Of a stretch of DNA of 64,000 nucleotides, positions 1-64,000 are shown piece by piece. Numbering within the stretch: position 1 is the first letter of the stretch; each line of letters opens with the position of its first letter. The stretch lies in assembly GCF_013334205.1 (NCBI RefSeq), contig NZ_CP054424.1, positions 2,376,001 to 2,440,000 on the forward strand, written 5' to 3'. The DNA comes from Rhodoferax sp. BAB1 (lineage in GTDB: Bacteria > Pseudomonadota > Gammaproteobacteria > Burkholderiales > Burkholderiaceae_C). The notes beneath the pieces are model-generated. The model did not search any database, was not told where the DNA came from, and saw only the letters and a list, made by a program, of their open reading frames with translations. A program made the translations under genes and the position numbers.

Positions 1-960
1 GATGGCCTGCTCGGTGCGCTCCAGCGCGCGGCTGGGCGAGTCGTCGGCCAGCACGCGGGTGAAACCGGCGCTGATGGTGATGCGGCCGACCTGCGGGAAA
101 CTGAACTTCTCGACATTGGCGCGCATGCGCTCGAAGGCCCCCAGGGCCAGGGCCTCCTCGGGGCAGTGGAACAGCACGGCAAACTGCTCGCCGCCGAAGC
201 GGTAGAGCCGGTCGTGGGTGCGGAAGGTGCTGTTCATGATGCGCGCCACCAGCAGGGTGACCTCTTCCATGATCAGGTGACCGTGCTTGTCGTTGAGCAG
301 GTGGAAATTGTCGATGGCGATGGTGCCCAGCCAGTAGTTGGGCGGCACGCGGTGGCGGCGTTCCTTGCCGGGGGACGGCTCGTTCCTGGCGTCTTCCAGG
401 ATGCCGTCCATCTCCTCCAGCAGGGCGCTGTAGAAGGTGTCGTCCAGGGACTTGCGGTTGAGCAGGCCGGTCAGCGCGTCACGGTCGCTGTAGGCCAGCA
501 GCGTGTACATGTTGCGATAGATGTGGTGCAACTGCTCGATGGTCTGGCGGTCCACAGGCTCCAGCACGCCGGCGGTATGGACCTCGATCACGCCCTGCTC
601 CGCATCGGCGCGGGAATCGGCAAACAGCGGCAGGTAGTAGATGCGCGGGCCGTCGGGTCCGGCCCAGGCTACTTCGATGACCTGGCGCCCGTTCAGGCTG
701 CGCAGCCGGTCATAGGACTCCTCCAGCTTGGGCAGGCTCTGGAAATCGATGCGCAGCGGGTCCACCACCTTGCCGCCGCCGCGCGCATCCAGCGAGACCA
801 GGTCCAGCCAGCGTTTCTCGTTGTCTTCGGCGCTGACACGGGAGATCACCACGCGCTGGATCGGCACCAGGTCGATCAGGGCCTTGGCCAGCGTGAGCTC
901 CAGCAGATCGCGGTCACGGTGGTCGGTCAGCTTGATCAGGTGTTCTGTCAGGGTCGCCAT
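1..960 (-). CDS. GGDEF-domain protein (putative diguanylate cyclase), C-terminus outside window
   Basis: This protein probably makes the second messenger c-di-GMP from two GTP. The 320 visible residues have a GAF/PAS-like sensory N-terminal part (about residues 1-170) and then a GGDEF domain. D217 lies in the metal-binding IDNFHLLND segment, and the signature is G256-G-E-Q-F260 in place of GG(D/E)EF. The fourth position, normally Glu, is Gln, so activity is uncertain even though the rest of the domain (RFGGEQF, ITISAGFTR) is well kept. No signal peptide or membrane segment is visible, so it is probably cytosolic. The ATG at 960 is the first in frame. It lies downstream of hemY on the same strand with a 73-bp gap, so read-through is possible. 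Confidence 0.85.
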   Translation of the reverse strand, partial: MATLTEHLIKLTDHRDRDLLELTLAKALIDLVPIQRVVISRVSAEDNEKRWLDLVSLDARGGGKVVDPLRIDFQSLPKLEESYDRLRSLNGRQVIEVAWAGPDGPRIYYLPLFADSRADAEQGVIEVHTAGVLEPVDRQTIEQLHHIYRNMYTLLAYSDRDALTGLLNRKSLDDTFYSALLEEMDGILEDARNEPSPGKERRHRVPPNYWLGTIAIDNFHLLNDKHGHLIMEEVTLLVARIMNSTFRTHDRLYRFGGEQFAVLFHCPEEALALGAFERMRANVEKFSFPQVGRITISAGFTRVLADDSPSRALERTEQAI

Positions 961-1033
961 AGTGCTGACCATATTAGCCGGGAAAGGGCGAAACGTCACC
1001 CCCTGCTTGTCCCGGGGGGCGAATCGCCCGGAA

Positions 1034-2317
1034 TCAGCTCCGGGCGGCCTGGCGCCAGGCTTCCAGTGCGCCCGCGCTGTCGTCGCGCTGCTCGGCCATG
1101 CGCGCCAGGGCAGCCCAGGCACGCCGGCGCAAGGTCTCGTCGGCCAACTGGGTCAGCGACTGGCGCAAGAGCTGCTGGGCCTTGCCCCACAGGCTCAGGT
1201 GCATGCAGGCGATGCCGGCCAGGTACTGCAGCAGGGCTTCACGCGGGTTGCCCATCTGGGCCGACTCGATGCGCGCCAGCCAGGCGACGTCGGGCTGGCC
1301 CGGGGTCTGGTTGAAACCCCGTTCGAGCAGGAGCACCAGGCGCAGGCGCAGTTCCTGCGGCAGCGTGGAGGACGGGCGCACCAGTTGCTCCCACACCGGC
1401 AGCAGCCACTGCTGCACCAGCGCAAAATCGCCGCCCAGCGCCAGCATGCGTTCCCCGGCCTGCAGGGCCACTTCGGGCATACGACGCTCGGTCTCGTCGA
1501 GCTGGGTCCAGGCCTTGTGCAGCTGGGCCGGATCGTGGCTGTTGCGCAACCATTCGGTGGCCAGCCCGCGCACGATGCTGCGGCTGGCCGTTTCCGAAAA
1601 GGCACGGTGCTTGCCCAGCAGGCGTGCGGTCTCCAGCGCCGCCCGGGACTGCCCGGCCAGGCGTGTGACCCGCAGGCGCAGGCGCAGGGCCAGGGTGCGG
1701 CGCGCCACGCCCTGGGGCAGTTCATCGAGCCGCTGCAGGGCGGCCTGCACGTCGCGGTCATCAAAGGCCCAGCGGGCCACGCGCAACTGCACCCCTTCGC
1801 GGATTTCCAGTTCGTCGCGCCGCCGGGACTGGGTCAGGACCAGCGCCTGGCGGGCATGTTCATCGCGCGCACTGCGGTCTTGCAGGGCATGGCTGCATTC
1901 CGCCGCGAGCAGGTGCGCCATGGCGGCCAGCCGGCCCCCGTAGGGCAGGCCCTGCTCGGCATTCGTCAGCGCCTCGGTCTGGGCCAGCACGTGTTCAGCC
2001 GCCTTGCGGGCCCGGATGTAGCGCCCGGCCGTCAGGTGCGACAGGGCATCGAGCAGGCCCTGCTGCAGCACCCGCTCCTGATGGCGCATGCGCCAGCGCC
2101 GCGCCTCGTCCGGCAACGCCAGCAGCACGGCCAGGCCCCGCAGGGCGGCGTACAGCAGCACGAAGGCTGCCATCAACAGCAGCAGCACCAGGTTGAGGGA
2201 GAGGTCGATGCGGTGCGGCGGCCAGAACAGCGTGACCGTGCCCTGGTTGTTGCCGGCAAACAGGGCCACCCCCGCCGCCAGGGCGAAGAGGGCGAGAAAC
2301 CAGAGCACGTTGCGCAT
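1034..2317 (-). CDS. hemY: HemY-like inner-membrane protein of the haem operon
   Basis: This 427-residue protein has two N-terminal membrane helices (about residues 1-22 and 40-62), the second followed by the HemY_N region. The rest is a TPR-like alpha-helical body with repeated LxxGRYIRARKAAE- and AAAL-type helices. HemY proteins of gamma- and betaproteobacteria accompany hemX and are thought to support late haem synthesis; they are not the protoporphyrinogen oxidase also called HemY in Bacillus. It is the last gene of hemC-hemD-hemX-hemY, 19 bp after hemX. Length and order match the family well. Confidence 0.9.
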   Translation of the reverse strand: MRNVLWFLALFALAAGVALFAGNNQGTVTLFWPPHRIDLSLNLVLLLLMAAFVLLYAALRGLAVLLALPDEARRWRMRHQERVLQQGLLDALSHLTAGRYIRARKAAEHVLAQTEALTNAEQGLPYGGRLAAMAHLLAAECSHALQDRSARDEHARQALVLTQSRRRDELEIREGVQLRVARWAFDDRDVQAALQRLDELPQGVARRTLALRLRLRVTRLAGQSRAALETARLLGKHRAFSETASRSIVRGLATEWLRNSHDPAQLHKAWTQLDETERRMPEVALQAGERMLALGGDFALVQQWLLPVWEQLVRPSSTLPQELRLRLVLLLERGFNQTPGQPDVAWLARIESAQMGNPREALLQYLAGIACMHLSLWGKAQQLLRQSLTQLADETLRRRAWAALARMAEQRDDSAGALEAWRQAARS

Positions 2318-2336
2318 GGGGGTTCGCCTGCAACGC

Positions 2337-3434
2337 TCAGCGGCCGGCCGCCGCCGTGGCCAGGGCCGCCAGCGTCTCGTCCACGCGCGGCAACTCCAGC
2401 GTCTTCATCTGCTCGCGGGTCTGCTGCAGCAGCGCCAGGGCCGCGCGCATGCGACGCGCATCGGCATCGAAATACTTCTCCAGGGCCGCGCCGGCCTTGA
2501 GCAGGTCGGCCCGGGCCGCATCGGGCTGGCGTGCCAGCAGGCCCAGGCGGGCGTTGAGCAGCAGCAGCTTGAGGTTCTCGCGCACGAAGAAGGACTGCTC
2601 GGGGCTCAGCAGCACGGCGTCCGGGTGGTCGATGCGGCTGACGCGCACCAGGCCACGCAGTTCGTCCTGCACCGCCTTCAGGCTACGCTGCCACCAGTCG
2701 CGCAGACCGGTCTCACTCACGGCCTGGGTCGCCAGCGCGGCGGCGGGGGCGCGCGCCCCCACGGCATTGGCCAGGGGCAATTCGTCGGCCAGGCGCACCA
2801 GTTCATCCAGGCGCGCCAGCAAGGTCGGGGTGTCGGCCAGCGGGGTGGCCTTGATGCGCGCCGTGTCGCGCGCCAGTGCGCGCTGCAGGGGCGCCAGCCG
2901 GGCCTGGGGCACCCGCTGCACCCGCTGCTCGGCCGTGCGCAGCGCCGCCAGCAGGGGCTCCACGCTGCCAGTCAGCTGGGACTGCTGCTGGGCCAGGCGG
3001 ATGGCGGACTCGATGTCCACCACCAGGTTCTCGTCACGCGAACGCGACAGGCTCTGCATCAGCTCCTCGAGCTGGCTGCGCTGCAGCGCCACCTCGCCCA
3101 GGCGTGCCTCCAGCACGGCCTGGCGCGCGGCCAGCTCGCGCTCGCGCTGCTGGGTCTCGCGCACCAGCGTGCGCGCCTCGGCCGCGTTGGCGCCGGCTTC
3201 GGCCGTCTGGCGCGCCAGTTGATCCTGCAAGGTGGACAGGCGCTCCCACAACAGGGCGGTGAGCAGCAGGGCCAGCACGGCGACCGTCCCCAGGGCCAGC
3301 ACCAGGCGGCGCGACACCGGGGGCAGCGCTGCTGCGACCGGCGGGCGGTCGACCGCTGCGGGTGCGGCAGGCGCTGCAGCAACAGGCTCTGCGCTGCCGG
3401 CGTTGGGGGATTCCAGGGGCTCGGGCGTGGTCAT
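2337..3434 (-). CDS. hemX: HemX-like membrane protein of the haem operon
   Basis: This 365-residue protein belongs to the HemX family, often annotated as uroporphyrinogen-III C-methyltransferase although it lacks that enzyme fold. An Ala/Pro-rich cytoplasmic N-terminus leads to one membrane helix (about residues 50-72, RLVLALGTVAVLALLLTALL). A long coiled coil rich in Glu, Arg and Gln and a helical periplasmic domain follow. The start ATG overlaps the hemD stop in an ATGA arrangement, which implies translational coupling and rules out upstream in-frame starts. Its role is probably scaffolding or regulation of haem synthesis; the exact function is not established. Confidence 0.88.
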   Translation of the reverse strand: MTTPEPLESPNAGSAEPVAAAPAAPAAVDRPPVAAALPPVSRRLVLALGTVAVLALLLTALLWERLSTLQDQLARQTAEAGANAAEARTLVRETQQRERELAARQAVLEARLGEVALQRSQLEELMQSLSRSRDENLVVDIESAIRLAQQQSQLTGSVEPLLAALRTAEQRVQRVPQARLAPLQRALARDTARIKATPLADTPTLLARLDELVRLADELPLANAVGARAPAAALATQAVSETGLRDWWQRSLKAVQDELRGLVRVSRIDHPDAVLLSPEQSFFVRENLKLLLLNARLGLLARQPDAARADLLKAGAALEKYFDADARRMRAALALLQQTREQMKTLELPRVDETLAALATAAAGR

Positions 3435-4204
3435 TGCATCGATTCTATCGAGGCCCGGACATCGGCCAGCGCAGGGCGTGACTCGCGCACCAGGGCAAAG
3501 CCGGCCGCACGTGCCGCCTGCGCGATGCGCGCATGCGTGGCCACGGCGCGCGCGGCGCCCCAGTCCTGCTGCGGCAGGCTGGCCTGCAGGTTCAACACGG
3601 CCTCGCTGCTGCTGAACAGCCAGACCGAGCCGTCCTGCGCGGCGGCCCGGGCCAGCGCCAACTGGGCAGCATCCAGCACCGGGCGCTGGCGCTGGTAGCT
3701 GGCGACGAAATCCACCGAGCCACCGGCGGCAGCGACCTGGCGTGCGAACCAGTCGCGCCCGGCGCCCTCGGTGCTGGCGCCGGCGCTGGCATCGGCGCCG
3801 CGCACGATCAGCACACGCGCACCGGGGACGATGCGGCCGGCGACCAGGGCCCACAAGGCCTCGGAGTCGAACTGCGCGGCATCGGCCGGTGGGGCGGTGA
3901 TGTGCTGCGCCGGCACCCCGGCACGCCGCAGCGCGCCCACCGTGCCGGGCCCGGTGGCCCAAGTCTGGGCCGGAAGCGGCACATCGGCCGGGCGGGCCGC
4001 GAAGAAACCATCGACCGCATTGGCGCTGACGAACATCAGGCCGAGGTAGCCGTCGAGCTGGCGCCAGGCCCGCTGCAGCGCGGCCGTATCGGGCGCCGGG
4101 GCGATGCCGATGAGCGGCAGGGCCAGCGCCTCATGGCCGGCCTGCTGCAGCGTCTGCACCCAGTCCTGCGCTTCGCGCCGGGGGCGGGTGACGATGACGC
4201 GCAT
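3431..4204 (-). CDS. hemD: Uroporphyrinogen-III synthase
   Basis: HemD closes and inverts ring D of hydroxymethylbilane to form uroporphyrinogen III, the branch point to haem, sirohaem and cobalamin. The 257-residue protein starts MRVIVTRPRREAQDW, the usual beginning of the family, and keeps the two-lobed pattern (LMFVSANAVDGFF in lobe one, VWLFSSSEAVLNL in lobe two). It follows hemC by 5 bp and overlaps hemX by 4 bp, so the three genes form one translationally coupled unit. Sequence divergence is normal for HemD; operon position and length make the call secure. Confidence 0.95.
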   Translation of the reverse strand: MRVIVTRPRREAQDWVQTLQQAGHEALALPLIGIAPAPDTAALQRAWRQLDGYLGLMFVSANAVDGFFAARPADVPLPAQTWATGPGTVGALRRAGVPAQHITAPPADAAQFDSEALWALVAGRIVPGARVLIVRGADASAGASTEGAGRDWFARQVAAAGGSVDFVASYQRQRPVLDAAQLALARAAAQDGSVWLFSSSEAVLNLQASLPQQDWGAARAVATHARIAQAARAAGFALVRESRPALADVRASIESMQ

Positions 4205-4209
4205 GGTGT

Positions 4210-5139
4210 TCAGTGCTTCTCGGTATCCAGCGAGCCGCCGGCACGCAGCACGCCTTCCTTGAGGCGGGCCGCCACCTGGCTGCCCAGCGCCTCGGCGGCG
4301 GAAAGGTCCGCCACGGAAACCGTCGCATCGGCGCGCACCAGGGCCACACGGCCCTCCGGGTCGCCCCAGGCGGCCTGGATCAGCAGGGTCGCACCGTCCA
4401 GCGTGGCGTAGGCCGCCAGCGGCATGGAACAGCTGCCGCCCATGGCACGGCTCACCGCGCGCTCGGCGGCCACGCGCAGCCAGGTGCCCTGGTGCACCAG
4501 AGGAGCCAGCGCAACGGCAACGTCCTGGCGATCGCTGCGGATCTCGATGCCCAGCGCGCCCTGACCGGCCGCGGGCAGCATCTCGCCCGGCGCAAAGACC
4601 GAACGGATGCGGTTTTCCAGACCCAGGCGCTTGAGGCCGGCCGCCGCCAGCACGATGGCGTCGTACTGCCCTTCGTCCAGCTTGCGCAGGCGGGTGTCGA
4701 GGTTGCCGCGCAGCGGCTCGATCTTCAGGTCCGGGCGGGTCGCACGCAGCAAGGCTACACGGCGCAGGCTGGAGGTGCCCACCACGGCGCCCTGCGGCAG
4801 CGCAGACAGGTTGGCGTATTTGGGGGAGACAAAGGCGTCACGCGGGTCCTCGCGCTCCATCACGCAGGCCAGGGCGAAGCCTTCGGGCAGCTCCATGGGC
4901 ACGTCCTTGAGCGAATGCACGGCCAGATCGGCACGGCCTTCTTCCAGCGCCACCTCGAGTTCCTTGACGAACAGCCCCTTGCCGCCGACCTTGCTCAGCG
5001 AGCGGTCCAGGATCTGGTCGCCCTTGGTCGTCATGCCCAGCAGCGTGACGCTGTGGCCCTGTTGCTCCAGCAGGGCTTTCACGTGTTCGGCCTGCCAGAG
5101 GGCGAGGCGGCTTTCACGGGTGGCGATGGTCAGTTTCAT
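4210..5139 (-). CDS. hemC: Porphobilinogen deaminase (hydroxymethylbilane synthase)
   Basis: HemC polymerises four porphobilinogen units into hydroxymethylbilane in the cytosol. The 309-residue protein starts [16 protein letters not shown] and has the expected [17 protein letters not shown] and [13 protein letters not shown] blocks. The dipyrromethane-cofactor cysteine is C237 in [12 protein letters not shown]. An in-frame ATG 33 bp upstream is rejected because the family begins at [10 protein letters not shown]. First gene of hemCDXY; its promoter must lie in the 124-bp divergent gap shared with ppc. Confidence 0.97.
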
Positions 5140-5263
5140 CAGGATCTTCGATCGAAAAAAGGAGCCGCCCATCCATCAGTTACAGAGGGCGGACACATCA
5201 GCGAGCGGGCGATGCTAGCATGCATCGCGTTGCCCCTGTTTTACCACTACCAAGCACATCGTC

Positions 5264-8058
<2,795 letters not shown>

Positions 8059-8062
<4 letters not shown>

Positions 8063-8784
8063 GGCTGTTCTGGATCAGCCGGGGTCCACCGGCCCGTGGA
8101 CGGGCACACGCGGGCCCGTGCACCGTTCAGCCAGACCTGCTCATCCTCCAACCGCAAGGCGCTGGCAGGGTCGATGTCGAAGGCGACCCCCAGTGCGCGC
8201 GCGACGTGGACATCCTCGATGGGAAGCTCCCAGCTCAGGAAGACCTGGCTGCGCTCGGGGTCGGGCGGGAAGTCGGCCGCATCAAAGCCGCTGCTGCGCC
8301 GCTCGATGACGGCGTGCGGCTGGCCCGTATCAAAGATCACGACCGTCCCCCTTGCCAGCGGGATGCGCAGACCGGTCGCCGGAAAATGCAGGTCCAGCCC
8401 CCGGTCCTCGCTCAGAAAAAGATTGCAGAAGGCTTTGCTGCCATACCGTTCGCCGTCATGGTGGTACCTCGCGCCGCGGCAGGCCATCAGGGCGACCTCG
8501 CTGAAGGCCAGCACCTCCTGCAGACCGAGCGAACGTGTCCAGTCGGCCACCGCCTGCACACAGAGGCCATACTCCGGCCAGCGCACGCGCGCACGCGCCA
8601 GAGGCAGGGGCTCGACGTCGCCGGGCTCCAGGCCCAGACGCAAGGTGATCTCCCTTTGCCAATCGGCCACCAGCCTGGCAGAGGGCGCAGGCACATCGAC
8701 GGTTCCCGTCAGCACGACATCACTCACGCTACGGCTGCGAATGGTTTCACCACTCCAGTAGTAGGAGGCAGGAACATTTAGCAT
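8059..8784 (-). CDS. 2OG-Fe(II) oxygenase-like cupin-fold protein
   Basis: I do not recognise a named family, but the 241 residues carry the triad of 2-oxoglutarate/Fe(II) dioxygenases. The HxD is H108-H109-D110 (YHHDGERYG), the distal His is H157 (GQPHAVIER), and R161 sits four residues later where a 2OG-binding Arg would be expected. Between them is a jelly-roll-like alternation ([31 protein letters not shown]). The substrate cannot be inferred. There is no signal peptide. It is convergent with ppc, with overlapping stops, and lies upstream of and co-directional with queDE at a 45-bp distance, though no functional link is evident. Confidence 0.6.
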
Positions 8785-8829
8785 GGGATGTGGGGCGTGA
8801 CGGTTACCCGGTTTGTCGCCCTGCAGGAC

Positions 8830-9192
8830 TCACTCAGGCCGGTAGACGCACTTGTCACCAATCGCGTGCCGCTCCACCGTCACCGCGGCCAGGCCGGGTA
8901 CCTTGGGCTGGAGTTCCTTCCAGATGAAAGCACAGAGGTTTTCCAGCGTGGGGATGCCCAGGCCCGGCACCTCGTCCAGGAAATGGTGGTCCAGCTTCTC
9001 GCGCAGCACCTCCACCTCGCGCCGGACGTAACCCAGGTCCAGCACCATGCCGGACGTACCTTTGGGCTCGCCGCGCACGAAGACCTCGGCGTAATAGGTG
9101 TGGCCATGCACGCGCTTGCTGCCCTCGGCCTCGATCTCGCGGCGCAGGGTGTGGGCGGCGTCAAAGAAAAAACGCTGGCTGATCTCGTACAT
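8830..9192 (-). CDS. queD: 6-carboxy-5,6,7,8-tetrahydropterin synthase (QueD/PTPS family), variant lacking the usual Cys
   Basis: QueD converts 7,8-dihydroneopterin triphosphate to carboxytetrahydropterin, the step before QueE on the way to the queuosine precursor preQ0. The 120-residue protein has the zinc ligands H14 (FFFDAAH), H29 and H31 (VHGHTYY), plus a HHFLDEVPGL block and a C-terminal family ending (IGDKCVYRPE). The catalytic Cys expected four residues before the HGH motif (C27 in E. coli) is Ser25 here, in an EAEGSKR stretch. The start overlaps the queE stop (ATGA), so the two are co-translated; the longer upstream frame is out of register with the family. Confidence 0.88.
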   Translation of the reverse strand: MYEISQRFFFDAAHTLRREIEAEGSKRVHGHTYYAEVFVRGEPKGTSGMVLDLGYVRREVEVLREKLDHHFLDEVPGLGIPTLENLCAFIWKELQPKVPGLAAVTVERHAIGDKCVYRPE

Positions 9193-9827
9193 CAACGGAT
9201 TCCGATCATCTTGTGCGACTGGATGCCCAGCCGCCACTGGGGGTGTTGCTGACAGTATTCAATGGCGCGCTCAGTATTGGTGGCGCGATCCGGCCCGTCC
9301 ATGGGCTGCAGGAAGAAATGCTCGAAGGCCAGGCCTTCGAAACGCGCCGGGTCCACGTCCACCTGCGGGTAGACCAGCTTGAGTTCATTGCCTTTTCTCA
9401 GCACCACCTCGGCATCGGCCTTGGGGCTGACGCAGATCCAGTCCAGACCCGGCGGCGGCGCCACCGTGCCATTGGTCTCCACGGCAATCGTGAAACCGCG
9501 CTTATGCAGGGCCGTGGTCAGCGCCTCGTCCACCTGCAGCAGCGGCTCGCCACCGGTCAGCACAACGTAACGACCGGCCCGGCCCTGCGGCTCCCAGGTC
9601 TTCTCGATGGCTTCGGCCAGCGCATCTGCCGTGGCGAACTTGCCACCGCCCGTGCCGTCCGTGCCCACGAAATCCGTATCGCAGAACTTGCACACCGCCG
9701 TCGCGCGGTCTTCCTCGCGCCCCGTCCAGAGGTTGCAGCCCGCAAAACGGCAGAACACGGCAGCCCGGCCGGACTGCGCGCCCTCGCCTTGCAAGGTGTA
9801 GAAGATCTCTTTGACGGAGTAGGTCAT
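9192..9827 (-). CDS. queE: 7-carboxy-7-deazaguanine synthase (radical SAM)
   Basis: QueE rearranges carboxytetrahydropterin to 7-carboxy-7-deazaguanine with a radical SAM [4Fe-4S] cluster. The 211-residue protein starts MTYSVKEIFYTLQGEG. Its cluster motif is CX14CX2C (CNLWTGREEDRATAVCKFC) instead of the standard CX3CX2C, as described for Burkholderia QueE. VLTGGEPLLQ and VETNGTV are the expected SAM/substrate blocks. It is first of a two-gene unit with queD. QueC is not in the window; QueF is 30 kb away at 39,179. Confidence 0.95.
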   Translation of the reverse strand: MTYSVKEIFYTLQGEGAQSGRAAVFCRFAGCNLWTGREEDRATAVCKFCDTDFVGTDGTGGGKFATADALAEAIEKTWEPQGRAGRYVVLTGGEPLLQVDEALTTALHKRGFTIAVETNGTVAPPPGLDWICVSPKADAEVVLRKGNELKLVYPQVDVDPARFEGLAFEHFFLQPMDGPDRATNTERAIEYCQQHPQWRLGIQSHKMIGIR

Positions 9828-9924
9828 GGGGTGGGTGGGGGTGCGAAGGTGTGATTTTCGCAGGTCTCGGCTTCCTGCGCCTTGGCGATCGCTGCAAGCC
9901 GGGTCTCGCCCCGGCGGGCGACTC

Positions 9925-9975
9925 ACTTTCTCTTGCTTCGCCAAGAGAAAGTAAGCAAAGAGAAGGCGAGCCGGG
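9925..9975. repeat. Intergenic hairpin repeat (REP-like)
   Basis: A perfect 11-bp inverted repeat (ACTTTCTCTTG, 9925-9935, and its complement, 9942-9952) surrounds a CTTCGC loop. It is followed by GTAAGCAAAG and an A/G-rich tail that repeats the arm. I recognise this as the intergenic element found in many copies in Comamonadaceae and other proteobacteria. The 364-bp gap 9828-10191 holds nothing else that looks like a gene. Confidence 0.65.
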
Positions 9976-10133
9976 TTCGTCGTCCCTTCGCTACGCTCCG
10001 GGCACACTGCGTTGCTCGGCCAGTGCGGGAAGTGCAGAAACTCGCTGCGCTCAAACATCTGCGCTTCTTTTTCCGCCGTTCCCTGCGCTACTCGCCTCCT
10101 CATTACGGCGTGGGGAACGGAATACCGGACCCC

Positions 10134-10161
10134 ACAAGGACGCGCCATGGCGCGTCCTTGT
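10134..10161. terminator. 28-bp perfect palindrome at the 3' end of the mrr gene
   Basis: The sequence from ACAAGGACGCGCC to its exact complement forms a 28-bp palindrome with CCATGG at the centre, 31 bp beyond the mrr stop. It can fold into a strong GC-rich hairpin. The T-run after it is weak on both strands, so terminator function is likely but not proven; a protein-binding site is the alternative. Confidence 0.4.
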
Positions 10162-10191
10162 TTCGAGCTCTGGACTGAAGTGCTGCTCAGC

Positions 10192-11037
10192 CTACACGCT
10201 ACGGAAATACGCTTCGTCGATCAAAACCTCTTCAATAATCTTCTGTTTCACAGCCACCCCAATCCGAAGCTCTTTAAGCTTTTCGACCAAAGCTTCTCCA
10301 TCGATCAAATCGATCGGTGGCGCGCCGTCACGTTGAGCCTCAGTACGAGCGTCCTTAGTAAACGTTCCCGTAGTAATCAGCAGCCCCTTATCTGCACGCC
10401 CCACCATTGCGCCCCGAAAGTCTCGAACCAGTGGCGAGGAAACGCTACCCTGATAGCGTTTGCATTGAAAAATCACATGGAAAGACAAGAGCCCACCAAT
10501 TCGAACAACACCCTTTCCATCGATACCGCCATCGCTGGTCTTCCCAGTAACCTCAACCTGAATAAATCCAGACTCGCGAAGAACACGCTGACACAAACGT
10601 TCGAAGGCATCGGGTTGCATAGACTTCACAACCTCAAGCAGCTTGTCTTCCCATCCAATATCTTTTAGCTCTGGAGATGATTCAGCAGCTTCTGGTTCCC
10701 CATCGTCTTCAACCTCATCTCGCCCCAATGACTGAACGAATTTTCTGACGATCTCTTTGTTTAGAGATTTATGCTTCTGCCCTTCAATAGTTAGCGCCCA
10801 AACGCCCCTTGCCGAGTTATCGAGAACCCCATACCTCTTGAGATAGTTTCTCGCCCAAGCCAACCGATAACTCAGTTTTGTTCGATTCCCTCGATGAATT
10901 TCCGCGACATCCTCTTCGGAAAGCCGAAGAATCGATGCCACTTCGTCCTCCTGCTCGGCCACCGACGCTGAGCCGCCAAGGTTATGCATAGCCTGCAAAA
11001 GCGGGGTGAATAGATCGTCATACTTTGGAATAGGCAT
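10192..11037 (-). CDS. mrr: Mrr-type restriction endonuclease (type IV)
   Basis: Mrr enzymes cut modified foreign DNA. The 281-residue protein starts MPIPKYDDLFTPLLQAM, the typical start of the Mrr_N winged-helix domain (about residues 1-100). A Glu/Asp-rich linker leads to the Mrr catalytic domain, with the PD-(D/E)xK-type motif split as SDGGIDGKG and IFQCKRYQG (about residues 180-215). An ATG 21 bp upstream (11058) is possible, but the family start is MPIP. Base composition is clearly AT-richer than the flanking queE and rarA, so it is probably acquired as a one-gene defence insertion. No methyltransferase is adjacent, which fits type IV. Confidence 0.88.
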   Translation of the reverse strand: MPIPKYDDLFTPLLQAMHNLGGSASVAEQEDEVASILRLSEEDVAEIHRGNRTKLSYRLAWARNYLKRYGVLDNSARGVWALTIEGQKHKSLNKEIVRKFVQSLGRDEVEDDGEPEAAESSPELKDIGWEDKLLEVVKSMQPDAFERLCQRVLRESGFIQVEVTGKTSDGGIDGKGVVRIGGLLSFHVIFQCKRYQGSVSSPLVRDFRGAMVGRADKGLLITTGTFTKDARTEAQRDGAPPIDLIDGEALVEKLKELRIGVAVKQKIIEEVLIDEAYFRSV

Positions 11038-11159
11038 AAGCGTCCGTTCGTCGTGCATGAATTGGTAGCTTGAGATTATCTCGCCCCCAAAGCGTACGCG
11101 GAGACCTTTCCCTCAATGGAAGGCAGCGACAACGCCAACCTACCACCTAGAATCCCGGC

Positions 11160-12458
11160 ATGCCCCCACAAGCCCAACCCCATCAACCCCTGGCCGAACG
11201 CCTGCGCCCCAAAACCCTGGGCGAAGTCATCGGCCAGCAGCAGTTGCTGGGGGAGGGCATGCCCCTGCGCATCGCCTTCGAATCGGGCCAGCCCCACAGC
11301 TGCATCCTCTGGGGCCCGCCGGGCACGGGCAAGACCACGATTGCGCGGCTGATGGCCGATGCCTTTGGCGCGCAGTTCATCAGCATCAGCGCGGTGCTGG
11401 GCGGCGTGAAGGACATCCGCGAGGCCGTGGAGATGGCCCAGGTGGCGCTGGGGCAGGACAAACGCACCATCGTTTTCGTCGACGAGGTGCACCGCTTCAA
11501 CAAGAGCCAGCAGGACGCCTTTCTGCCGCATGTGGAGTCCGGCCTGTTCACCTTCATCGGCGCCACCACCGAGAACCCGTCTTTCGAGGTCAACTCCGCC
11601 CTGCTCTCGCGCGCGGCGGTCTATGTGCTGCAGTCGCTGAGCGAAGAGGACCTGAAGCAGATCGTGCAGCGCGCGCTGGACATCGACGCCGTGCCGCCCA
11701 TGGACGATGCGGCGCGCGACCGGCTGATCGCTTATGCCGACGGTGACGCGCGACGCCTGCTCAACACACTCGAAACGCTGGCCGTGGCAGCCACGCAGCA
11801 GAAGCAGGAACGCATCAGCGACGAATGGCTGCTCAAGGTGCTGGGCGAGCGCATGCGGCGCTACGACAAGGGCGGCGAGCAGTTCTACGACACCATCAGC
11901 GCGCTGCACAAGTCGGTGCGCGGCAGCGACCCCGATGCCTCGCTCTACTGGTTCATGCGCATGCTCGACGGCGGGGCCGACCCGCGTTACATGGCGCGCC
12001 GCCTGGTGCGCATGGCGAGTGAAGACGTGGGCCTGGCCGATCCGCGCGCGCTGCGCCTGGCGCTGGACGCGGCCGAGGTCTACGAACGCCTGGGTTCGCC
12101 CGAGGGCGAGCTGGCGCTGGCCGAATGTGTGGTGTACCTGGCCATCGCGCCCAAGAGCAATGCCGTCTACAAGGCCTACAACGAGGCCAAGGCCTTCATC
12201 AAGAAGGACGGCACCCGTCCGGTGCCCATGCACCTGCGCAATGCACCGACCAAGCTCATGAAGGAGCTGGACTACGGCAAGGGCTATCGCTATGCGCACG
12301 ACGAGGCCGGTGGTTTCGCGGCCGGCGAGAGTTATCTGCCCGATGGCATGGCCGAGCCGGGTTTCTACCGACCCGTGGAACGCGGCCTGGAGATCAAAAT
12401 CGCCGAAAAGATGCGTACACTGCGCGCGCTGAACGAAAAGAGTCGGAACCAGGCATAA
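11160..12458 (+). CDS. rarA: Replication-associated recombination protein A (AAA+ ATPase)
   Basis: RarA (MgsA) acts at stalled replication forks together with SSB. The 432-residue protein has Walker A GPPGTGKT (about residues 52-59), Walker B IVFVDEVHRF (about 105-114), the family-specific GATTENPSFEVNSALLSRA sensor block, and the C-terminal tetramerisation region (SDPDASLYWFMRML). N-terminal LAERLRPKTLGEVIGQQQLL matches the family. It stands alone, 48 bp before livH and on the same strand. Confidence 0.96.
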   Translation: MPPQAQPHQPLAERLRPKTLGEVIGQQQLLGEGMPLRIAFESGQPHSCILWGPPGTGKTTIARLMADAFGAQFISISAVLGGVKDIREAVEMAQVALGQDKRTIVFVDEVHRFNKSQQDAFLPHVESGLFTFIGATTENPSFEVNSALLSRAAVYVLQSLSEEDLKQIVQRALDIDAVPPMDDAARDRLIAYADGDARRLLNTLETLAVAATQQKQERISDEWLLKVLGERMRRYDKGGEQFYDTISALHKSVRGSDPDASLYWFMRMLDGGADPRYMARRLVRMASEDVGLADPRALRLALDAAEVYERLGSPEGELALAECVVYLAIAPKSNAVYKAYNEAKAFIKKDGTRPVPMHLRNAPTKLMKELDYGKGYRYAHDEAGGFAAGESYLPDGMAEPGFYRPVERGLEIKIAEKMRTLRALNEKSRNQA

Positions 12459-12506
12459 CTCTCGGGACCTGCGGCAAGTGGCACAAAGCTTGCTGCAGGG
12501 GAATCA

Positions 12507-13427
12507 ATGGACATCTTTCTCCAACAGATCATCAACGGCCTGGTGCTGGGCAGCATGTATGCGCTGGTGGCGCTGGGCTACACCATGGTGTACGGCATCA
12601 TCGGCCTGATCAACTTCGCCCACGGCGAGGTGCTGATGGTCGGCGCCCTGGTCAGCTGGAGCGTGATCGGCGTGCTGCAACCCCTGCTGCCGCCCTGGCT
12701 GGTGCTCATCATCGCGCTCATCGTGGCCTGCGTGCTGGCTGCGGCCCTGAACTACAGCATCGAGAAGGTGGCCTACCGGCCGCTGCGCAACAGCCCGCGC
12801 CTGGCCCCCCTGATCACCGCCATCGGCATGTCCATCCTGCTGCAGACCATGGCCATGATCATCTGGAAGCCCAACTTCAAGTCCTACCCCACGCTGCTGC
12901 CGAGCACACCCATCCAACTCGGCGGCGCCAGCATCACGCCCACGCAGATCATGATCCTGGTGGTCACGGCGCTCACCCTGGCCGCGCTGATGTGGCTGGT
13001 GCATGCCACAAAATTAGGCCGCGCCATGCGCGCCACGGCCGAGAACCCGCGCGTGGCCGCGCTCATGGGCGTGCAGCCCGACCGCGTGATCTCGGCCACC
13101 TTCATCATCGGCGCCGTGCTGGCCGCGATTGCCGGTGTCATGTGGGCCAGCAACTACGGCACCGCGCAGCACACCATGGGTTTCCTGCCCGGGCTCAAGG
13201 CCTTCACGGCTGCGGTCTTCGGCGGCATCGGCAACCTGGCGGGCGCCGTGGTGGGCGGCATCCTGCTGGGCCTGATCGAGGCCATCGGTGCCGGTTACAT
13301 CGGCGACCTCACGGGCGGTGTGCTGGGCAGCCACTACGCGGACATCTTTGCCTTCATCGTGCTGATCGTGGTGCTCACGCTGCGGCCTTCGGGCCTGCTG
13401 GGCGAACGTGTGGCGGACAGGGCCTGA
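12507..13427 (+). CDS. livH: Branched-chain amino-acid ABC transporter, LivH-type permease
   Basis: This inner-membrane permease of a HAAT-family importer has 306 residues and about eight hydrophobic helices. The N-terminal block LGSMYALVALGYTMVYGIIGLINFAHGE is diagnostic, as is the cytoplasmic EAA-like segment GRAMRATAENPRVAALMGV. It opens livH-livM-livG-livF; livM starts 2 bp after its stop. No livK-type binding protein occurs before or after the operon, so the transporter must use a protein encoded elsewhere. Confidence 0.95.
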   Translation: MDIFLQQIINGLVLGSMYALVALGYTMVYGIIGLINFAHGEVLMVGALVSWSVIGVLQPLLPPWLVLIIALIVACVLAAALNYSIEKVAYRPLRNSPRLAPLITAIGMSILLQTMAMIIWKPNFKSYPTLLPSTPIQLGGASITPTQIMILVVTALTLAALMWLVHATKLGRAMRATAENPRVAALMGVQPDRVISATFIIGAVLAAIAGVMWASNYGTAQHTMGFLPGLKAFTAAVFGGIGNLAGAVVGGILLGLIEAIGAGYIGDLTGGVLGSHYADIFAFIVLIVVLTLRPSGLLGERVADRA

Positions 13428-13429
13428 CC

Positions 13430-14527
13430 ATGCAGATGAATTCCCGCCACCGCCTCATCGCCATCGTGCTGGCCGCCATCGGCCTGCTGGTCTTGCCGCT
13501 GATCCTGCAGGGTTACGGCAATGCCTGGGTGCGCATCCTGGACATGGCCCTGCTCTTTGTGCTGCTGGCCCTGGGCCTGAACATCGTGGTGGGTTACGCC
13601 GGCCTGCTGGACCTGGGTTTCGTGGCCTTCTTCGCCATTGGTGCCTACATGTTCGGCCTGCTGGCCTCGCCCCACCTGAGCGACCACTTCCCCGCCTTCG
13701 CAGCGATGTTTCCGAATGGCCTGCACACGCCGCTGTGGCTGGTCATCCCGCTGGGAGCGCTGCTGGCCGGCGCGCTGGGGGTGCTGCTGGGCGCACCCAC
13801 CTTGCGATTGCGCGGTGACTACCTGGCCATCGTGACCCTGGGTTTCGGCGAGATCATCCGCGTCTTCCTGAACAACCTGGACCACCCGGTCAACATCACC
13901 AATGGCCCCAAGGGCATAGGCCAGATCGACTCCATCAAGTTCTTCGGTTTCGACCTGGGCAAGAAGCTCAACGTCTTCGGTTTCGACGTGGCGCCCGTCA
14001 CCATGTACTACTACCTCTTCCTCGCGCTGGTGGTGGTGAGTGTGGTGATCTGCCACCGCATCGAGTTCTCGCGCATCGGCCGCGCCTGGATGGCCATCCG
14101 CGAGGACGAGATCGCCGCCAAGGCCATGGGCATCAACACGCGCAACATGAAGCTGCTGGCCTTCGGCATGGGGGCCACCTTCGGGGGTGTCTCGGGTGCC
14201 ATGTTCGCGGCCTTCCAGGGTTTCATCTCGCCCGAGTCCTTCAGCCTCATGGAGTCCGTGATGATCGTGGCCATGGTGGTGCTGGGCGGCATCGGCCACC
14301 TGCCGGGCGTGATCCTGGGCGCGGTGCTGCTGGCCTCGCTGCCCGAGGTGCTGCGTTACGTCGCTGGCCCGCTGCAGTCCATGACGGACGGGCGGCTGGA
14401 TGCCTCCATCCTGCGTCAGCTGCTGATCGCCCTGGCCATGATCATCGTCATGCTGCTGCGCCCGCGCGGCCTGTGGCCTTCACCGGAACACGGCAAGGCT
14501 TTGCGCAGGAAGGGGGGGCCGGCATGA
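13430..14527 (+). CDS. livM: Branched-chain amino-acid ABC transporter, LivM-type permease
   Basis: This is the second permease, 365 residues with about ten membrane helices. It shows the family blocks GLNIVVGYAGLLDLGFVAFFAIGAY and GRAWMAIREDEIAAKAMGIN, the latter contacting the ATPases. The ATG at 13430 directly follows the livH stop (GCCTGACC ATG). The C-terminus ends in a basic tail after RPRGLW, as in other LivM. A 58-bp spacer separates it from livG. Confidence 0.95.
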   Translation: MQMNSRHRLIAIVLAAIGLLVLPLILQGYGNAWVRILDMALLFVLLALGLNIVVGYAGLLDLGFVAFFAIGAYMFGLLASPHLSDHFPAFAAMFPNGLHTPLWLVIPLGALLAGALGVLLGAPTLRLRGDYLAIVTLGFGEIIRVFLNNLDHPVNITNGPKGIGQIDSIKFFGFDLGKKLNVFGFDVAPVTMYYYLFLALVVVSVVICHRIEFSRIGRAWMAIREDEIAAKAMGINTRNMKLLAFGMGATFGGVSGAMFAAFQGFISPESFSLMESVMIVAMVVLGGIGHLPGVILGAVLLASLPEVLRYVAGPLQSMTDGRLDASILRQLLIALAMIIVMLLRPRGLWPSPEHGKALRRKGGPA

Positions 14528-14585
14528 GCGCGCACGGCCGCCCCGAAGCGCTCATCCCGCAGCGCATAGCGCGGAGGGCATCCCT

Positions 14586-15383
14586 ATGAGCGACGTGTTG
14601 TTGCATGTGAGCGGTGTCTCCAAACGCTTCGGCGGCCTGCAGGCCCTCAACGATGTGCACCTGCGCATCCAGCGCGGCCAGGTCTACGGCCTGATCGGCC
14701 CCAACGGCGCGGGCAAGACCACCTTCTTCAACGTCATCACCGGCCTGTACACCCCCGACAGCGGCAAATTCGAGCTGGCCGGCCTGGCCTACAAGCCCAC
14801 GGCCGTGCACGAGGTGGCGCGTGCCGGCATCGCACGCACCTTCCAGAACATCCGCCTCTTTGCCGACATGACGGCACTGGAGAACGTGATGGTCGGGCGG
14901 CACACCCGCTCGGGCTCCGGCCTGCTGGGTGCCATCTTCCGCACCCGCGGCTTCGAGCGCGAGGAAGTGAACATCACCCGGCGCGCCAACGAGCTGCTGG
15001 ACTACGTGGGCATAGGCCACCTGGGTGACTACAAGGCGCGCACCCTGAGCTATGGCGACCAGCGCCGTCTGGAGATCGCACGCGCCCTGGCCACCGAGCC
15101 TCTGCTGCTGGCCCTGGACGAACCGGCCGCCGGCATGAACGCCACCGAAAAGGTGGAGCTGCGCGCCCTGATCGAACGCATCCGCCACGACGGCGTCAGC
15201 GTGCTGCTGATCGAACACGACGTGAAACTGGTGATGGGCCTGTGCGACCGTGTCACCGTGCTGGACTACGGCCGCCAGATCGCCGAAGGCACACCGGCCG
15301 AGGTGCAGAAGAACGAGAAGGTCATCGAGGCCTATCTGGGCCACGCCGGCGCCAAGGCCGCTGCGGAGGCCACCGCATCATGA
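14586..15383 (+). CDS. livG: Branched-chain amino-acid ABC transporter ATPase LivG
   Basis: The 265-residue ATPase has Walker A GPNGAGKTT near residues 39-47, a signature-like LSYGDQRRLEIARAL block, Walker B LLALDEPAAGMN and the H-loop LLIEHDVKLV. The LivG-type long insertion with VARAGIARTFQNIRLF is present. Its stop overlaps the livF start (ATGA). It pairs with LivF to power uptake through LivHM. Confidence 0.96.
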   Translation: MSDVLLHVSGVSKRFGGLQALNDVHLRIQRGQVYGLIGPNGAGKTTFFNVITGLYTPDSGKFELAGLAYKPTAVHEVARAGIARTFQNIRLFADMTALENVMVGRHTRSGSGLLGAIFRTRGFEREEVNITRRANELLDYVGIGHLGDYKARTLSYGDQRRLEIARALATEPLLLALDEPAAGMNATEKVELRALIERIRHDGVSVLLIEHDVKLVMGLCDRVTVLDYGRQIAEGTPAEVQKNEKVIEAYLGHAGAKAAAEATAS

Positions 15384-16102
15384 GTCAAGACAAAGAAGTG
15401 CTGTTGCAGGTCCACGGCCTGAAGGTGGCCTACGGCGGCATCCAGGCCGTCAAGGGTGTGGACTTCGAGGTCAAGCGCGGTGAACTGGTCTGCCTGATCG
15501 GCTCCAACGGCGCCGGCAAGACCAGCACCATGAAGGCCGTCACCGGCACCCTGCCCTGCGTGGGCCAGCTGCACTACCTGGGCAAGGCCCTGCGCGGCCA
15601 GGGGCCCTGGGACCTGGTGCGCCAGGGCCTGGCCATGGTGCCCGAGGGGCGCGGCGTGTTCACCCGCATGAGCATTGCCGAGAACCTGCTGATGGGCGCC
15701 TACACACGCGACGACAGCGAGGGCATCGCGGCCGACCTGGAGCGCATGTACGGCCTGTTCCCGCGCCTCAAGGAACGGCACACCCAGTTGGCGGGCACGC
15801 TCAGCGGTGGCGAGCAGCAGATGCTGGCCATGGGCCGCGCGCTGATGAGCCGCCCCCAGCTGCTGCTGCTGGACGAGCCCTCCATGGGCCTGAGCCCCAT
15901 CATGGTCGACAAGATCTTCGAGGTGGTGCGCGAGGTGCATGGCCAGGGCACCACCGTGTTGCTGGTGGAGCAGAACGCCAGCCGCGCCCTGTCCATCGCC
16001 GACCGGGCTTATGTCATGGAGTCGGGGCTGATCACCCTGTCCGGCCCGGCGCAGGATCTGCTGCACGACCCGGCCGTGCGCGCCGCCTACCTGGGCGAAT
16101 AA
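15380..16102 (+). CDS. livF: Branched-chain amino-acid ABC transporter ATPase LivF
   Basis: The 240-residue partner ATPase has Walker A GSNGAGKTS, the LivF-type MVPEGRGVFTRMSIAENLLMG block, signature LSGGEQQMLAMGRAL, Walker B LLLLDEPSMGLSP and H-loop LLVEQNASRAL. It is translationally coupled to livG by the 4-bp overlap and is the last gene of the transporter operon. Confidence 0.96.
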   Translation: MSQDKEVLLQVHGLKVAYGGIQAVKGVDFEVKRGELVCLIGSNGAGKTSTMKAVTGTLPCVGQLHYLGKALRGQGPWDLVRQGLAMVPEGRGVFTRMSIAENLLMGAYTRDDSEGIAADLERMYGLFPRLKERHTQLAGTLSGGEQQMLAMGRALMSRPQLLLLDEPSMGLSPIMVDKIFEVVREVHGQGTTVLLVEQNASRALSIADRAYVMESGLITLSGPAQDLLHDPAVRAAYLGE

Positions 16103-16182
16103 AGCAGCAGACTGCTCGGGATTGCCTGCGCACATGGCCGCGCGGGGTCTACCATGGCTGTCCGATCTCAAAAGGACATCTT

Positions 16183-17059
<877 letters not shown>

Positions 17060-17144
17060 GCCGGGCTGCGGTCTTGTGACATCCCTTTACACAGGCTTTG
17101 CAGAAACCTGTCGGCTGCAGCGCGCGCCTGAGGCGTTGCAGGTC

Positions 17145-17166
17145 CATGGAAGCTTTTTCTTCCATG
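17145..17166. promoter_or_regulatory. Hairpin in the leader of the 17,190 gene
   Basis: CATGGAAG (17145-17152) and its complement CTTCCATG (17159-17166) flank a CTTTTT loop, 24 bp before the next start codon and followed by TTTC. It could be a weak terminator for the upstream pair or an RNA structure governing translation of the small secreted protein. The AAGGAG ribosome site lies just downstream (17178-17183). Confidence 0.35.
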
Positions 17167-17189
17167 TTTCATCCCCCAAGGAGATCCGC

Positions 17190-17564
17190 ATGAAAAGCAA
17201 GTTCTTGTTCAGCATCCTGGCCCTGGCGGCCGCCGGCACGGCCCTGGCCCAGACGGCCACCCCCAAGGTGGACCAGCGCCAGCAAAACCAGGAACGCCGC
17301 ATCGAGCAGGGCGCCAGTTCGGGCCAGCTGACCCCGCGCGAAGCCCAGCGCCTGGAAAACCGGCAGCAGCGCACCGAGCGCGTGGAAGAACGCGCCAAGG
17401 CCGACGGCCAGGTCACCGCACGTGAACGTGCCCACATGGACAATATGCAGGACCGCAACAGCCGCGACATCCGCCGTGAAAAGCATGACCGCCAGCGCGA
17501 CATGAACCAGGACGGCCGCAAGGACCGCCCGCGCGCCCAGCGCCCGCAAGGCCCGGGCAACTGA
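17190..17564 (+). CDS. Small secreted Arg/Gln/Glu-rich protein with an internal repeat
   Basis: This 124-residue protein has a signal peptide (MKSKFLFSILALAAAGTALAQ) and a very hydrophilic helical body. Two related segments are visible: SSGQLTPREAQRLENRQ and KADGQVTARERAHMDNMQ. Both have the shape (S/D)GQ(L/V)TxRE followed by a helix, reminiscent of small calcium- or metal-binding loops. The tail is basic (KHDRQRDMNQDGRKDRPR) and contains a DQNDG-like NQDGRKD loop. I recognise it only as a conserved Burkholderiales hypothetical protein. A strong terminator follows 20 bp after the stop. Confidence 0.75.
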   Translation: MKSKFLFSILALAAAGTALAQTATPKVDQRQQNQERRIEQGASSGQLTPREAQRLENRQQRTERVEERAKADGQVTARERAHMDNMQDRNSRDIRREKHDRQRDMNQDGRKDRPRAQRPQGPGN

Positions 17565-17583
17565 CACCTGAGCCACCATCAAA

Positions 17584-17613
17584 AAGGCCCGCTGTCTTGC
17601 GACAGCGGGCCTT
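17584..17613 (+). terminator. Intrinsic terminator
   Basis: A 13-bp perfect stem (AAGGCCCGCTGTC, loop TTGC, then its complement) is followed by GTCTTTG, 20 bp after the stop of the small secreted protein. The A-run before the stem (AAAAA at 17581) would let it work on the minus strand too, closing the convergent reductase gene. Confidence 0.8.
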
Positions 17614-17645
17614 GTCTTTGCAGCCTGAAGCTTGACGCCTAGACC

Positions 17646-17780
17646 TTGAGGCTACGCGCCCTCAGATACGTTCTGTTGCGGCCACGGCCGGCGCTACGCG
17701 CCGTGCTTGTAGTTCCGGCCCACATCCGCTACGCGGATATGACCCTACACTGCAAACACGCTGCTATGCAGCGTGTTTGT
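17646..17780. repeat. Cluster of four small hairpins with CTACG/CTATG cores
   Basis: Successive palindromes share a GCTACGC-like centre: GAGG-CTACGCGC-CCTC (near 17650), CGGCG-CTACG-CGCCG (17689-17703), ATCCGC-TAC-GCGGAT (17724-17738), and the longest, 12-bp arms at 17753-17764 and 17768-17779. The last one straddles the stop codon of the reductase gene, whose TAG falls on the loop. It may act as a 3' RNA-protecting structure; the sequence origin is unknown. Confidence 0.5.
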
Positions 17781-18828
17781 CAGCCTCGCTGGTGAAGGCG
17801 TCGGCGTAGAACTCTTCCTCGGGCAGGCCGGCCTGGGCCACGTAGTCGCGCCGGGCCGAGTCCACCACGATGGGGGCGCCGCAGGCGTAGACCTGGTGGC
17901 CCGAGAGGTCGGGAAGGTCCTGCAGCGCGGCCTGGTGCACGAAACCCGTGCGGCCGGCCCAGTGGTCTTCGGGCAGGGCATCGGACACCACGGGCACGTA
18001 ACGCAGCTTCGGCATCTCCTTCGTCTTCTGCAGCACCCAGTCGTGCATGTAGAGATCGGCCGGGCGGCGCCCGCCCCAGTAGAGCGTGGCCGCCCGGCTG
18101 ATGCCTTTGTGCTGCATCTGCTCGATCAGCGCCTTGATCGGTGCGAAACCGGTGCCCGAGGCCAGCAGCACCAGGGGTTTGTCGCTGTCCTCGCGCAGGT
18201 AGAAGCTGCCGTAGGGCCCCTCGATGCGCAGGATCTCCTTTTCCTTCATGGCACCGAACACATGGTCGGTGAACTTGCCGCCCGGCATGTGGCGGATGTG
18301 CAGCTCCATGGTGGCGCCCACCGGCGGTGTGGCCGTGGGCTGGCCGGCGCGGCTGTGCGGCGCATTGGCCATGGAGTAGCTGCGCCGCGCGCCGTCGCGC
18401 AGCAGGAACTCGACGTACTGGCCGGCGTGGAACTGGAAGCTGTCATTGGCCGGCAGCTGCAGCACCAGGCGCATCACGTCGGGCGAGACCTTCTGCATCT
18501 CGTTCACGCGCACCGGCATCTTGCGGATCGGAAAGGCGCCGGCCTCGGTCACCTGGCGCGATTCCAGCACCACGTCACCCTGGGGCACGCCGCAGCAGGT
18601 CAGCACGTAACCGGCGGCTTCCTCGGCCTCGCTCAGGGCCTTGCTCTGGTGCGGGCCATGCACCACGGCACCGGAAATCTTCTTGCATTTGCAGGAGCCA
18701 CAGGCCCCGTCCTTGCAGCCATAGGGCAGGCCGATGCCGGCGCGGATGCCGGCGGCGAGAATGGCTTCGCCGGGGAGAACCTCGAAACTGCGGCCACTGG
18801 GCAACACGGTGACTTGATGGGAAGACAT
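17764..18828 (-). CDS. CDP-6-deoxy-delta-3,4-glucoseen reductase-like (2Fe-2S/FAD/NAD) oxidoreductase
   Basis: This 354-residue three-domain electron-transfer protein starts with a plant-type [2Fe-2S] ferredoxin (about residues 1-95; Cx4Cx2C in YGCKDGACGSC and the last Cys in LTCCG). A FAD domain follows (RRSYSMAN, about 105-215), then an NAD domain (LLASGTGFAPIKALI and VYACGAPIVVDSAR). Proteins of this layout are reductases for dioxygenases or, as the usual annotation has it, for deoxysugar dehydrases. No dehydrase or oxygenase partner is adjacent, so the electron acceptor is open. The gene is divergent from the next, with an 81-bp gap. Confidence 0.85.
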   Translation of the reverse strand: MSSHQVTVLPSGRSFEVLPGEAILAAGIRAGIGLPYGCKDGACGSCKCKKISGAVVHGPHQSKALSEAEEAAGYVLTCCGVPQGDVVLESRQVTEAGAFPIRKMPVRVNEMQKVSPDVMRLVLQLPANDSFQFHAGQYVEFLLRDGARRSYSMANAPHSRAGQPTATPPVGATMELHIRHMPGGKFTDHVFGAMKEKEILRIEGPYGSFYLREDSDKPLVLLASGTGFAPIKALIEQMQHKGISRAATLYWGGRRPADLYMHDWVLQKTKEMPKLRYVPVVSDALPEDHWAGRTGFVHQAALQDLPDLSGHQVYACGAPIVVDSARRDYVAQAGLPEEEFYADAFTSEADKHAA

Positions 18829-18909
18829 CTTTTCGTTATCCTTGAACAGTTTTTCGACGCAAAGACAGGAATTTTGCCAGTGTTGACAAACCCTTCAGGC
18901 GCGCTGCCC

Positions 18910-19791
18910 ATGCGCTTCCGGCGCCAGCGTGTGCTCATCGTCGGCTGCGGTGACGTGGGCCTGCGCGCCGCCGCCGCCCTGCCCGCCCGCGTGCGGGTGC
19001 TGGCGCTCACCTCCACGCCCACCCGCCTGGACGGCCTGCGGGCCCGCGGCATCACCCCCCTGCTGGGCAACCTGGACCGGCCCGCCACCCTGCGACGCCT
19101 GGCCGGTCTGGCCGACCGCGTGCTGCACCTGGCCCCGCCACCCGGCGAGGGCGCGGACGACGCACGCACCCGCAACCTGCTGCGCGCGCTGCGCCTGCGC
19201 ACACCGCCAGCCACCCTGGTCTACGGCTCGACCAGCGGGGTCTACGGCGACTGCGGCGGTGCCCGGGTCAGCGAGACACGGCCCCTGCAGGCGGGCACGG
19301 CCCGCGCCCGCCGCCGCGTGGCGGCCGAGCGGCACGTGCGCTTCCTAGGCCGCAGCGCGGGGGTACGCAGCAGCATCCTGCGCATCCCCGGCATCTACGC
19401 GCCAGACCGCGAAGGCGGCACCCCCCGCGAACGCCTGCTCAAGGGCACGCCGGTGCTGCGCGCCGAGGACGACGTCTACACCAACCACATCCACGCCGAC
19501 GACCTGGCCCGCGCCTGCCTGGTCGCGCTGTGGCGCGGCGCGGCGCAGCGCGTGTACCACGCCAGCGACGACAGCGAGCTGAAAATGGGCGACTATGTGG
19601 ACCTCGCCGCCGGGCTGTACGGCCTGCCGCGCCCCACGCGCCTGGCCCGCGAGCAGGCGGTGCAAACACTGCCCGCCATGCTGCTGAGTTTCATGAGCGA
19701 GTCGCGCCGGCTCGAAAACACGCGCATGAAGCGTGAATTGCGTCTCAGATTGCGTTATCCCACGGTGGCCACCGGCTTGCGGGCCGTCTGA
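18910..19791 (+). CDS. NAD-dependent epimerase/dehydratase-family (extended SDR) protein
   Basis: The 293-residue protein has the Rossmann GxxGxxG as VLIVGCGDVGLRAAA. LVYGSTSGVYGD gives the Ser of the active site; the usual YxxxK Tyr is not obvious (ARARRRVAAERH), so it may be a non-catalytic or YeeZ-type member. HIHADDLARACLVAL is the conserved late block of this group. The start ATG at 18910 is preferred, though an in-frame GTG lies 30 bp upstream. It is followed 21 bp later by the pilin operon. Confidence 0.75.
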   Translation: MRFRRQRVLIVGCGDVGLRAAAALPARVRVLALTSTPTRLDGLRARGITPLLGNLDRPATLRRLAGLADRVLHLAPPPGEGADDARTRNLLRALRLRTPPATLVYGSTSGVYGDCGGARVSETRPLQAGTARARRRVAAERHVRFLGRSAGVRSSILRIPGIYAPDREGGTPRERLLKGTPVLRAEDDVYTNHIHADDLARACLVALWRGAAQRVYHASDDSELKMGDYVDLAAGLYGLPRPTRLAREQAVQTLPAMLLSFMSESRRLENTRMKRELRLRLRYPTVATGLRAV

Positions 19792-19812
19792 GAACCCCCG
19801 GATAATCGCTGC

Positions 19813-20316
19813 ATGTCTCCCCCCCGGCACACCCTGGCCGCCCGCCGTCGCGCGCGCGGCTTCACCCTGATCGAGCTGATCATGGTGCTGCTGCTGCTGG
19901 GCATCCTGGCGGTCTTCGCGCTGCCGCGCATCGACCTCACACGGGGTTTCGACGAGGTGGGCTACCGCGACGCCGTGCGCGCCACGCTGGAATACGCGCG
20001 CAAGAGCGCCGTGGCCGAGCGGCGCAATGTGCGCGTCACGCTGGGCGGCAACAACCTGAGCCTGAGCATCGACAACGTCAGCCCGGAAGACCCCGGCGCA
20101 GGCAACTTCCCGCGCAACCTGCCCCTGCCCACCCCCGACCGGCGCTGCGGCGGCCCCGACAACCAGCTGTGCGCCCCGGCCAACGTCACGCTGGCCGGCC
20201 CCGCCACGCTCACCTTCAGCCCCCTGGGCCGGCCAGGTGCCGCCGCCAGCTACACGGTCACCGGGGACGCGCCCTGGACCGTCACCGTGCAAGCGGAGAC
20301 CGGCCATGTGCACTGA
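19813..20316 (+). CDS. MshC/GspH-type minor pseudopilin
   Basis: This 167-residue type IV pilin-like protein has a short basic leader and prepilin peptidase site RARG|FTLIELIMVLLLLGILAVFALPRID, with Glu at +5. The globular part resembles GspH/FimT. It is first of a tightly overlapping block (C-D-O-P-Q order) that matches the minor-pilin end of MSHA pilus loci. The core genes of the machine (mshA, the ATPases and the secretin) are not in this window. Confidence 0.85.
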   Translation: MSPPRHTLAARRRARGFTLIELIMVLLLLGILAVFALPRIDLTRGFDEVGYRDAVRATLEYARKSAVAERRNVRVTLGGNNLSLSIDNVSPEDPGAGNFPRNLPLPTPDRRCGGPDNQLCAPANVTLAGPATLTFSPLGRPGAAASYTVTGDAPWTVTVQAETGHVH

Positions 20317-20848
20317 TCCGCGCGCCTCCCAGCGTCGCTCGCGGCAACGCGGCCTGACCTTCGTCGAGCTGATCTTTTTCATCGTCATCGTCACGGTGGG
20401 CCTGGCCGGCATCCTGCTGGTGCTGGACCAGACCACCAGCCGCAGCGCCGACCCCATGGTGCGCAAGCAGATGCTGGCCATCGCCGAAAGCGTGCTGGAA
20501 GAAGTGCGCCTGCAAAGCCACGGCTGGTGCGACCCCGACGACGCCAACGCCACCACGGCCACCAGTGCGGCCGGCTGTGCGGGGGGAACACCCGCCGAGA
20601 CCCGGGGCAGTGCTTTGGCACCCTGGGACCAGGTCACCGACTACGACGGTGCCGTCATCACCACCAGCCTGGCCGGCGTGGCCTTCCCGCTCGGCTATGA
20701 AGCGCGGGTGATCGTGTCGCCCGGAACCCTCGGCGGCATTCCCAGCAGCGATGAGGTCCTGCTCATCCGCGTCACCGTCAGTTTCGGCAACGAGGCCGTA
20801 GCGCTCGAAGGCTACCGCACGCGCTACGCGCCCAACGCCCTGCCATGA
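20306..20848 (+). CDS. MshD/PilV-type minor pilin
   Basis: The 180-residue protein has the leader site RQRG|LTFVELIFFIVIVTVGLAGIL (Glu at +5), then a PilV-like region (ADPMVRKQMLAIAESVLEEV). A Cys pair (W-C-D...GCAGG) probably forms a disulfide. The ATG overlaps the end of the previous gene by 11 bp. Second of the mshCDOPQ-like operon. Confidence 0.85.
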   Translation: MCTDPRASQRRSRQRGLTFVELIFFIVIVTVGLAGILLVLDQTTSRSADPMVRKQMLAIAESVLEEVRLQSHGWCDPDDANATTATSAAGCAGGTPAETRGSALAPWDQVTDYDGAVITTSLAGVAFPLGYEARVIVSPGTLGGIPSSDEVLLIRVTVSFGNEAVALEGYRTRYAPNALP

Positions 20849-21738
20849 ACACAGCACGCCCTACTCCCTTAGCGCAGCAAGCGGGTTTCACGCTGGTCGA
20901 GGCGCTCATCGTGATTGTCATCACGGGCATCCTGGCCGCCATGGTGGCCGTGTTCATCCGTGCCCCGGTGGACGGTTACTTCGATTCGGTGCGCCGCGCC
21001 GAACTCACCGACACCGCCGATGTCGCCCTGCGCCGCATCACACGCGACGTGCGCCTGGCCCTGCCCAACAGCCTGCGCGTGGCCACCGTGGGCAATGTGA
21101 CCTACATCGAGTTCATCATGACCAGCGCCGGCGGCCGCTACCGCGACCCGAGCGATGGTTCCACCAGCGGCAATTTCCTCAGCTTCAACGATGCGACCGA
21201 CCTGAGCTTCGATGTGCATGGCCCGCTGCCGGCCATGCAGCCCAACGACTTCGTCGTGGTCTACAACCTCGGCCCCGGCAATGCGCCGGCCAATGCCTAC
21301 GCGGATGGCGACCTCTGCGCCAACTGCAACCGGGCCCGGATTGCAGGCATTGCGGGCAATGTCGTGACGCTGGCCAACAACCCCTTTGCCAACCAGTCCA
21401 CCCCCCTGCCCTCGCCCAACGGCCGCTTCCAGGTGGTGCCCTCAGGCACGCGGGCCGTCACCTACAGTTGCCCGACGGCAGCAACGGGGCCGGTGCAACG
21501 CCACGCCAACTACGGCTTCTTCGCCACGCAGCCCACGCCGCCGGCCGGCACCCCCGCCCTGCTGGTCACGGCCAATGCCGCCACCGGCACCGGCGCCACC
21601 TGTGCCGTGAGTTACGCCCCCGGTGTGGGCGGACGCAACGGCCTGCTCGACATCCGGCTCGTCGTGACCTCTGGCCTGGGCGCCAACGCCGAGACCGTGA
21701 GCCTGCAGCACCAGATCCGCGTGGACAACTCGCCATGA
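20845..21738 (+). CDS. MshO/PilW-type minor pilin
   Basis: This 297-residue protein has the prepilin site QQAG|FTLVEALIVIVITGILAAMVAVF. MshO blocks follow: RAELTDTADVALRRITRDVRLALPNSLR is typical. Four Cys occur in the periplasmic part, including CANCN. ATGA overlaps exist at both ends, so it is translationally coupled in the pilin block. Confidence 0.87.
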   Translation: MNTARPTPLAQQAGFTLVEALIVIVITGILAAMVAVFIRAPVDGYFDSVRRAELTDTADVALRRITRDVRLALPNSLRVATVGNVTYIEFIMTSAGGRYRDPSDGSTSGNFLSFNDATDLSFDVHGPLPAMQPNDFVVVYNLGPGNAPANAYADGDLCANCNRARIAGIAGNVVTLANNPFANQSTPLPSPNGRFQVVPSGTRAVTYSCPTAATGPVQRHANYGFFATQPTPPAGTPALLVTANAATGTGATCAVSYAPGVGGRNGLLDIRLVVTSGLGANAETVSLQHQIRVDNSP

Positions 21739-22166
21739 AACGCAGCCGCCCCACTCGACGCCAGCGCGGTTTCACCGCCGTCACGGCCATCTTCATCCTG
21801 GTGGTGCTGACGGCGCTGGGCGCCTTCATCCTGAGCGTCTCCACCAGCCAGCAGATCGGCTCGGCGCTGGACGTGCAGGGCGTGCGCGTCTACGAGGCCG
21901 CGCGCAGCGGCGTGGAATGGGGCCTGTACCGTCAGCTACGCGACAACAGCTGTGCCGCCACGAACAGTTTCGTGCCGCCCCCCCCCACGCTCTCGACCTA
22001 CACGGTCACCGTGACCTGCAGCGCCACGCCCGGCACCAACGGCGGCCCCACCGTCTGGACCGTGACGTCCACCGCCTGTAACCAGCCCGACGCCGGGACC
22101 GGCGCCTGCCCCAACACCAATCCTGGCACCCGCTACCTTGAGCGGCGGCTGGATGTGACCTTCTGA
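21735..22166 (+). CDS. MshP-type minor pilin (PilX/GspK-like position)
   Basis: This short protein (143 residues) has the leader site RQRG|FTAVTAIFILVVLTALGAFIL. The +5 residue is Thr, not Glu, as is common for pilins that sit at the pilus tip. The rest is a small Cys-containing domain. Its stop overlaps the mshQ start by one base (TGATG). Confidence 0.82.
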   Translation: MKRSRPTRRQRGFTAVTAIFILVVLTALGAFILSVSTSQQIGSALDVQGVRVYEAARSGVEWGLYRQLRDNSCAATNSFVPPPPTLSTYTVTVTCSATPGTNGGPTVWTVTSTACNQPDAGTGACPNTNPGTRYLERRLDVTF

Positions 22167-25100
22167 TGCGGAAGCATGGCATGAAACCCCTTTTCTCCCG
22201 CCTCTTGACCTGCCTGGCCCTGTGCATGGCAGGAACGGCCCAGGCCGCCATCGTGATCGACACCGGCACCAGCGCCCCCACCCTGAGCAGCAACTCGGTC
22301 GGCAGCGGCAGCAGCGTGAACGTGACCCTGAGCGTGACGACCTCCGGAGCCAACGCGGTGGACGACTGGCGATCCTTCGCCTGGCGCCTGGCCACCACAG
22401 CCCCGGGCGGCACCACCTGCAACAACGCTCCCGACTTCACCGGCGACGGCACCTACTCCGGTACCTACGGCATCACGGCACCGACAGCGCCCGGGGTGTA
22501 CAACCTCTACCTGATTGCCTACAACTCGGACAACTGCAGCACCGGGGCCAGTGGCACTGTCACCCTGACGAATGCACTCACCGTCTACCCCACCGTGAGC
22601 AGCATCGCGCTGGCCGGTGCCAGCCCCACCAATGCAGCCAGCGTGTCCTGGACCGTCACCTTCAGCGCGAGCGTCACGAATGTGGACGCCAGTGATTTCA
22701 CGCTGGCGCAAACCGGCGTGACAGGCGCCGCCATCACCAGCGTGACCGGCACCGGCACCACGCGCACCGTCACGGCCAGCACCGGCACGGGCAACGGCAC
22801 CCTGGGCCTGAACCTGGTGGACGACGACAGCATCGTGAGCAACAGCGTGCCCCTGGGCGGCAGCGGCACGGACAATGGCAATCTCCCGGGTGCTGCGTAC
22901 ACCTTGGATCGCACCACACCAGCCGTGAGCGCGATCGCCGTGGCCAGTCCGAACCCGACGGCCGGCGCCGGCAGTGTGGACTGGACCGTCACCTTCAGCG
23001 AAGCTGTCACCGGCGTCAACGCTGCAGACTTTGCCCTGGTGCAGGGCGGCGGCGTGAGCGGCGCGGCCATCACCAACGTCAGCGGCAGCGGCACCACCTG
23101 GACGGTGACGGCCAGCACCGGCACGGGCAGCGGCACCCTGGGCCTGAACCTGGCGGACGACGACAGCATCCAGGACGCGGCCGGCAACCGCCTGGGCGGC
23201 ACCGGGGCGAACAATGGCAATTTCCCAGGCGAGGCCTACAACGTCACCGCCGCACCCTGCAACCCGCCCAGCAACATCCCGGCCGGTGTGGCGGTCAGCT
23301 GCGTCTGCGACAACTTCAACCGCGCCAGCCTCAACCCCTCGACCATCTTCGGCCAGAACTGGATCACCTCCATCAGCGACAGCACCGGCATCCAGCCCAG
23401 CATCGTCGCCAGCAACGTGCTGCGCCTGACCAACAACACCGGCAACAACGCCAAGGCGGCCACCGTCCCGGCGGCCTTCCCTGCCGCGGGCAACTACATC
23501 TCGGTCGAATTCCTGCATTACGCCTACAACGGCACGGGGGCCGACGGCATCGCCGTCACCCTGTCGGACTACAACGTGCCAGCCGTGCCCGGCGCCTATG
23601 GCGGCTCCCTGGGTTATGCGCAGCAGACCGCCATCAACGGTTTTGCCGGCGGCTGGATCGGCGTGGCGCTGGACGAGTACGGCAACTACCAGAACCCGAC
23701 CGAAGGGCGCCAGGGTGGTCCGGGCTTCCGTGTCGAGTCGGTAGGTGTGCGCGGCTCGGGCAGCGGCACCACGGGTTACCGCTGGCTGCAGGGCACGGCC
23801 GCCAACCTCAGCCCACCCATCGACATCACCGGCACCACACGCGGACCGGGTTATCGTTACCAGATCGTGGTGGATGCGCGCAATGCAGGGGCCGCCACTC
23901 CTGCAACCCAGGTGGTCGTGAACCGCGACACCACAGGCGTCGGCGACAGCTACACGGCCCTGATCCCATCCTTCGACGCCTTTGCCCGCGCCCTTGCCCT
24001 GTACCCCGGCAATCCCCAGGCCGCGGTACCCGCCAACTGGCAGATCTCCTTCACGGGCTCCACCGGCGGCTCGAACAACATCCACGAGATCGACAGCCTG
24101 CGCATCTGCGCGCAGACCGTCGTGCCGCCCAGCGGCGGTGTGGCCTCGGGTTTTGCCGTGATCGACGAGGCCTACGGCACACCGGCCATCGCCGTGCAGA
24201 ACTACCTGACCGGCCGCATCTACACCAAACTGGCGGGCACCCCCTTCAAGCTCAATGTGGCGGCCATCAACAACAACCAGATCCAGACCGGTTATGTGCT
24301 CTCGGGCACCAAGAACGTGAATGTCAAGCTGGTCGACAACAGCGACGGCGCCTGCGTGCTCAACAGTTCGCAGGCCAATTACTGCAGCGCGGCCTGCCAG
24401 GCCAAGACGGCCGTGGCCGGCGGCACGCAGACGCTGAGCTTTGCGACCTCCAACGCGGGCCAGAAACAGAGCGCGGACTTCACCATTCCCGATGCTTGGA
24501 GCAACCTGGTGGCCCTGGTGAGTGACGGAACGACGGTCAACGCCAATGGGGTCTGGGCCTGTTCCACCGACGCCTTTGCCGTGCGCCCGCTGAACTTCAA
24601 CACCCTGAGCAGCACCGCCAACAATGCGGCCCTGACCGGCACCCCGGCCTTGCGCGCGGGCAGCGACAGCTTCAGCATGACGGTGGCCACGGCCACGGCC
24701 GGTTATGCCGGCGCCGCTGCCGTGCCCACCATCAATCCGACCGCCATGACGGCCAATGTGGCGGGCTGGACCGTGGGCAGCATCGCCCCGGGCAGCTTCC
24801 CCGCAGCCACAGCCTCCAGCTCCACCGGCAACACCTTCACCTACAGCGAGGTGGGGCACTTCCGTTTCCTGGGCTACGACCCGGCCAGCAATACCACCAG
24901 CCTGCGCGGCATCCACGACAGCACCTGGACCGCGGTGGACCAGGGCACGCAGGTGGACTGCATTGCGGGCAGCTACGCCAATACGCGCGACACCAGCGGC
25001 ACCTTCGCGAGCAACACCAACTACGGCAAGTACGGCTGCCTGTTCGGCATCACGGCCAATAGCGCGCTGTTCGGCCGTTTCATCCCGGACCATTTCACGC

Positions 25101-26116
25101 TGACCACGGGCAGCGTCACGCCCTCCTGCACCGGCACCACACGCAACTTCACCTATATGGGCCAGCCCAGGCTGGGCGTGGCCTATAGGCTCGAGGCGCG
25201 CAACGCTGCAGATGGGGTGACGCAGAACTACGATGCCGGCCGCATGCCCGGCGTGGTGCCCGAACTTGTGGCCGAAGACCAGACCGCCGCCAACCAGGGC
25301 TGCCACCTGAACCCGCGCCTGGCAGGTGCCCCCACGGCCAGCTGGGTGGCCGGCGTCTACAACGCCTCCACGATCAGCGCCAGTTTCACACGCCCGACCA
25401 ACACGCCGCCCACCAACCTTGATACGTCGAGCCCGGCCGCCTGCGCGACCTCAAGGCTGCAGGCCGCGGGACCCTTCTGGGGCCTGGACATCGGTGTGCT
25501 GGTCAACGAAGGCACGGCCACCATGGCCGCTGCGGACATGGATGCCAACACAAGCGGCACCTGTAGCGGTGCGGGCTGTACTGCACGGAGACTGGGCAGC
25601 ACGGGCGCGGTGCTGGGCCGCCTGAACCTGCTCAACGCCTATGGCTCGGATGCCCTGCCCCTGCTGGTGCCGGTACGCGCCGAATACTGGAATGGCACAA
25701 CCTGGCAGCTCAACACCGACGACCGCTGCACCACGTTGGCCGCCAGCAACCTGGCCGTGGGCAATGTGGCACCGGCCAGCGGCTCCAGCCTGAATGTCAC
25801 CAGCGCCAGCCTGGCCCTGAGCCCCGCGGCCACGATGACGGGCGGTCTCACCAACTTCCGCATCAACCCGTCCGTCAAAGGCGCGGGAAGCGTGGACCTG
25901 GTGCTCAACCTGGGCACGGGCACGGACTCGAACACCGACTGGTGCGGCAGTTGGAACCCGGGCAGCCCCGTCGCCAGCACCGGCACGACGCCCAGCCCGG
26001 ACCTGAGTTTCCTGCTGGGCAACTGGTGCGGCAGCAACGCCGACCGCGCGCCGGCGGCCCGCATCCGCTTCGGCAGCCCGAAGGCGCCCTTCATCTACCT
26101 GCGCGAACGTTACTGA
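22166..26116 (+). CDS. MshQ-like giant adhesin with lectin-type and DUF6701 domains
   Basis: This 1,316-residue exported protein has signal peptide KPLFSRLLTCLALCMAGTAQA and two tandem Ig-like repeats (about residues 144-250 and 252-360). They share VDWTVTFSEAV, TASTGTGxGTLGLNL and DDDSI, and are close to identical in stretches. A concanavalin-like (L-type lectin) domain spans about 380-650, with VEFLHYAYNGTGADGIAV, GGSLGYAQQ and GGWIGVALDEYGNY. The rest is a DUF6701 region ending ARIRFGSPKAPFIYLRERY. DUF6701 is the C-terminal domain of MshQ, so this is probably the adhesive tip of an MSHA-like pilus. An internal ATG at 22181 is an equally good start. Confidence 0.85.
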   Translation: MRKHGMKPLFSRLLTCLALCMAGTAQAAIVIDTGTSAPTLSSNSVGSGSSVNVTLSVTTSGANAVDDWRSFAWRLATTAPGGTTCNNAPDFTGDGTYSGTYGITAPTAPGVYNLYLIAYNSDNCSTGASGTVTLTNALTVYPTVSSIALAGASPTNAASVSWTVTFSASVTNVDASDFTLAQTGVTGAAITSVTGTGTTRTVTASTGTGNGTLGLNLVDDDSIVSNSVPLGGSGTDNGNLPGAAYTLDRTTPAVSAIAVASPNPTAGAGSVDWTVTFSEAVTGVNAADFALVQGGGVSGAAITNVSGSGTTWTVTASTGTGSGTLGLNLADDDSIQDAAGNRLGGTGANNGNFPGEAYNVTAAPCNPPSNIPAGVAVSCVCDNFNRASLNPSTIFGQNWITSISDSTGIQPSIVASNVLRLTNNTGNNAKAATVPAAFPAAGNYISVEFLHYAYNGTGADGIAVTLSDYNVPAVPGAYGGSLGYAQQTAINGFAGGWIGVALDEYGNYQNPTEGRQGGPGFRVESVGVRGSGSGTTGYRWLQGTAANLSPPIDITGTTRGPGYRYQIVVDARNAGAATPATQVVVNRDTTGVGDSYTALIPSFDAFARALALYPGNPQAAVPANWQISFTGSTGGSNNIHEIDSLRICAQTVVPPSGGVASGFAVIDEAYGTPAIAVQNYLTGRIYTKLAGTPFKLNVAAINNNQIQTGYVLSGTKNVNVKLVDNSDGACVLNSSQANYCSAACQAKTAVAGGTQTLSFATSNAGQKQSADFTIPDAWSNLVALVSDGTTVNANGVWACSTDAFAVRPLNFNTLSSTANNAALTGTPALRAGSDSFSMTVATATAGYAGAAAVPTINPTAMTANVAGWTVGSIAPGSFPAATASSSTGNTFTYSEVGHFRFLGYDPASNTTSLRGIHDSTWTAVDQGTQVDCIAGSYANTRDTSGTFASNTNYGKYGCLFGITANSALFGRFIPDHFTLTTGSVTPSCTGTTRNFTYMGQPRLGVAYRLEARNAADGVTQNYDAGRMPGVVPELVAEDQTAANQGCHLNPRLAGAPTASWVAGVYNASTISASFTRPTNTPPTNLDTSSPAACATSRLQAAGPFWGLDIGVLVNEGTATMAAADMDANTSGTCSGAGCTARRLGSTGAVLGRLNLLNAYGSDALPLLVPVRAEYWNGTTWQLNTDDRCTTLAASNLAVGNVAPASGSSLNVTSASLALSPAATMTGGLTNFRINPSVKGAGSVDLVLNLGTGTDSNTDWCGSWNPGSPVASTGTTPSPDLSFLLGNWCGSNADRAPAARIRFGSPKAPFIYLRERY

Positions 26117-26167
26117 ACCAAGGCAAGCGCCAACCGTAGGCGCGCCGAGGTGATGTTGATCAGGGAA

Positions 26168-26374
26168 GCACAACCGGAATCGAACTCGCGCGCGTCAGGG
26201 CGCTTCAACAATACCGCCTTGGGCGTGCCGGTTCGCAACTGCAAACCAACTGGGTATTCAGAAGGGGTGGTGCCGGGGCCGGAATCGAACCCGCGCACGC
26301 AAGTGCGCTTCAACAGTACCGCCTTCAGGCGTGCCGGTTCGCGAATGCAAACCAACTGGGGTATTCAGAAGGGG
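26168..26374 (-). repeat. Two decayed tandem copies containing the 3' end of tRNA-Leu
   Basis: Two units of about 106 bp precede the tRNA on the plus strand. Each contains CCGGAATCGAAC (the T-arm side of the tRNA) followed by GCGCTTCAACA(A/G)TACCGCC, GTGCCGGTTCGC and a GCAAACCAACTGGG(G)TATTCAGAAGGGGTGGTGCC block. The last block also directly precedes the intact tRNA. The units thus look like repeated duplications of the tRNA 3' region with decay of the rest. The 26117-26374 gap holds no protein gene. Confidence 0.7.
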
Positions 26375-26459
26375 TGGTGCCCGGGGCCGGAATCGAACCG
26401 GCACGCCTTGCGGCGGGGGATTTTGAGTCCCCTGCGTCTACCAATTTCACCACCCGGGC
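26375..26459 (-). tRNA. tRNA-Leu (anticodon CAA)
   Basis: On the minus strand it begins GCCCGGGTGGTGAAATTGG and ends in the encoded CCA. The acceptor pairs GCCCGGG with CCCGGGC, the anticodon stem/loop is GGGGA-CTCAAAA-TCCCC giving CAA (reads UUG), the variable arm CGCCGCAAGGCG is long as in class II tRNAs, and the T-loop is GGTTCGATTCC. It is 53 bp upstream of the divergent cysM. Confidence 0.97.
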
Positions 26460-26512
26460 GGAGATGGCCATCCACGAGGGATGAAGGCCGAAATTATGGC
26501 ACAGTGGCGGTC

Positions 26513-27415
26513 ATGAAGTACCCCACCATCGAAGACGCCATCGGCAAGACGCCGCTGGTGGCCCTGCAGCGCATCGGCGCCACGGAAAACGCCGCACGCG
26601 GCAACGTCGTCCTCGGCAAGCTCGAAGGCAACAACCCGGCCGGCTCGGTGAAAGACCGCCCCGCCCTGTCCATGATCCAGCGCGCCGAGGAACGCGGCGA
26701 AATCAAACCCGGCGACACGCTGATCGAAGCCACTTCCGGGAACACGGGCATCGCCCTGGCCATGGCAGCGGCCATCAAGGGCTACCGCATGGTGCTGATC
26801 ATGCCGGAGGACCTCTCCATCGAGCGCGCCCAGACCATGAAGGCCTTTGGCGCCGAGCTGATCCTCACGCCCAAATCCGGCGGCATGGAATACGCACGTG
26901 ACCTGGCCACGCAGATGGAACAGGTCGGCAAGGGCCGGGTGCTGGACCAGTTCGCCAATGCCGACAACCCGCGCATCCACTACGAGACCACCGGCCCCGA
27001 GCTGTGGGAGCAGACCGGCGGGCGCATCACCCACTTCGTCAGCGCCATGGGCACCACGGGCACCATCACCGGCGTCTCGCGTTTCCTCAAGGAAAAGAAC
27101 CCCGAGATCCGCATCATCGGCGCCCAGCCCAGCGAAGGCTCGCGCATCCCCGGCATCCGCAAATGGCCGCAGGAATACCTGCCCAAGATCTACGATCCGA
27201 GCGCGGTGGACGAGCTGGTCTACGTGAGCCAGAGCGATGCCGAAGAGATGTGCCGCCGCCTGGCGCGCGAGGAAGGCATCTTTGCTGGCATCTCGGCTGC
27301 GGGGGCCTGCTGGGTCGCGCAGCAGATCACCGCGCGCGAGACCAACGCGACCATCGCCTTCATCGTCTGCGACCGCGGCGATCGCTACCTGTCCACCGGC
27401 GTCTTCCCGGCCTGA
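26513..27415 (+). CDS. cysM: Cysteine synthase B (O-acetylserine sulfhydrylase)
   Basis: CysM makes cysteine from O-acetylserine and sulfide or thiosulfate, using PLP. The 300-residue protein has the PLP lysine K47 in GSVKDR, the ATSGNTGIAL phosphate loop, and CysM-type KSGGMEYARDLA and YETTGPELWEQT blocks. It starts MKYPTIEDAIGKTPLVALQR. A Nudix gene follows 12 bp later, and a TusA-like sulfur carrier is nearby. Confidence 0.97.
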   Translation: MKYPTIEDAIGKTPLVALQRIGATENAARGNVVLGKLEGNNPAGSVKDRPALSMIQRAEERGEIKPGDTLIEATSGNTGIALAMAAAIKGYRMVLIMPEDLSIERAQTMKAFGAELILTPKSGGMEYARDLATQMEQVGKGRVLDQFANADNPRIHYETTGPELWEQTGGRITHFVSAMGTTGTITGVSRFLKEKNPEIRIIGAQPSEGSRIPGIRKWPQEYLPKIYDPSAVDELVYVSQSDAEEMCRRLAREEGIFAGISAAGACWVAQQITARETNATIAFIVCDRGDRYLSTGVFPA

Positions 27416-27427
27416 AACTCTGGTCTG

Positions 27428-27979
27428 ATGAGCCAGGACTTCCGCTACTGCCCGGTCTGCGCCACGGCGCTGGCGCCCATCACTCTGCTGGAAGACGGTG
27501 GCCCCAAGGAACGCCTGCGCTGCCCGGCCTGCGCCTGGACGCACTGGAACAACCCCACACCGGTTCTGGCCGCCGTGGTGGAGTACCAGGGCCAGATCCT
27601 GCTGGCGCGCAATGCGGCCTGGGAAGGCAAGATGTACGCGCTGATCACGGGTTTCATGGAAGCCGGCGAGACGCCGCAGGAAGGCATCACGCGCGAAATC
27701 CAGGAGGAGACGAACCTGCAGGCCCTGGAGCTGAACCTGATCGGCGTCTACGACTTCCAGCGCATGAACCAGCTCATCGTGGCCTACCACGCGCGCTGCG
27801 AGGGCGAGGTGAAGCTCTCGCCCGAACTGGTGGACTACCGGCTGTTCAGCCCGGAAAAGGTCAAATGCTGGCCTGCCGGCACCGGCTACGCCCTGGCCGA
27901 CTGGCTGCGCTCGCGCGGGCATACCCCGCAGTTCATGGAGGGCTGGAAGTCCCCACAGAGGTCCGATTCCGCCACCTGA
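27428..27979 (+). CDS. Nudix hydrolase with an N-terminal zinc ribbon
   Basis: This 183-residue protein has an N-terminal Cys4 zinc ribbon (CPVC and CPAC, residues 8-11 and 36-39), like NADH pyrophosphatase NudC. The Nudix box follows, GFMEAGETPQEGITREIQEETNL, with the catalytic REIQEE intact but Asn where the late Gly usually is. NAD(H)- or nucleotide-sugar-type diphosphates are likely substrates. Shorter than NudC (about 257), so it should not be named nudC. Confidence 0.88.
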   Translation: MSQDFRYCPVCATALAPITLLEDGGPKERLRCPACAWTHWNNPTPVLAAVVEYQGQILLARNAAWEGKMYALITGFMEAGETPQEGITREIQEETNLQALELNLIGVYDFQRMNQLIVAYHARCEGEVKLSPELVDYRLFSPEKVKCWPAGTGYALADWLRSRGHTPQFMEGWKSPQRSDSAT

Positions 27980-28026
27980 AGGCCGGATTGCTTAAAATCA
28001 GGGCTGCTCGCTAATCTGGACCTGTG

Positions 28027-28254
28027 ATGAACGCTGACCGAGAACTCGACACCCGTGGCCTGAACTGCCCCCTGCCCATCCTCAAGGCCAAGAAGGCCCT
28101 GTCGGAGATGACGAGCGGCCAGACCATCAAGGTGATCGCCACCGACGCCGGCTCGGTCCGTGATTTCGTGGCCTTTGCCAAGCAGACCGGCAACGAACTG
28201 CTGGAACAGACCACCGAGGGCAAGGATTACATCCACGTCCTCAAGCGCAAATAA
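28027..28254 (+). CDS. TusA/SirA-family sulfur carrier protein
   Basis: This 75-residue protein has the sulfur-accepting Cys14 in the CPxP motif (LNCPLPILKAKKAL) and the two-layer alpha/beta fold of the TusA family. Such proteins pass persulfide sulfur to tRNA thiolation, molybdenum cofactor or other systems. ATG at 28027 preferred over the GTG three bases earlier. Downstream is only a repeat; no tus partner is near, so the exact acceptor is open. Confidence 0.92.
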   Translation: MNADRELDTRGLNCPLPILKAKKALSEMTSGQTIKVIATDAGSVRDFVAFAKQTGNELLEQTTEGKDYIHVLKRK

Positions 28255-28261
28255 GAACTTA

Positions 28262-28405
28262 CGAATAAATCTACTGCGCGATCCGATCGCCGCGTTGGGC
28301 GGTGCTCAGAATCCTCACGTACAGGAAGTACGTTCCGGTTCCTGTGCTCCGTCCGCCTTGCGCTCGGGCCGCTCGCTACGATTTCTTCGCAAGTTCGGGG
28401 CTCAG
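28262..28405. repeat. Intergenic repeat with an ACGTAC palindrome
   Basis: This stretch between the convergent tusA-like gene and galU reads CTGCGCGATCCGATCGCCGC, then CTCACGTAC-AGGAA-GTACGTTCCGG, then Cys/Arg-like GC-rich clusters. The ACGTAC/GTACGT arms form a small hairpin. It resembles the intergenic repeats scattered through Comamonadaceae genomes. No coding sequence is present. Confidence 0.5.
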
Positions 28406-28408
28406 GCC

Positions 28409-29290
28409 TCAGACCTTGAGCGACTTGAGATACGCGCGGAAATGCACCCCCACCTCGGGGTGCGCCAGGGCCAGTTCCACCGTGGCCTCCAGAAACCCTT
28501 CCTTGCTGCCGCAGTCATAACGCTTGCCGGCATAGGTGTAGGCATGCACGGCCTCGTGCTTGAGCAAACCGGCAATGCCGTCGGTCAGCTGGATTTCTCC
28601 GCCGGCACCGCGCGGCTGCTGGCGGATCTGCTCGAACACCGCCGGCGTCAGGATGTAACGGCCGGCCACGGCCAGGCGTGACGGTGCTTGCTCAGGCGCG
28701 GGTTTCTCCACCATGTGGCTGATCTTCAGCAGGCGCTCACCGTCGGGCTGGCCCGCCACGATGCCGTAACGACGCACCTGGTCCTGTGGCACTTCCTGCA
28801 CCGCGATCACGGAATTGTTCAGCCGGTAAAACTGCTCGGCCATCTGGGCCAGCACATGCAAACCGCCGGGCGGGCCCATCATGAGGTCGTCGGCCAGCAG
28901 CACGGCAAAAGGCGAGTTTTCGGTCAGGTGCTCGGCACACAGCACCGCATGGCCCAGGCCCAGGGCGCGCGGCTGGCGCACGTAGGAACAGAGCATGTCG
29001 TCCGGCTGCACCGAGCGCACCAGGTCCAGCAGGGCCTGCTTGCCGGCCTGCTCCAGCTCGTTCTCCAGCTCGTAGGCGGTGTCGAAATGGTCCTCGATGG
29101 CACGCTTGTTGCGCCCGGTCACGAAGACCATATGGCGAATGCCGGCGGCATAGGCCTCTTCCACCGCGTACTGGATCAGCGGCTTGTCGACGACAGGCAG
29201 CATCTCCTTGGGCGCCGCCTTGGTGGCCGGCAGGAAACGCGTGCCCAGGCCGGCGACGGGGAAAACGGCGGTTTTGATTTTTTGCGTCAT
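28409..29290 (-). CDS. galU: UTP-glucose-1-phosphate uridylyltransferase
   Basis: GalU makes UDP-glucose for exopolysaccharide and lipopolysaccharide. The 293-residue protein has the N-terminal nucleotidyltransferase motif [21 protein letters not shown], then [12 protein letters not shown] and [10 protein letters not shown], and the sugar-binding [12 protein letters not shown] and [10 protein letters not shown]. The ATG at 29290 is chosen because the family starts here. It follows valS by 29 bp on the same strand. Confidence 0.96.
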
Positions 29291-29319
29291 GCCCCGATTC
29301 TCCCTGCGAAATATGACGA

Positions 29320-32223
29320 TTACCTCAAGCGAGTCAGCTGGTCCTGGATTTTGGCCAGGGTGGCCGTGAAGTCGGCCAAACGCTTGTTCTCCTGCTCGAT
29401 CACGGCGGGCGGCGCCTTGGCCACGAAAGCCTCGTTGGACAGCTTGCCCTTGGCCTTGGCGATCTCGCCTTCCAGGCGGGTCGCTTCCTTGCCCAGGCGG
29501 GCCTTCTCGGCGGCCACATCCACTTCCATGTGCAGGCACAGGCGGGCCTCGCCCACCACGGCCACGGGCGCAGCCTGGGCGGCAGCGGCCCACTCGGCCT
29601 CGGCCTTGAAGACCTTGACTTCGCTGAGCTTGGCCAGGGCCTGCAGCACCGGCGCCCATTGCTCCAGGAAAGCCGTCTCGCCGGCGCTGCTGGCCACGGC
29701 GTACAGCGGCAGACGCGTGGAGGGCGACACATTCATCTCGCCGCGCAGATTGCGGCAGGCGTCCACGAACTGGCGCAGGCGGGCCACCTCGGCCATGGCC
29801 GCGGCGTCGATGCGCTCGGGCTGGCTCACCGGGTAGGCGGCCACGCTGACCGACTCGCCCGAGCGGCCGGCGACGGGCGCCACCTTCTGCCACAGCTCTT
29901 CGGTGATGAAGGGGATCAGCGGGTGCGCCAGGCGCTGGATGGTTTCCAGCGTGCGGATCAGGGTGCGGCGGGTGGCGCGCTGCTGCGCTGCGTCACCGGT
30001 GCTGATCTGCACCTTGGCGATTTCCAGGTACCAGTCGCAGAACTCGTTCCAGACGAAGTCGTAGATGGTGTTGGCCACGTTGTCCAGCCGGTAGTCGGCG
30101 AAGCCCCGGGCCACTTCGGCCTCGACCTGCTGCAGCAGCGAGACAATCCAGCGGTCGGCGGCACTGAAGCTCAGGTAACCGTGGAAAGGCCCGCCCGGTA
30201 CACACTGTTCCTTGGTGTGCTCCTCCAGACCGCAGTCCTGGCCCTCGCAGTTCATCAGCACAAAACGTGTGGCGTTCCAGAGCTTGTTGCAGAAGTTGCG
30301 GTAGCCCTCGCAGCGCTTGCTGTCGAAGTTGATGTTGCGGCCCAGCGAGGCCAGCGAAGCGAAGGTGAAACGCAGCGCATCGGCACCGAAGGCCGGGATG
30401 CCGGCGGGGAATTCCTTCTCGGTGTTCTTGCGCACCTGGGGTGCAGTCTCGGGCTTGCGCAGGCCGACCACGCGCTTGTCCAGCAGAGCGCTAAGCGCGA
30501 TGCCGTCGATCAGGTCCACCGGGTCCAGCACATTGCCCTCGGACTTGCTCATCTTCTGGCCCTGGGCATCACGCACCAGGCCGTGGATGTAGACATGCCT
30601 GAACGGCACCTTGCCCGTGAAGTGGGTCGTCATCATGATCATGCGGGCGACCCAGAAGAAGATGATGTCGTAACCCGTGACCAGCACGCTGGAGGGCAGG
30701 TAGAGGTCGAAATCCTCGGTCCCGCTACCGGAGGGGCGCTCCACAGCGCCGGGCCAGCCCATGGTGGAAAAAGGCACGAGGGCCGAGGAATACCAGGTGT
30801 CCAGCACGTCCTCGTCACGCACGAGCTTGCGGCCCGGCGCCTGGGCCTGGGCTTCGGCTTCGTTGCGCGCGACGATCACCTTGCCGTCTTCGTCGTACCA
30901 GGCCGGGATCTGGTGGCCCCACCAGAGCTGGCGCGAGATGCACCAGTCCTGGATGTTGTTCATCCATTGGTTGTAGGTGTTGACCCAGTTCTCGGGCACG
31001 AACTTGACCGCGCCGCTGTCCACCGCGTCGATGGCCTTCTGCGCAATGCTCTTGCCCGTCGGGTCGCCTTTGCCAACCTGGCTCATGGCCACGAACCACT
31101 GGTCGGTCAGCATGGGCTCGACGATCTGGCCCGTGCGGGTACAGATGGGCACCATGAGCTTGTGTTTCTTGGTCTCAACCAGCAGGCCCAGCGCTTCCAG
31201 GTCCTTCACGATGGCCTTGCGCGCCACGAAGCGGTCCAGGCCACGGTATTTCTCGGGGGCGTTGTCGTTGACGGTGGCCTGCAGCGTCAGCACACAGATC
31301 AGCTCCAGCTTGTGGCGCTGGCCCACCTGGTAGTCGTTGGGGTCGTGCGCCGGCGTGACCTTGACCACGCCGGTGCCGAAGTCCTTGTCCACGTAGGCGT
31401 CGGCAATGACCGGAATCTGGCGGCCCACCAGGGGCAGGGTCACCATCTTGCCAATCAGATGCTGGTAGCGCTCGTCCTCCGGGTGCACCATCACGGCCAC
31501 GTCACCCAGCATGGTCTCGGGGCGGGTGGTGGCCACGGTCAGGCTGCCCGAACCATCGGCCAGGGGGTAGGCGATGTGCCAGAGCGAGCCGTCCTTCTCT
31601 TCGCTCTCGACCTCCAGGTCCGACACGGCGGACTGCAGCACCGGGTCCCAGTTGACCAGGCGCTTGCCGCGGTAGATCAGCCCCTGCTCGTACAGGCGCA
31701 CGAAGGTCTCGGTGACGACCTTGCTGAGCTTGTCGTCCATGGTGAAGTATTCGCGGCTCCAGTCCACGCTGTCGCCCATGCGGCGCATCTGGGTGGTGAT
31801 GGTGTTGCCACTCTGCTCCTTCCACTCCCAGACCCGCACCACGAAGTTCTTGCGGCCCAGGTCGTGGCGACTGATCTTCTGCTCCTGCAGCTGGCGCTCC
31901 ACCACGATCTGGGTGGCGATGCCCGCGTGGTCCGTGCCCGGCACCCAGACCGTGTTGGCGCCCGCCATGCGGTGGTAACGTGTGAGCGAGTCCATGATGG
32001 TCTGGTTGAAGGCATGGCCCATGTGCAGTGTGCCCGTCACATTGGGCGGCGGCAACTGGATGGCGAAAGACGGTGCCCCCGCTTTGGCTTTGCCGGTACC
32101 GCGAAAACCCGCCTGGCCGTAGCCGCGCTTCTCCCATTCGGGGCCCCAATGCGCCTCCAGGGCGGCGGGTTCGAAGGACTTGGACAGGCTGTTGAGGCCG
32201 GGTTGCTGGACGGTGTCGGTCAT
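29320..32223 (-). CDS. valS: Valyl-tRNA synthetase
   Basis: This 967-residue class I synthetase has the HIGH-type [11 protein letters not shown] near residue 60, the editing domain (CP1), the KMSKS loop as [10 protein letters not shown], and a C-terminal coiled coil of about 70 residues that clamps tRNA-Val. It ends in [11 protein letters not shown]. No clear Shine-Dalgarno precedes the ATG at 32223. A terminator hairpin ends only about 8 bp upstream of it. Confidence 0.97.
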
Positions 32224-32230
32224 GGTGCTG

Positions 32231-32266
32231 ACAAAAAATGAAGAACGGCACCCGAGGGTGCCGTTC
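32231..32266 (-). terminator. Intrinsic terminator directly upstream of valS
   Basis: On the minus strand an 11-bp perfect stem (GAACGGCACCC and its complement, 32243-32266) with a two-base formal loop is followed within three bases by a run of six T (32233-32238). It ends the VOC/monooxygenase/DUF2783 operon but lies inside what would be the valS leader, so it could also act as an attenuator. Confidence 0.75.
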
Positions 32267-32319
32267 CATGGGGTGTCTGGGAACTGCCCTCGATTTTACC
32301 GGGGGAGCCCTGGACCAGC

Positions 32320-32508
32320 CTAGCGCGGCATATCCTTGGCCGCCCGGATGCACTCGGCCAGCACTTCCTTCGCTCCGATCTGGTTGGCCAGCAGCAGGAT
32401 CAGCCGGGCATTGAGCAGTTCCGACTGCTCGCGGGAGAGGCCGGTGTGGGCGTCCAGCAACTGCTCGTAGAAGGTATCGGCATCCTGGAAATGGGGGGTG
32501 GTTTTCAT
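32320..32508 (-). CDS. DUF2783 small protein
   Basis: This 62-residue helical protein starts MKTTPHFQDADTFYEQLL and carries the DUF2783 pattern (LSREQSELLNARLILLLANQIG). The start overlaps the stop of the FAD monooxygenase (ATGA). DUF2783 genes are regularly found beside FAD-dependent aromatic hydroxylases. A role as accessory subunit or stabiliser is an inference from context only. Confidence 0.85.
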   Translation of the reverse strand: MKTTPHFQDADTFYEQLLDAHTGLSREQSELLNARLILLLANQIGAKEVLAECIRAAKDMPR

Positions 32509-34217
32509 CAAAACTCCTTGATGCCGATCGCGCGTTCGATGGCCTGGATCAGGCCGGCGTCCACGCTTTCGCCCGTAGCGGCGATGTAGGCGTCGGGCCG
32601 CACCAGGGCCCAGGCATGGCCGAAGACATGGCAGGCGCCCTGCAGATGGCCCTGCGGGTCGATCACGAACTCGCGCGCCTGGGGCCGGGTGTCCGGCCCC
32701 ACGACCTGCACGCAGCGCACGGGCGCGGCGCTGCCCAGATGGCGCAGGCGCTGTACCGCAGCTGCCGACATGTCGCCAAAGACCAGCACCAGCAACTGGC
32801 CACCCGCCCATTCGATCAGGTCGTTGACGCAGCCAACGCTGTGGTCGGCCCAGCGAAAGCTCACGTTCTGCACCGACAGGCCGCCGCTGCGCTCGCAGAT
32901 GCCGGAATGGGTGTAGCTGTTGGCCACGGCCATGCGACCGGTGTTGATGAGCGCACGCGCAAAGGGGTGCTGGCGTGCCAGGCTGATGGCCGCGCTGCGG
33001 AAGGTGCGCTCCATGCCATCGGCCGGGCGCAGGAAACGCGCCGTGCGGTTGGTCACCATGACGTTCTGCGCGGCGGCCTCGTGCCGCTCCTCGTTGTAGC
33101 TGTCCAGCAGCGTGGCCGGGGCCTGGCCAAGCAGCACGGCCGCCAGCTTCCAGGCCAGGTTGTCGGCATCGGCCACGCCGGTGTTGCCGCCGCGCGCGCC
33201 GAAGGGGCTGACGATCTTGGCCGTGTCACCCATGAAAAACACGCTGCCGATGCGCAAGCGGTCCAGGCACTGGCTGCGGTAGGCATAGGGGCCGACCCAG
33301 ACGATCTCGGCTTCCACGTCCGGGCCGAACTGCTGCCGCAGGCGCTCGCGCACCACATCCTCGCGGCTCACGGCCTCGGGGTCGGCATTGGGCTCCATCT
33401 GGTAGTCGATGCGCCAGACCTCGTCGCCCATCAGGTGCTGCCAGACCGCGCGGTTGCCGTTGAAGGGCGCCTCGATCCAGGTGTGACGCTCCTGCGGCGG
33501 GCGGTGCTTGAAGCGCACGTCGGCGATGCACCAGCGGTCGTCGCCGCGGCGCGAGGTCATGGTGGCGCCCGTCCAGCCGTGGAATGGCGTGTGCGAGCCG
33601 CTGGCGTCGATCACGTGCTCGGCCTCCAGCTTGTAGGCTCCGGCCGGCGTCTCCACGACCAGCGTGGCATAGCCCGCGTGCTGCTGGAAGCCCGTCACAC
33701 GCGACTTCCAGCGCAGGTCCACGTGGCCCAGGCCGTAGATGCGCTCGACCAGATAGCCTTCGATATAGAACTGCTGGATGTTGATGAAGGGCGGCTGGGC
33801 CGAGAGGCTGTAGCTGCTGTTCTGGCGCAGGTCGAAGGAATAGACCTCGTCCTGGCCGGCAAAGGTGCGGCCCACGCTCCACTGGATGCCCTTGGCCGCG
33901 ATGCGCTCGTACACCCCCAGGCGCTGGAAGATCTCCAGCGACTTCTGCGTGTAGCAGATGCCGCGTGAGGAGGCTCCCTTGACGCCCACGGTGTTGTCCT
34001 CGTCCAGCAGCACGGCAGGGATGCCCAGCCTGGCCAGGCAACAAGCCAGGGTCAGGCCGGTGATGCCGGCGCCGACGATGACGACCTTGTGGCGTCGCAC
34101 TTCACCGCTCTTGAGTTCGGGCGGCTCGACGAAGGGGTACTCGGGCAGTTCGTAGCCCTTGCCCTGGGTGAACTCGTAGCCGTTGGTAAAGGCGACATCG
34201 CGCCAGGCCGCGCTCAT
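32508..34217 (-). CDS. FAD-dependent aromatic hydroxylase (PheA/TfdB/MhpA-like)
   Basis: The 569-residue flavoprotein monooxygenase has the FAD GxGxxG (VVIVGAGITGLTLAC, about residues 45-60), the second FAD motif GDTAKIVSPFGARGGNTGVADADNLAWKL (about 335-365; here only key residues G-D and the Gly run are noted), and a thioredoxin-like C-terminal tail (about 430-569). These enzymes use NAD(P)H and O2 to hydroxylate phenols. It is flanked by a VOC dioxygenase upstream (4-bp overlap) and DUF2783 downstream, which suggests hydroxylation followed by ring opening of one substrate. The substrate is not identifiable. Confidence 0.85.
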   Translation of the reverse strand: MSAAWRDVAFTNGYEFTQGKGYELPEYPFVEPPELKSGEVRRHKVVIVGAGITGLTLACCLARLGIPAVLLDEDNTVGVKGASSRGICYTQKSLEIFQRLGVYERIAAKGIQWSVGRTFAGQDEVYSFDLRQNSSYSLSAQPPFINIQQFYIEGYLVERIYGLGHVDLRWKSRVTGFQQHAGYATLVVETPAGAYKLEAEHVIDASGSHTPFHGWTGATMTSRRGDDRWCIADVRFKHRPPQERHTWIEAPFNGNRAVWQHLMGDEVWRIDYQMEPNADPEAVSREDVVRERLRQQFGPDVEAEIVWVGPYAYRSQCLDRLRIGSVFFMGDTAKIVSPFGARGGNTGVADADNLAWKLAAVLLGQAPATLLDSYNEERHEAAAQNVMVTNRTARFLRPADGMERTFRSAAISLARQHPFARALINTGRMAVANSYTHSGICERSGGLSVQNVSFRWADHSVGCVNDLIEWAGGQLLVLVFGDMSAAAVQRLRHLGSAAPVRCVQVVGPDTRPQAREFVIDPQGHLQGACHVFGHAWALVRPDAYIAATGESVDAGLIQAIERAIGIKEF

Positions 34218-34846
34218 GATCCGGCCCTGACCGTGGTCTTGCGGCCGCCCACCTCGGGCCGGTCGTTCTGCTGGGGCTTGAGCGGCGCGGCCACCTTGCC
34301 GGCGGCGCGTTCCTGGCGCCAGACCTGCTTGCGTGCAGTCCATTCGTTCAGGCGCGCATGCGCCGTGGTGCTTTCCTTGAGCATCTGGAACTCGTCGGCC
34401 ACCTGGGCCGAAAGTTCGAGCCGGATGCCATTGGGGTCAAAGAAGTAGATGCTCTTGAAGATGTGGTGGTCGGTCACGCCGATCACCTCGATGCCATTCG
34501 CCTGCAGCCGCGCCTTCATGTCTTCCAGCTGCGCGATGGAGTCGAGCCGGAAGGCGATGTGGTTGACCCAGCGCGGCGTGTTGGCACTGGGCTCGGCGGC
34601 CACGTCGTCGCCCAGGTCGAAGAAGGCGATGAAGGAGCCGTCCTGCAGGCGGAAGAAGAAGTGTGTGTAAGGGCAGTATTCCCCCGTGCTGGGCACGTGG
34701 TCGCTCTGGATGATGTGGTACAGCGGCAGGCCCAGAATGTCTTCGTAGAAGTGCCGCGTCTCCTCGGCATCACGGGCGCGGTAGGCGTAGTGGTGCAGCT
34801 GCTGGATGGGGGGCGGTGGCGGCAGGCCGGCTTGGGGCGTGGACAT
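34214..34846 (-). CDS. VOC-family (extradiol dioxygenase-like) protein
   Basis: This 210-residue protein has vicinal oxygen chelate metal ligands H18/H19 (QLHHYAYRARD), H94-region NHIAFRLD, and the Glu in GIRLELS. It resembles the 2,3-dihydroxyphenyl ring-cleavage or glyoxalase group and has a C-terminal Arg/Lys-rich tail after residue 150. Translational overlap with the FAD hydroxylase implies one pathway: hydroxylate, then cleave. A clear GAGGAG ribosome site lies 6 bp before the ATG. Confidence 0.82.
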   Translation of the reverse strand: MSTPQAGLPPPPPIQQLHHYAYRARDAEETRHFYEDILGLPLYHIIQSDHVPSTGEYCPYTHFFFRLQDGSFIAFFDLGDDVAAEPSANTPRWVNHIAFRLDSIAQLEDMKARLQANGIEVIGVTDHHIFKSIYFFDPNGIRLELSAQVADEFQMLKESTTAHARLNEWTARKQVWRQERAAGKVAAPLKPQQNDRPEVGGRKTTVRAGS

Positions 34847-34861
34847 GGCGGCTCCTCGAAT

Positions 34862-34893
34862 TCACTTATGCGTAATGCATTTACTTTAGCGTA
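34862..34893 (-). promoter_or_regulatory. Palindromic operator region of the VOC/hydroxylase operon
   Basis: Two imperfect palindromes precede the operon: TTTAC-N6-GTAAA and ATGC-N5-GCAT, both within 45 bp of the start codon and repeating the TACGC half-site. The layout suits a MarR or GntR-type repressor, but no such gene is adjacent. Without the regulator this stays an inference. Confidence 0.35.
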
Positions 34894-34937
34894 AAAGACC
34901 GGTCCACCCAAGCCAGCCCGCCCTCGGTACGGGACTA

Positions 34938-35204
34938 GGGCCTGTTCACACTAATTTCACAAGATGCGTTGCGGATCAAAAAAGTCATGCGGTAGGCGCG
35001 TGGACGCCGCCGGGGTAGGCCCCCGGCAAGTCCGCGCAACACCCCGCATGGCTTTTTTGGCCGCAACCCGGAGGGAACATGGCTAAAACCGCGCCAATCT
35101 AGGCGCGCGACGACGCCCAGGCTAACCGCCTGGGCTAGGAGTGCAACAACGAGTGGCGCGGTTTTAGCCATGTTCGCACTTGCGAAATTAGTGTGAACAG
35201 GCCC
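34938..35204. mobile_element. MITE-like element with 26-bp terminal inverted repeats
   Basis: The ends read GGGCCTGTTCACACTAATTT and match each other over 26 bp with one mismatch (28 bp including the TA on each side: 34936-34963 against 35179-35206). Inside is a second, 21-bp perfect inverted repeat (AACATGGCTAAAACCGCGCC near 35076-35096 with its complement near 35153-35173). Further nested palindromes are present (AAAAAAG/CTTTTTT, GCCCAGG/CCTGGGC). A TA flanks both ends, as for target duplication. The element has no transposase and would fold as one long hairpin. It lies between the hydroxylase promoter and sulP. Confidence 0.75.
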
Positions 35205-35218
35205 TAAACTCGACCGCC

Positions 35219-36883
35219 ATGACGACCGCCACCCGCCTGCGCAAGCTTTTCCCCTTCCTGAACTGGCCCCGCCCCACGGCCGAACTGCTGCGCAGCGAAG
35301 CCCTGGCCGGCTTGGCTGTGGGACTGATGGTGATCCCCCAGGGCGTGGCCTACGCCGTGCTGGCGGGCATGCCACCGGTCACCGGCATCTATGCCTCCAT
35401 CCTGCCGGCTCTGCTGGCCGTGCTGTTCAGCGCCTCGACCCGGCTCTCGGTCGGCCCCACCGCCCTGACCTGCCTGCTGGTGAGCGCCGGCCTGACCGGG
35501 TTGGCCCAGCCCGGCTCGGCGCAATGGGTGCAGCTGGCCATCTGGCTGGCCCTGCTCACCGGCCTGCTGCAGCTGGTGCTGGGTTTCATGCGTTTCGGCT
35601 GGCTGCTCAATCTGGTCAATGCGCCGGTGCTCATGGCTTTCACCCAGGCGGCATCCGTGCTCATCATCGCCTCCCAGCTGCCCGACCTGCTGGGCCTGCG
35701 GAACTGGCACAGCCTGGCATCGGACCCACTCCATGCCTGGCACCTGCCCTCGCTGGCTTTCGGCCTGGGCACGCTGGCGCTGCTGCTGGTCGCACGGCGC
35801 TGGCGCCCCGCCTTTCCCTCGGTGCTGCTGATCGTGCTGGCTGCCGCCGGCCTGTCCCATGGCCTGGACTTCGAGGCGGCGGGTGGCCAGGTGGTCGGCT
35901 CCCTGCCGGCCGGCCTGCCTGCCCTGAGCCTGCCGGCCTTGCCTGAGTTGTCCGTGCTGGGCCAGCTGCTGCTGCCCACCCTGGTCATCACGCTGGTGAG
36001 TTTCCTGGAAACGGCCTCCAGCGCCAAGGTCGACAACGAACGGCGCGGCACGCGCTGGAACCAGGACCAGGACCTGATCGGCCAGGGCCTGGGCAAGCTG
36101 GCGGCCGGCCTCAGCGGTGCCTTCCCGACCAGTTCCTCCTTCTCGCGCTCGGCGCTCAATCTCTACGCCGGCGCGCGCACCGGCTGGGCTACGGTGTTTT
36201 CCGCCGCGGTCGTGCTGCTGGCGCTGTGGCTGTTCATCCCCGTGCTGCGCCATGTGCCGCAGGCCGTGCTGGCCGCCATCGTGGTGGCCGCGGTGCTGGG
36301 CCTGCTCAAGCCGCGCGAGTTCACGCGCCTGTGGCGCATCGCCCGCGTGGAGGCCGTCATTGCCGGCACCACTTTCCTCATCACCCTGCTGGTCTCACCG
36401 CAGCTCTACTGGGGCGTGCTGGCCGGCGTGCTGATGTCGCTCAGCCATTTCCTCTACCAGCGCCTGCATCCGCGCATCATCGAAGTGGGACTGCACCCCG
36501 ACGGCAGCCTGCGCGACCGCCATCTCTGGCGACTGCCGCCGCTGGCACCCGACACCTATGCCCTGCGCATGGATGCGGCGCTGGACTTCGCCGCTGCGGC
36601 CGAGTTCGAGCGCGCCATCGTCGAGCACCTGGCGGCGCACCCGCAAACCCGCCACGTCTGCCTCTTCGCCCAGCCCATCAACCGCATCGATGCCACCGGC
36701 GTGGACGCCCTGCTCAAGCTCAGCGAGCAACTGCGCCAGCAGGATGTGCTGCTGCACATCAGTGGCATGAAACTGCCGGTGGAACGCACCCTGCTGCAGG
36801 CGGGGTGGAAGCCGGCCGATCCGGCGCATCGTCTCTACCGCACCGAGACGGAAACGGTGGCCGCGCTGCGCGCGCTGGCCTGA
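35219..36883 (+). CDS. SulP-family anion transporter with STAS domain
   Basis: This 554-residue inner-membrane protein has about 12 hydrophobic segments with SulP signatures (LMVIPQGVAYAVLAGMPPVTGIYASILPAL, TGAFPTSSSFSRSAL). A cytoplasmic STAS domain follows (about residues 435-550) with INRIDATGVDAL at the regulatory Ser/Thr loop. Family members import sulfate or bicarbonate by proton or sodium coupling. The gene starts 15 bp after the MITE, so its native promoter may have been displaced by the insertion. Confidence 0.9.
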   Translation: MTTATRLRKLFPFLNWPRPTAELLRSEALAGLAVGLMVIPQGVAYAVLAGMPPVTGIYASILPALLAVLFSASTRLSVGPTALTCLLVSAGLTGLAQPGSAQWVQLAIWLALLTGLLQLVLGFMRFGWLLNLVNAPVLMAFTQAASVLIIASQLPDLLGLRNWHSLASDPLHAWHLPSLAFGLGTLALLLVARRWRPAFPSVLLIVLAAAGLSHGLDFEAAGGQVVGSLPAGLPALSLPALPELSVLGQLLLPTLVITLVSFLETASSAKVDNERRGTRWNQDQDLIGQGLGKLAAGLSGAFPTSSSFSRSALNLYAGARTGWATVFSAAVVLLALWLFIPVLRHVPQAVLAAIVVAAVLGLLKPREFTRLWRIARVEAVIAGTTFLITLLVSPQLYWGVLAGVLMSLSHFLYQRLHPRIIEVGLHPDGSLRDRHLWRLPPLAPDTYALRMDAALDFAAAAEFERAIVEHLAAHPQTRHVCLFAQPINRIDATGVDALLKLSEQLRQQDVLLHISGMKLPVERTLLQAGWKPADPAHRLYRTETETVAALRALA

Positions 36884-36913
36884 GCCGGCGGCGCACCCGG
36901 GCTGCAAAGCACT

Positions 36914-37624
36914 TCAGCCGAATTTCAGGAACATGCGGCTGTAAGGGCCCTTGAGCCGGCCCAGCGCCTCTTTGGCAGCGGCCGCATTCTGGTTCATGGC
37001 GGCCCGGTGCAGCATGGTCACCGAAGTCTCCAGTGCCTGCAGGGCAGCGGCAAATTCGGCGTCGCTCTGCAGGGCCTTCGGCGCCTCGCTGCGCAGCCGC
37101 TTGGCCAGGTAGTCCAGCACGCCCATCTGTTTCACCAGGTTCAGCAGGCCCTGCGCGCTGCTCGTCAGGGCCGCCTCCTGCTCCAGCAGATGCTCCATCT
37201 CCGCATGGTAGGCATTCATATGGTCGCTGTAGACGATGACCCCATTGCGCCGGCGCAACTCGGCCATGATGTCGCGCGCCTGTTCCAGCGTTTCGTGCGC
37301 CTGCGGCAGCTTGCCCTGGCCGATCTCGCCGGTCGCCTGCTCGTACACCTTGGCCACGGCCTGCAGGGACGCACTGAATTCAGGATCTTTGTCGTAGGGA
37401 ATGGGGGGCGCGGCCGCGTAGCGGTCCACGATCGATTGCCAGGCCTGCCGGGCCTGGGCCATCGCCTGCTCGGACTCGGCCTGCGCCTTGCTGTTGGTGC
37501 GGAACAGCGCGGCACGGTAGGGCGCGTAGGCCTGGGTGATGGCCTCGGTCACCGGATCGGCCGCCCGGGCCCCCAGGCAGGCCAGCAGGCCGAGCATCAC
37601 GAAGAAATTGACAATGAGTTTCAT
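36914..37624 (-). CDS. Secreted helical protein of unknown function
   Basis: This 236-residue protein has a signal peptide (MKLIVNFFVMLGLLACLGARA) and an almost wholly helical periplasmic part. Long amphipathic runs (AQAESEQAMAQARQAWQS, AYHAEMEHLLEQEAAL) suggest a helical bundle. No Cys after the signal peptide and no haem CxxCH. I do not recognise a family. It is convergent with sulP; the following truC gene is on the same strand, 49 bp upstream. Confidence 0.7.
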   Translation of the reverse strand: MKLIVNFFVMLGLLACLGARAADPVTEAITQAYAPYRAALFRTNSKAQAESEQAMAQARQAWQSIVDRYAAAPPIPYDKDPEFSASLQAVAKVYEQATGEIGQGKLPQAHETLEQARDIMAELRRRNGVIVYSDHMNAYHAEMEHLLEQEAALTSSAQGLLNLVKQMGVLDYLAKRLRSEAPKALQSDAEFAAALQALETSVTMLHRAAMNQNAAAAKEALGRLKGPYSRMFLKFG

Positions 37625-37673
37625 GGCATCTCCAGATCAGGAACAGCGCCGTCACAGCGGCGGCCGATCCAGT

Positions 37674-38402
37674 CTAGTCGGCGCCCATCCGCCCGTCTTG
37701 ACATACATCAAAGCTGCCGCGCCACAGCGCCCAGTCAGGCCCGGGGGGGGCCTCCAGCGGCAGCGCCGTGCCATGCACCGGATGGACCAGCTCCAGGCGC
37801 AGCGCATGCAGCCAGAGGCGCTGCACCCCGAGCCACGCCGCCAGGGCGCGGTTCAGGGGCCCCTTGCCATGGGTGGCGTCGCCGATGATGGGATGGGCCA
37901 CGTGTTTCATGTGGCGGCGCAGCTGATGCCGGCGACCGTTCAGGGGCTGCAGTTCCACCAGCGCGCAGCGTGTCGTGGGGAAAGGGCCCTGGGGCAAGAG
38001 CAGTTCGTAACGCGCCAACGTGCGATAACGCGTCCGGGCGTCCTGCACCTGCATGCGGCCAGCGCGGGCGTCATCTTCCATGCGCTGCAGGGGGTGGTCG
38101 ATCAGGCCCGATTCGGGTGGCCAGCCGCGCACCACGGCCTGGTAGGTCTTGTGCACCTGGTCTGGTGCCTCGAAGGCCGGCCCCAGCAGGCGGGCCGTCT
38201 CGGCATCCAGCGCGAACAGCAGCACGCCGCTGGTGCCCTTGTCCAGCCGGTGGGCGGGCCAGACCGGGCGGCCCAGCTGATCGCGCAGCAGCTGCAGGGC
38301 AAACAAGGTCTCGCCGGCGTCGAGTCCCGTTCGGTGCACCAGCAGACCGGGCGGTTTGTCGATGGCTACGAGATAATTGTCCTGATACAGGATACGCAAC
38401 AT
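37674..38402 (-). CDS. truC: tRNA pseudouridine synthase TruC (RluA family)
   Basis: TruC makes pseudouridine 65 in tRNAs. The protein has 242 residues with the RluA catalytic [15 protein letters not shown] and later [22 protein letters not shown]. It begins [23 protein letters not shown]. The start at 38402 shares its ATG region with yaaA on the other strand (overlap of two bases); a longer start 24 bp upstream would overlap yaaA further. Confidence 0.9.
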
Positions 38403-39177
38403 GCTGTTTTTATTATCTCCCGCCAAATCCCTGGACTACGACACCCCCGCCGGCGACGTGCCGCATACGCAGCCCTTGTTCGTCAAGCAATCGACCGAAC
38501 TCATCAAGCTCCTGCGCGAGCACTCGCCGCAGCAGATTTCCGAACTGATGGACCTGAGCGACACGCTCGCCGGCCTGAACGTGGCGCGTTACCAGGCCTG
38601 GAGCCCGAAGTTCACGGCGAAAAACGCCAAGCAGGCCGTGCTGGCCTTCAACGGCGACGTCTACGAAGGGCTGGACGCCAAGACACTCAAGGCTGAGGAC
38701 CTGGCCTGGGCCCAGGAGCACGTGTGCATCCTCAGCGGCCTCTACGGCGTGCTGCGTCCGCTGGACTGGATGCAGCCCTACCGGCTGGAGATGGGCACGG
38801 CGCTGGAGAACCCGCGGGGCAAGAACCTCTACAGGTTCTGGGGCACGCAGATCGCTGACTATCTCAACGAACGCCTGCAGGCCGACAAGACGCCCGTCGT
38901 CGTGAACCTGGCCTCGCAGGAATACTTCAAGGCCGTGGACACCAAGACCTTGAAAGCCCGCGTGATCGAATGCGTGTTCGAGGACTGGAAGGGCGGCAAG
39001 TACAAGGTCATCAGCTTCCTGGCCAAACGCGCGCGCGGCCTGATGGCGCGCTACGCGGCCACCCAGCACCTGAGCACACCCAAGCAGCTGGAGAAGTTCA
39101 AGCTCGAAGGCTATGCCTTCGACGCCAAGGCCTCCGAACCGGACCGCCTGGTCTTCCGCCGGAAAGTGCAGGACTGA
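38401..39177 (+). CDS. yaaA: Peroxide stress protein YaaA
   Basis: This 258-residue DUF328 protein lowers free iron and protects DNA during peroxide stress in E. coli. It has the family start [13 protein letters not shown], the [16 protein letters not shown] block and [14 protein letters not shown] with GYAFDAKAS at the end. Shine-Dalgarno AGGA lies 8 bp before the ATG. Its start codon is interlocked with that of truC on the opposite strand, and queF follows one base after its stop. Confidence 0.96.
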
Positions 39178-39178
39178 G

Positions 39179-40024
39179 ATGAGCCAAGCCGAAGACTCCC
39201 TGCTGGGCAAGGCCACGCCGTACAAGGACCAGTACGACGCCAGCCTGCTGTTCCCCATCCCGCGCATCGCCAAACGCGATGAAATCGGCGTGCCCGCCAC
39301 CCTGCCCTTCCTGGGCGCCGACCTGTGGACGGCTTACGAGCTGAGCTGGCTCAACCTGCGCGGCAAGCCGCAAGTGGCGATTGCCCACGTCACCGTGCCC
39401 TGCGAAACCCCCAACATCATCGAGAGCAAGTCCTTCAAGCTCTACCTCAACAGCTACAACAACACCAAGTTCGCCGATGCGGCCGAGGTCCTGGCGCGGC
39501 TGCGCGCCGACCTGAGTGCCGCCGTGTGGCGCGACTCGGACAAGACGGGTACGGTGGGCGTGAAGATCATCGCGCCCGAGCTGTTCGACCAGGAACCCAT
39601 CCATGAACTCGACGGCCTGAGCCTGGACCGGCTGGAGGTGGAGTGCACGCACTACACGCCGGCGCCCGAACTGCTGACAGCCGCCTTCGACGAACAGCCC
39701 GTAAACGAGGTGCTGACCAGCAACCTGCTCAAGAGCAACTGCCTGGTGACCGGCCAGCCCGACTGGGGCAGCGTGCAGATCGCCTACAGCGGCCCGCAGA
39801 TCGAACAGGCCGGCCTGCTGCAGTACCTGGTGAGCTTCCGCAACCACAACGAGTTCCACGAGCAGTGCGTGGAGCGCATCTACATGGACATCTGGACGCG
39901 CTGCAAGCCCACCAAGCTGACGGTCTATGCGCGCTACACACGCCGCGGCGGCCTGGACATCAACCCCTGGCGCACCAGCCACCCGCAGGCCCTGCCGGCC
40001 AACGTGCGCACGGCACGGCAGTAA
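39179..40024 (+). CDS. queF: NADPH-dependent 7-cyano-7-deazaguanine reductase
   Basis: QueF reduces preQ0 to preQ1, the last step before tRNA insertion of the queuosine base. The 281-residue type II enzyme has the N-terminal [15 protein letters not shown] block and the catalytic Cys in [14 protein letters not shown], plus [14 protein letters not shown]. The TGAGATG junction couples it to yaaA. The queD/queE pair of the same pathway is 30 kb upstream. Confidence 0.97.
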
Positions 40025-40040
40025 ACACTGCGCTTGCGGG

Positions 40041-41600
40041 TCAGTGCAGGCGGAACACCTGCATGGACTGGGTCAGGGACGCGGCGCTGACCTTGAGCCC
40101 GTCGGAAGCCGCGGCCGATTCCTCGGCCAGGGCGGCGTTCTGCTGCGTCAGCTCGTCCAGGTGGTTGATGGCCTCGTTGACCTGGGCCACCCCGGTGGTC
40201 TGCTCGCGCGTGGCCGTGCTGATCTGGTTGATCAGCACCCCCACCTCGCGCACCGCTTCCACCACTTCCTCGATGGTCTTGTTGGCGTGCTGCATGCGCT
40301 CGGCGCCGTTGGAGATCTGGTCGGCCGAGTGCGCGATCAGTTCGCGGATCTCCTTGGCCGCCGTGCCGCTGCGCTGGGCCAGCGCGCGCACCTCGGTCGC
40401 CACCACGGCAAAACCGCGCCCCTGTTCACCGGCGCGTGCGGCTTCCACCGCGGCGTTGAGCGCCAGGATGTTGGTCTGGAAGGCGATGCCCTCGATGACC
40501 GAGATGATCTCGCGCATCTTGCCGGACGACTGGTCGATGCGTGTCATCAGTTCGCTGAGTTCATGCACCGACTCGCCGCCCTGCGTGGCCACCGTGGTGC
40601 TCTGCTCGCTGTGGCGCAGCACCTCGTCGGCAATCTGCGAGGTGTGCTTGACGGTGCTGGAGATTTCCTCCATCGAGGCCGCCGTCTGTTCCAGGCTGCT
40701 GGCCTGTGACTCGGCGCGGGCCGACAGGTCCAGGCTGCCTTCGGAGATCTCCAGGGCGGTACGGTTGAAGTTGCTGATCTCGCTGTTGACATCGCCGATG
40801 ACGGCCCGCAGGTTGATCTGCACCTGGCGCAGGTTGTTCAGCGTGGCCGCCATGGGATGGTTGGGCGAGAAATCCAGCGCGGTCTTGAGGTTGCAGGCGG
40901 CCAGGTCGCGCGCAAACAGCTCGACCTGCTCGATGGCCTGCACATAACGCCGCTGGAACACCGCCAGGGCCATGCCCGCGCCGGCCAGCAGGCCGCCGAA
41001 CTGCAACCAGCTGGCCAGCGCGCCCTGGAACCCCAGCCAGACGGGCGCAAGACCCAGCACGAGCATGAGGCCCAGCAGCAGGCCCATGCGCGTTGTCGGG
41101 CCCAGGTCATGCCAGCGCTGCAGCTGCCCCTTGAGGCCATGGAAACGCAGTTGCCCGCCCTGCAGATGGAAGCTGGGCTGCCCGGCCCGGGTTTCCTCGT
41201 TCAGCTGCGCGTACAGGCCAGCCACGGCCTGCACCTCTTCACGGCCGGGTTTGGTGCGCACCGAGAGGTAGGCCACGGGTTTGCCGTTTTCCATGATGGG
41301 CGTGACATTGGCGCGCACCCAGTAGTAGCTGCCGTCCTTGCGCCGGTTCTTGACCAGGCCGGTCCAGGGCTTGCCGTGGCCGATGGTGCGCCAGAGGTCG
41401 CGAAAGCCCTCGGGCGGCATGTCGGGATGCCGGATGATGTTGTGGTTCTCGCCGATCAGTTCCTCGGCGCTGTAGCCGCTGGTGGCGAAAAAGGCCGCGT
41501 TGCCGTGGGTGATGTAGCCCCGGGTGTCGGTCATGGACACCAGCATGGCGCTGGCCGGGTAATCGTATTCCTGGTCGATGACGGGCAGATTGGTCCGCAC
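40041..41600 (-). CDS. Aer-like PAS-domain methyl-accepting chemotaxis protein
   Basis: A GTG start at 41600 is preferred: AGGAG lies 6 bp upstream and the result ([14 protein letters not shown]) matches the Aer start. The 519-residue receptor has a PAS domain (about residues 1-115; [23 protein letters not shown], the FAD-type redox sensor of Aer), two close membrane helices (about 165-220), a HAMP-like link and an MCP signalling domain with the hairpin [20 protein letters not shown]. There is no periplasmic ligand domain, so it probably senses energy or redox state. Confidence 0.92.
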
Positions 41601-41691
41601 GCTGCTCTCCTGATGATGCAGCCCCGATTCAATCACGAAAGCCGACCGGCGGCACGCTGGAAGTGGCTGTCAAAAGAGGCGTAATTCGGGC

Positions 41692-42051
41692 TCAGGGATG
41701 GCCCTGGGGCCAGTGCAGATCGAGCAGTTTCCAGCCGCCCACGGCCATCTTCTGCACCGTACACCGGTAGTCCGAACGGACCGTAGGCGCACCAAAACGC
41801 GCCTGTGCATGGAGCGCGCCCAGGGCCAGCCAGACATCAGGCAAACCGGCCCAGCGCGCGTCGTTGACCGGCACCGGTGTCGCGGGGCGTGAGGGGTCGG
41901 CTTTGGGCTTGCCCAGGGTCTTGAGTGCCGCCATCGCGTATTGCTGGCACGCGTAAGCGGCATACATCGCATCGTCCCGGTCGGCCGCATGCGCGTGGCC
42001 GCCTCCCAGGAAAACGAACAGGGCCAGGGCGAAGGCAGGTTTGGCGATCAT
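41692..42051 (-). CDS. Small secreted protein, unknown
   Basis: This 119-residue protein has a signal peptide (MIAKPAFALALFVFLGGGHAHA), a Cys pair (YACQQY and DYRCTVQ) and a short alpha/beta body. It overlaps the end of the enoyl-CoA hydratase gene by 4 bp (ATGA), so it is co-translated. I recognise no family. It is probably periplasmic. Confidence 0.7.
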   Translation of the reverse strand: MIAKPAFALALFVFLGGGHAHAADRDDAMYAAYACQQYAMAALKTLGKPKADPSRPATPVPVNDARWAGLPDVWLALGALHAQARFGAPTVRSDYRCTVQKMAVGGWKLLDLHWPQGHP

Positions 42052-42899
42052 TCGCTCAGGCCGATGTCGCGGAAGGACTGCAGCGGCGACAGCGCCGGAA
42101 ACTGGCCCGCCCGCTTCTCCTTCATGGCCGTGACGGCCTCCAGCACGTGCTTGTTGCTCCAGATCGCGCCCTGCAGCCAGCCCATCTGTCTGAGCGCATC
42201 GTCCACGCCATGGTCGCGCGCATAGTGCAGGGCCTGCTTGGTGCCCCAGAGGGCCACGGGCGGCTTGCCGGCAATCTCCCTGGCCGTCTGCAGGGCGCCG
42301 GCCAGCAGGGCCTCGGGCGTGTCGTAGACCTGGTTCACCAGGCCGTAGCCCAGCGCCTGCGCCGCCGGCAAACGACGCCCGGTGTAGGCCAGTTCCTTGA
42401 CCACGCCCAGGGGCATGAGCTTGGGCAGACGCTGCAGCGTGCCCACGTCGGCCACCATACCGATATTGATTTCCTGGATGCAGAAGAAGGCATCGGCCGT
42501 GGCGTAACGCAGGCAGCAGGCGCTGACCATGTCGACCGCGCCGCCGATGCAGCCGCCCTGGATAGCCGCAATGACAGGGATGCGCAGCGTCTCCAGTTTC
42601 GTGAAGGTGGCCTGCATGTCGGTGAGCAGGTCGAAGATGGCGGCACGCCCTTCGGCGCTGCGGTCGTCCAGGGTGATGGCGCCGCCGAAGGTCTCCAGCG
42701 CCATGCCGGCGCTGAAGTGCCTGCCGGTGCTGCTGATGAGCAGCACACGCGCTTCGCTGCCGGCATGCAGCTGCGTGAGCACCGCGTCCAGCTCGCGCCA
42801 GAACTGCGGGTGCATGGTGTTCATGGCCTCGGGGCGATTGAGCACCAGGTGGGCAATGTGCTGCTCAATCGTCAGGGAAAAGCAGGGCGGTGTGTTCAT
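42048..42899 (-). CDS. Enoyl-CoA hydratase/isomerase-family protein
   Basis: The 283-residue crotonase-fold protein has the oxyanion-hole blocks SSTGRHFSAGMALETF and IAAIQGGCIGGAVDMVSACCLRYA. The catalytic acids usually found in hydratases are placed as E/D in EINIGMVADVGTLQRLP, as in the dienoyl-CoA isomerase subgroup (ECH1-like, which has D in MVADVGT). This hints at delta3,5-delta2,4-dienoyl-CoA isomerase activity in unsaturated fatty-acid oxidation. Start at 42899 (MNTPPCFS). It overlaps the dinB remnant by 35 bp. Confidence 0.88.
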   Translation of the reverse strand: MNTPPCFSLTIEQHIAHLVLNRPEAMNTMHPQFWRELDAVLTQLHAGSEARVLLISSTGRHFSAGMALETFGGAITLDDRSAEGRAAIFDLLTDMQATFTKLETLRIPVIAAIQGGCIGGAVDMVSACCLRYATADAFFCIQEINIGMVADVGTLQRLPKLMPLGVVKELAYTGRRLPAAQALGYGLVNQVYDTPEALLAGALQTAREIAGKPPVALWGTKQALHYARDHGVDDALRQMGWLQGAIWSNKHVLEAVTAMKEKRAGQFPALSPLQSFRDIGLSE

Positions 42900-43682
42900 G
42901 GTGATCGGTCTCCTGGGTCGATGGGATGGACGCTTCCTCACCCGCCTTCACGAGCGAGCCCACACGCACGCCCAGCAGGCGCAGCCGGCGCTGCAGGTCC
43001 ACGCGCTTGAGGCACTGGCCCGCCGCCTGGCGTATGGTCGCGGCGTCGGCCGTGGGGTGGCTGAGGGTCTGGTCGCGGGTGACGCTTTTGAAGTCATCGT
43101 AGCGCAGCTTGATGCCGATGGTCCGGCCCGCATACCCCTTGCGCTGCAGGTCGGCCGCCACGCGTTCGCACAGAGCGGTGAAGATGGCGCCCAGTTCGGC
43201 CTTGTCGCGCACGGCGTGCAGGTCGCGCTCGAAGGTGGTTTCGCGGCTGATCGACACCGGTTCGCTTTCGGTCACCACCGGGCGCTCGTCGCGCCCCCAG
43301 GCCGCCTCAAACAGCCAGGCGCCATAACTCTTGCCGAAGTGCTCGACCAGCCAATCGCGCTCGCGCGCGGCGAGTTCACCGATGGTGTGGATGCCCTGCG
43401 CCTGGAGTTTCTCGTCGGTCTTGGGGCCCACGCCGTTGATCTTGCGGCAGGGCAGCGGCCAGATCAGCGCCTGCAGGTCCCCCGGCATCACGATGGAGAT
43501 ACCCCTGGGTTTCTTGAACTCGCTGGCCATCTTGGCGATGAGCTTGTTGGGCGCCACCCCGATGGAGCAGCTCAGGCCGGTGGCGTCCAGGATGCTTTTC
43601 TGGATCAGGCGCGCCAGGCTGCGGCCGCCGTCACGCTGGCCGCCCGGCACCTCGGTGAAGTCGATGTACTGGCCGTATGCGA
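42865..43682 (-). pseudogene. dinB: dinB remnant (DNA polymerase IV lacking its N-terminal third)
   Basis: About 270 residues match DinB from YIDFTEVPGG onward: GLSCSIGVAPNKLIAKMASEFKKP, the HhH INGVGPKTDEKL, and the little-finger LRYDDFKSVT. About 105 N-terminal residues are missing. These include the metal-binding Asp of MDAFYA and the Ser-Asp-Glu catalytic pair that should sit directly before the break. The match ends at about 43,682 and continues into unrelated AT-rich sequence. A GTG at 43650 could still start a 261-residue product, but it would have no polymerase activity. Confidence 0.85.
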
Positions 43683-43760
43683 AAGCTCTAGTTCGTATCC
43701 ATTGAATTTTTTCTGTTTCCAGAGTCGAATTTGGACCAAATCCTCACCAATGGTACTCAT
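43683..43760 (-). pseudogene. Truncated ORF start fused to the dinB remnant
   Basis: An ATG at 43760 opens a frame beginning MSTIGEDLVQIRLWKQKKF that is not random-looking. It runs to the dinB junction, where it passes out of frame into dinB sequence. It follows the controller-like regulator on the same strand and may be the first residues of that system's lost partner (for example an endonuclease), but 26 codons are too few to identify. An overlapping short frame (MYSNWQKSLKNVYC) lies just upstream. Confidence 0.35.
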
Positions 43761-43834
43761 TACCTTGTTTTTTTGTATTGCAATAGACGTTTTTCAGTGA
43801 TTTTTGCCAGTTGGAATACATCGCTATATCTCGC

Positions 43835-44089
43835 CTAGTCCCCTTCAACGGAGGCTCCAATAGGCGACAGCAATTGAACGACGTCGACTCCCAGGGCAAC
43901 CGCGATTTTTTCAATGTTGTCGATAGACACATTCCGCTCGGCTCTTTCAATGCCCCCAATATAAGTGCGGTGAAGGCCTGCAGCCTCGGCCAATTTCTCT
44001 TGGGAAATTCCGATCTTTAGTCGAAGCTCACGCATCTGTCCAGCAAGACACTCGCGAGCAGACATTCGGGATGTTTTTCTACGGGGCAT
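43835..44089 (-). CDS. XRE-family regulator, restriction-modification controller (C protein)-like
   Basis: This 84-residue helix-turn-helix protein has the DNA-binding core ISQEKLAEAAGLHRTYIGGIERAERNVSIDNIEKIAVALGV. C proteins of type II restriction-modification systems are 75-100 residues with this same core. A C-box-like pair (GACTATAAGTC and a second near-copy) lies just upstream of its start, the place from which C proteins regulate themselves. No endonuclease or methyltransferase gene is present, so the protein is an orphan. The ATG at 44065 (MSARECL) is a possible shorter start. Confidence 0.8.
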   Translation of the reverse strand: MPRRKTSRMSARECLAGQMRELRLKIGISQEKLAEAAGLHRTYIGGIERAERNVSIDNIEKIAVALGVDVVQLLSPIGASVEGD

Positions 44090-44115
44090 GTGCCCGATAG
44101 CTTCCCTGCATTGAC

Positions 44116-44141
44116 GACTATAAGTCTACAGACTATAAGTA
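44116..44141. promoter_or_regulatory. C-box-like operator (two GACT-N3-AGT sites)
   Basis: GACTATAAGTC (44116-44126) is a perfect GACT-N3-AGTC site; GACTATAAGTA (44131-44141) is a second copy with one change. Centres are 15 bp apart, and AGTCT-AC-AGACT lies across the junction. Known controller proteins bind paired boxes of this kind, one activating and one repressing. The site lies 27 bp upstream of the regulator and 25 bp before the opposite gene. Confidence 0.65.
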
Positions 44142-44165
44142 TCCTTTTCAGATTCTGGAGTTCCG

Positions 44166-44564
44166 ATGCTGCAGACATTGAGACCAATATCCACAACCGA
44201 TCTCTCTTTGCTTAGTAGGTTTGCTGAGAGCAGGCCCGTGGAGGAGCTCCTTCCTTCAAAGTTAAGTGAGCCGATCCTGTTGTCCCTCGCGTTGGATCTT
44301 CGCCGTGTCGAATTGATGGTGAAACAGGACGCCGAGGCTTCGAGCAGCCTGAGCGTAGCGGTGTATCTCGTTGTGAAGTACCTCATGCTTCTGGCATCTC
44401 CAAAAGGAGATCGCAAGATATCGATTCCAGAGGAGTCACTCATTCAGGCCGTACAGATCCTCTCTATTACCGTAGAACGCGAGATCGTGACGCGAATCAT
44501 CGGGGTGAGTGACCAGAATGGAGACGAATACCTTTTAAGCGCGTTGAGAACGATAAAGGTCTAG
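44166..44564 (+). CDS. Hypothetical helical protein
   Basis: This 132-residue protein, divergent from the controller-like gene, shares the operator region. It is Leu/Ser/Glu-rich and mostly helical (SLALDLRRVELMVKQDAEASSSLSVAVYLVVKYL). It has no signal peptide and no Cys. I recognise no family. If the C-boxes act in both directions it would belong to the regulon of the orphan controller. Confidence 0.6.
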   Translation: MLQTLRPISTTDLSLLSRFAESRPVEELLPSKLSEPILLSLALDLRRVELMVKQDAEASSSLSVAVYLVVKYLMLLASPKGDRKISIPEESLIQAVQILSITVEREIVTRIIGVSDQNGDEYLLSALRTIKV

Positions 44565-44599
44565 TCTGTCTGCGGCTGAAGATTCGCTCAAGAAAAGCC

Positions 44600-44950
44600 A
44601 TGGGAGACGTTCCAGTCGATTTTCCTCGTGGGTTTACCGCGCCAACGGTTCCTGGAGCTCAAGCCAAATTCATGGCTCGAAAGATTGATGGTCGATATGT
44701 GGTGGGACCGACCGCATCTGAATTGCACGAACGATGGGTCTATTGCGAAGATCTGGCTCAGCAACTGGCGGAGCGAACGCGTCGCAAGCGGGCGGCTGGC
44801 CTCGTTTCTAACCTGGACGTCTTCCACCGAGAAACCGAGCATCGTGTTCGCGGTCAAGGTTGGGGCCTCAGCAACGACGAGGTAATCTGGCTGATGAAAC
44901 GCACGCGCGAACTCGCGGGGCACTCCACCCCATCGTCTCCAGAAGGCTAG
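44600..44950 (+). CDS. Hypothetical protein
   Basis: This 116-residue protein starts MGDVPVDFPRGFTAPTVPG. A middle segment (ASELHERWVYCEDLAQQLAERTRRKRAAG) is helical and basic, and a C-terminal part (SNDEVIWLMKRTREL) ends with a Pro/Ser-rich tail. The start is uncertain because the 35-bp gap before it has no clear ribosome site. It stands between two other accessory genes on the same strand; no family recognised. Confidence 0.5.
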   Translation: MGDVPVDFPRGFTAPTVPGAQAKFMARKIDGRYVVGPTASELHERWVYCEDLAQQLAERTRRKRAAGLVSNLDVFHRETEHRVRGQGWGLSNDEVIWLMKRTRELAGHSTPSSPEG

Positions 44951-44985
44951 TCTCGGACTAACCACCAAGCATCCCGGATACCACC

Positions 44986-45294
44986 ATGCTTGACCGAAAA
45001 GTCAAAGGACTGGGCCTGCCGATCCTGTACCTGGACTTCGACGGTGTCCTTCATCCCGAGTATTGCTACTGGCATCCTCGCAAGGGCCCCTACCTCAAAG
45101 CTCCTGGCCACAGCCTGTTCGAACATCTCGCTTTACTGGAACGACTGCTCGAACCCCATCCTGAGGTCAGGATTGTGCTCTCCACCACCTGGGTGCAGAC
45201 CTACCAGTTTTCTGAAACTGCCCGCAAGCTTGGCCCGTCTCTTCGACCACGGGTGATCGGCGCGACGTATCACACCGGCAAGAATGCCGAGTGA
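44986..45294 (+). CDS. HAD-fold protein of the RNA-repair (SAK) type, short
   Basis: A 102-residue protein has the HAD nucleophile motif LYLDFDGVLHPEYCYW and a second block VRIVLSTTWVQTYQFSETARKLG (Ser/Thr of motif II). This matches the HAD domain found in Swiss-Army-knife RNA-repair proteins. Full-length relatives are around 150-180 residues; here the frame stops after GATYHTGKNAE, before the acidic motif IV. It is therefore probably C-terminally truncated and inactive. Confidence 0.7.
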   Translation: MLDRKVKGLGLPILYLDFDGVLHPEYCYWHPRKGPYLKAPGHSLFEHLALLERLLEPHPEVRIVLSTTWVQTYQFSETARKLGPSLRPRVIGATYHTGKNAE

Positions 45295-45380
45295 GTCGTG
45301 CGTGATCATTTGTCCACGATACTAGACAAGTAAACATGGCCTATCGACTTGGCAAGGCTTGCTTTTATTGTTCTGGGATT

Positions 45381-45442
45381 TTGGTTCTAATAAAAACCAA
45401 TAAGCCTAAAATTTCATTTATTGGTCTTAAAGAAATCCAATA
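45381..45442. promoter_or_regulatory. Operator with repeated CCAATA/TATTGG half-sites
   Basis: TTGGTT-N8-AACCAA (45381-45400) is followed by TATTGG (45419-45424) and CCAATA (45437-45442), with a further CCAATA at 45397-45402. The sites lie in an AT-rich stretch 35-95 bp before the HipB-like gene. Arrays of inverted half-sites are typical operators of HipB antitoxins, which repress their own operon. Confidence 0.55.
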
Positions 45443-45476
45443 GCATCAAGTCCTAAATCGATCTATTGATCAACCC

Positions 45477-45785
45477 ATGGCAAAAGATCTCTCTACGCCG
45501 GCCGAGCTCGAAGTAACGTTGGGTGAGCAAATCCGTGCTGCTCGATTGCTACGGAACTTATCCCAGGAAGCGCTGGCCCGGGATGCTGGTGTCTCCCGTA
45601 CAGCGGTGCGCAATCTTGAGGGCGGGAAAGGAGCCACGGTCGAGACTCTGGTGCGGGTCCTAAAGGCCATGGAAAGGACGGATTGGATCTCAATGCTGCA
45701 GCCGACGGTCACCATCAGTCCGCTGCAGATGCTGAAATCTATATCGCCCCGCCAGCGGGCTCGTGCATCAAAAGAGCAAGATTGA
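45477..45785 (+). CDS. HipB-like XRE antitoxin, orphan
   Basis: The 102-residue protein has an XRE domain (LGEQIRAARLLRNLSQEALARDAGVSRTAVRNLEGG; residues 15-65) and the tail VSPLQMLK-type SPRQRARASKEQD. In HipB-type antitoxins this tail precedes a hipA toxin gene. Nothing like HipA follows: the next gene is 760 bp away and on the other strand. It therefore seems to be the surviving half of a toxin-antitoxin pair, with a self-regulatory operator array upstream. Confidence 0.75.
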   Translation: MAKDLSTPAELEVTLGEQIRAARLLRNLSQEALARDAGVSRTAVRNLEGGKGATVETLVRVLKAMERTDWISMLQPTVTISPLQMLKSISPRQRARASKEQD

Positions 45786-46544
45786 CTGAAGCTCCCCCGG
45801 AGAATTCACGGCACGCCCGGTGCCGCAAGTAATGTCAAAGCGGCAATACCATGACCATGTGGTGTCATCTAGTATCTGCATTGAACTTTTCGGCAAGCCA
45901 CCCAATCTCAGTTCAAGAAATACTTGTGTAATTCATTAAATTAGTGTGGTTCACAGTCGTGGCGGGAATGTCAGTTCAAGGCTGATTGCTGCCACTTAGG
46001 TTCGACGGCAGAGTCCATGGGCGCCAACGCAAGCGGTCGCTTACCGGTCAGGATCTCAAGCGACCGATCGATTACCTGTACCGGTCGTTCGGCACTGTAG
46101 CGAAGTGCAAAGTTCTGGAATGGCCCTTTGCGTCACGGACGAAACGGTGTTCTGGACCATGGGCAGGCCTTCTTCAAGCGCCAGCAGGGAGGGCGAATCA
46201 CTTCTTTTGGTCCTTCAGTGTCCGTAGCGCAATACCCGCCACCCGGGTTCCCTGTGCTCCTCAAAGTGCGTGATAGACGGGCAATAGTTCACTTTGACCT
46301 GATGCTGTTGCAACATTCTGATCATTGCTCTCGCCGCAAATAAAGAAGGAAACAAGGGGTGGCCGTTGGATCGCAATGCCCAAGACATCGCGCGCGGTAT
46401 GTGGATATGCGGCAGTCTTGACGTCGCCATCCGCATCCGGCATTTGTGCAGGTGAGCCTGCCGTGAATCTCGTTGAAGGTGCGTGGATAAACTTTGAGCG
46501 CCGACTGGCGAGCTGCTCAGGCCTGACCTCGATGGAGTCACATT
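45786..46544. other. Gene-poor decayed stretch
   Basis: I see no supportable gene in these 759 bp. Open frames here have no family resemblance and no ribosome sites. One copy of a 26-bp dispersed repeat is at 45964-45989, followed by GC-rich palindromic fragments such as CGATCGATTACCTGTACCGGTCG. The stretch looks like remains of mobile or repeat sequences between the HipB-like gene and the 3' end of the LysR gene. Confidence 0.6.
45964..45989 (+). repeat. Dispersed 26-bp repeat, copy 1
   Basis: GGGAATGTCAGTTCAAGGCT followed by GATTGC. Nearly identical copies are at 58365-58390 (plus) and 59023-59049 (minus), all inside the accessory zone. Confidence 0.7.
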
Positions 46545-47474
46545 TCATGGCGCCGTGTTCTCGGCGCCAAATACCTGGTCGACAAATGCCAGCAGCGAAG
46601 CGGTGGGCTGTTTGTCGCGATGCACGACCAGGTGAGATTGTCGGAGCTGCCGCGGCAAGGTCGTGGAGATGCGGCACAGGCGGCCGGCCTCCAAAGCGTC
46701 GCTCACGACCCACGACGAAAGGCAGGCCACCCCCATACCCGCCTCGGCCGCATGTTTGATCGCCTCCGAACTTCCCAGCTCGATGCTTCGACGGTAGGAG
46801 CGCAAGTGGGGCAGCAGACTTTGGTCGGTGGCCTCGCGCGTTCCCGAGCCCGACTCACGCAACAGCCAGACCCCTTCACGCAGTGTCCGCATTGGCACCC
46901 GCTCGCCGGCCAGGCTCATTCGTGCCCACGCGCTGTCAGGCGATGTAACGACCACCATCTCGTCCTGGTGCCATGGCGTGACGGCCAGCGCCGCTTGGTG
47001 GCAAGGCCCTTCGATCAGGCCCACGTCCAGTTCAAACGCAGCGACCGCGTCACAGATGGCCGCCGTGTTTCCGATCACGACCTTTGAGCGCCAGGCACTG
47101 GCATGGCCCGGTTGCGCTGCGACAAAACGGGCCAGCAGCCTGGGCAGCACATAGTTGCCGATGGTGGTGCTGGCGCCGATGCGCAGCGACTGCGCCTGGG
47201 CGCTGCCATCGCGGGACATCAGCTCGATGCCGGCGGCACCGTCCAGCAGCGCCAGGGCCCGCGGCAGTAACGCACGGCCGTTGTCGTTGAGCAGCAGGCG
47301 CTTGCCCGCGCGGTCGAACAGGCGCAGCGACAGCAGCCGCTCAAGTTCATTCACGGCCGAGCTGGTGGCCGACTGCGACAGCGCAATCTCGGCGCTGGCT
47401 GCCGTGGTAGTGCCGCTGCGCGCAACCGCCACGAAGATCTGCAGCTGTCGCAGCGTGAGGCGAAGGGTATTCAT
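46545..47474 (-). CDS. LysR-family regulator (YeiE/CysB-like)
   Basis: This 309-residue protein has a LysR helix-turn-helix (about residues 1-60: LRQLQIFVAVARSGTTTAASAEIALSQSATSSAVNELERLL) and an effector domain with the periplasmic-binding-protein fold. It is divergent from a YeiH-type exporter; in enterobacteria the LysR protein YeiE adjoins and controls yeiH and is linked to sulfite. Here the downstream cluster also has a sulfite dehydrogenase, so sulfite or a related sulfur oxyanion is the likely effector. This is inference from context. Confidence 0.85.
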   Translation of the reverse strand: MNTLRLTLRQLQIFVAVARSGTTTAASAEIALSQSATSSAVNELERLLSLRLFDRAGKRLLLNDNGRALLPRALALLDGAAGIELMSRDGSAQAQSLRIGASTTIGNYVLPRLLARFVAAQPGHASAWRSKVVIGNTAAICDAVAAFELDVGLIEGPCHQAALAVTPWHQDEMVVVTSPDSAWARMSLAGERVPMRTLREGVWLLRESGSGTREATDQSLLPHLRSYRRSIELGSSEAIKHAAEAGMGVACLSSWVVSDALEAGRLCRISTTLPRQLRQSHLVVHRDKQPTASLLAFVDQVFGAENTAP

Positions 47475-47498
47475 GGCGGATTCGTTTGCAAAGCGATT

Positions 47499-47537
47499 AG
47501 ATGGGTACATCTTAGCGATACAACCCGTTTGACGGGT
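47499..47537. promoter_or_regulatory. Candidate LysR operators in the yeiE/yeiH-like gap
   Basis: Two dyads lie between the divergent genes: AGATG-GGTA-CATCT (47499-47512) and ACCCGT-TTG-ACGGGT (47523-47537). The first fits the T-N11-A pattern. Their centres are about 25 bp apart, a normal distance for regulatory and activation sites of a LysR protein. Confidence 0.5.
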
Positions 47538-47591
47538 CATCCATGAAGCCGGAAGCTTTGTCCTCACGAACTTCAACCGGAGGCAAGCAGC

Positions 47592-48698
47592 ATGACCATC
47601 AACGTACTTCCTGAGCCACGCACATTGGCCTCTGCATCGGCTTTCGCACGCATGCTCCCCGGCCTGGCCCTGAGCGGCGCCTTGGCTGCCACCGGTATCG
47701 CGCTGGGCCGCATCGCCTGGCTGCAGGACCATGGCTTCAGTGCGCTGACGCTGGCCATCGTGCTGGGCATGATCGTGGGCAACACGGTTTACCCGTGGGC
47801 CCCGCGCTTGGCGGTAGCCAGCGGCGCCGGCGTCAACTTCTCCAAGCAGAACCTGCTTCGCCTGGGCGTGGTGCTGTACGGCCTGCGGCTCACCGTGCAG
47901 GACATTGACCATGTCGGCATCGCTGGTGTCGCCATCGACGCGATGATATTGGGTTCGACCTTCGCACTGGCCTGCCTCATCGGCACGCGCTGGCTGGGCC
48001 TGGAGCGCAAGACGGCGATGCTGATCGGCGCTGGCAGTGCCATCTGCGGCGCTGCTGCGGTGATGGCCGCCGAGCCGGTGGTCAAGGCGCGCGCCGAGCA
48101 GGTCACGGTGGCGGTGGCCACGGTGGTGGTGTTCGGCACGCTGGCGATCTTCCTGTACCCGGCGCTGTTCGAGCTGAACCGGCACTGGGCGCTGATCCCC
48201 GGCGGCGCCAACGGGTTCGGCATCTACGTCGGATCGACCATCCACGAGGTGGCCCAGGTGGTGGCCGCAGCACGTTCGGTGGGCCCGGACGCAGCCAACT
48301 CGGCCGTCATCGCGAAGATGGTTCGAGTAATGATGCTGGCGCCGTTCCTGGTGATGCTGTCGGCTTGGCTGGCGCGCGACAGCACCCTGCAAGCCCTAGT
48401 GGAGGCAGAGCATGCTCACGCCAAGGGTCAACTCGCTGTGCCCTGGTTCGCCTTCGGCTTCGTCGCGGTCGTGTTGCTCAATTCGCTGCAATGGCTGCCG
48501 GCGTCGGTGGTGGCAGTGACGACCGAGATTGACACCGCGCTGCTGGCGATGGCGATGGCTGCGCTCGGCCTGGCCACGCACATCGGCGCCATTCGCAAGG
48601 CCGGGGCCAAGCCGCTGCTGCTGGCGTTGATCTTGTTCGGCTGGCTCATCGTCGGAGGCGCGCTCATCAACCGCTGGGTGCCGGCCCTGCTGGGCTGA
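47592..48698 (+). CDS. YeiH-type putative sulfate/sulfite exporter (UPF0324)
   Basis: This 368-residue membrane protein has about ten hydrophobic segments and family blocks (LGIVLGMIVGNT-type region, LRLGVVLYGLRLTVQDI, GAGSAICGAAAVMAAEPVV, ANGFGIYVGSTIHEVAQVVAA). Annotated relatives are called sulfate exporters. A GGAGG ribosome site lies 9 bp before the ATG. It is divergent from the LysR gene, and with SorAB below makes an efflux-plus-oxidation pair for sulfite. Confidence 0.88.
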   Translation: MTINVLPEPRTLASASAFARMLPGLALSGALAATGIALGRIAWLQDHGFSALTLAIVLGMIVGNTVYPWAPRLAVASGAGVNFSKQNLLRLGVVLYGLRLTVQDIDHVGIAGVAIDAMILGSTFALACLIGTRWLGLERKTAMLIGAGSAICGAAAVMAAEPVVKARAEQVTVAVATVVVFGTLAIFLYPALFELNRHWALIPGGANGFGIYVGSTIHEVAQVVAAARSVGPDAANSAVIAKMVRVMMLAPFLVMLSAWLARDSTLQALVEAEHAHAKGQLAVPWFAFGFVAVVLLNSLQWLPASVVAVTTEIDTALLAMAMAALGLATHIGAIRKAGAKPLLLALILFGWLIVGGALINRWVPALLG

Positions 48699-48750
48699 AG
48701 CCTCGAATTCACGGCCCAGGGCCCTGACCCTAAATTTCTTTGCACGCTCT

Positions 48751-48780
48751 GGAATAGACCGCATGCCGACGCCGTCTGCT
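48751..48780 (+). promoter_or_regulatory. Candidate ECF promoter C (GGAAT-N19-TCT)
   Basis: GGAAT at 48751-48755 and GCCGTCTG with TCT at 48775-48777, about 80 bp before the NTF2-like gene that leads into sigma/anti-sigma pair 1. The TCT is placed at the same distance as in sites 51243 and 53147 below. Confidence 0.5.
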
Positions 48781-48859
48781 CTTTTGTCGGGACCTATCTG
48801 ACCCTTCGTCCCGCACTCACCCCCCTTCACTTCACACCAACCCTTCATCGGAGCCCACA

Positions 48860-49291
48860 ATGTTCAAGACTTTCGCTTTCGCCGCCACCGCCCTGACGCT
48901 CGCCTCCGGCAGCGCCTTCGCCGCCCCCAGCGACGACGCCCGCACGCACTTCCAGGCCATCGCCTCGGGCGACACCCAGATCGTCATGCGTGCCTATGCC
49001 GACCAGGCCCAGCTGAACTGGGTAGGCGGCCCACTCGACGGCACCTATGCCACCACCGATGCCATTCGCGGCACCTGGGAGAAGTTCGGCAAGGCCGTCG
49101 GCCCACTGAAGCTCACAGTCGGCCAGATTGAAGAATCGGCCAACCCCAAGGGCGCCACCGTCTCGGCCAACGTCGTCTTCGAAGGCAAGATGCCCATCAA
49201 GGTGCGCTACGTGCTGACGTTCCGTGAAGGCAAGATCGTCAGTGAAACCTGGCAGATCGACCCCAAGCTGGCGGTGGCTGCGGCTTACTGA
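48860..49291 (+). CDS. Secreted NTF2-like protein
   Basis: This 143-residue protein has a signal peptide (MFKTFAFAATALTLASGSAFA) and an NTF2/SnoaL-type cone fold (DDARTHFQAIASGDTQIVMRAYAD ... IRGTWEKFGKA ... YVLTFREGKIVSETWQID). Enzymatic or ligand-binding roles are known for the fold, but none can be assigned here. First gene after the candidate ECF promoter; a COG4315 gene follows 48 bp later and then the ECF sigma gene. Confidence 0.8.
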   Translation: MFKTFAFAATALTLASGSAFAAPSDDARTHFQAIASGDTQIVMRAYADQAQLNWVGGPLDGTYATTDAIRGTWEKFGKAVGPLKLTVGQIEESANPKGATVSANVVFEGKMPIKVRYVLTFREGKIVSETWQIDPKLAVAAAY

Positions 49292-49339
49292 ACGGCACGC
49301 AGCGTGGCTACTCTCCACCAGACCCCAAAGGACAACCCC

Positions 49340-49729
49340 ATGAAGCACCTTTCGACTCTGGCCGCGCTGCTGATCACAGCGGCTTCCTTCGCGGCACCAC
49401 TCACCGGCGCTATGGCTGCCGACGCGCCGGCCAAGCTCGCCAACGGCGCGCTGGTCGACGCCAAGGGCATGACGCTCTACACCTTCGACAAGGACGTGGC
49501 AGGCAGCGGCAAGAGCACCTGCAACGGCGGCTGCGCCGCGCTGTGGCCGCCCGCGATGGCCGCCGCCAGCGACCAACCCGCCGGTGCATACACGATCGTC
49601 ATGCGCGACGACGGTGCGCGCCAGTGGGCCTACAAGGGCAAGCCGGTCTACACCTACCAGGCCGACCAGAAGCCCGGCGACCGCGCCGGCGACAACTTCA
49701 AAGACGTCTGGCACATCATCAAGGAATGA
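49340..49729 (+). CDS. Secreted COG4315-family protein (tandem YxFxxD repeats)
   Basis: The 129-residue protein has signal peptide KHLSTLAALLITAASFAAPLTGAMA and the hallmark repeats TLYTFDKDVAGSGKSTCNGGCAALWPP and PVYTYQADQKPGDRAGD with a Cys pair. Family members are common in sigma-factor-linked stress loci and are of unknown function; copper or oxidant binding has been suggested. Directly upstream of ECF sigma factor 1, 46 bp. Confidence 0.85.
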   Translation: MKHLSTLAALLITAASFAAPLTGAMAADAPAKLANGALVDAKGMTLYTFDKDVAGSGKSTCNGGCAALWPPAMAAASDQPAGAYTIVMRDDGARQWAYKGKPVYTYQADQKPGDRAGDNFKDVWHIIKE

Positions 49730-49775
49730 CATTTGCTGTAGACTTCCGTCCAGTCCCTCAGGCCACGACCCCCCG

Positions 49776-50279
49776 ATGCAAGACGACGCAAGCCTGCTGA
49801 GCTGGGTGCCGCGCCTGCGCCGCTATTCGCGCGCGCTGGTGAACAACCGTGACGACGCCGACGATCTGGTGCAGGACACGCTGGAGCGGGCCTGGGCCAA
49901 GTCGAACCTGTGGGGCGGCGTGGCCGACATGCGCGCCTGGCTCTTCAGCATCATGCACAACCTGCACGTCGATGGCGTGCGCCGTCCCAGGCTGCACACC
50001 GTGACCATGGACGACGACACGCCCGAAGTGCCGGTGGCGCCGACACAAACCGACAGGCTGGCTGTACTGGATCTGCAGGCTGCACTGGACTTGCTGCCCG
50101 TCGAGCAGAAGGAAGTGCTTCTTCTGGTGACGCTGGAAGACATGGCCTATGCCGATGTGGCGCAGGCCCTGGGTATCCCCATCGGCACCGTGATGTCGCG
50201 CCTGTCGCGAGGCCGTGAGCGCCTGCGCGGCCTGATGGAAGGCCGCGCAGAACCGGTGCGGCTGAAAGTCGTCAAATGA
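49776..50279 (+). CDS. ECF sigma factor 1
   Basis: The 167-residue sigma factor has region 2 (RRYSRALVNNRDDADDLVQDTLERAWAKS ... ADMRAWLFSIMHNLHVDGVRR) and region 4 (LPVEQKEVLLLVTLEDMAYADVAQALGIPIGTVMSRLSRGRERL). The anti-sigma gene follows after 19 bp. It is the first of two different sigma/anti-sigma pairs in 5 kb. Which of the three candidate promoters it reads is not knowable from sequence alone. Confidence 0.93.
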   Translation: MQDDASLLSWVPRLRRYSRALVNNRDDADDLVQDTLERAWAKSNLWGGVADMRAWLFSIMHNLHVDGVRRPRLHTVTMDDDTPEVPVAPTQTDRLAVLDLQAALDLLPVEQKEVLLLVTLEDMAYADVAQALGIPIGTVMSRLSRGRERLRGLMEGRAEPVRLKVVK

Positions 50280-50298
50280 ATGTATTGCGAATCAACCC

Positions 50299-51198
50299 AT
50301 GAATACCGACCGTCCGCCACCGTCCATTCCCCCGGTCACCGAGGCCGACCTGCATGCGTTCGTTGATGGCCGCCTGCCCGCTGAGCGCCAGGTCGAGATC
50401 GCCGCTTATCTGGCCGCACGCCCTGAAGACGCGCAGCGCCTGGAGGCCTACCGGGCGCAGAAGCGCGAACTGCACGCCTTGTTCGATCCCGTGCTGGATG
50501 AACAGCCGCCGCAGCGCCTGCTGAAATCGGCGCGCCCGCGCGCCGTGCCGCAGACGCCTTGGTACCTCCAGCGCCTGGCCGCTGGGATCGCCATCGCCGT
50601 CATCAGCGGCGCGACTGGCTGGGGCTTGCGGGGCGGCCTGCCCGCGGGGGGCGACGATGCCGGCCGCATGGCCGCCGCGGCACCCGCCGAGCGCGGCCTG
50701 ACGCTGGCGTCAGCGGGCGGCTTCGCGCAGCGCGCGGCGGTGGCTCACGCGGTATACAGTCCCGACGCGCGCCGCCCGGTCGAGGTGGACGCGGCGCACG
50801 AGGACCAGTTGGTGGCATGGCTGTCCAAGCGCATGGGCGCGCCGATGAAGCCGCCGCACCTGCAGGCCCAGGGCTACACGCTGGAAGGCGGGCGCCTGTT
50901 GCCGGGTGGCCAGGGGCCGGTTGCGCAGTTCATGTACCGCAACGAGCTCGGCAGCAAGCTGACGCTGTACGTGTCCAACGATGTCGCCGACGTGGGCAGT
51001 GCCGCGAGGCCGGACAAGGCACTGCAGGCCGGCGTGAAGAACACAGACACGGCCTTCCGCTTCGCACGCGAAGGTGCGGTCAATGTCTTCTACTGGGTCG
51101 ACGGTCCCTTCGGCTACGCCCTGTCGTCCGACGCCGACCGCAGCGTGCTGGCGCAGGTGTCGGCCGAGGTCTATCGGCAACTTGGCACCCCGCGCTGA
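50299..51198 (+). CDS. Membrane anti-sigma factor for ECF 1
   Basis: This 299-residue protein has a cytoplasmic anti-sigma domain (about residues 14-70, TEADLHAFVDGRLPAERQVEIAAYLAARPEDAQRLE), one membrane helix (about 93-113) and a 180-residue periplasmic sensor ending YRQLGTPR. It has no ZAS zinc motif (HxxxCxxC). Spacing and order (sigma then anti-sigma) support the assignment. Periplasmic stress such as sulfite or oxidant would release the sigma factor. Confidence 0.88.
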   Translation: MNTDRPPPSIPPVTEADLHAFVDGRLPAERQVEIAAYLAARPEDAQRLEAYRAQKRELHALFDPVLDEQPPQRLLKSARPRAVPQTPWYLQRLAAGIAIAVISGATGWGLRGGLPAGGDDAGRMAAAAPAERGLTLASAGGFAQRAAVAHAVYSPDARRPVEVDAAHEDQLVAWLSKRMGAPMKPPHLQAQGYTLEGGRLLPGGQGPVAQFMYRNELGSKLTLYVSNDVADVGSAARPDKALQAGVKNTDTAFRFAREGAVNVFYWVDGPFGYALSSDADRSVLAQVSAEVYRQLGTPR

Positions 51199-51242
51199 AG
51201 GCCAGGGCGGCGTCGGCGCGACGCGCTGTCGGCTCGCGCCAG

Positions 51243-51272
51243 GGAATGAAACGGCCTGAGCCGCGCTCTTGA
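51243..51272 (+). promoter_or_regulatory. Candidate ECF promoter A (GGAATGAA ... GCGCTCTTGA)
   Basis: GGAATGAA at 51243-51250, then GCGCTCTTGA with TCT at 51267-51269, 90 bp before the beta-propeller gene. Both blocks and the spacing are the same as at 53147-53176, and the preceding GCGCCA is shared too, so both are probably read by one ECF sigma. Confidence 0.6.
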
Positions 51273-51360
51273 CCTGAAGCAAGCGCTGGGCAGTGGTTCA
51301 TCGGCGGCTGCCGGCCCACGACCCAAGCGATCACTCTCCACACCAACTCAGAAAGCAAAC

Positions 51361-52755
51361 ATGACCACCCAACGCCGCGACATTCTCAAGTACACCCTGG
51401 CCGCCGCGGCAGCCAGCGCGCTGCCCGCAGCACATGCCCAGGCCCCGTCCGGCGCTTCAGCGGGAGCCGCAGCGACCGGCATCGACCCGCGCGATCGCGT
51501 CTTCATCACCAATGAAGACTCCAACACGCTGGTGGTCATCGACCCGAAGACCAACACCGTCGAGTCGACGATCAACCTGACCAGCTTTGACGAAGACCCT
51601 CGTCCCCCGTTTCGCTTTGTGACGGCCGGCGTGGCGCCAACGCACGCGGCGATGGTCCACAAGCCGCTGTACCACGGCTGTATCGATGCGCACGGCGCGG
51701 TGCCGTCGCCCGATGGCCGGTTGCTGGCCACCAGCGGGCGCGGCTCCAGCAACATTTATCTGATCGACGCCGAGCAGCGCCGCGTCATCGGCAACACACC
51801 CAACCCTGCGTCTGGGCCCACCACCAACCCCGAGCGCCTGAGTAGTGGCCTGCTGCTGGGCCGCGAACCGCACGAGCCCACTTTCACGCGCAACGGCCGC
51901 GAGCTGTGGGTCACGCTGCGCGGTGAAGACCGCATTGCCATCGTCGGCGTCGATCGTGCCGTTCGCCAGCTCAAGGGGGCCGACAGCCCGGGCTCCAGCG
52001 CGGTTCGCCAATACCTGCCCACGCTGAGCGGCCCGGCGCAGGTGTGGTTCAACCGTGAGGGTACGTTGGCCTTTGTGGCCAGCCAGAAGGTGTCGAAGAT
52101 CGACGTGTTCCGCGTCAACCCCGGCGCGGATGGCCACAGCCAACCGCAGCGGCTGACCACGCTGGACATCAGCGCACAGGACAAACCCGGCTTCACGCCC
52201 TTCATGAAGACCACACCCGACGGTGCCGAGGTGTGGTTCTCGCACAAGCTGGCTGATGCGGTGTCTTGCCGCTCGACGCAGGGTGGCTTCGACCTGATCG
52301 ACACCGTGCCGCTGGGCATGGGCGCGCGGCCCAACCACGTTGAGTTCGTGCGCAATGCGCGCGGCAGCGTGGTCTATGCCAGCCTGGCGCGCATCGACGA
52401 TGGTGGCCCCGGCGGCGTGGCGTCGAGCCCGATCGCCATCATCGACCGCAGCGCTCCGGGCGGACAGCGCAAGGTGGTGGGCACCTTCTCCAGCCGTGGC
52501 CGCGAGTCGCACGGGTTGTGGACCAACCCCGAGAACACGCTGCTGTATGTGGCCCACGAACAGGACGAGCTGCCCGGCACGCCCAACGCGGGCCAGACCG
52601 TGTGCAGTGCATTTGATGTGAGCGACCCGCTGCGCCCGACCTTCATTGCGCAGATCCCCCTGGGCAATCTGACGCTGCCCTCTGGCGCGCTGCGCAACAA
52701 AAAGAGCATCAACCTCGTCTACGTGCGTGTGGGCGAGAAGGGCCAGACGGCATGA
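51361..52755 (+). CDS. Tat-exported YncE-like beta-propeller protein
   Basis: The 464-residue protein has a Tat-type signal (QRRDILKYTLAAAAASALPAAHA). Seven-bladed propeller repeats follow, with the YVTN/YncE blade pattern (VFITNEDSNTLVVIDPKTNTVESTI; PSPDGRLLATSGRGSSNIYLID). Cys appears only twice. The function is unknown; related proteins bind metals, DNA or carry enzyme cofactors. Its stop overlaps the DUF305 start (ATGA). Candidate ECF promoter A lies upstream. Confidence 0.85.
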   Translation: MTTQRRDILKYTLAAAAASALPAAHAQAPSGASAGAAATGIDPRDRVFITNEDSNTLVVIDPKTNTVESTINLTSFDEDPRPPFRFVTAGVAPTHAAMVHKPLYHGCIDAHGAVPSPDGRLLATSGRGSSNIYLIDAEQRRVIGNTPNPASGPTTNPERLSSGLLLGREPHEPTFTRNGRELWVTLRGEDRIAIVGVDRAVRQLKGADSPGSSAVRQYLPTLSGPAQVWFNREGTLAFVASQKVSKIDVFRVNPGADGHSQPQRLTTLDISAQDKPGFTPFMKTTPDGAEVWFSHKLADAVSCRSTQGGFDLIDTVPLGMGARPNHVEFVRNARGSVVYASLARIDDGGPGGVASSPIAIIDRSAPGGQRKVVGTFSSRGRESHGLWTNPENTLLYVAHEQDELPGTPNAGQTVCSAFDVSDPLRPTFIAQIPLGNLTLPSGALRNKKSINLVYVRVGEKGQTA

Positions 52756-53111
52756 GCGGCGCGCACACCAGCCACGGCGCCAGCGCCGCGCACACCAGCG
52801 CATTCCAGCGGGATATGGACGAATCGATGGCCCGCATGATGCAGGCCATGCACAGCCCGGGCTACGCAGGCCAGGCCGACCAGGACTTTCTGGCGATGAT
52901 GATTCCGCACCACGCCGGCGCTGTGGACATGGCGCGGCTGGTGTTGCAGCATGGGCGCGATCCTGTCACCCGGCAGTTGGCCGAGGAAATCATTGCCGGG
53001 CAGACGGTGGAGATCCAGAGCATGCAACGCCGACTGCACACCCTGCAGCAGCGCACAGCCAAAGGTGCGGAAGCGGAATTTCCGTCGCTGGGTGGGACGC
53101 GGGGGCCTTGA
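52752..53111 (+). CDS. DUF305 (CopM-like) protein
   Basis: The 119-residue helical protein has the DUF305 core DQDFLAMMIPHHAGAVDMARLVL and later GQTVEIQSM. The clustered His and Met residues (MMIPHH, MARMMQAMH) suggest binding of copper or other metal ions, as in CopM. There is no signal peptide; because its start is fused to the Tat protein's stop, it may act in the cytoplasm. Confidence 0.85.
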   Translation: MSGAHTSHGASAAHTSAFQRDMDESMARMMQAMHSPGYAGQADQDFLAMMIPHHAGAVDMARLVLQHGRDPVTRQLAEEIIAGQTVEIQSMQRRLHTLQQRTAKGAEAEFPSLGGTRGP

Positions 53112-53146
53112 TCGACAGCCCTAGGGAAAGTACCGATGAGCGCCAC

Positions 53147-53176
53147 GGAATGAACCAAGCCACGCAGCGCTCTTGA
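53147..53176 (+). promoter_or_regulatory. Candidate ECF promoter B, 10 bp from the ECF sigma 2 start
   Basis: GGAATGAA at 53147-53154 and GCGCTCTTGA at 53167-53176 with TCT at 53171-53173. Transcription would begin within a few bases of the ATG at 53182, giving a leaderless message. No Shine-Dalgarno is seen before that ATG, in agreement. Confidence 0.55.
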
Positions 53177-53181
53177 TCACC

Positions 53182-53715
53182 ATGCTGTTCCAGTCTGCCG
53201 AGTCCCGCTATAACCAATGGGTGCGTGAGCACTACCGTTTTTTGCTGCGCAGTGCGTGGGCGCTCACTGGTTCGCGCGCCATTGCCGAAGACGTGGTGCA
53301 AGACTGTTTTGCCAACGCCTGGAAGCACCGGGAGCAACTGCGCGACGCTGCGCTGGCACGGGCTTGGCTCTTTCAGATCATGCGCCGCGCCGCCTTTCGC
53401 CAGGCCGCACCCAGCATGCAGTCGCTGGACGATGAAGAGCAGCCCGAGCAAGCGGCGCCCGACGCGGGGCTGGACGACAAACTCGATGTCGTCAAGGCGC
53501 TCGCGCGCCTGGCGCCCATCCACCGCGAGGTGCTGGTGATGTTTTATTTCGACGACATGCCCACCGCCCAGATGGCCGAGGCGCTGGAGATCGCGCCCGG
53601 CACGGTGTTGTCGCGCCTAGCCCGTGCGCGCGACGCTTTGAAGCTGGCCATGGGGGTACCTGCGACACCCAAGGCCGATGTCAACGTTACCCCGTTTCGC
53701 AGGACCAAGACATGA
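53182..53715 (+). CDS. ECF sigma factor 2
   Basis: This 177-residue ECF sigma has region 2 (RYNQWVREHYRFLLRSAWALTGSRAIAEDVVQDCFANAWKHREQLRD) and region 4 (LAPIHREVLVMFYFDDMPTAQMAEALEIAPGTVLSRLARARDALKLAMG). The ATG at 53182 is preferred over an in-frame TTG at 53173, which would lie inside the candidate -10. The anti-sigma-like gene overlaps its stop (ATGA). Probably auto-regulated through promoter B. Confidence 0.93.
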   Translation: MLFQSAESRYNQWVREHYRFLLRSAWALTGSRAIAEDVVQDCFANAWKHREQLRDAALARAWLFQIMRRAAFRQAAPSMQSLDDEEQPEQAAPDAGLDDKLDVVKALARLAPIHREVLVMFYFDDMPTAQMAEALEIAPGTVLSRLARARDALKLAMGVPATPKADVNVTPFRRTKT

Positions 53716-54314
53716 GCCCCGATACCGACGCGCCTTTCCTGCCCGACAGCGAATTCGATTTGCGCGCGCGCGCCGAGTTGGCGATCGCCTTCGAGGCCAG
53801 CGACGCACCGGCACACCTGTACCGAAAGCCGCAGCCGCTGCTGGCGCGACGCGGCTTGCAGCGTTTTCTGGCTGCGCTTTTGCTGGCCGGTGGCACCAGC
53901 GGCGGGGTGCTAGCCGTGCGACCGCCAGCGATGGTGCGCGACGCGATCGACCACGAATACCACGAGCGCAGCTTGCGGGGCAGTTTCATGGAGCAGCGCC
54001 AGTTGCTCATGCACCTGGGCATGCGGGACGCCAACGTGGTGCCCGGGTTTCCCCAACTCATGCGGCCATGCGATATCGAAGGTCACCTCGCTTACCACCT
54101 CACCACGTTCTTCGAGAAGGGCGGCATGGTGACGGTGTATGCCTTTGACCAGCCTGTGGACCTGCGCGAGGCCAGCGGCTGGTGGAGCAACGTGCACTGG
54201 AAGGTGATCCGCTCGCGCGAGGGCAAGCCCTTGTTGCTGGTGGCCCAGAAAAAGAAGGCACTGGCGGTCGCGCAGACGGCACTGCAGGCACCTCCCGTGT
54301 CCGGGCCAGGCTGA
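53712..54314 (+). CDS. Membrane anti-sigma-like partner of ECF 2
   Basis: The 200-residue protein has an acidic N-terminal cytoplasmic segment of about 45 residues, one membrane helix (RFLAALLLAGGTSGGVLAV, about 51-69) and a periplasmic domain (HEYHERSLRGSFMEQRQLLMHLGMRDANVVPGFPQL). The last of these is a block I associate with uncharacterised anti-sigma-like proteins of this kind. It overlaps the sigma gene, the strongest evidence for pairing. It is unlike anti-sigma 1, so the two modules have different sensors. Confidence 0.78.
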   Translation: MSPDTDAPFLPDSEFDLRARAELAIAFEASDAPAHLYRKPQPLLARRGLQRFLAALLLAGGTSGGVLAVRPPAMVRDAIDHEYHERSLRGSFMEQRQLLMHLGMRDANVVPGFPQLMRPCDIEGHLAYHLTTFFEKGGMVTVYAFDQPVDLREASGWWSNVHWKVIRSREGKPLLLVAQKKKALAVAQTALQAPPVSGPG

Positions 54315-54399
54315 GGCACCGCGTCCCTGTCAACGAATCAACCGCTCACCCCTTTCACCCCAACCGGCGCACGACGCCCAACCACCGGAGACCCCAGAA

Positions 54400-55632
54400 A
54401 TGAACCAACAACCCACCTCGCTCCCCCGGCGCCACCTGCTGGCCGGCAGCGGCGCTGCTTTGGCTGCCGTTGGTCTGGCCAGCTTTGGCCGCACCGCAGC
54501 CGCTGCTGGTGAGACCGCGCCCGTCGCCGTGGCCGGTGCTGCCAAGCCTCTGCCAGCGTACGTGGGCTGGAAGGACCCGGCCAGCCTGATCGTGCACAGC
54601 AGCACCACCATTGAGACCAAGCGCAGTGTGTTCGGCACCAGCGTAATCACGCCGTCCGAGCAGCTCTACATCCGCAACAACCTGCCCGCGCCCGACGTCT
54701 CGATCCTGGGCAACCGCGATGCCTGGGAGATCAACATCGAGGGGGTGAAGAACCCGCGCAAACTCACGCTGGGCGACCTCAAGCGCATGGGCATCGAGAC
54801 CACGGCGATGGTGTTGCAATGCTCTGGCAACGGACGCGGCTACTTCCCCAACAAGCCCAGTGGAACGCCTTGGCAAGTGGGCGCAGCAGGCTGTGTGGTG
54901 TGGAGCGGTGTGCCGGTGCGCTGGGTGGTGGATGCCCTGGGCGGCGTGGAGGCCGGCATGGCCTACCTCACCGGCACAGGCGGCGAAAAACTCCCCGATG
55001 GACTGGACCCCAAGAGCGTGATCGTGGAACGCTCGGTGCCTGCTGCCGCACTCGCCGATGCCCTGCTGGCCTGGGAAATGAACGGTGTGCCGATTTCGCT
55101 GGCCCACGGCGGCCCACTGCGCTTGATCGTGCCGGGTTACACGGGCGTGAACAACATCAAGTACGTCAAACGCCTGGCCTTCACCGCTCAGGAGACCGAC
55201 GCACGCATCATGTCGCACGGCTACCGCATTTCACCGCCCGGCGCGAAGGGCGACCCGTCGCAGCCATCGGTGCAGGAAATGACGGTGAAGTCGTGGATCA
55301 ACGGTCCCGGCACGGACGGCGCCCCGCTTAAAGCGGGTGACACACAGATCCATGGCGTGGCGTTTGGCGGCATGAACGCGGTGGCCAAGGTCGAGGTTTC
55401 TCTGGACGGCGGAAAAACCTGGCAGCTCGCGCGCATGGTGGGGCCCGACCTCGGCCGCTTTGCGTGGCGGCAGTTTGTTTTTGCGGCACGCCTGCCGGCG
55501 GGCCAGTTCACCCTGGCGAGCCGAGCCACCGACACCGCAGGCAACGTGCAGCCCGAACAACGCATGGAAAACGCGGGCGGCTACAACAACACCAGCTGGG
55601 CCGACCACGCCGTGAAAGTGAGCGTGGCATGA
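54400..55632 (+). CDS. sorA: Sulfite dehydrogenase, molybdopterin subunit (SorA-like)
   Basis: This Tat-exported molybdenum enzyme has 410 residues. The twin-arginine signal is RRHLLAGSGAALAAVGLASFG. The sulfite-oxidase fold has the Mo-ligating Cys141 in LQCSGNGRG, and a C-terminal dimerisation domain (FGGMNAVAKVEVSLDGGKTWQLARM). It oxidises sulfite to sulfate in the periplasm and passes electrons to a cytochrome c. The next gene overlaps it by 4 bp and encodes that cytochrome, as for SorA/SorB of Starkeya. There is no haem domain in the protein itself. Confidence 0.9.
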   Translation: MNQQPTSLPRRHLLAGSGAALAAVGLASFGRTAAAAGETAPVAVAGAAKPLPAYVGWKDPASLIVHSSTTIETKRSVFGTSVITPSEQLYIRNNLPAPDVSILGNRDAWEINIEGVKNPRKLTLGDLKRMGIETTAMVLQCSGNGRGYFPNKPSGTPWQVGAAGCVVWSGVPVRWVVDALGGVEAGMAYLTGTGGEKLPDGLDPKSVIVERSVPAAALADALLAWEMNGVPISLAHGGPLRLIVPGYTGVNNIKYVKRLAFTAQETDARIMSHGYRISPPGAKGDPSQPSVQEMTVKSWINGPGTDGAPLKAGDTQIHGVAFGGMNAVAKVEVSLDGGKTWQLARMVGPDLGRFAWRQFVFAARLPAGQFTLASRATDTAGNVQPEQRMENAGGYNNTSWADHAVKVSVA

Positions 55633-55976
55633 AGCGCACAATCCAAAAACACGCGTTGGTCGCTGCCCTGTGGTCGTTGGCATTCACAGTGCTGCCCGTG
55701 CACGCCGCCGACGATGCCGCGCAACTTCAACAAGGCAAGGTGTTGTTCGGCCAAGGCGCGGTGCCTGCCTGCGCCCTGTGCCATGCGCTCAAGGACGCGG
55801 GAGCCGAAGGCGCCGTGGGCCCCAGCCTGGACGAGCTCAAGCCCGATGCCAAGCGCGTGGCCACCGCGCTGCGCAACGGGATTGGGCAGATGCCGTCCTA
55901 CAACGGCAAACTCAGTGATGCGCAAATTGCCGCCCTGGCGGCCTACGTGGCCAAGGCTTCGGGTGGATCAAAGTGA
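55629..55976 (+). CDS. sorB: Cytochrome c subunit of sulfite dehydrogenase (SorB-like)
   Basis: The 115-residue class I cytochrome c has signal peptide MKRTIQKHALVAALWSLAFTVLPVHA, haem site C48-A-L-C51-H52, and probable axial Met in GQMPSYNGKLSDAQIAALAAYV. It is translationally coupled to sorA. As SorB it would accept electrons from the Mo centre. A strong hairpin terminator follows about 75 bp after the stop. Confidence 0.9.
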   Translation: MKRTIQKHALVAALWSLAFTVLPVHAADDAAQLQQGKVLFGQGAVPACALCHALKDAGAEGAVGPSLDELKPDAKRVATALRNGIGQMPSYNGKLSDAQIAALAAYVAKASGGSK

Positions 55977-56050
55977 TGGCTGGTTGGCCACAGCGCTGCT
56001 GCGCCAACTGACAAAAAGGACGGGATCACCTGCAAACAGCGATCCCGACT

Positions 56051-56081
56051 GAGTGGCTGACCCAGGGCGGGTCAGCCACTC
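56051..56081 (+). terminator. Hairpin terminator after sorB
   Basis: A perfect 13-bp stem (GAGTGGCTGACCC, loop AGGGC, complement to 56081), 75 bp after sorB. There is no clean T-run, so it may end transcription only partly or protect the mRNA 3' end. Confidence 0.5.
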
Positions 56082-56085
56082 ACCA

Positions 56086-56301
56086 TCACTTGCCTGGTTT
56101 GATGTCGGGGACCACCATCCAGCCAGCCCCCATCATCACAACCGCCGGGAACTTCTCGCCGGCCTAAGTCTTGCCCAGCATGGCCTTGTGCTCGCGGTAA
56201 GCCATCAACGCTGGCGACACGCCCAGGTGATTGATCGCACCATGCTTGATGCTGCTGCAGTCTTGCTCGTCGAGCTTGCAGATCTCTGCACGCTGTTGTC
56301 A
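56086..56301 (-). pseudogene. Fragment of an unknown protein with one in-frame stop
   Basis: Read on the minus strand, the frame gives AEICKLDEQDCSSIKHGAIN, then HLGVSPALMAYREHKAMLGKT, then a TAG, then AGEKFPAVVMMGAGWMVVPDIKPGK and a stop at 56086. Amino-acid pattern and Cys positions look protein-like across the TAG, so it is a decayed C-terminal piece. The 5' part is missing. I do not recognise the family. The following 56302-56599 (298 bp) holds no gene that I can support. Confidence 0.45.
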
Positions 56302-56599
56302 ACTCTCTAGCAATGTCAACTACGCGCCTGAAACCTGTCTCTGCGCCTTACCACGATGCATGAATAGGAGTGATCGCAATCCGGCACGCCAAGGGCATGC
56401 ACGTTGAAAACTCGAACGGCAGCAACCGCTGCAATCTGGCCCTTGACCTGTGGGTTGTTGGGGTGCAGCAACTAAGGCAAATGAACACCAGAGGCCGTTA
56501 GCGCCGATGGCGCTCAACCAAGCTCGGAGCCAAAGTCTGTCGTTCCATGCCGCATTTGGAGAATATCCCCCTAGGCTGAAGATTGAAGGCCAGTTGTTG

Positions 56600-57409
56600 C
56601 TAGATCACGACCAGGTAGCTGGCCTGATACCCAGGATTCTCCAATTGAAGCGACTCGCGCCCTGAGAGCCTGCAGCGGGGACTCAGCGAATAGCCAGCCG
56701 GGTTCGAGACCACCCTGCATCGCCCCACCTGATAGTCGAAACTGTCATGAGCATGCCCATGGATCCAGAGATCCGTCCGATACATCAGCTCCGATAGGTC
56801 GGAGGCAAAAGCGGGTGTCAATGGATGGCCAACGTACTTGCGGTGCACGCTCAGGCGATGGGGTGCATGATGGCTGATCACCACCGTCTTGCCGATGAAC
56901 TCACGCCGTAGCTCGCCTTCCAGCCATGTACGGGATGCCAGGTGATCAGCCAGCATCAGGGCCGGCGTGATCCGCCCCGTGGAGGCCTCGGCTGACCGGG
57001 TGTGAATCTCAAAGAAGTCCTTCAGATAAGTCCCCGCCAACTCCATGGCGCTGGGTGCTGGACGCGCCCTATCGACGGCGAAGTCGGTCCAGAGGGTCGT
57101 CCCAAGAAAGCGGACACCGCCGATAACGCAGGCGTCGTTGTCCAGGACCTGGATGAGCGTGCCGGCAGTCGCCTCCCGCAAACTCGCCCGGACATCTTCC
57201 CAGGTCTGTCCATAGAACTCATGGTTTCCCGCGACATAGAGTACGGGGACAGGCCAGTTTCGGAAATGCCGGATGGCCTCAACCCCGGTATGGATGTCCC
57301 CTGCCAAGATCAGTAGCTCAGCGTCCGGGTGGGGGTCGACCAGGAGCTCTACCCTCAGATCCTCAGGCAGAAGTTCCAAATGCAGGTCAGAGGCGACTTG
57401 GATTCTCAA
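56600..57409 (-). CDS. Calcineurin-type metallophosphoesterase
   Basis: The 269-residue protein has the five motifs of the calcineurin-like family: D8xH10 (VASDLHLE), LILAGDIHTG, AGNHEFYG, SHHAPHR and HGHAHDSFD, which form a di-metal site. The substrate (phosphodiester, nucleotide or phosphoprotein) cannot be told. Flanks on both sides are decayed sequence; its own promoter must lie in the 266-bp gap 57410-57675, which holds no gene. Confidence 0.88.
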   Translation of the reverse strand: MRIQVASDLHLELLPEDLRVELLVDPHPDAELLILAGDIHTGVEAIRHFRNWPVPVLYVAGNHEFYGQTWEDVRASLREATAGTLIQVLDNDACVIGGVRFLGTTLWTDFAVDRARPAPSAMELAGTYLKDFFEIHTRSAEASTGRITPALMLADHLASRTWLEGELRREFIGKTVVISHHAPHRLSVHRKYVGHPLTPAFASDLSELMYRTDLWIHGHAHDSFDYQVGRCRVVSNPAGYSLSPRCRLSGRESLQLENPGYQASYLVVI

Positions 57410-57675
57410 GCGTGTTCAACCAATGTAAGGATTGGTACTCCAGCCCTATCTCCCAATATAAGAGCTTCATGCATGTGCCAGCTGCACTGTGCTTTCCGGG
57501 TTAACAAGGTCATTCTCACCTAAAGAGGGGCTTGATGCTCGACGTGTTCTTGCTCCGGAGCTCCGCCTCACCAATTCTGTAGTGCAGCCGAGGAGTGTGC
57601 ATTGTGTCGCACGCAGTAGCAAATGCCATCCTGCACTCTTTAAGATGGGGCACTCGATAGCACTCAGAGAATGAA

Positions 57676-57906
57676 ATGGCCAACTTTTCCAGCCAGCTTA
57701 AGGCAGAGATCTCCCGTATTGCCCGTAAAGAGATCCGCGCCGAAACCCAAGCCTTGAAGAAGGCATCAGCCCAGTACCGCACTGATATTGCGGCACTCAG
57801 GCGGCGTATTGCCGAGCAGGATCGCGTGATCGCCAGGCTGCGTAAAGGTAAGCCGCCTCTTGCAGTGGGGCTAAGTCATGTCTGCGGCCGTATCGCTCAT
57901 AGATGA
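57676..57906 (+). pseudogene. Truncated coiled-coil/HTH DNA-binding protein
   Basis: The first 60 residues (MANFSSQLKAEISRIARKEIRAETQALKKASAQYRTDIAALRRRIAEQDR) match a conserved family that has an N-terminal coiled coil and a C-terminal XRE-type helix-turn-helix, about 140 residues in all. Here the frame leaves the family after RLRKGK (about residue 58) and ends in unrelated sequence (VGLSHVCGRIAHR). So the DNA-binding half is lost. It is convergent with, and overlaps by 10 bp, the next gene. Confidence 0.75.
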
Positions 57907-58190
57907 TGGAAATAAGCGGTATTGAGCTTGTAAGTGTGGAGCCTTCCCACCTTGGGACCACGCAGCACAAACCCCGCCTTGAGCAACGTCTGCATGCCGT
58001 TTGTGACTGTAGCGATGGTCAGGCCCAGTTCATCAGCAAGCTGGCTGAGATTCAGAGGCTGTCCAGAAATGGGCAGGAGACCGACCAATTTCCAGAGAAG
58101 CAACGCAGTGGCTTGAGTCAGGCCCGGCTGCTTTGCCAAACTGGCAATGGCACGTTCTGTCAGGACGATTGCGCGTGATGCGGGCGCCAT
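57897..58190 (-). CDS. Small winged-helix DNA-binding protein
   Basis: This 97-residue protein has a winged helix (NLSQLADELGLTIATVTNGMQTLLKAGFVLRGPKVGRLHTYKLN). It resembles MarR-type or RepL-like plasmid replication-initiation domains. Its upstream region (58195-58235) is very AT-rich with symmetric ATTAAT-TTT-ATTAAT and related half-sites, likely a self-operator. Flanking decay makes a plasmid or phage origin plausible. Confidence 0.65.
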   Translation of the reverse strand: MAPASRAIVLTERAIASLAKQPGLTQATALLLWKLVGLLPISGQPLNLSQLADELGLTIATVTNGMQTLLKAGFVLRGPKVGRLHTYKLNTAYFHHL

Positions 58191-58548
58191 ACTTATAATT
58201 AATTTTATTAATATAATTTATTATATACATTTTGGAAGGCGCATGGATATTGCGCTGACAAGGCACCTCAACATCCATGACCGCTAAAAATCCAAGACAA
58301 ATGTCGAAATTTCGCTCGCCCACAATCCACCGGCAGAAATCACTGCGCTAGCGTCGGCTGTGATGGCAATGTCGGTTCAAGGCTGAGTGCCGTCACTTGA
58401 TTTAGAAGGGCCAATGACCGGTGTTACCGGCGCCGGTGACTAGGTGGCTCTCGGCCTGGCCGGCCGGATCAGAACGCGAAGCGGCCGTTCAGGAGGACAA
58501 TAACCGCAAGTGATCGAGGCTAGCTCACTCATTTCATAGGTCTTTTTA
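58191..58548. other. AT-rich operator region, then repeat copy 2; no gene
   Basis: Directly upstream of the winged-helix gene lies an AT-only block of about 40 bp made of ATTAAT and TATAAT-like palindromes. Further on is copy 2 of the dispersed 26-bp repeat (58365-58390) and GC-rich palindromic fragments (GGCGCCGG, GGCCGGCC). I see no gene. Confidence 0.6.
58365..58390 (+). repeat. Dispersed 26-bp repeat, copy 2
   Basis: GGCAATGTCGGTTCAAGGCT followed by GAGTGC; differs from copy 1 at a few bases. Confidence 0.7.
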
Positions 58549-58896
58549 ATGCCACCTTCAGCCCATCCCAATGTGAACAAGCGCAGGAGTCGTCGTCTAC
58601 GCAAGAAGCTGCGCATCGCTGAGTTTCAGCAACTCGGCTTTGACTACTCTATTGTCTGGTCGCAGCTTCCGACTGTCAGCCAGCAAGACCGCTTCATCAA
58701 CGGATTCTTGGAGGAAATTATCGTGGCAAGAGACTTACTACTCGGTGGCGGCTGCACAGAAGGTGCGATTGTCGGTGCTGTTCAAAATCCGACTGAGCTT
58801 GATCGCGACGCAGTTCTGTCCTGGTTGCGAGCTATCCCGGGTGTTGTTAAGGTCCATGTTGGTCCATTGGTAGACGCTTGGCATGGTGATTATTGA
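58549..58896 (+). CDS. yggL: YggL-family protein (50S subunit-binding)
   Basis: The 115-residue DUF469 protein starts with a basic segment (NKRRSRRLRKKLRIAEFQQLGFDYS), then DRFINGFLEEIIVARDLLLGGG, and ends with GPLVDAWHGDY. YggL in E. coli binds the large ribosomal subunit. The copy is complete but isolated in decayed DNA, and its base composition is lower in GC than the core genome, so it may be a transferred extra copy. Confidence 0.9.
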   Translation: MPPSAHPNVNKRRSRRLRKKLRIAEFQQLGFDYSIVWSQLPTVSQQDRFINGFLEEIIVARDLLLGGGCTEGAIVGAVQNPTELDRDAVLSWLRAIPGVVKVHVGPLVDAWHGDY

Positions 58897-59373
58897 CTCG
58901 CAGATACATGCCCTTCCGTGAAAGCAAACATTAGCCGCCGGTTAAAAATGGTCTCTCGGTTTCTCGAGTCGGTTGACCACTTCGGGCTGATTGCGATCAG
59001 TGGGTTGTCCGTTGCGAAAGAACGCAATCAGCCTTGAACTGACATTGCCACCACTACCGACTGGTGTGCAGCGATTGCCGTCGGTCGCGGCCGTGCCGAC
59101 AAGTCACGGTTTCTTCCCTGCAGCAGTCATTCGGGTGCACGAGCCCTGGCCGATCCGACGGCCGGTTTCATAGGAAGAGCCGACACCGACCGTATGCTGC
59201 ATCGCAACGTCATCGTGAACGACTACTGCCCCGATTTCCAACCGGCACTCTCGACCCGAAGCGGCTACTCCCCCGTCCAAGAGACCGGTCGCTCACTGGT
59301 GACGATCACCCAACGACATTCAGCCGATCATTGCACTCGCCGGTGCTTCCACTGCGTTTGCCCGCATCGCGAG
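58897..59373. other. Decayed stretch with hairpin and repeat copy 3; no gene
   Basis: The 477 bp contain an 11-bp inverted repeat (GGCTGATTGCG at 58985-58995 and its complement at 59023-59033) whose right arm is the end of repeat copy 3. GC-rich fragments such as CCCGAAGCGGCTACTCC follow; they resemble remnants found beside integrated elements. I see no gene. Confidence 0.6.
59023..59049 (-). repeat. Dispersed 26-bp repeat, copy 3 (inverted)
   Basis: Read on the minus strand it is GGCAATGTCAGTTCAAGGCT followed by GATTGCG, nearly identical to copy 1 and inverted with respect to copies 1 and 2. Confidence 0.7.
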
Positions 59374-59512
59374 TCACTCCTCTGCTGATGGCTGAATGCG
59401 CTTATATGTCTTGCCCTGGAGGACGCGCTGGACCTGCTCGAGGTTCCTTGCGCCCACCGATTCGAATATTTGCTGGGGCGATCGCCCTTTAGTGGCTAGG
59501 TTACGGATGGCG
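59374..59512 (-). pseudogene. C-terminal fragment of an unknown protein cut by an IS21-type end
   Basis: The frame IRNLATKGRSPQQIFESVGA ... RVLQGKTYKRIQPSAEE reads cleanly to a stop at 59374, but upstream it meets the IS terminus (TGTTGAATTCC at 59513). About 45 residues remain. The sequence is helical and charged; I recognise no family. Confidence 0.5.
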
Positions 59513-59935
59513 TGTTGAATTCCGCCGAAATCTGACCCACTTAGGACAGTGATTTCCATCCAAAGTTGACCCACGTAGGCCCTACCCTGCTAGTTTTAAA
59601 TGCAGGGGGAAATTAGGAGTGATAGACGTGGCGACATTGAATGTCATCAGACGTTGGGCACTGCGAGAACAGATGTCCATCCGCGAGATCTCCAGGCGTA
59701 CAGGCCTGGCTCGCAACACGGTGAAGAAGTACCTGCGGTCCGACGAGACCGAGCCCACATACGCAAAGCGGGTCAGCCCAAGCAAGCTCGATCCCTACGC
59801 CGAGAAGCTGACCACCTGGCTAGGAATCGAGGCAACAAAATCGCGGAAACAGCGGCGCAATCTGAAGCAGATCTACACATCAACGGCTTGTGTGCAGTGG
59901 GAAGCGGTCATAGTACAAACACGACTGGATGACGG
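59513..59935 (+). mobile_element. IS21-family remnant (left end plus istA 5' part, frameshifted)
   Basis: The left terminus TGTTGAATTCC is followed by two direct TGACCCAC-TAGG boxes (59533-59545 and 59567-59579), the multiple end repeats typical of IS21 elements. istA begins at 59619 (MIDVATLNVIRRWALREQMSIREISRRTGLARNTVKKYL, then ETEPTYAKRVSPSKLDPYAEKL). Around 59,865 the family match moves to another frame (DLHINGLCAVGS) and is lost by about 59,935. The rest of istA, istB and the right end are gone. Confidence 0.8.
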
Positions 59936-60089
59936 CACCCAGCTCTTGGCCGGCAGCGCTATTTCATACTACCAAGCCACACCGCATGCGAGCGCTATAT
60001 GGCAGTTTGCGACTTCACGAGAGAAATCACGAACCTGAGGCAGACTGCATGAAATCCAAGTACGTGCCTACGACTAAAGCTGGAATATC

Positions 60090-60866
60090 CTATTTGGAGC
60101 TAATGTCAGATGGGACATGGCCCAACGCCTTGGACAAAACCTTGGCTTCCTGCAACAGTAGCAAGCCATAAGCCTCGATCTGTGCTGCATGCAACCTGGC
60201 ACTGGGACCGAATACGCCAATTGACCCCGCCACCCTGCCTGCGCCATTGAAAAACGGGGCGGCCACTGCGACCGCACCCTCAATTAATTCATCCTTGCTG
60301 ATGGCGTAACCACGCTTGCGAATTTGCGCGAGTTCAGCGGGATACCGCGTCAGATCAATCGGGGAACCGGTTGCATAGCTCTTCAATTCGCTCGCATCGT
60401 TCACCGCATAAGCCAGGATGGCTCGCCCACTGGCGCCCAACAGGATGCGTTCTTGATAGCCTGCTCCTCGTTTGAAACTCAAGGGTTGGGCGCTTGGCAG
60501 TTCAGCAATGCAAAGACGATAGGCCCCCTGCGGAACAAACAAGGCCACCGTCTCTCCAGTCTGTTCCCAGATTCGGCGCATGACGGGCTGTGCCAGCGCG
60601 CTGATGTCCAGACTGGACGTCCACACATGTGCCAGATGAGCTACGGACGGACCCAGTCGGAATTTTTGCGGTTCTCCGACCGATATCACAAAGCCGCTCT
60701 GCTCCAGCGTGTGCAGCAGGCGATATAGCGTGGGCCGACTCAGATCGACGCGCTTGAGCAGTTCAGCGACTGAGAGTTCGTAATCGGTGGCGGTAAACGC
60801 CATGAGGATGTCCAGCGCGCGGTCCACCGCACGGACGCTGTCGCTCATTTTTTCAGTCTGGGCCAA
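60090..60866 (-). CDS. IclR-family transcriptional regulator
   Basis: This IclR protein of about 258 residues has the N-terminal helix-turn-helix (SVRAVDRALDILMAFTATDYELSVAELLKRVDLSRPTLYRLLHTLEQSGFV) and the C-terminal effector domain (GETVALFVPQG, GASGRAILAYA, GAVAVAAPFFNGAGRVAGSIGVFGPSAR). A TTG at 60866 with AAGGA seven bases upstream is my preferred start; an ATG at 60848 or 60965 is also possible. It is divergent from the Rieske oxygenase and probably controls it in response to the substrate. Confidence 0.88.
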   Translation of the reverse strand: MAQTEKMSDSVRAVDRALDILMAFTATDYELSVAELLKRVDLSRPTLYRLLHTLEQSGFVISVGEPQKFRLGPSVAHLAHVWTSSLDISALAQPVMRRIWEQTGETVALFVPQGAYRLCIAELPSAQPLSFKRGAGYQERILLGASGRAILAYAVNDASELKSYATGSPIDLTRYPAELAQIRKRGYAISKDELIEGAVAVAAPFFNGAGRVAGSIGVFGPSARLHAAQIEAYGLLLLQEAKVLSKALGHVPSDISSK

Positions 60867-60958
60867 TCCACTTTCCTTCGAATGACGGGCAGAGGCCGCA
60901 TCGTATCCCGGGCAGAACCAGGCAACGGCGGTGGCTGGAGGTTTTCTTGAGAAAGCGT

Positions 60959-61014
60959 TTGACATAGCTCAAATAGTCCGTACAATGGACACTGTTCTTA
61001 TCTGATGGACATCA
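60959..61014 (+). promoter_or_regulatory. Sigma70 promoter and IclR-type operator of the oxygenase operon
   Basis: TTGACA (60959-60964), 16 bp, TACAAT (60981-60986). Across and after the -10 are GGAC/GTCC half-sites: GTCC-GTACAAT-GGAC and then AATGGACA ... GATGGACA about 22 bp apart. Overlap with the -10 suggests repression by IclR until the inducer binds. Confidence 0.6.
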
Positions 61015-61071
61015 AAGGATCGGCATTTTTTACGGAAATGCCGGCTTTCACAACCGAAGGAGACCGCACTC

Positions 61072-62346
61072 ATGAACAAGGAAATGTCTGAAACGCTTAC
61101 CCGTGTCGGCCCCGGCACCCCCATGGGCAACCTGATGCGCCGCTACTGGGTCCCTGCCCTGCAATCGAGCGAGATTGCCGATCCCGACGGCCCCCAGGTG
61201 CGTGTCCAGCTGCTGGGCGAGAAACTGCTGGCTTTCCGCGACAGCGATGGCAAGGCCCGTCTGATCGACGAGTTCTGCTCACACCGCGGCGTCTCGCTGT
61301 ATTTCGGCCGCAATGAGGAAAACGGCATTCGCTGCGCCTACCATGGCGTCAAGTTCGACGGCGATGGCAAGTGTGTGGACGTGCCGTCGTCGCCACAAGC
61401 CTGCGAGCGCATGCACATCAAGGCCTATCCCTGCATCGAGCGCGGCGGCATCGTCTGGACCTACATGGGCCCGGCCGACAAGCAGCCGGCACCGCCGGAA
61501 CTCGAATGGTGCACGCTGCCTGCAGACCATGTGTTCGTCTCCAAGCGGCTGCAATATTCGAATTACCTGCAGGCGATGGAGGGCGGCATCGACACCGCGC
61601 ACGTCTCGTACGTGCACAGCTTCGAAGTGGATTCGGACCCGATGCACCAGGGCGTCAAGGCGCTTGACTACATCAAGGCCGATGGCAATGTGGTGTTCGA
61701 GATCGAAAAGACGCCTTTCGGCTTGAGCCTGTTCGGCCGCCGCAACGGCGAGCCTGACTCGTATTACTGGCGTGTCACGCAGTGGCTGTTCCCGTGGTTC
61801 ACGCTGATTGCCCCTTTTGGCGGGCATGCGCTGGGCGGTCATGTCTGGGTGCCGATCGACGATCACAGCTGCTGGGCCTGGAGCATCAACTGGCAACCCG
61901 GCCGGCCCCTGTCAGCAGAGGAGCGTTCGGCAATGGAGGCCGGCAAGGGCATCCACGTGGAGTACGAGGCACCGGGCAGCTTCATCCCCAAAGCCAACAG
62001 CGACAACGATTACATGATGGACCGTGTCGCCCAGAAGGAAAAGCGCGCCTACAGCGGTATCTTCGGCTTCGCTGCGCAGGACTACTCGCTGCAGGAAAGC
62101 ATGGGGACGATCCAGAACCACGAGGCCGAGCACCTGCTGCCGACCGACAAGGCGATCGTCATGGCACGGCGCATGCTGCAAGAAGCGGCGCTCGGCCTAG
62201 AAGAAGGTCAGAATCCGCCGGCGCTGGACGCAAGCCAGCAGCGGGTGCGTCCGGCCGGCGTGCTACTGCCCAAGGGGCAAGACCCAGTCGAATGGGCGCG
62301 AGAGAACCTTGCCGACGGAATCAGCAAGCCGGTTTTCAGCCTCTGA
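61072..62346 (+). CDS. Rieske aromatic oxygenase, phthalate 4,5-dioxygenase-like
   Basis: The 424-residue terminal oxygenase has the Rieske [2Fe-2S] ligands C69-x-H71 and C88-x2-H91 and the mononuclear iron D174, H177, H182 (DTAHVSYVH). The opening ETLTRVGPGTPMGNLMRRYWVPAL is typical of the phthalate dioxygenase subfamily, which works without a beta subunit. No reductase gene lies in the window, so electrons must come from a partner elsewhere or beyond the end. AAGGAG ribosome site before the ATG. Confidence 0.9.
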   Translation: MNKEMSETLTRVGPGTPMGNLMRRYWVPALQSSEIADPDGPQVRVQLLGEKLLAFRDSDGKARLIDEFCSHRGVSLYFGRNEENGIRCAYHGVKFDGDGKCVDVPSSPQACERMHIKAYPCIERGGIVWTYMGPADKQPAPPELEWCTLPADHVFVSKRLQYSNYLQAMEGGIDTAHVSYVHSFEVDSDPMHQGVKALDYIKADGNVVFEIEKTPFGLSLFGRRNGEPDSYYWRVTQWLFPWFTLIAPFGGHALGGHVWVPIDDHSCWAWSINWQPGRPLSAEERSAMEAGKGIHVEYEAPGSFIPKANSDNDYMMDRVAQKEKRAYSGIFGFAAQDYSLQESMGTIQNHEAEHLLPTDKAIVMARRMLQEAALGLEEGQNPPALDASQQRVRPAGVLLPKGQDPVEWARENLADGISKPVFSL

Positions 62347-62380
62347 TGCCGACCGAACCTCAATAAACAAAGGAGACAAA

Positions 62381-63364
62381 ATGAAAAATCTCAAACGGTT
62401 CATCGCTGTAGCCGTGTTCTATGTCTGCGCGTCCGTATCGGCGTGGGCCCAAAGCGCTGGCGCCGACTGGTCGCCCAGCAAGCCGGTGCGCATCGTTGTA
62501 CCCATTACCGGCAGCACCAACGACGTGCTGGCTCGCCTGGTCGCACCCAAGCTGCAGGAAGCGCTGGGCCAGCCTGTGGTGGTAGAGAACAAGCCCGGCG
62601 CGGGCGGCAATATCGGTGCCAACGAGGTCGTCAGATCCGCGCCGGATGGCCATACCTTGCTGGTGGGCTACAACGGACCTCTGGCGATCAACGTCACGTT
62701 GTTCGAGAAAATGCCCTACGACCCGCTCAAGGACTTGGCTCCCATCACGCTGGCCGTGAAGGCACCACAGTATCTGGTGGTCAACCCCGCCACCGGCATC
62801 ACCAGCGTGAAGGACTTGGTAGCCAAAGCCAAGGCTGCACCGAGCCAGTACTCCTATGGCTCGGTTGCTCTGGGTAGCGCCTCGCACCTGACGATGGAGA
62901 TGTTGAAGTCGGCCGCGGGCTTCCACATGACGCACATACCTTATCGGGGTGCCGGTCCGGCCGTCACGGACCTGATTGCAGGCAACATCCAGGCCGGCTT
63001 TTTCGTGCCAGGCAATGTGCAGCAATTCGTCAAGGAAGGACGTCTGCACCTGCTGGCCACCTCTGGCAGTAAGCGTTTTGGAAGCACGCCAGATATTCCA
63101 ACGCTTGTCGAGTCGGGTTACAAGGATTTCGAAGCCACCTCCTGGATCGGTTTTCTGGCCCCGGGCGGCACGCCGGCACCCATCATCGAGCGCTACAACC
63201 GCGAGATCGTCAAGATTCTCAACCAGCCTGACATCAGAAAGCGGTTGATCGAGATGGAATTCGATATCGTGGCCTCCAGCCCCAAGCAGTTCAGCGACTG
63301 GATCCGCACCGAGATCGGGCGTTGGGGGAAGGTCATCAAAGATACCGGCGCAAAGGCAGAATGA
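62381..63364 (+). CDS. Bug-family (TctC-like) periplasmic binding protein
   Basis: The 327-residue secreted protein has signal MKNLKRFIAVAVFYVCASVSAWAQ. The Bug/TctC fold has SKPVRIVVPITGSTNDVLARLVAPKLQEALGQPVVVENKPGAGGNIGA and HIPYRGAGPAVTDLIAGNI. Bug proteins bind carboxylates; here it probably captures the aromatic acid oxidised by the neighbouring oxygenase. AGGAG lies 7 bp upstream of the ATG. Its stop overlaps the SDR start. Confidence 0.93.
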   Translation: MKNLKRFIAVAVFYVCASVSAWAQSAGADWSPSKPVRIVVPITGSTNDVLARLVAPKLQEALGQPVVVENKPGAGGNIGANEVVRSAPDGHTLLVGYNGPLAINVTLFEKMPYDPLKDLAPITLAVKAPQYLVVNPATGITSVKDLVAKAKAAPSQYSYGSVALGSASHLTMEMLKSAAGFHMTHIPYRGAGPAVTDLIAGNIQAGFFVPGNVQQFVKEGRLHLLATSGSKRFGSTPDIPTLVESGYKDFEATSWIGFLAPGGTPAPIIERYNREIVKILNQPDIRKRLIEMEFDIVASSPKQFSDWIRTEIGRWGKVIKDTGAKAE

Positions 63365-64000
63365 GTATGGGTCAAGCACGCTTGGGAGGCAAGACCGCCT
63401 TGATCACGGGTGGAGGTTCCGGCATTGGCGCGGCTGCCGCCAAATGTTTTGCGCAGGAAGGCGCGTCCGTTCTGCTGGTCGACGCCAACGCCGAAGCATT
63501 GCAGCGCACCTGCGAGGCTATCCGCCAGGCCGTGCCACAGGCACGCGTGGCCAGCGCCACAGCGGATGTCTCTGATACGGCGGCAGCACTTGCTGCGGTG
63601 CAGTCAACAGTAGCGCAGTTCGGTGGCCTGGACATTCTGGTGAACAACGCCGCCATGCGCAACTACAGCGCCACGGCGGCGGTCACACCAGCTGAATGGC
63701 AGGCCATAGTGGGCGTCAATTTGGTGGGTATCTCCAATTACTGTCAGGCCGCGCTGAAGTACCTACGAGCTTCGGGGGAAGGCAGTATCGTCAATGTCTC
63801 ATCGTGCTATGCCGTAACTGGCCGCAAGGGCATGGCCCTGTACGATGCGACCAAGGCGGCGCAACTGGCCTATACCCGCACGCTGGCCTTCGAGGAGGCC
63901 GAGTATGGTGTCCGTGCCAATGCGATATGCCCGGGCTCGACGCTGACCGACTTTCACGTCGGGCGTGCACAGCAGACAGGCAAATCCGTGGAGCAACTCC
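63361..64000 (+). CDS. Short-chain dehydrogenase/reductase (cut by window end)
   Basis: 213 residues are visible. The classical SDR has TGxxxGIG (ALITGGGSGIGAAAAKCF), NNAA (ILVNNAAMRN), and S-Y-K as NVSSCYAVTGRKGMALYDATKAAQLAYTR. After ring hydroxylation by the Rieske enzyme a cis-diol dehydrogenase step would fit. ATGA overlap with the Bug gene shows one operon. The C-terminus lies past base 64000. Confidence 0.92.
   Translation, partial: MSMGQARLGGKTALITGGGSGIGAAAAKCFAQEGASVLLVDANAEALQRTCEAIRQAVPQARVASATADVSDTAAALAAVQSTVAQFGGLDILVNNAAMRNYSATAAVTPAEWQAIVGVNLVGISNYCQAALKYLRASGEGSIVNVSSCYAVTGRKGMALYDATKAAQLAYTRTLAFEEAEYGVRANAICPGSTLTDFHVGRAQQTGKSVEQL

Follow-up and report, generated by a model that had tools for sequence, protein, structure and literature searches.

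The sulfite locus of Rhodoferax sp. BAB1 raises the question of why two ECF sigma factors, each with its own membrane anti-sigma factor (ASF), stand beside a single periplasmic sulfite enzyme, and of what holds this set of genes together. The window, a stretch of 64,000 nt whose positions serve here as coordinates, contains all named genes in the order and span first described, as seen by profile searches: the LysR regulator, YeiH-type exporter, NTF2-like and COG4315 proteins, two ECF/ASF pairs, propeller, DUF305, and a molybdenum enzyme with its cytochrome. The span originally given, 46,545-55,976, does hold these genes, but the natural unit is wider, 45,981-56,432 (10,452 bp), and the same gene order was found again in relatives, which goes beyond chance. 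The reading that we consider probable is that of a sulfite-defence cassette of this length that regulates itself and is transferred horizontally, the function of the locus being predicted from its sequence.

The enzyme pair, first taken for SorA and SorB, turned out to be SorT and SorU. The periplasmic sulfite dehydrogenase gene sorT (54,400-55,632, plus strand) reaches 652.1 bits with the NCBIfam equivalog NF052247 (cut-off 570), while Starkeya-type SorA was rejected with 206.8 bits against an equivalog cut-off of 600; sorU (55,629-55,976, plus), encoding the cytochrome c acceptor, reaches 118.1 bits with NF052248 (cut-off 100) and matches PDB 4pw9_B. The best PDB match of the enzyme is 4pw3 at 492 bits, compared to 156 bits for 2blf, which we take to be the SorT entry and a Starkeya-type SorA, respectively. 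The predicted sulfite exporter yeiH (47,592-48,698, plus) scores 370.6 bits with TIGR00698 (cut-off 232.6). Regarding the LysR gene (46,545-47,465, minus), its YeiE-like character holds at the level of the PRK10837 subfamily (299.9 bits, cut-off 281) but not for the stricter YeiE equivalog (337.8 bits, cut-off 480). As YeiE/YeiH confer sulfite resistance in Salmonella, according to the available excerpts of Westerman et al. (2026, PMC12880088), these curated models agree with SorT/SorU in marking a sulfite locus, as was proposed.

More than 9 kb of the block aligned at 97.9-100% identity with L004, L006, L008, L009, L010, L016, L018, L019, L020 and L021, and a further copy, in G049, is 99.6% identical; the ppc gene of the same genome set shows 76-86% identity (in the 16 of 18 genomes whose match spans 1.5 kb or more). 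Common descent or strong conservation could be proposed in place of recent transfer, as the SorT clade is found widely within Burkholderiales, but this is highly improbable considering that the identity covers non-coding DNA, stops sharply and far exceeds that of ppc, by which vertical inheritance was rejected. Judging by these alignments, the block is mobile, having passed nearly identical between bacteria of several aquatic and soil-dwelling genera. Plasmids carry copies as well, in Acidovorax T1 (99.0% over 76%) and in Methylibium T29 and T29-B (83% over 81%).

The block moves as a unit with fixed ends. At the left end (45,978-46,015, no strand; AAG/GCTGATTGCTGCC...), the first conserved base lies near 45,981, where identity ends sharply and the flanks differ, and the right end is located at 56,412-56,432 (no strand; ...GGCAGCAACCGCTGC). 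Eight of the nine copies tested measure 10,450-10,453 bp and occupy seven different sites. It is conceivable, with a probability somewhat short of even, that the block is only a passenger of its neighbours, such as IS1071/Tn3, serine recombinase islands or homologous island exchange, and that its ends are just where shared sequence stops: the copy on plasmid p1-T1 is truncated on its left side by IS1071, serine recombinases, a tyrosine integrase and an IS3-type transposase are located in the flanks, and copies of type B differ in their outer ends. Against this, the sequence shared by eight copies, which lie in seven different contexts, breaks off at identical bases left and right, and types A and B, about 80% identical inside, have their end letters in common. 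No transposase or recombinase was found inside, where all other genes are assigned and none of the four leftover end ORFs matches a Pfam family of this kind. Among eight type A and three type B copies, no target duplication (direct repeat of 3-12 bp) was found with the ends as defined, a test that depends on this definition, as wrongly set ends could hide one, and no empty insertion site was found in relatives.

Three promoter-like sequences, all on the plus strand, divide the block into two regulatory classes. GGAAT-N17-CGTC (P1, 48,751-48,776) precedes the operon of NTF2, Lp15, ECF1 and ASF1 in 10 of 13 ntf2 rows, the remaining three, from Oxalobacteraceae, having CGT[AT] in place of CGTC. 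GGAAT-N17-GCTC precedes the propeller-DUF305 pair (P2a, 51,243-51,268; 10 of 11 rows, the eleventh with one mismatch) and ECF2-ASF2-SorT-SorU (P2b, 53,147-53,172; 15 of 15 rows with 10 different spacers), and it stands 5' of ecf2 in all 10 ECF2-bearing sorA clusters. The CGTC class stands only before ECF1's own operon. P2b leaves ecf2 (53,182-53,715, plus) almost no leader, its corrected start most likely being ATG 53,182 and not TTG 53,173, because L022 has TAG in the latter place. Directly 5' of sorT, no signature was found in 18 of 19 rows. The lone CGTC match there, in L063, seems to lie inside the end of an upstream reading frame. As for the hypochlorite ECF16 (BcrS), it was rejected as a candidate, as its -35/-10 letters described in the available part of PMC8315932 differ.

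This division does not agree with the original prediction that two sensors feed one programme, as the ECF1 operon on one side and the propeller-DUF305 and ecf2-asf2-sorTU operons on the other carry different promoters. Because their promoter is of the GCTC class, propeller and DUF305 would belong to ECF2, and ECF1 is the likely reader of CGTC, considering predicted promoters. Cross-talk may nevertheless occur, as both classes have an identical -35 and 17-bp spacing and differ in their -10 letters. In its full form, with both sigma factors reading both signatures and the -10 letters tuning strength only, a single programme appears doubtful. It would fit the overlap of RpoE1 and RpoE4 in Sinorhizobium meliloti (excerpts of PMC3511301) and the activation of both sorA and duf305 promoters by RpoE1 in Starkeya (excerpts of PMC6527743). 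Meanwhile, each operon retains its own -10 letters although the spacers have diverged, even in L057, where the ECF1 module is on the other strand, and in L022, L033 and L058, where ECF2 occurs without ECF1 and the GCTC type is kept; moreover, ECF1 and ECF2 fall in separate clades of the tree.

The first module comprises a secreted NTF2/SnoaL protein (48,860-49,291, plus; PF12680, 33 bits, cut-off 27), the secreted Lipoprotein_15/COG4315 protein Lp15 (49,304-49,729, plus; PF03640), ECF1 (49,776-50,279, plus; sigma-70 r2/r4 and tree) and ASF1 (50,299-51,198, plus). As a Lipoprotein_15 gene, an ECF and an ASF follow one another behind a GGAAT/CGTC promoter, the module has the features of the RpoE1 type (ECF26), and ECF1 shares 45% identity with the ECF of G769, a genome with the same gene group; among ASF1-type loci of the phylum, lp15 is present in 14 of 28 and an ECF in 27 of 28. 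Among the 34 sorA clusters whose upstream flank spans 6 kb or more, both modules occur in six, ECF2 only in three, ECF1 only in four and neither in 21 (Fisher p 0.009, the rows not being fully independent owing to shared transfer), so the modules are seen together and apart beside SorT, and the conserved co-occurrence on which the proposal was to stand or fall is present. By its position beside the sulfite enzyme, ECF2 may correspond to the beta-proteobacterial group 3 ECFs of Tan et al.

Whether the ECF1 module answers sulfite may be asked as well, since it could merely travel with the sulfite genes and respond to tetrathionate, oxidants or other envelope stress, which we regard as a minority reading, though a serious one. 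RpoE1 of Starkeya answered tetrathionate and not thiosulfate, as described in excerpts of PMC6527743; in addition, 73 of 398 genomes of the phylum contain ASF1 relatives, a wide distribution, and lp15-ECF-ASF is also found without SorT. However, ECF1 adjoins SorT in 10 of the 34 long-flank sorA clusters, in two families and several arrangements.

The two membrane partners were described as unlike, which is true of their sequences (hhalign probability 1%, thus no homology) but not of the predicted folds of their periplasmic domains. ASF1, recognized by its position after ECF1, AlphaFold2 and VIA, and ASF2 (53,712-54,314, plus) gave no Pfam family at E<=1 and nothing significant in a PDB sequence search. 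Still, ASF1 residues ~165-296 and ASF2 residues 84-194, the latter with an invariant Cys120, are predicted to resemble the C-domain of RseB/MucB of the sigma-E/AlgU system (moderate Z, weak Foldseek), whose rows make up six of the top seven for ASF2 and seven of the top eight for ASF1 in structure comparison. RseB is a separate periplasmic protein, whereas here the domain appears built into the membrane anti-sigma factor, without a sequence match found. ASF1 and ASF2 may sense in an RseB-like manner.

The propeller gene (51,361-52,755, plus; PF10282, TIGR02276) encodes a twin-arginine N-terminus, RRDILK, as expected for the Tat export first proposed, though Pfam TAT_signal remains below its cut-off (19.8 versus 22.7 bits), and a PDB sequence search gave no significant match. 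The DUF305 gene (52,752-53,111, plus; PF03713, 63.4 bits, cut-off 27; NCBIfam CopM, 86.3 bits, cut-off 90) starts in an ATGA overlap with the propeller stop. It has no earlier in-frame start codon and no hydrophobic N-terminus or signal peptide, and both the 4-nt overlap and the lack of a hydrophobic N-terminus recur in 12 of 12 ECF2-linked loci. DUF305 is probably exported folded together with the propeller via the Tat system, a form of hitch-hiking; this pairing was not found in the open-licence literature. The roles of both proteins were called undescribed, which is nearly so, as, according to excerpts of Tan et al. (2019, PMC6527743), growth of Starkeya on tetrathionate raises expression of the propeller gene, and the duf305 promoter there is under the control of an RpoE1-type ECF. 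By this precedent the kind of regulation is already known; here, promoter class would assign both genes to the regulon of the sigma factor linked to the sulfite oxidase.

The cassette may thus be seen in three layers. By analogy with Salmonella, YeiE would sense sulfite and switch the divergent exporter YeiH. ASF2 would hold ECF2 until a periplasmic signal, most likely sulfite, frees it to read GGAAT-N17-GCTC, and therefore to raise ecf2-asf2-sorT-sorU and the propeller with its DUF305 partner; SorT-SorU would then oxidize sulfite in the periplasm, passing electrons to cytochrome c. Likewise, ASF1 would hold ECF1, which would read GGAAT-N17-CGTC and raise its own unit, each ASF sensing with its RseB-C-like domain. 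The whole would be transferred as one unit among Comamonadaceae and families related to them.

Parts of this layout are known from other bacteria. As described in excerpts of Bastiat et al. (2012, PMC3511301), S. meliloti has an ECF-ASF pair beside SorT and a cytochrome (rpoE4-SMc04050-sorT-SMc04048-azu2) and an rpoE1 operon with a Lipoprotein_15 gene, ECF and COG5662-type ASF, similar to the first module; however, these operons lie apart on the chromosome with a common promoter sequence, whereas here a single mobile block contains both, each with its own -10 signature, and it adds YeiE/YeiH, propeller and DUF305 and lacks azurin. In Starkeya novella, sigE-sorAB and Snov_0990-0993 include DUF305, a YVTN propeller, an RpoE1-type ECF and an ASF, a group able to activate the sulfite enzyme promoter, but the enzyme is SorAB, the loci are separate and the ECF1-like factor drives duf305, as seen in excerpts of PMC6527743. 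The same excerpts report neither a close RpoE1 homologue nor a GGAAT/CGTC promoter for beta-proteobacterial group 3, and the differing -10 offers a reason why that motif search found none. The Salmonella LysR beside YeiH, with sulfite binding and resistance, has no ECF factors or sulfite dehydrogenase described with it in the excerpts of PMC12880088. In this literature, sulfite defence is a chromosomal trait of each species, whereas here sensing, export and oxidation would be joined in one unit, recently spread across genera like a resistance cassette. What is new is the mobile unit and the two-code layout, neither of which was found in open-licence papers, and the two linked ECF circuits with different -10 letters form a natural experiment.

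The ends themselves might point, tentatively and with rather low probability, to an unrecognised class of site-specifically moved cassette, several kb long and without its own recombinase, mobilised in trans, with a two-code sigma circuit, built-in RseB-like sensors and ends (GGCAGCAA ... TTGCTGCC) forming an inverted repeat around ~12 bp when joined. The predicted junction of a circular form would join ...AACCGCTGC to ...CTGATTGC. The right end can fold into a short hairpin, and the canonical attC boxes of integron gene cassettes (RYYYAAC/GTTRRRY) were not seen by eye. The exact 12-mer CGCAACCGCTGC, tried as an abundant genomic repeat, was rejected, being near control level in 14 genomes. The looser motif GRCVGCAMYCGCTGC was counted 76 versus 34 times in 15 genomes, with seven same-strand pairs within 25 kb versus ~1 expected; 10 of these 76 occurrences are ends of the cassettes themselves, the genomes having been chosen as carriers, and three of the seven pairs include one, so that this excess serves as a lead rather than as a result. 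The right flank is also present at another position of the same genome and in G799, with different sequence following it there. A second left-end-like sequence was seen once, in L006, in 2.06 Mb, compared to 0 in the reversed control.

According to the ORF listing and profile scans, the sulfite-defence cassette (window 45,981-56,432) holds its genes in the order claimed in the original prediction: a yeiE-type LysR gene (minus strand), yeiH (plus strand), NTF2/SnoaL, Lipoprotein_15/COG4315, the sigma factor ECF1, its anti-sigma factor ASF1, a Tat-type propeller, DUF305, ECF2, ASF2, sorT and sorU. The window lies at G000:C1:2376001-2440000 of a single-contig genome of 3.82 Mb. The molybdenum enzyme, formerly named SorA, is SorT, because it scores 652.1 bits against the curated SorT model (cut-off 570) and 206.8 bits against the SorA model (cut-off 600), while the cytochrome reaches 118.1 bits with the curated SorU model (cut-off 100). 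The PDB search agrees with the curated models, with SorT 4pw3 at 492 bits vs. SorA 2blf at 156 bits, and 4pw9_B as the top match of the cytochrome.

Searched against named genomes, the SorT protein gave 152 relatives, the best 80 of which were kept as loci; among these, the protein is 99-100% identical in the first 17 listed, from several genera. In ten of the 80 loci, more than 9 kb of window DNA aligned at 97.9-100%: Acidovorax (L004, L006), Hydrogenophaga (L008, L016), Curvibacter (L009), a Burkholderiales MAG (L010), Limnohabitans (L018, L021), Hylemonella (L019) and a Comamonadaceae MAG (L020), six being MAGs and four isolates as seen by record titles (L006, L008, L018, L021). Shorter pieces at 99.0-99.8%, several stopping at contig edges, occur in Polaromonas, Acidovorax NO-1, Hydrogenophaga, Polynucleobacter and Rhodoferax records (L003, L005, L007, L012, L013, L014, L017), and a 91-92% variant in L011 and L015. 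In G049, of a different genus in the same family, the cassette is 99.6% identical over 10,464 bp. The housekeeping gene ppc from the window, used as control in 18 copy-bearing genomes, matched over at least 1.5 kb in 16 of them at 76-86%, at 66% over 1.3 kb in Polynucleobacter and over just 39 bases in the MAG of L004. Thus, similarity between cassette copies far exceeds that between their host genomes, and the cassette, judged from these alignments, is a mobile unit. In Polynucleobacter yangtzensis (L012), the match is limited to 2.1 kb around sorT-sorU (99.5%, same right end), with a Lipoprotein_15-like gene (46%) directly past it.

Both ends are present in eight of the nine copies of this kind (type A) tested, with a length of 10,450-10,453 bp, L010 lacking the final right-end bases; those eight occupy seven different surroundings, as L018 and L019 have theirs in common. 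The left end begins after ...AAG with [GA]CTGATTGCTGCC, and the right end closes with GGCAGCAACCGCTGC. When joined in thought, GGCAGCAA and TTGCTGCC are opposed around ~12 bp on a by-eye reading. Copies with both ends are not flanked by exact direct repeats of 3-12 bp, and no recombinase was seen in the four leftover ORFs at the cassette ends. Serine recombinases are seen in the flanks of L008 and L021, a tyrosine integrase in that of L010 and an IS3-type transposase in that of L018. Past the right end, the near-palindrome TTATGGAGAG[CT]TCTCCATAAGCAGCG occurs in L005, L009 and L101, two chromosomal contigs and plasmid p1-T1. A right-flank unit with a phosphoesterase gene (window 56,418-57,854) recurs at 96-97% at G000:C1:597,369-598,806 (L180) and in the sister genome G799 (L181), each copy beginning directly after a different sequence whose end is a variant of the cassette right terminus. 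In addition, same-strand pairs of the loose motif GRCVGCAMYCGCTGC, spaced by a few to 23 kb, occur among 15 genomes, as though marking the limits of other island units; the sulfite cassette has no part in four of the seven pairs.

Type B copies share ~80% identity with type A and 93-100% with one another; they are found in Aquabacterium, Rubrivivax, Pelomonas, Pseudorhodoferax, Methylibium, Rhizobacter, Thauera and others. In three of them, the right end is GACCGCAACCGCTGC and the left end GGCTGATCGC, and the remaining ones tested diverge further out. The plasmid search matched nine records, including p1-T1 of Acidovorax sp. T1 (99.0% over 76% of the query, IS1071 replacing the left side) and plasmids of Methylibium sp. 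T29 and T29-B (83.0% over 81%). The type B copy on pT29A of Methylibium sp. T29 (L102) has extra genes between yeiH and NTF2, including a second, lactonase-like propeller and an MBL-fold hydrolase. ASF1 and ASF2 of the window belong to protein-database clusters that represent 200 and 171 sequences, respectively. Among 399 genomes drawn evenly from the order, 17 contain a propeller relative at E<=1e-10, and 5, counting the window's own, contain one of at least 68% identity; therefore, the unit is uncommon yet widely spread.

The 80 loci form 47 sorT clusters at 97% DNA identity, with sorU following sorT in 78/80. Both sigma modules with propeller-DUF305 appear in six clusters (38 loci), ECF2 with propeller-DUF305 in one (L054, whose contig stops early), ECF2 alone in three, ECF1 with propeller-DUF305 and no ECF2 in four (L060, L063, L071, L072, all Oxalobacteraceae by title) and neither module in 33. 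Where at least 6 kb of upstream sequence was available (34 clusters), the predicted co-occurrence of the sigma pairs beside the sulfite enzyme was not refuted (both 6, ECF2 only 3, ECF1 only 4, neither 21; Fisher p 0.009, with rows not fully independent owing to shared transfer). On the SorT tree, the both-modules label requires at least three changes by starred branches, not all independent because the unit moves. The ECF1 module is on the opposite strand in L057. ECF1 and ECF2 form separate clades with full support, in a tree with several long branches.

The signature GGAAT-N17-CGTC before the ECF1 operon (48,751) matches the published consensus GGAAT/CGTC (PMC6527743). It is kept in 10/13 ntf2 rows, the other three (Oxalobacteraceae) having CGT[AT]. 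GGAAT-N17-GCTC precedes ecf2 in 15/15 rows with ten different spacers, and the propeller in 10/11 rows adjoining ECF2, L034 having one -35 mismatch; an insertion has since come between this signature and the propeller in L038 and L042. The GCTC signature is absent from propellers outside the ECF2 setting (L060, L063, L071, L072, L105, L106). Whole-genome counts, a weak control, were 11 vs. 3 for the GCTC type and 19 vs. 12 for the CGTC type. The ecf2 -10 ends 9 nt upstream of ATG 53182, so an almost leaderless message is expected. No signature was seen directly upstream of sorT, which we take to be transcribed by read-through from ecf2-asf2.

The DUF305 start overlaps the propeller stop by 4 nt in 12/12 ECF2-linked loci, and its hydrophobic N-terminus is absent in all 12 (highest 12-residue mean hydropathy 1.03). 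The L105 protein is also without signal, after a 40-nt gap instead of an overlap, and those of L106 and four Oxalobacteraceae (1.56-2.92) and of G769 have signal-like N-termini. The simplest reading of these sequences would be a signal-less DUF305 folded as a pair with the propeller and Tat-exported, though DUF305 may instead remain cytoplasmic.

In the proposed working, YeiE would detect cytoplasmic sulfite and raise YeiH, a link established in Salmonella (PMC12880088). Exported or outside sulfite, directly or via a product, would free ECF2 from ASF2, raising SorT/SorU, propeller and DUF305, and ECF1/ASF1 would be a parallel circuit, perhaps triggered by a different level of sulfite or by a different sulfur species, by analogy with tetrathionate in Starkeya. 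However, the Starkeya duf305 promoter responds strongly to RpoE1 and weakly to SigE, and reporters in S. meliloti were not induced by sulfite addition (PMC3511301).

Already in print are the control of sulfite dehydrogenases by ECF factors, regulation by two ECFs, the Lipoprotein_15-ECF-ASF operon and the propeller/DUF305/RpoE1 group; no description of the mobile cassette, two-signature layout or RseB-like domains was found in the open-licence papers searched. On the basis of preliminary work, Tan et al. (PMC6527743) describe group 3 (beta) species as having no close RpoE1 homologue and no GGAAT/CGTC promoter; judged by gene order and promoter, the Lipoprotein_15-ECF1-ASF1 module found here and its CGTC signature speak against this statement for these species. 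Of the 28 ASF1-type loci from the phylum, 27 have an ECF gene as neighbour and 14 a Lipoprotein_15 gene; ASF1 relatives occur in 73/398 genomes. DUF305 lies within 1.5 kb of the propeller in all 15 propeller loci L086-L100. In G769, the propeller, DUF305, ECF and ASF genes are consecutive and SorT is lacking, an arrangement resembling that described in Starkeya by Tan et al. In other Burkholderiales (L094, L096, L098), ECF1-ASF1-DUF305-propeller groups have a remote member of the sulfite-oxidase family (31-32%) as neighbour, which points to a parallel system. In a SorT-only comparison, L055 and L062, from metagenomes titled Thermoflexus and Bordetella parapertussis, group with Burkholderiales SorT, and their titles may be ill-fitting. 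A second ASF1 relative (53% identity) lies at C1:227,789-228,571 of G000, distant from the cassette.
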